From the NCBI GenBank assembly GCA_937125035.1, contig CAKZLG010000080.1, positions 1-37,620 of the forward strand: a stretch of DNA of 37,620 nucleotides. Reading direction: 5' to 3'. Origin of the DNA: an uncultured Maribacter sp. (GTDB lineage: Bacteria > Bacteroidota > Bacteroidia > Flavobacteriales > Flavobacteriaceae). Every line of letters begins with the position of its first letter. Position 1 is the first letter of the stretch. Under the pieces are notes generated by a model. That model was not told where the DNA came from. It saw only the letters and a program-made list of their open reading frames with translations, and searched no databases. Positions 1 through 37,620 of this stretch are shown in pieces. The position numbers and the translations under genes are program-made.

Positions 1-9
1 GTGCCATGC

Positions 10-981
10 TCAGGTCCATTCACCCATATGAAAGAGGGCGTCCCCTTGATTGACCACAGCTTGGTGATTGATACATATGATGGTGCCGGGAAAAGGAGAT
101 TTTATGGTTTTTGTTTTCTTGGCGTAAGGGTCTGATACCTGGCCCAGATCCCGACCTTTTTCAACGGTGTCGCCATTATTTACCAAGGGAATGAACATAC
201 CAGCGGTGGGAGCCCTCAACCATTTTCTACGATTCAGTAAACGGGTGGGCATCTCCCTTTTGGACATATCATTGGGTTTGGGTACCATCCCCAGGGAATG
301 GCATATGTTTTGGATGCCCGCCACACCAAAGGCAATGGCATCCTCGTTGAACCTCATGCTCTCCCCAGCCTCATAGACCACTACGGGTTTGTTCAAGGTG
401 AAGGCAGCCTTTCTAAATGAGCCTTTTATCAATTTTGAGGGAAAGGCCACGGGCGCCCCGAATATCATGGCCAATTCCTTGCTGCGGGCATCACCCGCCG
501 TATATCGGGTTTGAGGGTAGTTATGGCGCTGGGCCCCACCGGTGTGCAAATCTATGGCCATATCTATTTGATGCATCACTTCCGCTAGGTAATGGTAGGC
601 CAACCTCCCGGCCATAGAACCTGATTTTGACCCTGGGAAACTTCGGTTTACGTCCTTGCCATCGGGCACATCCCTGGAAAAATGGAGGAAGCCGAACACA
701 TTAAGGATGGGCACGGCCATGATGGCCCCGTTCTTTATCTTGAATTGCCCATTTTGAAGCATACGGCGAACCACTTCAATGCCATTGATCTCATCTCCGT
801 GAAGACCGGCCTGTACCAACAACGTAGGGCCTGGTTTTTTGGCATTGTACACAAAAACGGGAATGTCTATCAAAGTACCCGTAGGCAGGCGGTCAATGGC
901 AATATGTACCCACTTGCTTTCCCCGGGAGCCACCGTTTGGCCCCCTACCTGTATTGTCTTATTTTCGTTTCGTTCGAACAT
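10..981 (-). CDS. Succinylglutamate desuccinylase/aspartoacylase-family zinc hydrolase
   Basis: Predicted M14-like metal-dependent amidohydrolase that removes an acyl group from an N-acyl amino acid; the true substrate is unknown. Family marks are HGDE near residue 61 (His61 and Glu64 as zinc ligands) and the later DLHTGG motif supplying another ligand His. The C-terminal part looks like the beta-rich domain usual in this family. I start it at the ATG at 981 (323 aa). A TTG nine bases upstream would add three residues but is less likely. It overlaps the end of the RimK-like gene by 23 bp, so the two are probably translationally coupled. The family is well supported by motifs and length; the substrate is not. 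Confidence 0.85.
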   Translation of the reverse strand: MFERNENKTIQVGGQTVAPGESKWVHIAIDRLPTGTLIDIPVFVYNAKKPGPTLLVQAGLHGDEINGIEVVRRMLQNGQFKIKNGAIMAVPILNVFGFLHFSRDVPDGKDVNRSFPGSKSGSMAGRLAYHYLAEVMHQIDMAIDLHTGGAQRHNYPQTRYTAGDARSKELAMIFGAPVAFPSKLIKGSFRKAAFTLNKPVVVYEAGESMRFNEDAIAFGVAGIQNICHSLGMVPKPNDMSKREMPTRLLNRRKWLRAPTAGMFIPLVNNGDTVEKGRDLGQVSDPYAKKTKTIKSPFPGTIICINHQAVVNQGDALFHMGEWT

Positions 982-1849
982 TTTTTTCAATAAATTCTAT
1001 GATTTCTCTTGCCACATTGACCCCTGTGGTCGCCTCTATGCCCTGTAGGCCCGGCGAGGCGTTCACCTCCAATAACAAAGGGCCCTTTTTTGACTGGATG
1101 ATATCCACCCCGGCCACCCCAAGCCCCAAATACTTGGTGGCGTTAAGCGCTATAAAACGCTCTTTTGGGGTAAGTGTTATAGGTGCAGTGGTGGCCCCTC
1201 GGTGCACATTGCTGCGAAAATCCCCCACAGTGCAGGTACGCTTCATGCTGGCCACAATCTTTTGTCCTACGACCACGGCACGGATGTCCTCCCCATTGCT
1301 GTCCTGTATATATTCCTGGAGTAGTATGGCCGTGTCCATCTTATAAAACGTATCCATAATGGAGCGCGCGGATTTTTCAGATTCCGCCAGGATCACGCCC
1401 ACACCCTGTGTCCCTTCTTGGATTTTAATAATAACGGGGGGTCCGCCCAGATGGGCCAACTGTTCTTTGATGTTATCCGGATTCGTGGAAAAGAGGGTTT
1501 TTGGAATGGGTATCCCCTTCCGGGACACTATCTGCATAGCGCGTATCTTATTTCTGGAACGCACTATGCTCAGGGCCTTGGCGGTGCTGAAGACCCCGTT
1601 CATCTCAAATTGCTTCACAATGGCAGCGCCATGTTGGGTGACCTTGAGGCCAATTCTGGGGACAATGGCATCAAAGGCATGGGTTATCTCCTCACCGCGG
1701 AACACAATCTTGGGCTTATATCCTCCTAAGAGCACGCTGCACTGGGTATGGTCTATCTGTTCCACAAAATGGCCGGCGTTCCTGGCCTCCTCAATTAAAC
1801 GCCTTGTGGAGTATACATTCATGCTCACAGAAAGAAGGCCTATGTCCAT
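959..1849 (-). CDS. rimK: RimK-family ATP-grasp ligase
   Basis: ATP-grasp amino-acid ligase of the RimK family. Characterised members add glutamate to ribosomal protein S6, build poly-glutamate, or join amino acids to N-acyl-aspartate or citrate. The start MDIGLLSVS matches the normal RimK N-terminus and the C-terminal LLEVNASPGLQGIE carries the metal/ATP-binding Glu-x-Asn. The central lid segment has VIIKIQEGTQGVGV and LLQEYI. The reading frame stays open for 57 more codons upstream (to 2020), but that extension does not resemble RimK. The ATG at 1849 gives 296 aa, close to the family's roughly 300. The overlapping hydrolase downstream suggests the two act on one metabolite or modification. 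The family is firm; S6 modification is not proven. Confidence 0.85.
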   Translation of the reverse strand: MDIGLLSVSMNVYSTRRLIEEARNAGHFVEQIDHTQCSVLLGGYKPKIVFRGEEITHAFDAIVPRIGLKVTQHGAAIVKQFEMNGVFSTAKALSIVRSRNKIRAMQIVSRKGIPIPKTLFSTNPDNIKEQLAHLGGPPVIIKIQEGTQGVGVILAESEKSARSIMDTFYKMDTAILLQEYIQDSNGEDIRAVVVGQKIVASMKRTCTVGDFRSNVHRGATTAPITLTPKERFIALNATKYLGLGVAGVDIIQSKKGPLLLEVNASPGLQGIEATTGVNVAREIIEFIEKNVRTKRK

Positions 1850-2168
1850 TTTGGGATATACTTTGGTTCTTGCCCATGAATATCGCCCAAAAAATAGAGT
1901 CTGCATAGAAACAATGGCAGTATTTGGCATAATGGCCCGGTAACATGCGCTGGCCAAGGGTACTAATGCGGCAACGCCCTTGAAAACCCACCTTCTTTCA
2001 TAGGGCGTTACGTTTAACATTATGCCCTACTTCATGGGTTTTGTAGAGCATTATTTAAACATCTTTTTAGATTCAGTTAAAATCTTTCTAAATAGGTCAT
2101 GAAAGCCATGTAAAAGTTGTTAATAACTTTGGTGTGCCGTAACTTTGGTCAGCTTAAAAAATCATGAA
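1850..2168. other. Divergent intergenic region between rimK-like gene and sdhC
   Basis: Non-coding stretch of 319 bp between divergent transcription units. The plus-strand half contains two TAACTTTG boxes ahead of sdhC (listed separately). The minus-strand half is an open extension of the rimK reading frame with no family resemblance, so I treat it as leader and promoter DNA. I saw no strong -7 box for the rimK direction; TATTTTTTG on that strand is one base too long. Confidence 0.5.
2117..2147 (+). promoter_or_regulatory. Bacteroidota-type promoter of sdhCAB
   Basis: TAACTTTG at 2140-2147 fits the Bacteroidota -7 consensus TAnnTTTG, with a TTG near 2117-2119 about 20 bases upstream as the -33 element. 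An identical TAACTTTG lies at 2124-2131 without an obvious partner. The first box leaves a leader of only about 15-20 nt before the ATG at 2169. Prediction from motif only. Confidence 0.5.
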
Positions 2169-2837
2169 ATGAGTGGATTGATACAATCTTCAATAGCCCG
2201 GAAAGTGGTGATGGCACTATCGGGCCTGTTCCTGGTCTTCTTCTTGGGACAACATTTTACCATCAACATTACCTCGGTCATAGCGCCAGACACCTTTAAC
2301 ACATGGTCCCACTTTATGGGCTATAATCCATTGGTGCAATATGTACTACAGCCCATTTTGATTGCCGGGGTCATTGTCCACTTTGTAATGGGCTTTGTGC
2401 TGGAGGTACAGAACAACAAGGCACGGACCGTTAAATACGCCAAATTCCAAGGAAGCGCCAACGCCCCTTGGATCTCTCGGAACATGATATTGACCGGTGC
2501 AGTGGTACTGGCCTTTCTCGGTTTGCACATGTATGATTTTTGGGTGCACGAGATGGCCTACAAGTACATTGAGGCCAAACCGGAAGACCCTACCCGGTAC
2601 TACGCGGAGACCGTGGAAAAATTTGCCCCTATTTGGCGGGTGGTCCTCTATGTCATCTCTTTTGCCCTGTTAAGCCTTCACCTCTTGCATGGTTTTGCCT
2701 CTTCTTTCCAGACCATGGGGGTCAACAACAAATATTCAGGCGGCATAAAGCTGTTTACCAAAATATTCGCAATTGCCATTCCGTTAGGGTTTGTGTTCAT
2801 TGCAGTCTATCATCATCTTAACCCAATTACACATTGA
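2169..2837 (+). CDS. sdhC: Succinate dehydrogenase cytochrome b558 subunit
   Basis: Membrane anchor of succinate dehydrogenase/fumarate reductase, which passes electrons between the SdhB iron-sulfur clusters and menaquinone through haem b. The 222-aa protein has about five hydrophobic segments, as in the single-anchor b558 type of Bacillus and Bacteroidota; no separate sdhD is present. Candidate haem-ligand histidines lie in GQHFTIN, VHFVMGF, GLHMYDF and LHLLHGF. The ATG at 2169 gives [12 protein letters not shown], a typical family start; a TTG at 2145 would add eight residues and is less likely. The sdhA start follows its stop by two bases, so sdhCAB is one operon. Confidence 0.93.
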
Positions 2838-2839
2838 TT

Positions 2840-4843
2840 ATGGGAATATTGGATTCTAAAGTTCCAAAAGGGCCCTTGGCCGATAAATGGACAAAACATA
2901 AAAACGAGATTGACCTGGTGAACCCGGCCAATAAGCGTAATATTGACGTGATCGTGGTAGGTACGGGTCTTGCCGGTGGTTCAGCGGCAGCAACCCTTTC
3001 TGAACTGGGATATAACGTAAAAACATTTTGCTACCAAGACTCGCCAAGGCGTGCCCACTCCATTGCGGCACAAGGGGGCGTTAATGCGGCTAAGAACTAT
3101 CAAGGTGACGGGGACAGCGTTTACCGCCTGTTCTATGACACCGTGAAAGGAGGCGATTACCGCTCTAGGGAGGCCAACGTGCACCGCTTGGCGGAAGTCT
3201 CCACCAATATCATAGACCAATGTGTGGCACAAGGGGTTCCCTTTGCACGTGAGTACGGTGGTCTTTTGGATAACCGTTCCTTTGGTGGGGTACTCGTTTC
3301 CCGGACCTTTTATGCCAAAGGACAGACCGGACAACAGTTGCTCTTGGGGGCCTATGCTGCCATGAACCGGCAGATTCAGCGCGGAAAGATCAAATCCTAT
3401 ACTCGTCATGAAATGTTGGATATTGTTCTTGTGGACGGCAAGGCAAGGGGCATTATTGCCCGTGACCTTGTTAGTGGTGAGATTGAAAGACACTCCGGCC
3501 ACGCCGTAGTATTGGCCACTGGAGGTTATGGCAACCTCTTTTTCCTATCCACCTATTGCATGGGGGCAAATGTCATGGCCGCATGGAAGGCCCACAAAAG
3601 GGGAGCTTATTTTGCGAATCCATGCTTTACACAGATACACCCCACCTGTATCCCCGTCTCGGGAGACCATCAGTCCAAACTTACATTGATGTCAGAATCC
3701 CTAAGGAACGATGGGCGCATTTGGGTACCCAAAAATTTAGAGGATGCCAAGGCCATCCGTGAGGGTAAATTAAAGCCCACCGAAATCGCCGAAGAGGAGC
3801 GCGACTATTATCTGGAGCGAAGGTATCCTGCCTTTGGCAACCTAGTACCCAGGGATGTGGCCTCCAGGGCCGCCAAGGAGCGCTGTGATGCTGGCTATGG
3901 CGTCAACAAAACCGGAGAGGCCGTTTACTTGGACTTTGATGCCGCCATTATGCGTTACGGACGCGAAAAGGCACTGACCTCCGGCATGAAAAATCCAGAT
4001 GATGCCACCGTAAGAAAATTAGGGGAAGAAGTCGTGGAGGCCAAATACGGTAACCTTTTTCAGATGTACGAGAAAATCGTAGATCAAAATCCATATAAAA
4101 CCCCCATGATGATCTATCCCGCGGTGCACTACACCATGGGCGGCCTTTGGGTGGATTATAACTTAATGACGACCATTCCAGGTTGTTATGCCGCCGGCGA
4201 AGCCAACTTCAGCGACCACGGCGCCAACCGCCTTGGAGCCTCCGCCCTTATGCAGGGCTTGGCAGATGGTTACTTTGTACTGCCCTACACCATTGGGGAC
4301 TATTTATCCAAGGACATCCGTACAGGAAAAATCCCTACAGAGAGCCCAGAATTTGATGAGGCTGAGAAACACGTACGGGAACGCATTGACAAATTGATGT
4401 CCACCAAGGGCACCCACTCCGTAGATTATTACCACAAAAAACTGGGCAAGATCATGTGGAACAAATGCGGCATGGCCAGAAATGCAAAAGAACTCCAAGA
4501 AGCCATGGATGAGATTGCCGAACTGCGCAAAGACTTTTGGGAAAACGTAAAAGTACCCGGTACCCCGGATTCCAAAAACCAAGAATTGGAAAAAGCAGGC
4601 CGTGTGGCCGACTTTCTTGAGCTAGGGGAGCTGTTCGCCAAAGATGCTTTGGACCGTAACGAATCCTGTGGTGGCCATTTTAGGGAAGAATACCAAACGC
4701 CCGAAGGAGAAGCCCTGAGGGATGATGAAAACTATCAATATGTGGCCGCATGGGAATACCAAGGCGACCCCAGTAAGGCCATACTCCATAAAGAGGACCT
4801 GGTCTATGAAAATATTGAAGTAAAGACACGTTCATATAAATAA
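2840..4843 (+). CDS. sdhA: Succinate dehydrogenase flavoprotein subunit
   Basis: Catalytic FAD subunit that oxidises succinate to fumarate in the TCA cycle on the cytoplasmic face of the inner membrane. The dinucleotide-binding GTGLAG is at residues 41-46. [14 protein letters not shown] contains the His (about 73) expected to bind FAD covalently. HPTCIPVSG and the arginine-containing active-site region follow, and [19 protein letters not shown] lies in the FAD-binding C-terminal part. At 667 aa it is the length of the Bacillus/Bacteroidota type. It starts at the ATG at 2840, two bases after the sdhC stop, and sdhB begins nine bases after its stop. The identification is secure. Confidence 0.97.
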
Positions 4844-4852
4844 ACAATTGCT

Positions 4853-5599
4853 ATGAAGATTTATTTGAAAATATGGAGACAGAAAAATCCCAGTACCAAA
4901 GGGGCCATGGTGGCTTACACTTTGGATGGGATAGAGGCGGACATGTCCTTTTTGGAAATGCTGGATGTTCTCAACGAAGAGCTGATTTCCAAAAACGAGG
5001 AGCCCGTAGAGTTTGACCATGATTGTAGGGAAGGTATCTGCGGTACCTGTTCCTTAATGATCAACGGCAGACCTCACGGCCCGGACACCATGATCACCGC
5101 TTGCCAATTGCACATGCGCAGTTTCAATGATGGTGATACCATTGCCATTGAGCCATGGAGGGCAAAAGCCTTTCCTGTAATTAAAGACCTCATAGTGGAT
5201 CGAAGCTCTTTTGACAGGATCCAACAGGCCGGCGGGTACATCTCCGTCAACACGTCCGGTAGGCCCGTGGATGCCAATGCCATCCCCATTGAAAAGGAAG
5301 CGGCAGACGCCTCTTTCAACGCGGCCACCTGCATTGGATGTGGAGCTTGTGTAGCTGCTTGCAAAAATGCCAGCGCCATGTTGTTCACCAGTGCCAAGGT
5401 TTCCCAATTCGCCCTTTTGCCGCAAGGCCGGGTCGAGGCTACGGAAAGGGTCATGAACATGGTACGCCAAATGGACCTGGAAGGTTTTGGCAACTGTACC
5501 AATACCGGTGCCTGTGAAGTGGAGTGCCCCAAAGGCATCTCCTTGGAGAACATTGCCCGTATGAATAGGGAATACCTCTCCGCCAGCGTTAAGGGCTAG
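4853..5599 (+). CDS. sdhB: Succinate dehydrogenase iron-sulfur subunit
   Basis: Electron-transfer subunit linking the SdhA flavin to the SdhC haem and quinone. Three clusters can be read from the cysteines. Cys58, 63, 66 and 84 in [10 protein letters not shown]...TAC bind 2Fe-2S. Cys160, 163, 166 and 170 in [11 protein letters not shown] are the ferredoxin-like group. Cys215, 221 and 225 in [11 protein letters not shown] complete the second group. The 248-aa length is normal. It is the last gene of sdhCAB; a terminator follows 26 bases after its stop. Confidence 0.97.
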
Positions 5600-5625
5600 C
5601 GCCAACTTGGCACATTGAAGATCAC

Positions 5626-5660
5626 ATCCCAAACCCCTTGATTGGTGTTTGGGATTTTTA
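5626..5660 (+). terminator. Intrinsic terminator of sdhCAB
   Basis: Perfect 9-bp stem ATCCCAAAC (5626-5634) / GTTTGGGAT (5647-5655) with a 12-nt loop, followed by TTTTTAG. It ends only about 16 bases before the ATG of the Vsr-like gene, so that gene needs readthrough or its own promoter, possibly the imperfect TATCTTCC box next to the T-run. Confidence 0.9.
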
Positions 5661-5675
5661 GTATCTTCCATTCAT

Positions 5676-6152
5676 ATGACGAAGAAGTATCCTGAAGAGC
5701 GCATAAAAGTACCCCGTTTCAATGAAGCATCCGGTTTCTATACCACCCCGGAACGGTCACGTATCATGGGAAAAATACGTGGTAAGAACACCAAGCCAGA
5801 ACTGGCCTTTAGAAAAGCCCTTTGGGCGGCCGGATACCGCTACAGGATAGACTATAGAAAATTAGTGGGCAGGCCAGACATAGTATTGAAGAAATATAAA
5901 ACGGCCATCTTCATAGATGGGGAGTTCTGGCACGGCCATCATTGGCAAGAAAGAAAGCAAAAGATAAAGAGCAACAGGGAATTCTGGATTCCGAAGATAG
6001 AACGTAACATACAACGAGATGCCGAAGTCAACAGCGCCCTAAAGCAAAAAGGATACACCGTTTTCCGGTTTTGGGAAAAGGAGGTGCACAAAAATTTATC
6101 TGAATGTCTTGATACTGTACTCACCCATTTAAAAGAAAAAGATGTACCATAA
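5676..6152 (+). CDS. vsr: Very short patch repair (Vsr)-type endonuclease, zinc site altered
   Basis: Vsr nicks DNA 5' of a T:G mismatch made by deamination of 5-methylcytosine, starting repair to C:G. Family marks are TPERSRIMGKIRGKNTKPE at residues 24-42, then GRPDIVL with the catalytic Asp (about 68, E. coli Asp51), then IFIDGEFWHGHHW (about 78-90). The ATG at 5676 gives 158 aa; a TTG at 5649 lies inside the terminator and is rejected. Oddity: the three zinc Cys of E. coli Vsr (66, 73, 117) align here with Glu83, Trp90 and Lys135, so the structural zinc is probably absent. No cytosine methyltransferase gene is in the window. The last 11 bp overlap the aminotransferase gene. Confidence 0.8.
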   Translation: MTKKYPEERIKVPRFNEASGFYTTPERSRIMGKIRGKNTKPELAFRKALWAAGYRYRIDYRKLVGRPDIVLKKYKTAIFIDGEFWHGHHWQERKQKIKSNREFWIPKIERNIQRDAEVNSALKQKGYTVFRFWEKEVHKNLSECLDTVLTHLKEKDVP

Positions 6153-7290
6153 ATCAAAATTGCCCAACCTTGCTACCACTATTTTTACCACTATGGGCCA
6201 ATTGGCGCGCCAACACAATGCTGTCAACATTTCCCAAGGCTTCCCCAATTTCCCTACGGACCCCCATTTACTGTCACTGGTGAAAAAGGCCATGGAGGCA
6301 GGCCTCAACCAATATGCGCCCATGCAGGGTATCCTTCCATTGCGGGAACGCATCAGTGAAAAAATGGAAACCCTGTACGGACATTCATACCATCCGGAAA
6401 CAGAGATCACCATCACCGCCGGTGCCACCCAAGCCATTTTTACCGCCATAACCGCTTTCATTAGGCCCAAGGATGAGGTCATTGTGTTTGAACCCGCGTT
6501 TGACTGTTATGCGCCGGCCATAGATCTTATGGGGGCTACCTTAGTGTCCATGCCCATGCAAGGGCCTAATTTTACGATGGATTGGTCCCTCTTCCAATCA
6601 AAAATAACCCCTAAGACCAAAATGGTCATCATCAATAGTCCGCACAACCCCACAGGTACCTTGCTGAAACAGCACGACATGGAAGAACTGCAGAACGCAC
6701 TGCGCGGCACCAACATCCTTCTATTGAGTGATGAGGTATACGAGCATATGACCTTTGATGGGGCAGCACACCAAAGTGCCTGTCGCTTTCCCGATCTGGC
6801 ATCCCAAAGCTTGATCTGTGCGTCTTTTGGAAAAACGTTTCACGTTACCGGTTGGAAAATGGGCTATATGGCCGGTCCCAAGGCATTGATGCACGAATTC
6901 AACAAGGTGCACCAGTACAATGTCTTCTGTGTAAACCACCCTATGCAAGGGGCCCTTGCAGATTATCTGCAAAATCCCGACCCCTACATGGCCTTGTCTG
7001 CCTTTTATCAAGAAAAACGGGATTATTTTCTCAAGGCCATTTCAGCGTCAAAATTCAAGTGGACCCCATCAGAGGGTACGTACTTTCAAGTGGTGGACTA
7101 TTCGGACATTACAACGGAGACAGATATGGACTTTGCCACTCGCTTGGTGAGGGAATATGGCATTGCCACCATTCCCATGTCCGTTTTTTGGGAAGATGGA
7201 AGGCAAGACCAACAACTCCGCTTTTGCTTTGCTAAAACAAAGGACACTTTGGATCGTGCAGCGGAAATCATCAATCGCATTGGTCAATAA
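6142..7290 (+). CDS. PLP-dependent aminotransferase, probably methionine aminotransferase
   Basis: Fold-type I class I/II aminotransferase. NSPHNPTG (165-172), the Asp of LLSDEVYEH (about 197) that contacts the PLP ring nitrogen, and the Schiff-base Lys231 in SFGKTFHVTGWKMGY are all present. The GKTFHVTGWKMGY segment and the QGFPNFPTDP N-terminal loop fit the YbdL/kynurenine aminotransferase branch, whose bacterial members use methionine, glutamine and aromatic amino acids. The 382-aa length is normal. The ATG lies 11 bp inside the vsr-like gene, so the two are likely cotranscribed, but no functional link is obvious. Exact substrate is inferred. Confidence 0.85.
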   Translation: MYHKSKLPNLATTIFTTMGQLARQHNAVNISQGFPNFPTDPHLLSLVKKAMEAGLNQYAPMQGILPLRERISEKMETLYGHSYHPETEITITAGATQAIFTAITAFIRPKDEVIVFEPAFDCYAPAIDLMGATLVSMPMQGPNFTMDWSLFQSKITPKTKMVIINSPHNPTGTLLKQHDMEELQNALRGTNILLLSDEVYEHMTFDGAAHQSACRFPDLASQSLICASFGKTFHVTGWKMGYMAGPKALMHEFNKVHQYNVFCVNHPMQGALADYLQNPDPYMALSAFYQEKRDYFLKAISASKFKWTPSEGTYFQVVDYSDITTETDMDFATRLVREYGIATIPMSVFWEDGRQDQQLRFCFAKTKDTLDRAAEIINRIGQ

Positions 7291-7357
7291 GCCCCAACAA
7301 TCCTCCAATCCATTTATGCGCCGTGCATACGTTGGGCACTGCATTATGTCTTTACAT

Positions 7358-8506
7358 TTAAAGGGCTTTATTCACCAAGGCCATAAAATCACCTATGGTA
7401 TTGGGCTCCAACCAACGCGTGACCACCACAAGATCGTTTTTCCGGTCTACGACAATAAAATTGCCTCCAAACCCGGCGGCATAAAAAATGTCCTCCGATA
7501 AACCCTCCCAATGGCGGTCCCCTTTTTTGTTCAACCACCACAGATAGCCATAATTGGGATTGGGAATGGAGGGTTCCATGGCCATTTGTATCCAAGCGGG
7601 GCTCAAAATCTGATTTCCCTTCCACGTGCCGTTATTCAAAAACAGATGGCCAAAACGGGCCATATCTTCAGTGGAAATGAACAGACCACCCCCGGAGTGC
7701 CCCCCACCCGTTACCGATTTCATTTGAAGCCCATCTATTTCGGTCCAAGCGTTTTCGTAACCGTGCCAGCGCCAGGTGGTACTGGCACCGATCTTATCCA
7801 TAAGCTCCTCCTTAAGGACAAGGGGCAAAGGCTGGCGCCATACGTGGGTCAGTGCATAGGCCAATACGTTCACCCGTACGTCATTGTATTCCATCACGGT
7901 GCCCGGTGCGGCGGGGCGTTCAAATTTCCAATCGTCCAGACCTCCGGACCGTGGTGGCCTATCGGCCCAATCCTTGCCGCCCCACAGTTCCCCACTCCAC
8001 CCTGAATTTTGTTGCAGGAGGTGCTCCCATGTGATTTTTTCATTGTGCGCACCTTTAAAAGTACCGTCCCAAACATAATTGCCCACTTTATCATTAACCT
8101 GGGCAATTAACCCTTGATCTACGGCCAGCCCCGCCACCGTGCTCAAAAAACTCTTGGTGACGCTAAAGGTCATGTCCACCCGTTGTACCTCTCCCCATTG
8201 GGCCACAATATAACCGTTCTTTAAAATCATGCCCGCGGGGCCGCCCCTCTTTTTTGTAGGGCCCAAAATTTTATGGAATGGTTCCCGCTCAAATCCCTTT
8301 AGAATGGCAATACGCAGGTCCTTTGAACCTGTATATTCGTTTTCTTGGGCAAAAATGACCGCATTTTGAAGTGCCATGGCATCCATCCCCACACTTTCCG
8401 GGGACTTGGTCTGCCAAATTTCATGACGTTCTGGAAAGTAGCCGGATTGTGCCGTTAGAGCATTGGCATATATAAGTATGATCAAACAGGGAAATAGGGT
8501 TCTCAT
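7358..8506 (-). CDS. Beta-lactamase-family (class C/AmpC-like) serine hydrolase, secreted
   Basis: Serine hydrolase of the beta-lactamase/DD-peptidase/esterase superfamily, exported by a signal peptide ending near LTAQ (about residue 20). The nucleophile motif is SVTK (Ser115-x-x-Lys118), the second motif Y207-N-D, and HSGGG stands in place of KTG, as in many esterase-like members. At 382 aa it is a single-domain enzyme. Resistance to beta-lactams cannot be inferred; most chromosomal relatives are peptidases or esterases of unknown substrate. It lies 10 bp downstream of the GNAT gene on the same strand, so an operon is likely, and its 3' end faces the aminotransferase gene. Confidence 0.85.
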   Translation of the reverse strand: MRTLFPCLIILIYANALTAQSGYFPERHEIWQTKSPESVGMDAMALQNAVIFAQENEYTGSKDLRIAILKGFEREPFHKILGPTKKRGGPAGMILKNGYIVAQWGEVQRVDMTFSVTKSFLSTVAGLAVDQGLIAQVNDKVGNYVWDGTFKGAHNEKITWEHLLQQNSGWSGELWGGKDWADRPPRSGGLDDWKFERPAAPGTVMEYNDVRVNVLAYALTHVWRQPLPLVLKEELMDKIGASTTWRWHGYENAWTEIDGLQMKSVTGGGHSGGGLFISTEDMARFGHLFLNNGTWKGNQILSPAWIQMAMEPSIPNPNYGYLWWLNKKGDRHWEGLSEDIFYAAGFGGNFIVVDRKNDLVVVTRWLEPNTIGDFMALVNKAL

Positions 8507-8516
8507 AGTATTGCGT

Positions 8517-9047
8517 TTACGCCTCCAATGTATGTATTTCCTTTCGCATTAACCAATCTGTTTGCTTATCATTGCCAATATAATAAGGGTGGGTGCCAAA
8601 TTTTCTAAAGCCCAAACGTTGGTACAACTTGATCGCTTCCTTATTTCGCTCCCAGACTCCAAGCCAAAGAAAGCGCTTCTTGTCCGCTTGGGCCATGCCC
8701 ATAACGTGCGCTATGATTTTTGTGCCTATGCCCTGCCCTTGAACCGAAGCCATTACATAAATACGCTCCAGTTCCATACTATCCGCACGTTTAATATCCG
8801 TTTGTGCCGCATTGGAATTGACCTTGAAGTAACCGCAGAGGGTGTCATTTCTGTACACAAGAAAAAAAACAGTGCCAACCGTGGCCATTTCTTTTGCCAT
8901 TTGCTGCACTGTAAAGGCATGGTTGAGATAGTTTTGAAAATCCTCTGCCTCATTTTGGCTCTCAAAAGCGTGGGAGAATGTGTGGCGCGCCACTTTGGAA
9001 AGCAAGGGCAAGTGGTTCCTTGTGCACCTAATGAAGTCGAGTACCAT
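8517..9047 (-). CDS. GNAT-family N-acetyltransferase
   Basis: Acetyl-CoA-dependent acyltransferase of the Gcn5 family. The acetyl-CoA-binding motif A is clear in ERIYVMASVQGQGIGTKII (Q/R-x-x-G-x-G/A), followed by LWLGVWERNKEAIKLYQRLGF, typical of the C-terminal motif B of RimI-like proteins. I start at the ATG at 9047 (176 aa), which gives MVLDFIRCTRNHLPLLS, the usual GNAT opening; the frame is open to 9194 but the extra 49 codons do not resemble the family. The substrate is unknown. The serine hydrolase gene follows by 10 bp. Confidence 0.85.
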   Translation of the reverse strand: MVLDFIRCTRNHLPLLSKVARHTFSHAFESQNEAEDFQNYLNHAFTVQQMAKEMATVGTVFFLVYRNDTLCGYFKVNSNAAQTDIKRADSMELERIYVMASVQGQGIGTKIIAHVMGMAQADKKRFLWLGVWERNKEAIKLYQRLGFRKFGTHPYYIGNDKQTDWLMRKEIHTLEA

Positions 9048-9476
9048 GGCATAAAAGTAAAACACTCTGATCTTAAAACATACCATTTCCAGTAAAGAAT
9101 AACGTGGGTAGCGTCCTATAGCGAACGTATTCTTGCAATGATCTGTACAGAAAAAATTCTTCACGGAGGATGGATGGGCAAGGGTAAACCGCACAAGTAG
9201 GGGTCATTATCATCATAATGGGATTGCTTCAGCTTCCTTAACCATCCATGGATATAAACCTACCTCCTGAAAGGTATCCCCCTAAACGACCAAGGGCACC
9301 ACATAAAAAAGGGAGCAAATTTCTTTGCTCCCAACGGGGGATTTTTACCACGGCAACTTAGGTATCCGTGGGGTCCTTGAAAACGCATCCACAACCAAAC
9401 ACTAATTCAAAAAGGGGGGTATTGAACTTTGGACTACTGGCATTTCTGGGTTTTCTACATGGTGGGCCACTTCCTT
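9048..9476. other. Intergenic region with a minus-strand terminator
   Basis: About 430 bp between the GNAT gene start and the lipoprotein gene end. It contains the hairpin terminator at 9305-9332. No gene is supported. A short minus-strand frame ending near 9360 has a cysteine-containing tail (FGCGCVFKDPTDT) but no start codon, so it is not called. Confidence 0.5.
9305..9332 (-). terminator. Intrinsic terminator, minus strand
   Basis: Perfect 9-bp stem GGGAGCAAA (9311-9319) / TTTGCTCCC (9324-9332) with a 4-nt loop and, reading the minus strand, a run of six T (plus-strand A at 9305-9310). It lies about 145 bp downstream of the small lipoprotein gene and most likely ends that transcript. Confidence 0.85.
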
Positions 9477-9845
9477 TTACTGCTTCCGTTCGGCAAAAAG
9501 TGTTACTTCATCCCGTACGGGCCTTAGCCATTGGCCCGTTTCATCCATCATCACCCGGTCTGGGGGAAAGTCAGTACCAGGATAACTAATGATGTAATCG
9601 CTTTCATAACGCTCCCATCGGAAATCCGTCATAAAGGTCAATTTTCCATTGATATAACCATGAAACCGTCCCAGATATACATCGTTGAAAATATATTCTT
9701 CCTGGTCTATCATCAATTGGTGTCGATTGCCAGCCGTCTTAATGGTCTTTTGCCATACCCCTATGATAGGGTCATTATTGACTTCGACCTTGGCACATGA
9801 ACTTAATGCCATACCAAACAGCAGCAGGGCGCATAGCTTTTTCAT
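9477..9845 (-). CDS. Small lipocalin-like lipoprotein of unknown function
   Basis: A 122-aa protein with a lipoprotein signal MKKLCALLLFGMALSSC, lipidated at Cys17. The mature part opens with IIGVWQKT, resembling the G-x-W start of lipocalin-like domains, and is rich in alternating aromatic and polar residues suggesting a small beta-barrel. The frame is open upstream to 10004, but it crosses a terminator and only the ATG at 9845 gives a proper signal peptide. It stands alone between two minus-strand terminators. I do not recognise a more specific family. Confidence 0.7.
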   Translation of the reverse strand: MKKLCALLLFGMALSSCAKVEVNNDPIIGVWQKTIKTAGNRHQLMIDQEEYIFNDVYLGRFHGYINGKLTFMTDFRWERYESDYIISYPGTDFPPDRVMMDETGQWLRPVRDEVTLFAERKQ

Positions 9846-9989
9846 AGTAGGTTGTTTCAGTGATTTGGGATCACTAATCAGAATATTAAATATATGAAAG
9901 ATTTTTCTTACAAAAAAGAATTTTAACAGTCGCTTTTGCGGATGCACATCCTTACGCGATCGGGTCATGTCATTGGCTGGCGCTTGGGC

Positions 9990-10023
9990 AAAAAAAAAGA
10001 GCAACTTGGGGAGGTTGCTCTTT
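9990..10023 (-). terminator. Intrinsic terminator, minus strand
   Basis: 10-bp stem AAAGAGCAAC (9996-10005) / GTTGCTCTTT (10014-10023) with an 8-nt loop, followed on the minus strand by eight or nine T. It ends the small transcript from the 10194-10201 promoter and separates it from the lipoprotein gene. The plus-strand side has only TTTCTT, so it is directional. Confidence 0.88.
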
Positions 10024-10043
10024 CTTATGTTGGTAAGGTCATT

Positions 10044-10148
10044 TTACAACATGAATAATTTTTTGGTGAGCAACAAGATACCACTGAAAAAATCATTTCT
10101 GTAGACTTGTACTCTTTCTTCTGATGCGATACGGTTTTGGGATTCCAT
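10044..10148 (-). CDS. Putative 34-residue small protein
   Basis: ATG at 10148 and TAA at 10044-10046 give 34 residues: a charged N-terminal half (MESQNRIASEERVQVYRND) and an amphipathic or hydrophobic C-terminal half (FFSGILLLTKKLFML). It sits alone between a TAnnTTTG promoter and a strong terminator, with an A-rich stretch before the ATG as is usual for Bacteroidota ribosome binding. The hydrophobic tail flanked by Lys could associate with the membrane. I do not recognise a family. The alternative is a small regulatory RNA whose ORF is accidental. Confidence 0.5.
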   Translation of the reverse strand: MESQNRIASEERVQVYRNDFFSGILLLTKKLFML

Positions 10149-10193
10149 TTCGTTTAATTTGCTTGTAGGTTAAACATGATTTTTTGGCTCTTT

Positions 10194-10201
10194 CAAAGAT
10201 A
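10194..10201 (-). promoter_or_regulatory. -7 box of the small-protein transcript
   Basis: TATCTTTG on the minus strand is a full match to TAnnTTTG. Transcription would begin near 10188, leaving a leader of about 40 nt before the 34-codon ORF. No good TTG -33 element is seen at the usual distance; a TTGACA lies about 32 bases upstream, which is too far. Confidence 0.5.
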
Positions 10202-10299
10202 ACTAGTTAACTTCTTTTTTCACTGATTATTGTTGTCAACGCCATAAAAGCTGTTGTGAAAAAAATAAGGGGCCCATTTCATCGATGAATGGTGCTGTT

Positions 10300-10956
10300 T
10301 TAGTCCAATTTCATCTCAGGAACCTGCGCTGGCACGACCAGAGTGCCTTCCGTAGCGGCCCGTATCGCCTCTACCGTTGTTCCCGGAGCCCTTTCCAATA
10401 GCAAAAAACCCTCATCGGTCACCTCCAGAACAGCCAAATTGGTCACGATTTTCTTTACGCACCCCACTCCTGTCAACGGCAAACTGCATTGCTTGAGCAA
10501 TTTGGACTCCCCTGCCCTATTGGTGTGCATCATGGCCACAATGATGTTCTCTGCAGAAGCCACCAAATCCATAGCGCCGCCCATGCCCTTTACCATTTTT
10601 CCGGGTATTTTCCAGTTGGCTATATCACCTTTCTCGGAAACCTCCATGGCCCCAAGTATGGTTAGGTGTACGTGCTGGCCCCTGATCATGCCAAAACTGG
10701 TGGCCGAATCAAAAAAGGAGGCCCCGGGCAAGGTGGTGATGGTCTGCTTTCCAGCGTTGATGATATCGGCATCCTCTTCGCCTTCAAAAGGAAAAGGGCC
10801 CATGCCCAGTACACCGTTCTCACTCTGGAATTCCACTTGGATATCATCCCTTACAAAATTGGCCACTAGGGTGGGAATGCCAATGCCCAGGTTCACATAA
10901 TAGCCATCCTTTACTTCTTTGGCGATCCGCTTTGCTATTCCGTTCTTATCAAGCAT
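10300..10956 (-). CDS. scoB: 3-oxoacid CoA-transferase subunit B
   Basis: Beta subunit of succinyl-CoA:3-oxoacid (acetoacetate) CoA-transferase, which moves CoA between succinyl-CoA and a 3-oxoacid in ketone-body, leucine or fatty-acid breakdown. The catalytic glutamate lies in [23 protein letters not shown] near residue 24 and GGAMDLV are further family marks. The 218-aa length is typical. The ATG overlaps the end of the A subunit gene by 8 bp, so the subunits are translationally coupled. Confidence 0.93.
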
Positions 10957-11656
10957 CTTCCTTCTTTCTTACTGTTCGTTGTTCTATTCGCTTTTCATAG
11001 GCCTTTCCCTGAAAAATGCGCTGTACAAAAATTCCGGGCACATGCACGTGATTGGGGTCCAAACTACCGGCCGGTACCAGTTCTTCCACTTCGGCCACGG
11101 TAATACGGGCGGCCCCGCACATGGCCGGATTGAAGTTCCTGGCGGTTCCCTTAAAGATCAGATTTCCGGCCTCATCCCCTTTCCATGCCTTCACAAATGA
11201 GAAATCTGCCTCATAGGCTTGCTCCAATACATACATTTTGCCATTGAACTCTCGTGTCTCCTTACCTTCGGCCACTTCGGTTCCATACCCCGCCGGGGTA
11301 TAGAAAGCTGGGAAACCCGCTTGTGCGGCCCTGCATTTTTCGGCCAAGGTGCCCTGGGGCGTCAATTCCACCTCCAATGCACCACTCAACATCTGGCGTT
11401 CAAACTCATCATTTTCGCCCACGTAAGAGGAGATCATCTTTTTTATTTGGTGCTTCTGCAACAATAGCCCAAGACCAAAATCATCCACCCCTGCATTGTT
11501 GGAGATACAAGTGATGTCCTTTACGCCCAAACGCACCAGTTCCGCTATGGCGTTTTCAGGGATGCCGCACAGGCCAAAACCGCCCAACATGAACGTCATA
11601 CCATCTTGCACCCCAGATAAGGCCTCCTGTACGCCGCTGACTGTTTTTCGTATCAT
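10949..11656 (-). CDS. scoA: 3-oxoacid CoA-transferase subunit A
   Basis: Alpha subunit of the same heteromeric CoA-transferase. [13 protein letters not shown] near residue 25 is the family I signature (GGFG-x-x-G-x-P), followed by [15 protein letters not shown], and the C-terminal part has [15 protein letters not shown]. The 235-aa length is normal. It is the first gene of a two-gene operon with scoB. Confidence 0.93.
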
Positions 11657-11678
11657 TTTATTCTTGTCTTTTACTGTG

Positions 11679-11703
11679 CTAAGGTACCTATTTTATAGGG
11701 CAA
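11679..11703 (-). promoter_or_regulatory. Possible scoAB promoter
   Basis: On the minus strand TACCTTAG (11679-11686) matches TAnnTTTG at seven of eight positions, and a TTG (11701-11703) lies upstream with a spacer of about 14 bases, shorter than the usual 19-21. Weak prediction. Confidence 0.3.
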
Positions 11704-11707
11704 TCCA

Positions 11708-11735
11708 TAAAAAAAGCCTGTAGGAACAGGCTTTT
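11708..11735 (-). terminator. Intrinsic terminator after the PBP1A gene
   Basis: 10-bp stem AAAAGCCTGT (11712-11721) / ACAGGCTTTT (11726-11735) with a 4-nt loop, with a T-run on the minus strand. It follows the stop of the penicillin-binding protein gene by about 40 bp and closes the ricT-gldH-PBP unit. Confidence 0.88.
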
Positions 11736-11772
11736 AAATATGGGGTATCCACCGTATCACCATCAAGAGCAT

Positions 11773-14118
11773 TTAGAAATCCAGGTCATCCAAGTCATCT
11801 TCCAGGTCCAGTTCTGGTTGGGTTTCTTCTTGGTACTTACTACAGTCCACAATAATGGACATGTCCTCTGGTTCCTCAAAATCCGCTTTGGAAATTCCCA
11901 GTTCCTCGTTGGCGTAGTTCTTTTTCATGTATAGGCCCCAAATGGGAAGGGCCATGGAAGCACCTTGGCCATAGGTTATGCTCTTAAAATGTGTGGCCCT
12001 TTCCTCACCCCCTACCCAGACACCAGTGACCAAATTGGGCACCATGCCCATGAACCAACCGTCACTCTGGTTCTGGGTGGTTCCCGTTTTACCGGCAATG
12101 GGGTTGGTAAGTTCATACGGGTAGCCCGTTATGATTTCCTTATATACCGTAGTGTTCTTGTTGTAGTTGTGCCTTAGACGGGTGCCCGAACCTCCTTCGG
12201 TGACCCCTTTCATAAGATCCACCATGGCATAGGCCACTTCCTTGCTCAAAACATCCTTGGTCTCTGGCACATATTCATAGAGCACGGTACCGTTTTTATC
12301 TTCGATCCTTGTGACCATCACGGGCTTTACGTACACCCCTTGGTTGGCAAAAGTGCCATAGGCGCCCACCATCTCGTATACGTTCATTTCAGAAACCCCT
12401 AGGGCAATGGCAGGAACCTCTGCAATTTCCCTGGTTATGCCCAGGTTCTTGCCTATCAAGGCCACAGATTTTGGCCCTACCTTGTCTATTAATTGGGCCG
12501 TTACGGTATTTACGGAATTGGCCAATGCATATTTAAGGGTAAGCTCCCTTCCGGAATACTTGCCATCTGAATTTTTGGGACACCAAGGTTCCGGGTTTCC
12601 ATGTTTGTTCGCCTCAATACAATATTGGGTATCCGGCAGGGTCTCACAGGGGGATAGCCGTAATTGGTCTATGGCCGCTGCATACACAAAGGGCTTAAAG
12701 GTAGAGCCGGCCTGTCTGGCCCCTTGGATCACATTGTCATATTGAAAATGCTTGTAGTCCACTCCGCCCACCCAGGCCTTCACGTGGCCGGTCTGGGGTT
12801 CCATGGACATCATGGCGGCCCTTAAAAATGTCTTGTAGTACCGTATGGAATCCATAGGGGTAAGCACCGTATCCTTTTCACGGGTGTCACTGTTCCAATC
12901 AAAAACGGTCATCTCCGTAGGTTTGGTGAATGATTCCCGAATCACCTCTTCTGACTTTCCTTGGTCCCGCATTTTACGCCAGCGCTCGGAATTCTTCATG
13001 GCCCGTTCCATAATGCTGTTGGTTTCTTCTGGGGTGATATCCAAAAATGGGGTGGTGGGATTGCGCTCTTTGGTGTTCTGGTTAAAAAACTCAGCTTGCA
13101 GGTTCTTCATGTGTTCCTTTACGGCTTCCTCTGCGTTGGCCTGCATTTTACTGTCTATGGTGGTGTAGATCCTCAACCCATCCAAATAGAGGTTCCATTT
13201 GTCGCGCTGGCCTTCCATGGCAGGCTTGGGGTTTTTGGCGATCCAATCTTTCATGAACTGCTGCAGGTACATCCTAAAATAAGTGGCCAAGCCCTCCCTA
13301 TGGTTCTCAGGATTAAAGTTAATGTCCATTTTCAAGGCTTGCAGGGAATCCTTCTGCTTTGGGCTTATATAATCGTACTTCGCCATTTGGGCCAATACCG
13401 TATTCCTGCGGGCCTTTACCATTTCCTCCCTTCGCATGGGGTTGTAGAGTGATGAGTTTTTGAACATGCCCACCAACATGGCGGATTCCTCGGTTTTAAG
13501 ATCTTTGGGCTCTTTGCCAAAGTATATACGGGCGGCAGAACGGATACCATCCGCATTGTTCCCAAAATCATAGATGTTGAAGTACATGGCTATGATCTCT
13601 TCTTTGGTATAACTGCGTTCCAAACGGGTGGCCAATACCCATTCCTTTATTTTCTGTTGTATGGTCTCAAACAGGTTTCTAGATCGTACCCCAACAAAAA
13701 GTTGCCTGGCCAATTGTTGTGAAATGGTACTGGCGCCGCCCCTTTTGCCCAAAAAGAAAAAGGCCCTTAAGGTGCCACGGGCATCTATACCGGAATGGTC
13801 ATGGTACCTGGCATCTTCAGTGGCCACTAAGGCGTTGACCAAATTCTCTGGGAGGTCTTCATATTTGATGTCCGTGCGGTTATCATCCAGATAGAACTTG
13901 CCAATGAGCTCACCATCCGAGGACATGATCTGAGAGGCCAGATTGGTCTGCGGATTTTCCAAGTACTCATAGGGCGGTAATTCCCCGAACAAACCGTTGG
14001 CCGCAGAAAAGAAGATTAAAAAAATAAATAGGATGCCCGAAGCGAACACGATCCAAAACCATTTAATGTACTTACCAAAACCTGTAGCAGAGGGTTTCTT
14101 TTTTCCTGATTGCGCCAT
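11773..14118 (-). CDS. pbp1A: Class A penicillin-binding protein 1A (glycosyltransferase/transpeptidase)
   Basis: Bifunctional peptidoglycan synthase anchored in the inner membrane. Order: a short cytoplasmic tail; a transmembrane helix at about 20-39; a GT51 glycosyltransferase with the catalytic Glu in TEDARYHDHSGID (about 101) and GGASTISQQLARQLF; then a transpeptidase with the nucleophile in GSTFKPF (Ser472, Lys475), SVN at 535-537 and KTG at 677-679. The 781-aa length is typical. The C-terminus is very acidic (ELDLEDDLDDLDF), apparently a periplasmic tail. The ATG lies 3 bp after the gldH stop, so it is the last gene of the ricT-gldH-pbp unit. Confidence 0.95.
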   Translation of the reverse strand: MAQSGKKKPSATGFGKYIKWFWIVFASGILFIFLIFFSAANGLFGELPPYEYLENPQTNLASQIMSSDGELIGKFYLDDNRTDIKYEDLPENLVNALVATEDARYHDHSGIDARGTLRAFFFLGKRGGASTISQQLARQLFVGVRSRNLFETIQQKIKEWVLATRLERSYTKEEIIAMYFNIYDFGNNADGIRSAARIYFGKEPKDLKTEESAMLVGMFKNSSLYNPMRREEMVKARRNTVLAQMAKYDYISPKQKDSLQALKMDINFNPENHREGLATYFRMYLQQFMKDWIAKNPKPAMEGQRDKWNLYLDGLRIYTTIDSKMQANAEEAVKEHMKNLQAEFFNQNTKERNPTTPFLDITPEETNSIMERAMKNSERWRKMRDQGKSEEVIRESFTKPTEMTVFDWNSDTREKDTVLTPMDSIRYYKTFLRAAMMSMEPQTGHVKAWVGGVDYKHFQYDNVIQGARQAGSTFKPFVYAAAIDQLRLSPCETLPDTQYCIEANKHGNPEPWCPKNSDGKYSGRELTLKYALANSVNTVTAQLIDKVGPKSVALIGKNLGITREIAEVPAIALGVSEMNVYEMVGAYGTFANQGVYVKPVMVTRIEDKNGTVLYEYVPETKDVLSKEVAYAMVDLMKGVTEGGSGTRLRHNYNKNTTVYKEIITGYPYELTNPIAGKTGTTQNQSDGWFMGMVPNLVTGVWVGGEERATHFKSITYGQGASMALPIWGLYMKKNYANEELGISKADFEEPEDMSIIVDCSKYQEETQPELDLEDDLDDLDF

Positions 14119-14121
14119 TGC

Positions 14122-14607
14122 CTATGGATTACTTTTACTGATTTCAACACCAATGTCCGTTATGCCCTGCAGGCCTTCCAACCCAACCACGTTCCCATTT
14201 TTGCGCATGGCATGTGCAACATCAATGGTATATACGCCAGAATTGGGAAAAACGATGTTTTCCTTATACCACAATTTATTTTCCTTAACACTGCCCATGC
14301 CCTTTCCCATCCAAGTACCATCCGGGCGTGCCATGGCATACTCCAAGGTATCCGTAAGTACTTCTCCTTGGGGCGTGGTCATGGAGGCAATCAAAAAGAG
14401 GTTACTAAAGGGAAAAGTATTGTCATTGCGTACATTGATGTAGATATCATGGGATTGAAGGGTGTCTAGCCCAGAGAACTGGAAGTGCAGCACATCATCC
14501 CGGTTCCATACCCCACCCTGTACCGATCGGTACTCTGATCTTACCACGGAACGGTCGCATGACATGGTCAAGAGAACCACCATAAGGCTGTACAAGAGAT
14601 TACGCAT
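14122..14607 (-). CDS. gldH: Gliding motility lipoprotein GldH
   Basis: Lipoprotein of the Bacteroidota gliding and type IX secretion machinery, required for surface gliding in Flavobacterium johnsoniae. The ATG at 14607 gives 161 aa with a signal peptide and lipobox in MRNLLYSLMVVLLTMSC (Cys17). The mature part contains the conserved stretch with NVRNDNTFPFSNLFLI and GTWMGKGMGSVKENKLWYK. The frame is open to 14733, but those codons lie inside the basic tail of ricT. It overlaps ricT by 8 bp and the PBP gene follows by 3 bp, a gene order I know from flavobacteria. Confidence 0.93.
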   Translation of the reverse strand: MRNLLYSLMVVLLTMSCDRSVVRSEYRSVQGGVWNRDDVLHFQFSGLDTLQSHDIYINVRNDNTFPFSNLFLIASMTTPQGEVLTDTLEYAMARPDGTWMGKGMGSVKENKLWYKENIVFPNSGVYTIDVAHAMRKNGNVVGLEGLQGITDIGVEISKSNP

Positions 14608-15817
14608 TGTTTTTTCTCCGCTTTCTATTGTTGTTGTTCTTGGCTTTGTTCTGATGGTTCTTGTTACGCCCTTGATTATTGCGATTGCGTTTCTTATTTC
14701 TATTGCGGTTCCTATTTCCCTTGGGTTTATCAAAACGGGTTAGACTGTCTTGGCCCACCACGTTTTCAAAGACCACCTTTTCGGTATCCACATGTTGCTC
14801 TACAGCGAACATTTCCAAACTGGGCACCTTCTCTTTTCCTTTGTTCTTTTCCAAGATCTCGTTGACCTGGTCCTTTTTCAGCACATGCCAATTGGCGGGC
14901 TCGTCTTTATAGGAGAACCACAAGAGCTCCTTGAAAATATCTGTCTTTTGACAAAAGGCAAGTCCTTTTTCCGTGAGTAGTTTTGTATCTGGTGATGGAA
15001 AGTCCTTGAGGGCATCCAAGTAGACATCCAGCTCATAATTTAAGCAGCATTTGAGCTTGCCGCACTGTCCGGCCAATTTTTGGGGATTCAGGGAGAGCTG
15101 TTGGTAACGGGCCGCTGCGGTGCTGACGGACCTGAAATCTGACAACCAGGTGGAACAGCACAACTCCCGCCCGCAGGAGCCTATGCCCCCAAGGCGTTGT
15201 GCCTCTTGCCTATAGCCGATCTGTCGCATTTCTATGCGTATGCCAAAGGCCTTGGCCATGTCCTTGATCAGTTGCCTAAAATCCACACGTTCCTCCGCAG
15301 TATAATAGAAAGTGGCCTTAGATCCATCTCCTTGAAACTCCACGTCGGATATTTTCATCTGTAGTTTTAGGATAATGGCCATTTCACGGGAACGCTTTTT
15401 TATTTCCTCCTCACGGTCCCTGCACTTCTGCCAGATATCTATATCCCTTTGGGTGGCCTTTCTGTACACTTTTGGAAAGCCCTCTACGGTAAAATCCTCT
15501 TTCTTGCGCTTCATCTGTATGCGCACAAGTTCCCCGGTAAGGGTAACCATGCCAATGTCATGGCCAGATTGGGCCTCAGTGGCCACAATGTCCCCAATGG
15601 AGAGGGAAAGGTGCTCTCCATTTTTGAAAAATTCCTTTCTACTGTTCTTAAACCTAACCTCTACAAACTCAAACGGTCGTTCACCACCCGGTAGAGACAT
15701 GTTGGAAAGCCAATCAAATACAGTTAATTTATTGCAACCGTCCGTGCCGCAAGTACCATTGTTCTTGCATCCCCTAGGTTGCCCATCCTTACTGGTGGAA
15801 CAACTGCTACAACCCAT
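14600..15817 (-). CDS. ricT: PSP1-domain protein RicT (YaaT-like)
   Basis: RicT/YaaT homologue; in Bacillus it is part of the Y-complex acting on RNase Y and development, while its role in Bacteroidota is not settled. Conserved Cys pairs lie in GGIGSCGRELCC and AGQCGKLKCCLNYELDVY, the PSP1 C-terminal region that can hold iron-sulfur clusters. The N-terminus is unusually Cys-rich (MGCSSCSTSKDGQPRGC). The last roughly 45 residues are a low-complexity Asn/Lys/Arg tail, suggesting RNA binding. At 405 aa it is longer than Bacillus YaaT because of that tail. It is first in the operon with gldH. Confidence 0.9.
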   Translation of the reverse strand: MGCSSCSTSKDGQPRGCKNNGTCGTDGCNKLTVFDWLSNMSLPGGERPFEFVEVRFKNSRKEFFKNGEHLSLSIGDIVATEAQSGHDIGMVTLTGELVRIQMKRKKEDFTVEGFPKVYRKATQRDIDIWQKCRDREEEIKKRSREMAIILKLQMKISDVEFQGDGSKATFYYTAEERVDFRQLIKDMAKAFGIRIEMRQIGYRQEAQRLGGIGSCGRELCCSTWLSDFRSVSTAAARYQQLSLNPQKLAGQCGKLKCCLNYELDVYLDALKDFPSPDTKLLTEKGLAFCQKTDIFKELLWFSYKDEPANWHVLKKDQVNEILEKNKGKEKVPSLEMFAVEQHVDTEKVVFENVVGQDSLTRFDKPKGNRNRNRNKKRNRNNQGRNKNHQNKAKNNNNRKRRKNNA

Positions 15818-15831
15818 AATTTATATATTGA

Positions 15832-15860
15832 TTTGGTCCTTAAAAAGAAAGCGGACCAAA
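15832..15860 (-). promoter_or_regulatory. Inverted repeat in the ricT leader
   Basis: Perfect 8-bp inverted repeat TTTGGTCC (15832-15839) / GGACCAAA (15853-15860) with a 13-nt spacer, placed between the predicted transcription start and the ricT ATG at 15817. On the minus strand it is followed by an AT-rich stretch without a T-run, so it is not a normal terminator. It could be an operator or an RNA leader hairpin. Confidence 0.45.
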
Positions 15861-15878
15861 AAAGGTTCATAAAAATTT

Positions 15879-15886
15879 CAAACGTA
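15879..15886 (-). promoter_or_regulatory. -7 box of the ricT-gldH-PBP operon
   Basis: TACGTTTG on the minus strand fits TAnnTTTG. The overlapping upstream TATCTTTA is a weaker second candidate. Predicted leader of about 55 nt including the 15832-15860 inverted repeat. No clear TTG -33 element. Confidence 0.45.
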
Positions 15887-15951
15887 AAGATAGCATTTTT
15901 TTAGTGCGAAGTAAAGCGGGCCATCATACCGTTAAAATAAGTGCAAAGCCC

Positions 15952-16983
15952 CTACTTCTTGTATTTGAGGGCCTCAGACCGGCCTTTTTTAAAGATCTTA
16001 TTGCTCACTTCCTTGCCCCGGCGCAGCTTCTTTTGCTCTTCATAGGGCAGTGCATGGATCTCTTGGCAGGTATCCGAACAGCATTGGTCCATTTTTTCAG
16101 CACAGGCCGCACATTGAATGAACAGGAGGTGACACGCCTCATTGGCACAGTTTACGTGGGTGTCACAAGGTTGGCCACATTGGTGGCATTGCGCTATGAC
16201 ATCATCACTGATGCGCTCACTCCTCCTATGATCGAACACAAAGTTCTTACCCAGAAATTTATTCTCAAGATTTTTGGCCCCTACTTGGCGGGTATACTCT
16301 ATAATGCCGCCCTCTAATTGGTAGACCTGTTTAAAGCCCTTGTGCTTGTAATAGGCGCTGGCCTTTTCACAACGTATGCCGCCGGTACAGTACATCACCA
16401 GCTTTTTGTCTTCTTTGTGGGCCGCTAGCTCTTTTTCAATGATATCCAAAGAATCACGGAAAGTGTCCACATCTGGGGTAATGGCGTTTTTGAAATGGCC
16501 GATCTCACTTTCATAATGGTTCCTCATATCCACCAAAATGGTGTCCGGGTCCTCTATGAGCTCATTGAATTGATGGGCATCCACGTGTACGCCCTTGTTA
16601 GTGACATCAAAAGTGCGGTCATTGAGGCCGTCTGCCACAATCTTGGAGCGCACTTTCACCTTTAGTTTTAGAAAGGATTTGTTGTCCTGCTCTATGGCGA
16701 TGTTCAACCGTACATTCTCCAGGAATGAAATACTGTCCAAATGCGATTTGAAATCAGTGAAATGCTCCGCCGGAACGGAAAGCTGGGCGTTGATGCCCTC
16801 ATGGGCAACGTAAATTCTCCCCAATACCTCCAAAGCGTCCCAGTGAATGAACAAATGGTTCCTGAAGATTCTTGGGTTTCCAATTGGTGCATATTTGTAA
16901 AAGGAAATCGTAAGGCGTTCCTTACCGGCCTCTTCAATGAGGGCTTCCCTTTCCTTTGCACTTAATGTATTGTACAGTTGCAT
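15952..16983 (-). CDS. trhO: tRNA uridine-34 hydroxylase TrhO (YceA-like rhodanese)
   Basis: Oxygen-dependent hydroxylase that makes 5-hydroxyuridine at the tRNA wobble position, first step of cmo5U/mcmo5U34. An N-terminal alpha/beta domain (about 20-110) is followed by a rhodanese domain whose catalytic Cys lies in YCTGGIRCEKAS. The C-terminal tail is Cys-rich (CHQCGQPC, CAACAEKMDQCC), probably a zinc-binding module, and ends in a basic stretch. The 343-aa length is normal. It starts at the ATG at 16983 and is transcribed away from recA. Confidence 0.93.
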   Translation of the reverse strand: MQLYNTLSAKEREALIEEAGKERLTISFYKYAPIGNPRIFRNHLFIHWDALEVLGRIYVAHEGINAQLSVPAEHFTDFKSHLDSISFLENVRLNIAIEQDNKSFLKLKVKVRSKIVADGLNDRTFDVTNKGVHVDAHQFNELIEDPDTILVDMRNHYESEIGHFKNAITPDVDTFRDSLDIIEKELAAHKEDKKLVMYCTGGIRCEKASAYYKHKGFKQVYQLEGGIIEYTRQVGAKNLENKFLGKNFVFDHRRSERISDDVIAQCHQCGQPCDTHVNCANEACHLLFIQCAACAEKMDQCCSDTCQEIHALPYEEQKKLRRGKEVSNKIFKKGRSEALKYKK

Positions 16984-17464
16984 GCTATACCAATAAGTTA
17001 AGCCCGCCTGTAGGCAGATAGGTTAAAGAATACTTGTGGCGGCAAAGATAGGGCAAAATCCTGCGAAAACAGGATTCCGTATGGGGTTTTGACGAGGCCC
17101 CGTCCCCTGTCCAAAATCCATACAGCGTAGGGACCGCATTGGCCTTGTCCATTGAAACTTGCCAAAATGAGAGGTGTAGGCGCTTTCACGGACAAATCAG
17201 GGCCATGGGCAAAAAAAAGAGCCTTGTTCTCACAAGACTCTTCATTGGCCACTCCATTTTTCTTCTTCATAGCATCCTTTTCAGAATGTAAAAAAAGGAC
17301 ATGGCCACCACAACCACTGCCACTAAAAACAGCGGATAATACGGTTTTTATTGCAACATTTTTCTTTTAAGATGTGCCTTCTGCAAAAGGGTTGCGTAAA
17401 GCGGCACATAATTCTTCTTTTCAAAAAAGAAACACTAATTTAGCATGCCTAAAAATAGTAAGAG
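16984..17464. other. Intergenic region between trhO and recA with an orphan terminator
   Basis: About 480 bp. On the minus strand a terminator at 17211-17242 lies upstream of trhO and divergent from recA, so some minus-strand RNA probably starts between 17243 and 17460. That stretch holds a hydrophobic frame ending at TGA 17267-17269 that contains a membrane-helix-like run, but it has no ATG at its beginning; a GTG at 17323 would leave 18 residues. The TGA overlaps an ATG (17270) of a further frame that runs through the terminator. A small hairpin ATCCTG-N6-CAGGAT also occurs near 17060-17080. Confidence 0.4.
17211..17242 (-). terminator. Intrinsic terminator without an assigned gene
   Basis: Stem AGAGCCTTGT (17218-17227) / ACAAGACTCT (17232-17241) with one mismatch and a TCTC loop, followed on the minus strand by seven or eight T. 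It is not downstream of any recognised gene. Confidence 0.8.
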
Positions 17465-18472
17465 ATGAGTTCCGAAAAAGACGCCAAATTAAAAGCCCTG
17501 AAGTTGACCCTAGACAAATTGGATAAAACCTATGGTAAGGGTGCCGTAATGAAAATGGGAGACAGTATTGTGGAAGACGTAGAGGTGATTTCCTCGGGGT
17601 CTTTGGGTCTTGACATTGCCTTGGGGGTAGGGGGCTATCCGCGTGGAAGGGTCATTGAAATCTACGGTCCGGAATCTTCAGGTAAGACCACCTTGACCCT
17701 GCATGCCATTGCAGAAGCCCAAAAGAATGGAGGAATTGCCGCCTTTATTGATGCTGAGCACGCCTTTGACCGTTTTTATGCCCAAAAATTGGGTGTGGAT
17801 ATAGACAATTTGATCATCTCACAACCAGATAATGGCGAACAAGCATTGGAAATTGCGGACAATCTCATTCGTTCTGGCGCCATTGATATCGTTATTGTGG
17901 ATTCTGTAGCGGCGTTGACCCCAAAAAGCGAGATTGAGGGTGAAATGGGGGATTCCAAAATGGGACTCCATGCCAGGCTCATGTCACAGGCACTTCGGAA
18001 GCTTACGGGATCTATAAGCAAAACCCATTGCACCGTTATCTTCATCAACCAATTACGGGAAAAAATCGGGGTGATGTTCGGAAATCCAGAGACCACCACC
18101 GGTGGTAACGCCCTAAAATTTTATGCCTCCGTTAGGTTGGACATCCGCAGGTCTACCCAGATCAAGGATACGGATGGTAATGTGCAGGGCAACAAAACCC
18201 GTGTTAAAGTGGTCAAAAACAAGGTGGCGCCCCCTTTTAGGACTGCCGAGTTTGATATCATGTATGGCGGGGGCATCTCTAAGGTGGGAGAGATCATTGA
18301 CTTGGGCGTAGAGTATGAAATCATCAAAAAAAGCGGTTCATGGTTCAGTTATGGCGATACTAAATTGGGCCAAGGGCGGGATGCCGTGAAATCCCTTCTT
18401 CTGGACAACCCGGAACTGTTTGAGGAATTGGAGGGCAAAATAAGGGAAGCCATTGGTGCCCTGACAACCTAA
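17465..18472 (+). CDS. recA: Recombinase RecA
   Basis: ATP-dependent strand-exchange protein and SOS coprotease. Walker A GPESSGKT is at residues 68-75, the catalytic Glu is in IDAEHAF, and loop/Walker B regions include [49 protein letters not shown] and SVRLDIRR. At 335 aa the acidic C-terminal tail is short, as in other Bacteroidota. It has its own upstream region; an imperfect -7 box TAATTTAG lies at 17436-17443. No SOS box was recognised. Monocistronic as far as seen. Confidence 0.98.
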
Positions 18473-18496
18473 AAAGCGCCCTACTACCGAAATTAA

Positions 18497-18528
18497 TTGC
18501 AGAAACGCAACCTTTGTCCCTAAATTTC
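18497..18528 (+). promoter_or_regulatory. Possible promoter of the lipoprotein-sigma-anti-sigma operon
   Basis: TTG at 18497-18499 followed 21 bases later by TAAATTTC (18521-18528), which matches TAnnTTTG at seven of eight positions. AACCTTTG also occurs just upstream. Either could serve a housekeeping-sigma promoter; an ECF-type GAAAC element lies nearby but I cannot assign it. Confidence 0.3.
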
Positions 18529-18553
18529 ATCTACCTAAAAAAAAGATGGTTTT

Positions 18554-18976
18554 ATGATGAAGAAAATAGCTGTGTTGCTGGTGTTGAGCGCAGTAGTGTG
18601 CTTAAGCTCGTGCACCTTGGAGGATGACGGCCCTAACTTTCACTTTGCCCCTTTGCAAATTACGGCGGCACAACTCCCCGATACTTTTAGGCTCAGCGAA
18701 ACCTACCGCATCAATTTCACCTACCTACGGCCAGACAATTGTACCTTTTACGACTATCCGGATGTAAGGAAGCCCCAAGGGGCCAATATTCGTGAGGTTG
18801 TGGCCATAGGTATTGTACGCACGGATATGGACGCTTGTGAAGACCTCATGGAGGAAAATGAGGCCGCCTTTGATTTTGCCATTATTTATAATGAACCCTA
18901 TACCTTCCGCTTTTACCAAGGCGAGGATAACGCGGGAGAACCCCAGTACCTAGAGGTGACCGTCCCCGTAAATTAA
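18554..18976 (+). CDS. Small lipoprotein of unknown function upstream of ECF sigma factor
   Basis: A 140-aa lipoprotein: signal peptide and lipobox in KKIAVLLVLSAVVCLSSC (Cys20), then an acidic mature start (TLEDDGPNF). The rest alternates beta-like segments and contains two further Cys (RPDNCTFYDYP and MDACEDLME) that could pair in the periplasm. ATG ATG at 18554 leaves a one-residue choice of start. Its stop is 21 bp before the sigma factor start and in the same frame, so it is probably the first gene of a three-gene operon and could be an accessory or stress-reporting component. I do not recognise the family. Confidence 0.75.
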   Translation: MMKKIAVLLVLSAVVCLSSCTLEDDGPNFHFAPLQITAAQLPDTFRLSETYRINFTYLRPDNCTFYDYPDVRKPQGANIREVVAIGIVRTDMDACEDLMEENEAAFDFAIIYNEPYTFRFYQGEDNAGEPQYLEVTVPVN

Positions 18977-18997
18977 CCCCACCAACCAACCGCTCAT

Positions 18998-19564
18998 TTG
19001 GACATTGAGAAACTCATAAAAAACTGCCAGAAAGGCGAACGAAAGGCGCAAGAACAATTATACAGGGCCTATGCGCCCGTGCTCTTTGGCATCTGTCTCA
19101 AATATTCCAAGAACAAAACAGAGGCAGAAGACAATCTGCACGATAGTTTTATGACCATTTATGACAAAATGGGGCAATACAAGCATAAAGGCTCTTTTGA
19201 AGGGTGGATGAAGCGCATTACCGTGAATACGGTACTGCAAAAATACAGAAAGGAAGAGCCCCTAAGCGTGGTACATGACAATACCCAGGGCCAAGTGGAT
19301 CTAGAAGAGGCCCATACCGCAATAAATTTACAGACCCTCTTGGAATATATCCGAGAGCTGCCCAACAAGTACAGGACCACTTTCAGCCTCTATGTACTGG
19401 ATGGCTATTCCCATAAGGAGATAGGCAAATTATTGGGGACCTCTGAGGGTACCTCAAAATCCAACCTTGCACGGGCAAGAATGATATTAAAGGAAAAAAT
19501 AGAATCCCAAATCTCCAAGACCACCATGGGCACATGGTTATTGGTACTGGTGGATTGGCTCTAA
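18998..19564 (+). CDS. ECF-family RNA polymerase sigma factor, TTG start
   Basis: Extracytoplasmic-function sigma factor of 188 aa with region 2 (about 1-75, including KTEAEDNLHDSFMTIYDKMGQY and GSFEGWMKRITVNTVLQKYRK) and region 4 (about 115-170, with LPNKYRTTFSLYVLDGYSHKE and GTSEGTSKSNLARARMILKEK). The only usable start is TTG at 18998: the preceding gene's TAA is in the same frame 21 bases upstream, there is no ATG between, and the first internal Met would destroy region 2. A weak start codon may keep its level low or couple it to the lipoprotein gene. The dual-membrane protein downstream is its likely regulator. Confidence 0.9.
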   Translation: MDIEKLIKNCQKGERKAQEQLYRAYAPVLFGICLKYSKNKTEAEDNLHDSFMTIYDKMGQYKHKGSFEGWMKRITVNTVLQKYRKEEPLSVVHDNTQGQVDLEEAHTAINLQTLLEYIRELPNKYRTTFSLYVLDGYSHKEIGKLLGTSEGTSKSNLARARMILKEKIESQISKTTMGTWLLVLVDWL

Positions 19565-19594
19565 GGCCAGGATGAAAAGAAATAGCTAAGAAAA

Positions 19595-21148
19595 ATGAGT
19601 AAAAAGAATTTAGACGAACTGTTCCAAGAGAAATTCTTGGATTTCAAGGAAATGCCAGATGAAAGGGTATGGCATTCCATTGAAGCGTCGCTCAACAAAA
19701 AGACAAAGAAGCGCATACTGCCCCTTTGGTTGCAAATTGGGGGCGTTGCCGCCGCACTGGTGCTGGGACTGCTGTTGTTCAACCCTTTCAGAACTACGGT
19801 GGTGCCCCAAGGGCAAGTAACGGACAGGGATGCCCCCGCCCTAAAAGAAGGTGTGCAGGACAATGACGTCTCCAATCAAAAGGATCAAGATAAAAACACC
19901 CCAGCGGTAGGTAAAGAAACCCCTAAGACCCCCGGTGAATTCACCCCGGCAGATGCTTCCAATGGCTTGGCCTCCGAGGATAACAACGGCATTAAAGAAG
20001 AAAATAGGGCTTCGGGTGATGGGCAACCCAATCCAACCGGCCGAGGGCAGAAGATGCTTTCCCCAACCCATGGTACAGTGGCCCAAACCAATTCGGTAAA
20101 GGAAGGGAACAAAATAAGTAGCGGTGCTGATGGGAATACTCCGCCGGTGCCTTTTGGTGACCGCGATCTTCCCAACAAAGAAAATGCCATGGCCAATACA
20201 ACGGTAACCGCGAATAATGAAAAAGCCGGCACCAAAGATAGTTTGCACCTCAACAAGGACAAGCACAAGGCAATTTCCAACACGGGCAATAGTACAGCGG
20301 TGGCCCAACAAGAGGTCCAAGAACCGGACACGGAATACAAAGTTGCACCGGGCACAAAATCCATTTTTGAGGCCATAGAGGACCAAGAGGAAGAGGTGGC
20401 CGCGGGCAACCCCTCCAAAAAATGGTCGGCAGGGCCAAGTATCGCACCTGTTTATTTCAATGCTTTAGGGCAAGGTTCACCGGTGCATTCCATCTTTGTC
20501 CCCAATGCTAAATCGGGCGATGTGAACCTCAGTTACGGGGTCACAGTGGCCTACGCCATTAATAAGAAATTCAGTGTCCGTTCTGGGGTACATCGGGTAG
20601 ATTTTGGGTATGATACCAATGATGTGGCCTTTTCATCCTCCTTAGTGGCCTCCACCAACGGCCAGATAGACAATATAGATTACAGACCTACCTCCAAAAA
20701 CCTGGTATTGTCCAGTAGAAGTGCCCGTAACGCCGCACCAGAAGCAAACAGCGCCGCCCTGGACGCTGCTGTGGGGAACCCGGCCAAAGAGGGGGTCATG
20801 TCACAGCAATTTGGTTATCTAGAGGTGCCCGTGGAACTGAATTATGCCTTGTTGGACCGCAAATTTGGCATCAATCTCATAGGTGGGGTCAGTTCCCTGT
20901 TCCTCATGGAAAACAGTGTAGGGCTCTCTTCTGGTGACCTTACCATGGAAATGGGGGAGGCCAACAACGTGAACGCCTTGAATTTTAGCACCAACGTTGG
21001 CTTGGGCATGAACTATAAGTTCAACCAAAACCTTCAGCTCAATGTAGAGCCCATGTTCAAATACCAACTGAACACCTTTTCAGAGACCGATGGCACCTTT
21101 AGGCCTTATACCATTGGGGTCTATAGTGGTCTCAGTTTCCGGTTCTAA
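19595..21148 (+). CDS. Predicted dual membrane-spanning anti-sigma factor with C-terminal beta-barrel
   Basis: A 517-aa protein. Residues 1-40 are a basic cytoplasmic segment (FKEMPDERVWHSIEASL), 41-62 one hydrophobic helix, and 63-275 a low-complexity Asp/Asn/Lys/Gln/Pro/Thr linker. Residues 276-517 read as eight amphipathic strands. Turns after strands 2, 4 and 6 are short (INKK, LLDRK, KFNQN) and connections after 1, 3, 5 and 7 are long; the 3-4 loop is about 60 residues (343-405). This is what an OmpA-size barrel with periplasmic ends would show. The chain ends GLSFRF, a normal outer-membrane terminal Phe. It begins 30 bp after the sigma gene. Dual membrane-spanning anti-sigma factors of this design are known from Bacteroides; a role here is inferred. 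Confidence 0.8.
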   Translation: MSKKNLDELFQEKFLDFKEMPDERVWHSIEASLNKKTKKRILPLWLQIGGVAAALVLGLLLFNPFRTTVVPQGQVTDRDAPALKEGVQDNDVSNQKDQDKNTPAVGKETPKTPGEFTPADASNGLASEDNNGIKEENRASGDGQPNPTGRGQKMLSPTHGTVAQTNSVKEGNKISSGADGNTPPVPFGDRDLPNKENAMANTTVTANNEKAGTKDSLHLNKDKHKAISNTGNSTAVAQQEVQEPDTEYKVAPGTKSIFEAIEDQEEEVAAGNPSKKWSAGPSIAPVYFNALGQGSPVHSIFVPNAKSGDVNLSYGVTVAYAINKKFSVRSGVHRVDFGYDTNDVAFSSSLVASTNGQIDNIDYRPTSKNLVLSSRSARNAAPEANSAALDAAVGNPAKEGVMSQQFGYLEVPVELNYALLDRKFGINLIGGVSSLFLMENSVGLSSGDLTMEMGEANNVNALNFSTNVGLGMNYKFNQNLQLNVEPMFKYQLNTFSETDGTFRPYTIGVYSGLSFRF

Positions 21149-21885
21149 GGTTTTTGGATGAGTTGCCCAAGAATGACCGCCCTTACCTGATCACGTAGGG
21201 TGGTCTTGTCTTCCTCGCGCAAGGATACGGTCTCAATAAAGGTATGCACCCTTGCCCTGCATTTTCCTGGGCCACCGTTGTATAAAGAAAAAGGGAAACG
21301 GTTCTTGTTGTCATAAAAGGTCATGGGCACTAGTGGAATTTTATGGGCAATGGCCATTTTAAAGGCACCGTCCTTAAAAGTATCCAGGACAACGTGCTCC
21401 TCTGGCACGCCTCCTTCAGGAAAAATACAGATGCTCAGTCCCTGTTGTAAACGCCTTTGGGCCCGCCTATAGACCCCGGTTCGGCTCTGGGTGTCTCCGC
21501 GATCCACCATAATGCAGACGCGTTTGTAAAAAAATCCGAATACGGGAATCTTTACCAACTCCTTCTTCCCTACAAAAACAAAGGGACTCTTACTGATATG
21601 CAGCATCAACATAATATCCAACATACTGGTGTGGTTGGCCACCAACATATAGCTTTTCCCCGCCACCAAACGCTGATCAAATTGTACCTTGGGGAAACAG
21701 CCCATACCATATAATATGGGTTTGGCCCAAAGATTACGCGCCATCCAAAAAAAACGGGGATACCAGGTTTCCTTGGATGCAAACAAAAGCAATACTGGGA
21801 AAAAAATAAAAATCGGCAAGGCCACCAAAATGTAAAACCAGACCCGGTACAAGACCTGTAGGCCTTTTTTAAATAGGTTGAGCAT
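21145..21885 (-). CDS. plsC: 1-acyl-sn-glycerol-3-phosphate acyltransferase
   Basis: Inner-membrane acyltransferase that acylates lysophosphatidate to phosphatidate in phospholipid synthesis. The catalytic NHTSMLD (His85, Asp90; H-x4-D) and FPEGGVPEE (motif III) are present, with an N-terminal hydrophobic helix at about 15-36. The 246-aa length is typical. Its stop overlaps the anti-sigma gene's stop by 4 bp, tail to tail. A TATTTTTG box sits only five bases before its ATG. Confidence 0.92.
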   Translation of the reverse strand: MLNLFKKGLQVLYRVWFYILVALPIFIFFPVLLLFASKETWYPRFFWMARNLWAKPILYGMGCFPKVQFDQRLVAGKSYMLVANHTSMLDIMLMLHISKSPFVFVGKKELVKIPVFGFFYKRVCIMVDRGDTQSRTGVYRRAQRRLQQGLSICIFPEGGVPEEHVVLDTFKDGAFKMAIAHKIPLVPMTFYDNKNRFPFSLYNGGPGKCRARVHTFIETVSLREEDKTTLRDQVRAVILGQLIQKP

Positions 21886-21928
21886 ACACCAAAAATAGCG
21901 ATTTGGTGCTGTATATTTCCAATTGTTT

Positions 21929-21936
21929 TACCTTTG
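21929..21936 (+). promoter_or_regulatory. -7 box of trpS
   Basis: TACCTTTG fits TAnnTTTG. The TTTG at 21902-21905 could be the -33 element with a long, 23-base spacer. The leader to the ATG at 21960 is then about 18 nt. Confidence 0.5.
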
Positions 21937-21959
21937 CCATCCTAGATTCAAAAAAACCA

Positions 21960-22928
21960 ATGGCAAGAATACTAACAGGCATACAGAGTACAGGGACCCC
22001 GCATTTGGGCAATATTTTGGGAGCGATCATTCCGGCCATTGAAATGGCCAGTGACCCAAAGAACGAATCTTTTCTTTTCATTGCGGATATGCACTCCCTT
22101 ACACAGATCAAAGAAGGCGAAACGCTGCGCAACAATACCTACGCCACGGCCGCAGCTTGGTTGGCCTTTGGCCTGGATATTGAAAAGACGGTCTTTTACA
22201 GACAAAGTGATGTGCCCCAAGTAACAGAACTCGCCTGGTACCTCAGCTGCTTTTTCCCCTACCAACGGCTTACCTTGGCCCATTCCTTTAAGGATAAGGC
22301 GGAACGATTGGAGGATGTCAATGCCGGACTCTTTACCTACCCCATGCTCATGGCCGCGGATATCTTGTTGTATGATGCCCATATTGTTCCCGTGGGCAAG
22401 GACCAATTACAGCATTTGGAAATGACAAGGGATGTGGCCTCACGCTTTCATGCCAAATTGGGGGAAACCTTTGTTCTGCCAGATGCCAAAGTGCAAGAGG
22501 AGACCATGTACGTGCCGGGCACGGATGGGGAGAAAATGAGCAAGAGCAAAGGCAATCTCATCAATCTTTTTCAACCGGATAAACCATTGCGCAAACAGAT
22601 CATGGGCATTAAGACGGACAGCACCCCCATGGAAGACCCCAAAGACCCAAGTACGGACAACGTTTTCGCCCTATATAAACTTCTGGCTTCCCAACCTCAA
22701 ATTGAGGACATGAGCGCCCATTACCTTGCTGGCAACTACGGCTATGGCCACGCCAAGCAAGCCTTGTATGAATTGATATTGGAGAAGTTTGGGGAGGCAA
22801 GGGAAAAATTCGACTATTATATCAACCACCCCAAGGAGGTGGACGAAGCCCTGGCCTTTGGTGCGGAAAAAGCGCACAAGGTGGCCAATGGGGTATTGGA
22901 ACGCGTACGGGAGAAGTTAGGGTACTAG
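21960..22928 (+). CDS. trpS: Tryptophanyl-tRNA synthetase
   Basis: Class Ic aminoacyl-tRNA synthetase charging tRNA-Trp. The HIGH-type motif is in TGTPHLGN (residues 11-18) and KMSKS is at 192-196, with the tryptophan pocket and dimer regions typical (MLMAADILLYDAHIVPVGKDQ). The 322-aa length is normal. I start at the ATG at 21960 giving MARILTGIQSTG; the frame is open 19 codons further but that part contains the promoter. Divergent from plsC. Confidence 0.97.
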   Translation: MARILTGIQSTGTPHLGNILGAIIPAIEMASDPKNESFLFIADMHSLTQIKEGETLRNNTYATAAAWLAFGLDIEKTVFYRQSDVPQVTELAWYLSCFFPYQRLTLAHSFKDKAERLEDVNAGLFTYPMLMAADILLYDAHIVPVGKDQLQHLEMTRDVASRFHAKLGETFVLPDAKVQEETMYVPGTDGEKMSKSKGNLINLFQPDKPLRKQIMGIKTDSTPMEDPKDPSTDNVFALYKLLASQPQIEDMSAHYLAGNYGYGHAKQALYELILEKFGEAREKFDYYINHPKEVDEALAFGAEKAHKVANGVLERVREKLGY

Positions 22929-22969
22929 CCACTCGCGGCCCCTACCATGGAGGGAACCTATCACCTTTT

Positions 22970-23063
22970 TTGTCCTTCTTAAAGTAGATGGGCACTGTGA
23001 AAGATGCCCCGTACTACCAATCGCACTAAGATGTGGGATGCTTCGCTATTCTCAGCATGACAA
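22970..23063. repeat. 94-bp REP-like palindromic repeat, copy 1 (degenerate)
   Basis: Begins TTGTCCTTCT and ends CTCAGCATGACAA, like copy 2, to which I count about 66 of 94 identical positions in an ungapped alignment. The ends are imperfect inverted repeats of each other. The copy is more diverged than copy 2 in its left half. Confidence 0.65.
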
Positions 23064-23073
23064 ACCATCCTTT

Positions 23074-23167
23074 TTGTCCTTCTGAACGGAGCGCCGCGGA
23101 GTGAAGAATCCCTCGCACTACAGAACACACGCAGCCATGGGATGCCTCGCTTCGCTCAGCATGACAA
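23074..23167. repeat. 94-bp REP-like palindromic repeat, copy 2
   Basis: The left end TTGTCCTTCTGAACGGAGCG is a 16/20 match to the reverse complement of the right end CGCTTCGCTCAGCATGACAA, so the element can fold into a long hairpin. It is separated from copy 1 by 10 bp. From memory, related GCTTCGCTCAGCATGACA elements are scattered between genes in many Bacteroidota genomes. Confidence 0.7.
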
Positions 23168-23191
23168 CTTTTCTTGATGGTTGGCAAGATC

Positions 23192-24316
23192 CTAAATGGC
23201 CTCGAACAATTTTCCCGGTAATGGCCGTATCACCCCTTTCATTTCCATACCCAATAGAGCGGCCGATACTTGATGGATGGGCAACTGACAGGTCAGGGCA
23301 ATGGTATCCAACATTTGTTTGCCCTGTTGTTGCAGCATGTCATAAATGGATTGCTCCATGGCATCCAGTTCCACGAACAATTGCTTCTGTACGGTGGGCG
23401 TTTCCTTTTCCTTCAAATCCCACCCCAAAAGATAGATCAAATCCGCTGCCGAGGTGAGCATATGGGCCTTTTGCTGTTTGATGAGGTTGTTGCACCCCAG
23501 ACTGAACTTGTCCGTACTGCGCCCCGGTACGGCAAAAACCTCCCTATTGTAGCTGTTGGCAATATCCGCTGTGACCAGACTGCCGCCCTTCTCAGCAGAT
23601 TCCACTACAATAGTGGCTTCGGTCATACCAGCTATGATGCGATTGCGTTTTAAAAAATTCTCCCGGTCTGGCTTACTGGTGCTCCAAAATTCGGTAAGGA
23701 ATCCGCCTCGCTTGGCTACCTCACGGCGGTATTTCGCATGTGCCTTAGGATACATCTGGTTGAGGCCGTGGGCCAAACACCCAATGGTCTGCAAGCCTTG
23801 TTTCATTGCCTCGCGTTGCGCAAAAATATCAACCCCATAAGCAAATCCGCTTACAATAAGGGGATCTAATGGGGACAAGGCATCAATGAGCTCCTCACAG
23901 AAGGCCATGCCGTAACTGGTGATCTGTCTTGTGCCCACAATACTGATCTGTTTTTTCTGCTTTAGATCCATGGCCCCTTCCGCAAATAAGAGGATGGGCG
24001 CATCTATGCAGTGCTTTAAGAGGTAGGGATAATCCGCATCCTGAAAATAGGTGCAGGCGATGTCATTCTTAATGATAAACTGAAGTTCCGCTTCAGCGGC
24101 TTCCAGATGCTCCGTATCAAACAAATGTTTCAATGTGTAGGTACCCACCCCATCTATTTTTAATAAATGGTTCCGTTTATCGCCAAAAATGGCGGCTGGA
24201 CTGCCGCAGTGTGCAATGAGACGTTTTGCGATCACATCACCAATATTGGGGGCGTGCTGCAGGCGGAGGGCCGCAATCAATTCGCTTTGAATAGCTTGTA
24301 ATTTTTCCGTAACCAC
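23192..24316 (-). CDS. dprA: DNA processing protein DprA
   Basis: Loads RecA on incoming single-stranded DNA during transformation. A helical N-terminal domain (about 1-90, LQHAPNIGDVIAKRLIAHCGS) is followed by the Rossmann-like core: SIVGTRQITSYGM, VSGFAYGVDIFAQREAM, CLAHGLNQMYPKAH, RNRIIAGMTEATIVVESAEKG (wrapped in family style) and VFAVPG. A winged-helix-like C-terminal domain ends the 374-aa protein. The start is GTG at 24316; no ATG is available nearby and the N-terminus reads well. It is divergent from the HU/SPOR membrane protein gene and converges on trpS across the repeats. Confidence 0.93.
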   Translation of the reverse strand: MVTEKLQAIQSELIAALRLQHAPNIGDVIAKRLIAHCGSPAAIFGDKRNHLLKIDGVGTYTLKHLFDTEHLEAAEAELQFIIKNDIACTYFQDADYPYLLKHCIDAPILLFAEGAMDLKQKKQISIVGTRQITSYGMAFCEELIDALSPLDPLIVSGFAYGVDIFAQREAMKQGLQTIGCLAHGLNQMYPKAHAKYRREVAKRGGFLTEFWSTSKPDRENFLKRNRIIAGMTEATIVVESAEKGGSLVTADIANSYNREVFAVPGRSTDKFSLGCNNLIKQQKAHMLTSAADLIYLLGWDLKEKETPTVQKQLFVELDAMEQSIYDMLQQQGKQMLDTIALTCQLPIHQVSAALLGMEMKGVIRPLPGKLFEAI

Positions 24317-24401
24317 ACCGCAAAGTAGGAAAAATATAATGTTAATAAAAAGTTAGGCCAGAGGTTTTGAAGCCCCTAAAAAATCTCCATATTTGTCCTG
24401 T

Positions 24402-25361
24402 ATGGTACTAGAACACTATATCAGTGAACTCCTTTATAGGTACAATTGTGTGGTCATTCCCCATTTTGGGGCTTTCTTGGCGCATGAAGTATCAGCGCAC
24501 ATCAATGCCGCTACCCACACCTTTTACGCCCCTAGCAAGGTACTGGCCTTTAACGGGCAGCTGACCTCCAATGACGGGCTACTGGTATCTTACATTGCAC
24601 AGGCGGAAAGAACATCCTATGAAACCGTACTGTCTAAAATCAATGATGCCGTGGCACAGTGGAGGGGCATTTTGGAAAAAGGTGAAAAATTGCCCTTGGC
24701 CCAATTGGGCACGCTTTGGCACAATGCCGATGGCAAAGTGCAGTTTGAACCCGCCCAAGGCGTAAATTACCTTACCGCTTCTTTTGGTATGGGCCATCTG
24801 CACAGCCTGCCCGTCATCCGCGAGGAGCTCCGGGACGAAGTGGTTGCGCTCGAAGAAAAAATCCCCTTTGTCATAAGCCCTGAAGTCCGTGAAAAAGGCA
24901 CCTTACGGCCCTACATGAAGTATGCCGCGATCCTCTTGTTGGCCCTTTCCACTGGTTTAACGGGCTACCGCATGTACAGGGAAGTACGGACCACCGACCA
25001 GTTGGTGGAACAGAACGTACAGGAACAGGTGGACAAAAAAATACAGGAAGCGACCTTTTTTGATACCAAGCCGCTGGAATTACCCGCGGTGAACATTGCC
25101 TCCATTGCTTCCGATCGGCCTACCGCCACAAATGCCCAACACCACATCATTGCAGGTGCATTTCGATATAAGGCCAATGCAGAAAAAAAAATACGGCAAC
25201 TAAAGCAAGAAGGCTACCCAGCCGCTTATTATGGCACCAATGCCTATGGCCTGCACATGGTAAGCTATGACCGCCATGAAAGCCCCGCCGATGCTTTAGC
25301 GGCCCTTCGCAAGATCAAAAGGGAGGCGTCTCCCGATGCTTGGCTGCTCTCCGAAAAATAA
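24402..25361 (+). CDS. Membrane protein with HU-like N-terminal domain and C-terminal SPOR domain
   Basis: A 319-aa protein. Residues 1-125 resemble the HU-CCDC81 family of HU-related domains (HYISELLYRYNCVVIPHFGAF, QLTSNDGLLVSYIA). A single transmembrane helix is at about 171-189, a coiled linker follows, and a SPOR domain lies at about 246-318 (HHIIAGAFRYKANAEKKIRQL). SPOR domains bind denuded peptidoglycan at division sites, so the protein should face the periplasm at its C-terminus and the cytoplasm at its N-terminus. ATG at 24402; a TTG nine bases upstream would add three residues. Divergent from dprA. Function inferred from domains. Confidence 0.85.
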   Translation: MVLEHYISELLYRYNCVVIPHFGAFLAHEVSAHINAATHTFYAPSKVLAFNGQLTSNDGLLVSYIAQAERTSYETVLSKINDAVAQWRGILEKGEKLPLAQLGTLWHNADGKVQFEPAQGVNYLTASFGMGHLHSLPVIREELRDEVVALEEKIPFVISPEVREKGTLRPYMKYAAILLLALSTGLTGYRMYREVRTTDQLVEQNVQEQVDKKIQEATFFDTKPLELPAVNIASIASDRPTATNAQHHIIAGAFRYKANAEKKIRQLKQEGYPAAYYGTNAYGLHMVSYDRHESPADALAALRKIKREASPDAWLLSEK

Positions 25362-25467
25362 AAGTGCCCCGCTGCCTCCTGTCTCTGTTACCCCTACTTC
25401 TGAGCGTACATTTCCATTTTATATGGGAAACAGACCGCTTAGGACGGAAAAATCCTTCCATGACTTG

Positions 25468-25475
25468 TATCTTTG
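25468..25475 (+). promoter_or_regulatory. -7 box before the thioesterase gene
   Basis: TATCTTTG is a full match to TAnnTTTG, giving a leader of about 75 nt before the thioesterase ATG at 25559 and about 10 nt before a 23-codon leader ORF. No convincing TTG -33 element at the usual distance. Confidence 0.45.
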
Positions 25476-25490
25476 CCCTTTAAAAGTACC

Positions 25491-25562
25491 ATGTGCACAT
25501 TCCCGGAACCCAAAACCGTGTACGACCGGTCTTTGAACATTAATCATAAAAGGCATCCATGA
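25491..25562 (+). CDS. Possible 23-codon leader ORF
   Basis: ATG at 25491, TGA at 25560-25562, encoding MCTFPEPKTVYDRSLNINHK and three more residues. Its stop overlaps the thioesterase ATG in an ATGA arrangement, which normally allows translational coupling. It starts just downstream of the TATCTTTG box. The peptide resembles nothing I know, so it may be a coincidental ORF; coding status is unproven. Confidence 0.3.
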   Translation: MCTFPEPKTVYDRSLNINHKRHP

Positions 25563-26074
25563 CACCGAAAACCCCATCAGAATCCCGTACCACCATGACC
25601 GATATGGTGCTACCCAGCGAGACCAATGCCCTGAACAACCTCTTTGGCGGAGAGCTTTTGGCCCGTATGGATCGTGCCGCCAGCATCGCGGCGGGCAGGC
25701 ATAGCCGTAGGATCACCGTTACTGCCTCCGTAAACCATGTGGCCTTTAATCTGGCCGTGCCCTTGGGCAGTGTGGTCACTGTGGAAGCGGCCGTTTCCCG
25801 GGCCTATACGACCTCTATGGAGGTCTATCTTGATGTATGGATCGAAGATCGGTACAATGGCAAGCGAACCAAGGCCAATGAGGCCATTTATACTTTTGTG
25901 GCCGTGGATGAGACCGGCAAACCCACCGAGGTACCACCCTTGGCGCCGGAAACCGATTTGGAAAAGGAACGGTATGCCGGAGCTCTACGCAGAAAGCAAT
26001 TGAGCTTGGTACTGGCCGGCAAGATGAAAGCGAATGAAGCTACGGAGCTGAAGGCCCTATTTGCGGAAAGCTAA
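25559..26074 (+). CDS. Acyl-CoA thioesterase (hotdog fold)
   Basis: Hotdog-fold acyl-CoA hydrolase of the YciA/BACH group that frees CoA from fatty acyl-CoA. Motifs include LPSETNALNNLFGGELLARMD (read in part), RHSRRITVTASVNHVAF and VDETGKPTEVPPL. The 171-aa length is normal for a single-domain member. The ATG at 25559 overlaps a short leader ORF by 4 bp. In flavobacteria this gene commonly sits beside the dprA/HU-SPOR pair, as here. Confidence 0.92.
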   Translation: MTPKTPSESRTTMTDMVLPSETNALNNLFGGELLARMDRAASIAAGRHSRRITVTASVNHVAFNLAVPLGSVVTVEAAVSRAYTTSMEVYLDVWIEDRYNGKRTKANEAIYTFVAVDETGKPTEVPPLAPETDLEKERYAGALRRKQLSLVLAGKMKANEATELKALFAES

Positions 26075-26289
26075 GACCTGACCATGGGGCTGCGCGTTGG
26101 CTTGTGTGAAATGTTGAGACCGTTAAAACGAGTTTGTAAAAGGACCCTATGTTATCATCGTGCTTACCGCCTTTTTCAATTCACTTTTAACCCAAACGTT
26201 TTTGTCCGGTTATAGCCACAAGTACAATGCTTGAACTAGCTGGGATGCTTTCCATAAGAACATAGTATCTTTTCTTATTTAAAAAAAAG

Positions 26290-26925
26290 CTATCCCTTCA
26301 CATACATCACGATGCCAACGGAATAATGAAGCGTTTGCGCCGAATCAAAAAAGGATTTCACTTCAGGTGCTGTAATGGTGTTCATAAAATCATGGGAGAA
26401 TTGCATACCTGCCACAACCCCAAAAAGGGAAGACAAACGGTAGTTGAATGTGGTATTGGCCATTAGGGAAAAACCATTATCATGAAATTTTACGTCATCC
26501 CTACTATTTCTATAATGGGTAAAACCGGCACCTACCCCCAACATAAGCCCTAGATCATTTGCTTTTGGGAAGAAGGAATACCCTCCTTGCACATAATGGT
26601 GCTGAATGGTGCTTCGGTTGAACTGGCCCACCAAACTAGGATTATTCACATCAGCCGCTTTGATGGCCCCTTGGTAGCCCATAAAATAATGCTGGCCACA
26701 AAAAATAAGTAATTCTGTTGCCAAACCGGGCTTCACATCGTAGCCCTTGCTCAAAAAATTGTTCCCCACAGCCTTGGGAAAAATGGTGGCAATGCGCATC
26801 TGTACCTGTTTTGTGCTTTTGCCCTGATCAACGGATATCGTGTCTTGGGCCCTGCCCAGCACTAAAGTAGCGCACAGTAGGCAAAGGGTGCCCACATATG
26901 TTTTAGAATTCAAATACATAGGCAT
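26290..26925 (-). CDS. Putative outer-membrane beta-barrel protein
   Basis: A 211-aa exported protein: signal peptide to about GRAQ (residue 27), then amphipathic strands with glycines and aromatics (LGLMLGVGAGFTHYR, FSLMANTTFNYRLSSLFGVV) in the style of small outer-membrane barrels. The last residues are MYVKG, so it lacks the usual final Phe; it may be an unusual barrel or need a partner. Alternative ATGs at 26925 and 26919. It overlaps the upstream lipoprotein gene by up to 23 bp, indicating coupled translation. The family is not recognised. Confidence 0.65.
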   Translation of the reverse strand: MPMYLNSKTYVGTLCLLCATLVLGRAQDTISVDQGKSTKQVQMRIATIFPKAVGNNFLSKGYDVKPGLATELLIFCGQHYFMGYQGAIKAADVNNPSLVGQFNRSTIQHHYVQGGYSFFPKANDLGLMLGVGAGFTHYRNSRDDVKFHDNGFSLMANTTFNYRLSSLFGVVAGMQFSHDFMNTITAPEVKSFFDSAQTLHYSVGIVMYVKG

Positions 26926-27613
26926 TGGTTTGTGGGTCGGAGATCAACTTCTGTGAAAGGAACTGCCCTAGTGGGCCGGTGTTCGAGCGATAGCGCAGTT
27001 CCACCGTATCTTTTGCCAAAATGGAGACCAAATTTATGGTCACCTCGTTTTGACTGGGCAACAGGGTGTCCGTTGGACTAAAAAAATCATCAAAAATCTC
27101 CGGGGCAAGTGAAACATCCAAATAGCGTTTCTTTTCCGTTGGATTTGTCCGGATTTGATAGAATAAGGTATCCACACTATTTATGGCTCGTTTTAGGGTA
27201 ACCCGCGCATTTACGATACGCTCCAGCCGAATGGTTCCCAATCTAAGTGCGGCATCTGTCGTTTCCAGCGTTTCTATGCCCAGCAAGGCCAATCTGGCCC
27301 TATTTTCTTGAAAACCGACCTGAAAACGTTCGTTGATTGTCGCGTTTATGGTACGCTGGCCCTTGGGAGCCAGGGTCACCAATTGAAAATGGCCTGCGGC
27401 ATCCGTACGGCCCTCGCCGAATTCCTCTTGCGCCGTTCCCCCTAAAACCCCACGCAAAGTGGTCGCGGAAATAGTGATTGGAACATTCTGAAGCGGTTGG
27501 GAATTTTCGTCTACAATGGTTCCGGTAACCAGAAGCCTTTTGTTGTCCTCAAAATCCAGATCACATGCGGCCAGCGCTATCCATACCAGCAAAAGCCAAC
27601 CGTACTTACGCAT
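26903..27613 (-). CDS. Lipoprotein with carboxypeptidase-regulatory-like (Ig-fold) domain
   Basis: A 236-aa lipoprotein with lipobox in MRKYGWLLLVWIALAAC (Cys17). Residues about 28-110 look like a carboxypeptidase regulatory-like domain (LVTGTIVDENSQPLQNVPI, RTDAAGHFQLVTL), common in Bacteroidota surface proteins. The second half is beta-rich without a recognised domain (YRSNTGPLGQFLSQKLI). The gene overlaps the start of the barrel gene, so the two are likely made together and may interact in the outer membrane. A gap of about 80 bp separates it from the aldo/keto reductase gene upstream. Confidence 0.7.
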   Translation of the reverse strand: MRKYGWLLLVWIALAACDLDFEDNKRLLVTGTIVDENSQPLQNVPITISATTLRGVLGGTAQEEFGEGRTDAAGHFQLVTLAPKGQRTINATINERFQVGFQENRARLALLGIETLETTDAALRLGTIRLERIVNARVTLKRAINSVDTLFYQIRTNPTEKKRYLDVSLAPEIFDDFFSPTDTLLPSQNEVTINLVSILAKDTVELRYRSNTGPLGQFLSQKLISDPQTNAYVFEF

Positions 27614-27695
27614 TGTTCAAGTGATTTAAAGTCTCGATAAGGTACAAATCGTTTTGAAATGTTCCGGTTCTGAACCTGACTAAAAATAGTACCCA

Positions 27696-28535
27696 TCAAA
27701 AGTCAAAATGATCCGGGTGGGCGCCTATTCGCTCCCCACGGTCCAGACCATCCAAGAAGGCCATATCCTCTGGGGTAAGTACAAAGTCGAAAATGTCGGC
27801 ATTGGACACAATGCGCTTTGCATGGACCGATTTGGGAATGGTGACCACCCCCTTTTGCAGGTTCCAACGAAGGATGACCTGTGCTACGGACTTGTGGTAC
27901 TTTTTAGCGAGCCCCTTGCAGATGTCCAAATCGAACAGTTTTCCCTGCATAAAGGGCGACCACGCTTCATACTGAATGGTATTTTTTTTGCAAAAATCAA
28001 GAAGGTCCTGCTGCACCACATAGGGGTGGAACTCCATCTGGTTGACCATGGGCACCATGGTACTGTCTGCCATCAAATCCTCTAAATGGTGCTGTAAAAA
28101 GTTGCTCACCCCAATGGCACGCACCCTTTTTTCGGCGTATAAATGCTCTAAAGCGCGCCATGTTTCCTTGTATTTCCCTTGTACGGGCCAATGCACCAAA
28201 AAGAGGTCCAGATAATCCAACTGCAAGCGCTCCAGGCTGTCCTCAAAAGACCGTAGTGTGCTTTCATACCCTTGGTCAGCGTTCCAGACTTTAGAGACCA
28301 CAAAGACCTCTTCTCGTGGCACGGAACTTTGCCGAATGCCCAAGCCAACGCCTTCCTCATTTTTGTAGATAGAGGCCGTATCTATGTGCCTATAACCATG
28401 ATCTAGCGCCGTGCTTACGGCGTTGATGACTTCTTCATCATTATCCGATTGGTAGGTTCCCAAACCCAGATAGGGCATTTCAACCCCGTTATGCAATTGA
28501 AATGTGCCCGAAATATCAGTAATTCTTTTTTTCAT
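27696..28535 (-). CDS. Aldo/keto reductase
   Basis: NADPH-dependent carbonyl reductase with a TIM-barrel fold. The catalytic tetrad can be read: Asp and Tyr in IDTASIYKNEEGVG, Lys in VVSKVWN, His in LVHWP. The nucleotide-binding end has VVTIPKSVHAKRIVSNADIFDF. The ATG at 28535 gives 279 aa starting MKKRITDISG; the frame is open for nine more codons, but these overlap the EnvC gene. It follows that gene by 8 bp and ends the flippase-to-reductase cluster. The physiological substrate is unknown. Confidence 0.92.
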   Translation of the reverse strand: MKKRITDISGTFQLHNGVEMPYLGLGTYQSDNDEEVINAVSTALDHGYRHIDTASIYKNEEGVGLGIRQSSVPREEVFVVSKVWNADQGYESTLRSFEDSLERLQLDYLDLFLVHWPVQGKYKETWRALEHLYAEKRVRAIGVSNFLQHHLEDLMADSTMVPMVNQMEFHPYVVQQDLLDFCKKNTIQYEAWSPFMQGKLFDLDICKGLAKKYHKSVAQVILRWNLQKGVVTIPKSVHAKRIVSNADIFDFVLTPEDMAFLDGLDRGERIGAHPDHFDF

Positions 28536-28543
28536 AAGCTCGA

Positions 28544-29773
28544 TTATAATCTGTAGACCCATTCTTCTGGGTTTAATTTAGAGGTGTTCTGGTAGAGATA
28601 GAACTTTAGGCGGGTCTGTCCGTTGGACCGATTGGTATAAATAGTGCCCAACTCCTCTTTAACCGCCACTTTATCGCCCTTTTTTACGTACAGTTCAGAC
28701 AGGTTGTAATACGTACTGATGTAGTTGCCGTGCTTGATCTGCACGCCCTTATTGCCCCCGGGCACGGAGAGGATGGCAATGACCTCCCCCTCAAAGATGG
28801 CCCTTGCCGTGGCCCCGGGATCAGTGGCAATGATGACTCCGTTGCTCTCATGTTTTATGCCGGGGTATACCGCATCTGCATAAATACCGAAGCCTTGGCT
28901 CTTGATGCCTTTTTCCACCGGCCAAATGAGCTTGCCCTTATTGGCCGAAAAGTTCTTGGCCACCAACGTGGCCTCTGGGGTAAGGGCAAACGTACTGCTA
29001 TTGGTGCTTTTGGCACCGGAACCCTTGTTGGAGGCCGCAATGGCACTGCGGATCAGGCGTTCTATCTGTTGGTCTATCTTACGGGCCTCCCGTTTTTTAG
29101 CGGCAATGGCCTGGGCATACCGGTCCTCGTTTTTTCGGATGGTGCCCAATAGAGCCTTTTGGTCCTGAATTTCGCTAAACAGGGCGTCTTTCGCTTTTCG
29201 GTTCTGCGCCAACAAAACCTCCTTGACCTTACGCTCTTCGTTCAGGTCACTGTTCAAACGGGTAAGTTCCTCGGTCTTGGCCACGATCTCCGCCCCTTGC
29301 TCTTTTCTGTACTCCGTATACTGCTTCATGTACTGCAGCCGTTTAAAGGCCTGTACGAAGCTTTCTGAGGACAGGAGGAACATGAGCCTATTTTGTTTGG
29401 ATTTGTTCTGATAGGATTTCTGTATCATGCTGGCATAGGCCTCCTTGGTTTCCTTTAGCTCCTGTTTCAACTTGGCAATGTTCCGGATGTTGGTATTGAT
29501 CTGCCTATTGAGCAGATTGGCCTGTTGGTTGGTGACCCGGATCAACTGTTGGCGCACCGTGATCTTCTTGTCCAGTGCCTCCATTTGGTCCAATACGGTG
29601 CCCTTCTCCTTTTTTTCGGCGAACAAGAGCCTGTTGATCTCCCGGATCTCTGTTTGGAGCTGTTCCCGCTTTTCTTCCAAGGCCTTTTGCTCACTGGTCT
29701 GGGCCATGAGCCTGGGCCCCAAGAGGGCTATGAGGATGATAAGGACGAATTTTGCACGCTTTGGGCTACGCAT
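28544..29773 (-). CDS. EnvC-like murein hydrolase activator, degenerate M23 domain
   Basis: A 409-aa exported protein. A signal peptide (to about LMAQ) and a long coiled-coil region (about 25-250, many EKKE/LEEKREQL heptads) precede a C-terminal LytM/M23 domain. Ligand positions are changed: the final HxH-type motif reads RLKFYLY, and the HGNYISTYYNLS stretch has Asn where active enzymes keep a second His. It should therefore not cut peptidoglycan but activate an amidase, as EnvC does at the septum. It lies 1 bp downstream of the DUF4292-like gene and 8 bp upstream of the aldo/keto reductase. The function is inferred from the missing ligands. Confidence 0.87.
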   Translation of the reverse strand: MRSPKRAKFVLIILIALLGPRLMAQTSEQKALEEKREQLQTEIREINRLLFAEKKEKGTVLDQMEALDKKITVRQQLIRVTNQQANLLNRQINTNIRNIAKLKQELKETKEAYASMIQKSYQNKSKQNRLMFLLSSESFVQAFKRLQYMKQYTEYRKEQGAEIVAKTEELTRLNSDLNEERKVKEVLLAQNRKAKDALFSEIQDQKALLGTIRKNEDRYAQAIAAKKREARKIDQQIERLIRSAIAASNKGSGAKSTNSSTFALTPEATLVAKNFSANKGKLIWPVEKGIKSQGFGIYADAVYPGIKHESNGVIIATDPGATARAIFEGEVIAILSVPGGNKGVQIKHGNYISTYYNLSELYVKKGDKVAVKEELGTIYTNRSNGQTRLKFYLYQNTSKLNPEEWVYRL

Positions 29774-29774
29774 A

Positions 29775-30554
29775 CTACTTTAAGACTATTTCTTTATACC
29801 CTTTGGGGATGCTGTACGGGAAATTCACCCGTTGGTTGACCTCCATGTTCCTGAATTCCAAAAGTATGGCATTTTCGGTTGTACCCTCTACCGCTGTAAT
29901 GTTTATTTGATTGGGCAGGACGGCCTTCCCCACATTTTGATAGTTTTGGTAGGAGATCTGCAATAGGCGCCCATTTTCGGGCTGTGACAGTTGTTGCAGT
30001 CCCATCTTGAAATTTTTAGGTTCTACCTGAAAAAGGAGTTTGTACAGCTCCCCCACCATCCTTGGCTTCAGTTGATAGCTCGTGTTGGCGATGCTGAGGC
30101 TGTATTTTTCATCGCGCAAATCTACAATGGCCTGTCCCAACAGAAGGTTCTGTACAATGGTAAAATCTACCTGGGTGCCTAAAAGCGCACTCAAGTACGA
30201 GAAATCGCCATCAAAATATTCATTGTCCAGTTTGTTGTAGAATGAAACACGTTCTGGCGTTATGTAGGCCTTGACAATGCCCAAGGGGGCGCTCATCCAA
30301 ATGCCCTTGTCCCTTTCCATGCGCAGGGTCACGGTAAAGCTCTGCTCCTCCTCGCCATTGCTATAGTCCATTTTCACCCGGCCCCTGAGCGTCTCAAAAC
30401 TGGATTGGTTCTGGTAATGGGCCTTGATCACTGCTTTGGCGGACAATTTTTCATTGACGTTGCCATCCGTTATGATCTTGCTGCCCTTACAGGAAGTGGC
30501 CAATACGACCAAAAGAAGTGCCACGCCATATCCTATTTTCAATGTTCCTTTCAT
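29775..30554 (-). CDS. DUF4292-like lipoprotein
   Basis: A 259-aa lipoprotein with lipobox in GVALLLVVLATSC (Cys22). The mature protein opens with a short polar stretch and then reads as many beta strands (LRGRVKMDYSNGEEEQSFTV, LRMERDKGIWMSAPLGI). This resembles the DUF4292 proteins found upstream of envC in Bacteroidota; a LolA/LolB-like fold has been suggested for such proteins but I cannot verify it here. It is 1 bp after the TPR gene and 1 bp before the EnvC gene, so it is an envelope protein in the same unit. Confidence 0.78.
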   Translation of the reverse strand: MKGTLKIGYGVALLLVVLATSCKGSKIITDGNVNEKLSAKAVIKAHYQNQSSFETLRGRVKMDYSNGEEEQSFTVTLRMERDKGIWMSAPLGIVKAYITPERVSFYNKLDNEYFDGDFSYLSALLGTQVDFTIVQNLLLGQAIVDLRDEKYSLSIANTSYQLKPRMVGELYKLLFQVEPKNFKMGLQQLSQPENGRLLQISYQNYQNVGKAVLPNQINITAVEGTTENAILLEFRNMEVNQRVNFPYSIPKGYKEIVLK

Positions 30555-30555
30555 A

Positions 30556-31500
30556 TCAGAATCCCGGTTTTATTTTACTGAGATATTCATTGGCCCTTTC
30601 TAGTTTGGACAGGCCGGTATAGCCCTTGGCCAATTCCCTATAGATGTCATTGGCCAAGGGAACATCGTTGATCAAATAATCCAAGCCGGTCTCCAATAGT
30701 TCCACAGCCTCCCCATAGCGTTGCATACTGTTCAGGGCATACCCATGGGCATAATAAAAATAAGGCTGCAAAGGATAGGTGTCCATGGCCTCCCCAGATC
30801 GTTCCAATAAGGAGGCCCTATCACTTGTATCCATCAATCGTGCCATTTCCATTTTCAGTGACGCTACTGGTGACAGGGCAGGATCTGGACCGTTTCCTTT
30901 ATTTCCATCGCCTTGGGTGATCAAAGCCGGCGCCCTAGCGGCCAAGGAATCCTTGACCTTGTCTTGCAAATGTTGCAATAGATCGTCTTTTTTTAAGCCC
31001 TTGAGCACGGCCAGTGCTTCCTCATACTTTTGGGCCTTAAAGTAGATATCGGCCAAGTGGGCCTGTAAGGAACTGTTTTCATTGGGTATCCGCTCCGCCA
31101 CCAAGTCCAAGGTATTGCCCTGCGCCCTTAAGGTTTCATAAAGTGTATGCAAATACCAATAATTGTCCGGCACGGTGTTGATGGCGACTAGGGCGGATTC
31201 CAGTGCCTGTTGGTATTTTTTGTCACCTAGATAGGCCTTGGCCAGCTCATGGGCCACCGCACTGTTCTCCGGCTCCAATTGTTTGCACTCCAAAAAGGCA
31301 TTTATGGCCCTATCGTAATTTTGGATGCCCTTTTGTTTCAGGCCCTCAAAAAACTGTTCCTGAAAGGTGTCCGAGTAGTCCTCCAAAAACACGGCGGCGC
31401 TCTCCTCCACCTCCAATCCCGGCGCTTCTTGGGCATACAAAACCCCGTGGAGTGCCACTGACCCCAGTAGGAAGATCCATAAGAACCGCATCTTTTTCAT
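30556..31500 (-). CDS. Secreted tetratricopeptide-repeat protein
   Basis: A 314-aa protein with a signal peptide (MKKMRFLWIFLLGSVALHGVLYAQ region) and a run of TPR-like helix pairs, for example YDRAINAFLECKQLEPENSA, KKYQQALESALVAINTVPDN and RYGEAVELLETGLDYLINDV. TPR proteins scaffold other proteins; a periplasmic partner is likely. Its stop is followed after one base by the DUF4292-like ATG. Confidence 0.85.
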   Translation of the reverse strand: MKKMRFLWIFLLGSVALHGVLYAQEAPGLEVEESAAVFLEDYSDTFQEQFFEGLKQKGIQNYDRAINAFLECKQLEPENSAVAHELAKAYLGDKKYQQALESALVAINTVPDNYWYLHTLYETLRAQGNTLDLVAERIPNENSSLQAHLADIYFKAQKYEEALAVLKGLKKDDLLQHLQDKVKDSLAARAPALITQGDGNKGNGPDPALSPVASLKMEMARLMDTSDRASLLERSGEAMDTYPLQPYFYYAHGYALNSMQRYGEAVELLETGLDYLINDVPLANDIYRELAKGYTGLSKLERANEYLSKIKPGF

Positions 31501-31529
31501 ATCTCCTTGTTATTGCCCTATATTAAGGC

Positions 31530-31964
31530 CTAATGTACCCCCGTACTTCCAAAACCTCCGGCGCCCCGTTCTGTTCCCGATAGTTCCGCAACCTCCCTCC
31601 AATCCGCACGCTCATGCTTGGCAATGACCATCTGTGCTATGCGGTCTCCCTTGGCGATAGTGAACGGTTCGTTGGATAGGTTCACCAAAATGACACCCAC
31701 CTCTCCCCGGTAATCCGCATCTATGGTGCCTGGAGCATTGAGCACGGTAATGCCTTTTTTGGCGGCCAGACCACTACGGGGCCGCACCTGCGCTTCAAAG
31801 CCAATGGGCAGTTCCAGAAATAGACCAGTGGGTATGATTTTTCGTTCCAAGGACTGTAACGTAATGCTGTCCTCTATATGGGCCCTAAGGTCCATCCCTG
31901 CGGAAGCCTCTGTCTCATAAGAAGGAAGGGCGTGATCGGATGTGTTGATGATCTTTATCTCCAT
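31530..31964 (-). CDS. dut: Deoxyuridine triphosphatase (dUTPase)
   Basis: Trimeric dUTPase that hydrolyses dUTP to dUMP, keeping uracil out of DNA. All five motifs are visible: [42 protein letters not shown] and the C-terminal GAGGFGSTG. The 144-aa length is standard. It lies 20 bp downstream of the flippase gene and 29 bp before the TPR gene on the same strand. Confidence 0.97.
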
Positions 31965-31984
31965 AGTCGCATTTTATAAAATAA

Positions 31985-33451
31985 CTATCTTTTGTTTTGA
32001 AGGAAGACCTTTTTAAGATTTTCCGCTTCCAGTTTATAGACCATCCCCAGAAAAATAAGCAGTAAAGGCAACCCTACCCATAAATTTCTATCAAAGATAT
32101 AGAAGGAAAGGGAGGAAAACAGGATGGAAATTCCTAAGTAAAATATAATTTTTCTGAAATTATAGGGAATGGGATAATACATTCTGCCAAAATAAAAGGA
32201 AAGTACCATCATGGTGCCATAAGCCACCAATGTGGCCACCGCCGAAGCCACATAGCTAAAATACTGGATCAAGGCCACATTGATGATAATGGTAAGAACG
32301 GCCCCGATCATGGAGATATAGGCCCCAAACTTAGTGCGGTCCGTAACCTTGTACCAAACGGACAAATTATGGTAAATGCCCAAAAAAAAGCTCGCCAAGA
32401 GGATAACGGGCACCACGGGCATGGCCTCCCAATAGGCCTCGTCCCTTACAAATATGACCTTCAGCACATCCGCGAACACCACTACTGCCAACAAAATGAT
32501 ACTGCCCAGTACCACAAAGTAGTTCGTGATCTGCGCATAGGCCCTTTGTGGATTTTTGGAATCGGAATGGCTAAAGAAAAAGGGTTCTATGCCCATCCGG
32601 AAGGCAGTGGCGAACAAGGTCATGAAAACGGCCAGTTTTATACAGGCGCCATATTTACCCACTTCGGCACTTGCGATGTCGGCCGGCAGTAATTTCTCCA
32701 AGAGTATCTTGTCCAGCACCTCATTGACGGTAAAGGCCACTCCGGCCACCATAACGGGCATAGCATACGTAAGCATGCGTTTCCAGAGAACCAGGTCAAA
32801 GGAATAGGGCTTTCTGAGATATACCCGTATCATGAGCAACAGCGTCACCGCACTGGCTATGAGCAGGGAAATCAAGATATAGGAAATTTCATAATTGGGC
32901 CGGTACATCCAAGACCAAATGCCCCCTTCGGCCGATTGTGCCAGCTTGGGCAAGAGCAATAGGAAAAAGAGGTTCAATCCCAGATTAACGGCAACGTTCA
33001 AAATCTTAACAAGGGCATACCTGGTGGGCTTTTCATTGGCCCGAAGCCAGGCAAAGGGAATGATGACCAAGGCATCCAAGGCCAAAATACCAAAGAAATA
33101 GCCCATATAGGCTTTGGGTATGCTGAACAACAGCGCCAGCTCAGTGCGGAACAAAAGTCCCGCGACCAAAACAAGGAAGGTACTGGCCATAATGGATATC
33201 AAGGACGTGGTGACCACCTTTTTACGCTGATCGGACTCCTTGTAAAACCTAAAAAAGGCCGTTTCCATACCATAGGCCAAAAAGACATTGAAAATGGCGA
33301 AATAAGAGAAAATAACAATCACCTGTCCATAGGCCCCGGGCGGCATAACATCTGTATAGAGGGGCACAAGAATAACATTGAGCATTCTTGGCAGCACCGT
33401 GGCCAACCCATATATGGCGGTTTGTTTAAAAAGTTTTTTAAGTGGATTCAA
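31985..33451 (-). CDS. Polysaccharide/lipid-linked oligosaccharide flippase
   Basis: A 488-aa integral membrane protein with about 12-14 hydrophobic segments of the MOP (Wzx/MurJ-like) superfamily, which flip undecaprenyl-linked sugars across the inner membrane. The N-terminus FKQTAIYGLATVLPRMLNVI is typical of Bacteroidota flippases. The substrate cannot be told from sequence. No glycosyltransferases are nearby, so this is not an O-antigen locus as seen here. It is the first gene of a 6-gene minus-strand cluster. Confidence 0.87.
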   Translation of the reverse strand: MNPLKKLFKQTAIYGLATVLPRMLNVILVPLYTDVMPPGAYGQVIVIFSYFAIFNVFLAYGMETAFFRFYKESDQRKKVVTTSLISIMASTFLVLVAGLLFRTELALLFSIPKAYMGYFFGILALDALVIIPFAWLRANEKPTRYALVKILNVAVNLGLNLFFLLLLPKLAQSAEGGIWSWMYRPNYEISYILISLLIASAVTLLLMIRVYLRKPYSFDLVLWKRMLTYAMPVMVAGVAFTVNEVLDKILLEKLLPADIASAEVGKYGACIKLAVFMTLFATAFRMGIEPFFFSHSDSKNPQRAYAQITNYFVVLGSIILLAVVVFADVLKVIFVRDEAYWEAMPVVPVILLASFFLGIYHNLSVWYKVTDRTKFGAYISMIGAVLTIIINVALIQYFSYVASAVATLVAYGTMMVLSFYFGRMYYPIPYNFRKIIFYLGISILFSSLSFYIFDRNLWVGLPLLLIFLGMVYKLEAENLKKVFLQNKR

Positions 33452-33533
33452 AAAAAAGTTGAATTGGGCTCTAAATGTACCTAATTACGCGCTTTAAAAA
33501 AAGCACTTAATGGCCCAGCCCCATCCTAGAGCA

Positions 33534-34097
33534 TCACGCCCCCGGATCCCGAAGTGCCCTAAGCGTTGCCAGCTCCTTGGCCACCTGTTTGGCAATAAGC
33601 CATGACAAGGCCAACAGTACGGCACTTCCGGACCAAAGGATATACGTATAGAAACCGCTGGATAGGTTGGCCTTGAATAAAGGGAGCAACAGTACAAAAC
33701 CAACCACGTACCCAATCATGAGGATGGGGGTATACAAGTAGTGCGTACGCTTGCGCCTTTGGTAATAAGCGACCAAGGCTTGCTGAAAGGTCTTCATTTG
33801 TTGCATGGCATTCATTTTGCCCAAGGTAATGATGCTCCATTGTTCCAATAACACGCGCAGAAGCAGGGTGCCGATCATTATGGAGAGCCCCAACATGGCC
33901 CTGCTGCTGTTATATGCCGCTATATAGAAGAAAAAATAGATCAATACGGCCAGGGTGGCGCCCAAGATGACATTGGTGAGGTACTGTTTCTTTTTTACCC
34001 CCCTAATTTTTTGCCATATGGCGTTATACTCCCTCTCTGTGGGTCTTACTTCCTCTTGGTGAGCCCACTGTTCTTTTATTTTATCAAATGGATGCAT
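33534..34097 (-). CDS. Four-helix membrane protein paired with ECF sigma factor
   Basis: A 187-aa protein starting MHPFDKIKEQWAHQEEVRPT (ATG at 34097). The N-terminal about 55 residues are cytoplasmic and charged; four hydrophobic helices follow (for example VILGATLAVLIYFFFYIAA, LSIMIGTLLLRVLLEQW). It overlaps the end of the sigma factor gene by 14 bp, the usual placement of an anti-sigma partner. No classic zinc-binding HxxxCxxC motif is present. I infer, but cannot prove, that it holds the sigma factor. The open frame up to 34181 is not used because it lies inside the sigma gene. Confidence 0.65.
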   Translation of the reverse strand: MHPFDKIKEQWAHQEEVRPTEREYNAIWQKIRGVKKKQYLTNVILGATLAVLIYFFFYIAAYNSSRAMLGLSIMIGTLLLRVLLEQWSIITLGKMNAMQQMKTFQQALVAYYQRRKRTHYLYTPILMIGYVVGFVLLLPLFKANLSSGFYTYILWSGSAVLLALSWLIAKQVAKELATLRALRDPGA

Positions 34098-34578
34098 CTC
34101 GTAAGCATTTTTCCAGTTTCTGTTTAATCCTATGTATTCTTGTCCGAACCGCTGCGTGACTGTACCCCGCAATTTCCGCAATCTCTTGCTGTGGCAGACC
34201 TTCCAATTCCAATAGTATGATTCCCTTGTCCATTTTGGAAAGCTGGTCTATACAGCCATATAAATGTTGTAGCAATTTTTCATTATCCTGTGTCTGCTCA
34301 CCCGGGTCGTACAATAGTTCCTCATTGACCTTGCCATGCCCGCGCCGTTTTTTGTTTTTTCGCAGTTGCGATAGGCACGTATTCACTGTAATCCTATAGA
34401 TCCAAGTGCCATAACCGCTCTCATTGCGGAAACTGTCCTGATGTTGCCAAACCTTTAAAAAGACGTCTTGGGCAAGATCTTTGGCCAAGGCCATATCTCG
34501 CGCTACATAGCCAAGGCACAAACGAATGACCTTGCCATAGTGGGTGTTATATATCTCCTTAAACTGTTCTTCTTTCAC
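34084..34578 (-). CDS. ECF-family RNA polymerase sigma factor, GTG start
   Basis: A 164-aa sigma factor with region 2 (DLAQDVFLKVWQHQDSFRNE, then TWIYRITVNTCLSQLRKNKK) and region 4 (LELEGLPQQEIAEIAGYSHA, AAVRTRIHRIKQKLEKCL). It starts with GTG at 34578, where the sequence reads KEEQFKEIYNTHYGKVIRLC; the first internal ATG would remove part of region 2. A 10-bp perfect palindrome (CTACTAGTAG, 34579-34588) abuts the start codon. The 14-bp overlap with the membrane protein gene suggests translational coupling. Confidence 0.9.
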   Translation of the reverse strand: MKEEQFKEIYNTHYGKVIRLCLGYVARDMALAKDLAQDVFLKVWQHQDSFRNESGYGTWIYRITVNTCLSQLRKNKKRRGHGKVNEELLYDPGEQTQDNEKLLQHLYGCIDQLSKMDKGIILLELEGLPQQEIAEIAGYSHAAVRTRIHRIKQKLEKCLRDASI

Positions 34579-34747
34579 CTACTAGTAGTTAATTGCTATT
34601 CTTATGTGCTCCAACAGCTATGCTCTTGTATGATATGCCATTAGATGAGTAAAAACGAAGCATTTAAAATTAATTGGATTTTCATGTGTTCAACATATGG
34701 CTATAAGCCAAAAGTATTTATTTAGCTGATGGTTCGCCTATTGTTCA

Positions 34748-35317
34748 TCATTTTTGCCCAACGTTGTATACCTTCAGTTTCTTTATTCTCATTAAAATCC
34801 ACCCCGATAGCAAGAACAGCATAACTGATGCGAATAAGGGAACAATCCACATTTTATCTACTTTAATGATTTGGGCCAGAAGAAATGCCCCAACAGAAAT
34901 GATCACAGCCCAAATAGCATATCCAATCTCATCATAAAGCCAGGCGTATGGAAATAAATGGGCGCCCGTTATGATAACGTAAGTCATAACAAAATAATCA
35001 GGGTCCTTATTTAGGATAAAAAACAGAAACGGAAAATATACCAATTGGGCAAAGTTCAGCCAAAGTCCAAGAGGTTGCAGCGGATTGCCTTTTGCCGTCC
35101 ATTTTGTCTTTATTATTTTCGATAATCCTAAAGCTAGTGGAAGCATAAAAGCTCCAATTATAAAAGTGAATATACTTCGGTTGTACGAAGTATCGTCAAA
35201 AGACCATATATATGATATTGCCAACCAAAGTATGGCAGCAGCTAGAATAAAATCAATTCCATTTTTTGCCCCAAATTGAATTTCGGTTTTCAATTTTTTA
35301 AACGTTATTGTTTCCAT
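34748..35317 (-). CDS. AT-rich integral membrane protein, possibly DUF7010
   Basis: A 189-aa protein with about six hydrophobic segments (for example GIDFILAAAILWLAISYIW, IFTFIIGAFMLPLALGL and FASVMLFLLSGWILMRIKK). It resembles the DUF7010 membrane proteins, but I am not certain. Base composition is much lower in G+C than the neighbours: a hand count of 35161-35220 gives 18 of 60, compared with 33 of 60 in 22861-22920. It stands alone and could be recently acquired. Function unknown. Confidence 0.7.
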   Translation of the reverse strand: METITFKKLKTEIQFGAKNGIDFILAAAILWLAISYIWSFDDTSYNRSIFTFIIGAFMLPLALGLSKIIKTKWTAKGNPLQPLGLWLNFAQLVYFPFLFFILNKDPDYFVMTYVIITGAHLFPYAWLYDEIGYAIWAVIISVGAFLLAQIIKVDKMWIVPLFASVMLFLLSGWILMRIKKLKVYNVGQK

Positions 35318-35468
35318 ATTTCTATTTGATGTTTTTGATTTGCTTTATTTCATGAAGTATTCCGCAACATAATGGGATTTACCCTCTTCAGGTTATCTTG
35401 GTTAAAATCTAGGCTATCTCAGAATTAGTCCCTTAAATTGATGCTCTTGCACTTTCCTTTGTCCTTTT

Positions 35469-36308
35469 TTAGAGATGGTTCCTTATCTGTTCCAAGAGCC
35501 AGTCTGGGGCATCGTACATGATGAAGTGGGAGGCCCCTTCCGCAAATTGCAAGGAATACGATGCCAGTTGACGGTATTGCGCGGTATAGGTGTTTTTGGC
35601 CATTTCCATGCCATAAGGTTCCGTAGCCGCCAAAAGAAGGACGGGTGATCTTATCTGGCCAAGCCTTTCCCTAAGGTCCAGTTTCAGGAGGTCTGTATAG
35701 CCATAGACATAGGTCTCACGGTGGGCCTGTACCATCCAATCCTTGATCTGTTCCTGTTGTGCCCTGTCCTTGCACATACCTTGGGCCATTTGTGCCGCCA
35801 TCTGTTCAAAGGCCTGTGCATCCATTTCCAAGAGCTGTTGGTTCCATGGACTGTCATAGACCAGTTGTTCCGGGTCAAAATCAGGCAGCATTAGTGCTCC
35901 CGTTGACGGCAAGCCATCCACAATAATAAGCTGTTTAAAATCAAAATCTGCCTCTGTGCCCAACCATAGTGCCAGCGTACCGCCGAGACTATGTCCGATC
36001 AGGGTGGCCTGTTGTAGATTCCGTTCCAAAATATAGGCTTGCACGGCCGCCTTGACTTTTGGCAACCACGGTTTTTCTATGGCCGGAATGTCTCCAAAAC
36101 CGGCAAAAGCAAACACGTGGCACTTGTTCGTTTTAGAGAGCGCTCCCACCACTTGGTCCCAAACGGCGCCCGTACAGGCAAATCCAGGAAAGAATAAGAC
36201 GGGCTCTCCCTGGCCCACTACTTCTACCTTGAATGCCTCTTCCTGTGCGCAACCCAGAACTGCATATAAACTGAAGAAGGATGCTAACATAACTTTTAGA
36301 TGTTTCAT
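35469..36308 (-). CDS. Alpha/beta hydrolase, exported
   Basis: A 279-aa serine hydrolase. The nucleophile elbow GHSLGG puts Ser at about 107, the acid is probably in LLLAATEPYG or a neighbour, and the His is in GASHFIMYDAPDWL. FFPGFACTGAVWDQV is the oxyanion region. The signal peptide ends in a lipobox-like VLGC (Cys20) followed by AQ, so it is either a lipoprotein or cleaved after AQ. It could be a lipase, esterase or similar; substrate unknown. Monocistronic as seen. Confidence 0.85.
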   Translation of the reverse strand: MKHLKVMLASFFSLYAVLGCAQEEAFKVEVVGQGEPVLFFPGFACTGAVWDQVVGALSKTNKCHVFAFAGFGDIPAIEKPWLPKVKAAVQAYILERNLQQATLIGHSLGGTLALWLGTEADFDFKQLIIVDGLPSTGALMLPDFDPEQLVYDSPWNQQLLEMDAQAFEQMAAQMAQGMCKDRAQQEQIKDWMVQAHRETYVYGYTDLLKLDLRERLGQIRSPVLLLAATEPYGMEMAKNTYTAQYRQLASYSLQFAEGASHFIMYDAPDWLLEQIRNHL

Positions 36309-36491
36309 ACTGATTTCCTTTTGTAATTTCCCTTTAGATACGGAAAAGAAAAAATGTTACAGGAAAAGTTATTTTTTTCCCTTTAGCACCATATAGCACT
36401 GGAACATGGCGCTTTGTGGACTGTAGCCAAAGGGGGCACAGCAACCTACATTGCAAAATGGTCTGAAATAAAAATTAAATAGCATGTATAG

Positions 36492-37620
36492 TTAAGCCTC
36501 CGGCACAGCATCCAAGCGCTTCATGGCCACATAAGCGAGGACAAAGGCCGTTAAAAGAAAAAATGCAGCAAGGGTATAGGGCGCTCCGGGATAATATATG
36601 GCGCCCTCCGGACGGATGAAATAATAAAAGACCGGAGAGAAAATCAACTGGCCCAAAATGGCGGTGACACTCACCAAGCCCGTGATAGATCCCTGAAGGA
36701 TGCCCTGCTCTTTTTCAGATACTTGGTTGGAGATGACCCCTTGCACGGTGGGCCCTGCAATGCCCCCTAGCGCATAGGGAATGAGGAAGGCATAGAGCAT
36801 CCACGGTTCCGTGGCCAGGGAAAATAGGAACATCCCCACTGTCCATAGCAGGAAACCTACCGTCACCACCTTTCTTCGGCCAAATTGGGCCACCAATTTA
36901 CCAACGAGAACGCCCTGTACAATGGCAACCAGCAGGCCGACCACCATAAGGGAAACGCCTATCTCTGCCGGACTCCAATCATAACGTTCTATGCCATAAT
37001 AGGACCAGGTGGAGGGCAGGGCCTGCCCTGCCAAATTGGCTAGGAAGAAGGCTGCGATCAGCAAGAGGATGCCCTTGTAGTGCCGTAAGGCCATAAGCGA
37101 TACCCCAGGCACCATTTTCCCAAACTCCATTTTTCTTCTGTTTTCCGTGGAAAGTGATTCGGGCACAAAGAACCAACCGAACAAAAAGTTGGCAAAGGTA
37201 AGGCCGGCAGCTATGTAAAAAGGAAGTCGGATATCCATATCCCCAAAATAACCGCCAATGCCCGGACCTATGATAAAGCCCAGCCCAAAAGCAGCTCCAA
37301 TGAGCCCAAAATTTTTGGCCTTTTCCTCTTTGGTGCTGACATCCGCAATATAGGCAGAGGCCACCGTAAAACTGGCCCCGGTAATGCCGGCCAAAAAGCG
37401 GCCCACGAACAACCATCCTATGGTGGGCGCCCATGCATGGATCATATAATCTATACTAAGGCCCAACAACGCCATCAAGAGGATGGGACGGCGGCCTACT
37501 TGATCTGATATTTCGCCCAAAACCGGGGAGAACAGAAATTGCATTCCAGCGAAGGCCGTGGTCAGCCACATACCATAAATGACGGCCATGTGCGTTCCTT
37601 CCCCCGTCAATTCCATGATC
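36492..37620 (-). CDS. MFS transporter, TetA-like (5' end outside the window)
   Basis: A 12-helix major facilitator superfamily drug:H+ antiporter-like protein, with LGEISDQVGRRPILL as the loop 2-3 signature (G-x-x-x-D-x-x-G-R-R) and LVAQFGRRKVVTVGF as the second copy in the C-terminal half. The visible 374 residues lack the first helix and the frame stays open to the window edge, so the start lies beyond 37620. It is of the TetA/tetracycline-resistance branch, but export substrates cannot be inferred. The stop is at 36492. Confidence 0.87.
   Translation of the reverse strand, partial: IMELTGEGTHMAVIYGMWLTTAFAGMQFLFSPVLGEISDQVGRRPILLMALLGLSIDYMIHAWAPTIGWLFVGRFLAGITGASFTVASAYIADVSTKEEKAKNFGLIGAAFGLGFIIGPGIGGYFGDMDIRLPFYIAAGLTFANFLFGWFFVPESLSTENRRKMEFGKMVPGVSLMALRHYKGILLLIAAFFLANLAGQALPSTWSYYGIERYDWSPAEIGVSLMVVGLLVAIVQGVLVGKLVAQFGRRKVVTVGFLLWTVGMFLFSLATEPWMLYAFLIPYALGGIAGPTVQGVISNQVSEKEQGILQGSITGLVSVTAILGQLIFSPVFYYFIRPEGAIYYPGAPYTLAAFFLLTAFVLAYVAMKRLDAVPEA

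Follow-up and report, generated by a model that had tools for sequence, protein, structure and literature searches.

A predicted Dma/Reo-type anti-sigma factor of Flavobacteriaceae, its promoter motif and a candidate sigma-linked small RNA

We identified, in the genome of an uncultured Maribacter species, a gene pair that probably acts as an outer-membrane-sensing switch of the Dma/Reo type; its predicted regulon is very small and has a sigma-driven small RNA among its members. The pair consists of an ECF sigma factor and a 517-residue anti-sigma factor built as one chain, and lies on a 37,620-nucleotide stretch (hereafter, the window) that is one contig of a draft genome of 3.58 Mb in 360 contigs. 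The architecture of the protein, the pairing of the genes, the promoter motif and the RNA structure were established by comparison. The original prediction gave the right coordinates for both genes; it had missed the lipoprotein gene upstream, the promoter motif and the divergent RNA.

A class of such proteins spanning Bacteroidota is already in print. In the reports consulted, Dma/Reo systems have been characterized only in gut Bacteroides and Phocaeicola, and the portions read describe mutants with wide-ranging effects and little output beyond NigD (PMC13088901, PMC9308784, PMC13114119). What is new here, as read from sequence, is that the system is near-core across the family, has a promoter motif that can be defined, and comes with a candidate contact pair and with a structured RNA linked to the sigma factor. 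Among the papers listed by a limited literature search, none dealt with this locus in flavobacteria.

The anti-sigma factor, its relatives and its barrel domain

The sigma factor (188 residues, TTG start, positions 18998–19564, + strand) matches Pfam Sigma70_r4_2 (1.7e-15) and Sigma70_r2 (6.1e-12) as well as the NCBIfam sigma70-ECF family, and the 517-residue protein follows it on the same strand (19595–21148). The latter had been described as a single chain of cytoplasmic segment, inner-membrane helix, linker and C-terminal barrel, a design that is borne out by Pfam matches, hydropathy and composition. Its N-module, presumed to hold the sigma factor (residues 1–44, 19595–19726, + strand), was thought to be a short basic segment; as a whole it is near neutral (10 K+R, 8 D+E), and the description holds for the end before the helix. 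Strong hydrophobicity is confined to a single stretch of the protein (19-residue windows with starts at 41–52, maximum 2.22), supporting an inner-membrane helix at about residues 45–63 (19727–19783, + strand). The tether, originally put at about 210 low-complexity residues, spans 211 (residues 66–276, 19790–20422, + strand), 15% of them hydrophobic or aromatic, its disorder being judged by composition alone. The predicted outer-membrane barrel domain (residues 277–517, 20423–21145, + strand) ends in F. The junction of tether and barrel carries a conserved stretch, KSIF-(D/E)-x-I-x-x-QEEE (20357–20398), which is helical even in a low-confidence structural model and is possibly a plug, a hinge or a cleavage site.

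We compared these modules with those of Bacteroidaceae loci, which served as stand-ins for the named Dma proteins of Bacteroides thetaiotaomicron. The stand-in set comprised 101 genomes of a group recognized by NigD and on that ground taken to be Bacteroidaceae; 67 of them have a match. All 20 chosen loci, picked for an N-terminal or near-complete match, encode behind a sigma gene a protein with a hydrophobic helix, a tether and a barrel end, and in the four with a scanned divergent neighbor this neighbor is a NigD protein. The N-module matched the Bacteroidaceae N-modules with a profile probability of 98.5% (E 1.7e-15), compared with 3.1% for a reversed profile and 0.1–8.1% for ten column shuffles, and the barrel matched its counterparts at 98.9%. 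Since such barrels are common, the barrel match alone is not specific; the N-module match is. With both modules homologous to these stand-in proteins, and a sigma gene adjacent, the earlier proposal of a flavobacterial relative of Dma is sound, and we classify the protein, on sequence grounds, as a Dma/Reo-type anti-sigma factor.

According to the consulted part of PMC13088901, Dma1/Das1 and Dma2/Das2 of B. thetaiotaomicron likewise combine a sigma-binding N-terminal part, one helix, a disordered tether and a barrel, and adjoin a sigma gene. The points on which the flavobacterial protein is shown to agree with that description include the adjacent ECF sigma gene and leave aside the closed barrel and the ECF21 group. 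Unlike those systems, it is found beside recA, with a non-NigD lipoprotein and a predicted four-transcript regulon that includes a structured RNA. EcfO-Reo of Bacteroides fragilis and Phocaeicola vulgatus has the same design, a surface-lipoprotein regulon and an autoinduced sigma gene, and the consulted parts of the reports state that envelope toxins or loss of the anti-sigma factor induce NigD surface lipoproteins (PMC9308784, PMC13114119). The window contains no Pfam match to the FecR domain, so the protein does not fall among the FecR-type anti-sigma factors, and its nearest scanned neighbors (recA, the lipoprotein, an acyltransferase and a tRNA synthetase) include no separate TonB-dependent receptor. 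In FecI-FecR-FecA, an outer-membrane event is also signaled to an ECF sigma factor, with receptor and anti-sigma factor as separate proteins, whereas here a single chain would do both.

The anti-sigma gene was found in a single copy in its own genome, and its named relatives, at 47–53% identity, come from three Maribacter MAGs and from an uncultured bacterium of the Flavobacteriaceae. All 36 genus genomes contain a relative, as do 39 of the 60 relatives sampled and, across the family, 318 of 397 genomes (280 of the 330 with at least 90% completeness and at most 5% contamination); 79 genomes were without one, and 15 of the 20 listed among these are 2.2 Mb or less. These counts mark the predicted anti-sigma factor as near-core in a large family of environmental bacteria. 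Immediately upstream, a sigma gene was found in 59 of 60 loci, the 60th ending at a contig end, and the two genes are adjacent and co-oriented in 100 of 100 further family loci, which are among the best matches, with a median gap of 3 bp. Because the fetched loci were mostly best matches, the locus counts lean to clear cases. Across the 100 loci, the protein measures 475–587 residues and ends in F in 99. A lipoprotein gene precedes the sigma gene in 59 of the first 60 loci and 80 of the further 100, and recA is present in 99 of 100 longer loci and in 215 of 258 family loci, many of them with only 1.5 kb of flank. A search of IMG/VR yielded 42 stretches matching a pattern, none of which was confirmed as an anti-sigma relative.

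Two variations were observed among other loci. In L012, L018 and L024, a 184-residue ORF that is missing in the window directly follows the anti-sigma gene; its DUF3575 match is weak and above the cut-off in L018 only. In L078, L079 and L080, the relatives reach 608–617 residues, and profile matches overlap within the tether, which looks internally expanded.

The C-terminal domain had been predicted to be an eight-stranded outer-membrane barrel, with the loop between strands 3 and 4 as its candidate sensor. It matches Pfam OMP_b-brl_2 narrowly (27.5 bits, cut-off 27, residues 310–484). Structure prediction, suggested as a check for a closed eight-stranded barrel, gave no usable AlphaFold model (mean pLDDT 29.6 for the full length and 28.9 for the barrel alone, each from five sequences), and with pLDDT below 30 a closed barrel is not shown. 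When the variable loop was included in the barrel DCA, it dominated the result and parallel ladders were as strong as antiparallel ones, so the analysis was repeated without the loop. Neighboring strands were then favored, with p 0.009 for 252 sequences of Flavobacteriaceae only and p 0.031 for 272 sequences after adding Bacteroidaceae. A closure signal was absent from these ladders, in which strands 1 and 8 rank last or next to last, and two non-neighboring pairs, 3-8 and 2-8, score on a par with true neighbors. Overall, the OMP_b-brl_2 match, the strand coevolution and the Bacteroidaceae homology uphold the barrel, a closed model and a pairing of strands 1 and 8 did not materialize, and we treat the barrel as likely, not shown. 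Six gap-rich columns were dropped, five in the 3-4 loop at 382–386 and the sixth at 354; a gap-rich 3-4 loop would suit a sensor role but proves nothing.

Two other readings of the chain need to be weighed. The protein could be made whole and constantly cut in its tether, leaving a small anti-sigma factor in the inner membrane that works independently of a free barrel. The long and poorly conserved tethers of the relatives fit such cutting, and the same N-module occurs in short, barrel-less proteins of other Bacteroidia (179–252 residues; L106, L107 and L111); however, nearly every fetched relative is one open frame in which the tether stays long, which constant cutting would not require, and we regard this reading as quite unlikely. 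The fused design also appears to be more than chance, because the pair is adjacent in 100 of 100 loci, the terminal F is kept in 99 of 100, and, of nine PF13568 matches in the genome, the seven others over the cut-off sit in open frames of 199–263 residues. Alternatively, the C-terminal domain might be a periplasmic or peripheral beta domain of a protein that does not span both membranes. The unusable structure prediction, the missing closure signal and the Pfam match just above its cut-off are compatible with this, but hydrophobicity alternates in seven of the eight strands, which together with the OMP_b-brl_2 match favors a membrane barrel, as do the terminal F and the homology to Bacteroidaceae barrels, whose own OMP_b-brl_2 match is at 1.9e-10. 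We therefore find a non-spanning protein very unlikely.

Coupling between the sigma factor and the N-module

The N-module had been proposed to bind the sigma factor, and coevolution of the two proteins supports this. In a discovery set that paired the two proteins in 224 loci, with 221 rows left once gaps had been filtered, the top coupling of the whole matrix joined R161 of the sigma factor (codon at 19478–19480, + strand) to D7 of the anti-sigma factor (codon at 19613–19615, + strand), with z 13.95 compared with 8.5 for the next pair. R161 is located in the region 4.2 helix GTSKSNLARAR. A hold-out of 70 loci from one large genus of the family provided 66 new pairs, besides three duplicates and one locus without a pair: R161 occurred with D7 in 35 and K161 with another residue in 31, with no exception among the 66. 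Nine of these K161 rows belong to a paralogous group in which the alignment of position 7 is uncertain, leaving 22, and the rule does have exceptions in the discovery set. Over all 286 rows, the coupling reached z 18.1, while three shuffled pairings gave at most 3.61.

Phylogeny tempers this coupling, and the tree-aware support is moderate. In the first set, a tree test counted eight coincident changes where 1.25 were expected (0 of 10,000 simulations), ranking the pair second of 11,792. With all rows, seven were counted against 1.3 expected, a number reached in 4 of 20,000 simulations, and the pair ranked 12th among 11,859 pairs joining the two proteins. Testing only supported independent pairs gave the same direction, from too few pairs (median p 0.125). 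Since K161 of the Bacteroidaceae sigma factors stands mostly opposite non-acidic residues, the R161-D7 contact, if real, differs there. We propose R161 and D7 as a candidate contact pair for sigma sequestration.

Promoter motif, predicted regulon and divergent RNA

Upstream of the lipoprotein gene that opens the operon, we found the promoter-like sequence ACGCAACC-n-TT-N12-nATCT (18505–18532, + strand), written as the motif ACGCAACCnTT-N12-nATCT. The form GCAACC-N15-CATC is present exactly in 164 of 201 distinct family upstream regions, compared with 0, 0, 0, 1 and 0 in five shuffles, and all other spacings from 11 to 20 gave five matches in total. Many regions without the exact motif carry another -10 core, such as GTATC (25 listed of the 33 failing a looser spacing). 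Within the window alone, a one-mismatch search found three sites with 3.07 expected, and the case for the motif therefore rests on conservation; one sigma-70 consensus scan, made as a first promoter count, gave nothing above chance there. Across the genus, CGCAACCnTT-N13-ATCT occurs in 35 of 36 genomes (two matches in all for the reversed pattern), and 26 of the 36 have two oppositely oriented copies at a distance of 1.1–1.4 kb; in the loci read, these copies flank recA on both sides. The window follows this pattern: its second copy (17370–17397, − strand) is directed away from recA (17465–18472, + strand; Pfam RecA 3.7e-141), a syntenic neighbor that we do not claim to be regulated.

Searching the source genome for the full pattern with one mismatch returned four sites, two of them in the window, and none in the control; the shorter GCAACC-N15-CATC alone gave four matches in both. 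From the four sites, we predict a regulon of four transcripts. The third site (C167:19002–19029) precedes a one-helix membrane microprotein of 32 residues, resembling a 28-residue peptide that follows the motif in four of the roughly 14 genus genomes where a comparable site occurs. The fourth precedes a lipoprotein gene cut by the contig end, whose product has homologues encoded after the motif in two other genomes (E 2.5e-16 and 8e-12). A motif before a sigma factor's own operon is the usual sign of autoregulation, and the predicted switch seems to activate its own operon along with surface proteins and a small RNA. Inspection by eye, without statistics, revealed no CAACC motif upstream of 20 Bacteroidaceae sigma genes. 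Microproteins of 28–32 residues behind the motif were noted in L343, L349, L360, L361 and the source genome, the one in L343 lying between peroxiredoxin-like and FKBP/cyclophilin-like genes.

The first product of the operon, a 140-residue lipoprotein (18554–18976, + strand) with homologues upstream of the sigma gene in other loci, carries C-T-L-E-D-D after its lipobox, which resembles surface export signals in the consulted part of PMC5080379. Two acidic residues at +3 to +5 recur in 127 of the 171 relatives with a lipobox-like site (211 relatives in all), and the protein is probably surface-exposed. It matches no Pfam family above the cut-off. We considered and rejected an identity with NigD: there was no NigD match, and NigD_N was not found in the source genome. 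Whereas the lipoproteins of EcfO-Reo are NigD proteins, this one aligns to NigD profiles over the N-terminal signal region only (76.8%).

Behind the second motif copy, a 90-residue ORF (16998–17270) was rejected as the target, there being by eye no kept frame over 20 regions, and a structured RNA took its place. The candidate sigma-dependent RNA (17211–17368, − strand) is about 158 nt long, has a fold z of −4.48 and ends in a conserved terminator with compensatory changes (hairpin 17243–17216). Three helices are common to 22 sequences, with 95.1% of cells paired compared with 85.4% in shuffles; 17 of 27 pairs changed on both sides (0 of 500 shuffles), and slid versions reached at most 53%. A conserved purine-rich box, CUAUGAAgAAGAAAA, is located in a large loop closed by helix 2. 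No Rfam family reached its gathering threshold over the whole window, the best sub-threshold match in 17050–17480 scoring 22.1 bits.

A covariance model run over 199 family genomes returned 20 matches of at least 57 bits, followed by a gap down to 45.6 bits. All 20 lie on the anti-sigma contig, beside the position of the anti-sigma gene; weaker matches look mostly like chance, with two weak ones (G239 and G142) at the locus. Three of the 20 genomes belong to the training set, leaving 17 further copies, in all of which the motif starts 24–92 nt before the model match and recA is present. Taken by themselves, these 17 show the covariation again (94.4% paired; 17 pairs; 0 of 500 shuffles), in an alignment that was fitted to the model and leans towards it. 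The exact motif was found in 27 of 50 distinct regions upstream of recA; among the other 23, some show by eye a slightly altered motif and a terminator, and others nothing. The confidently detected RNA is thus limited to about one tenth of the sampled family genomes, and the anti-sigma factor is much wider.

Two alternatives concern these outputs. The RNA could be a leader or attenuator of trhO instead of a free small RNA, as trhO lies downstream of it in the window and in 15 of the 17 further loci. Its conserved terminator with compensatory changes speaks against this, as do the other two loci, which keep the RNA with no detectable trhO in the fetched stretch, and we judge the leader reading rather unlikely. 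The motif copies, in turn, might serve a different sigma factor or regulator; sharing of ECF motifs can occur, and the pairing of motif and sigma factor here is drawn from sequence. Yet one copy precedes this sigma factor's own operon in most of the 201 family loci, and inspection by eye places CAACC-N15/16-C(A/G)TC ahead of related sigma genes in L093, L099 and L107, so that we give another owner of the motif a low probability.

Proposed switch and variants of its putative sigma-holding part

In the switch that we favor, residues 1–44 would bind the region 4.2 helix of the ECF sigma factor through the D7-R161 contact. One helix would anchor the chain in the inner membrane, with the disordered tether crossing the periplasm to an outer-membrane barrel. 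If the barrel or the outer membrane were disturbed, the sigma factor might then be released, by pull, misassembly or cleavage. The freed sigma factor would use ACGCAACCnTT-N12-nATCT to transcribe its own operon of lipoprotein, sigma and anti-sigma factor, along with the RNA divergent from recA, the one-helix microprotein and the second lipoprotein. The lipoprotein would reside at the cell surface, and the RNA may have an action of its own. As the predicted regulon is tiny, its members are likely the effectors, as NigD lipoproteins are for EcfO-Reo.

The envelope sigma factor of enteric bacteria, sigma-E, controlled by RseA, has the small RNAs RybB and MicA in its regulon. The system proposed here shares a regulon containing a small RNA, whereas RseA has no outer-membrane part, and the two are likened by logic, not by sequence. 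We see roughly an even chance that Flavobacteriaceae hold a counterpart of the sigma-E/RybB logic, in which a tethered two-membrane anti-sigma factor governs a sigma factor whose main outputs are a small RNA back-to-back with recA, a microprotein and surface lipoproteins, and that the Dma N-module is a phylum-wide sigma-holding part fused to different sensors (a barrel, a TonB plug plus von Willebrand A domain, or none). If confirmed, the sigma-dependent RNA would give Bacteroidota an envelope-stress RNA like the enteric ones. The Dma/Reo design is now placed in a large environmental family, with a short predicted target list and a defined motif, and R161-D7 offers a putative point contact open to a charge-swap test.

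Several N-modules of other Bacteroidia lie behind a related sigma gene and are fused to domains other than the barrel: a TonB-receptor Plug with VWA and a secretion tail in L092 and L093, Plug with VWA/YfbK_C in L096, and CarboxypepD_reg with VWA/YfbK_C in L097. These are possibly other sensors on the same sigma-holding part. The short barrel-less proteins of L106, L107 and L111 also adjoin a sigma gene, and L109 encodes a similar protein of 331 residues.
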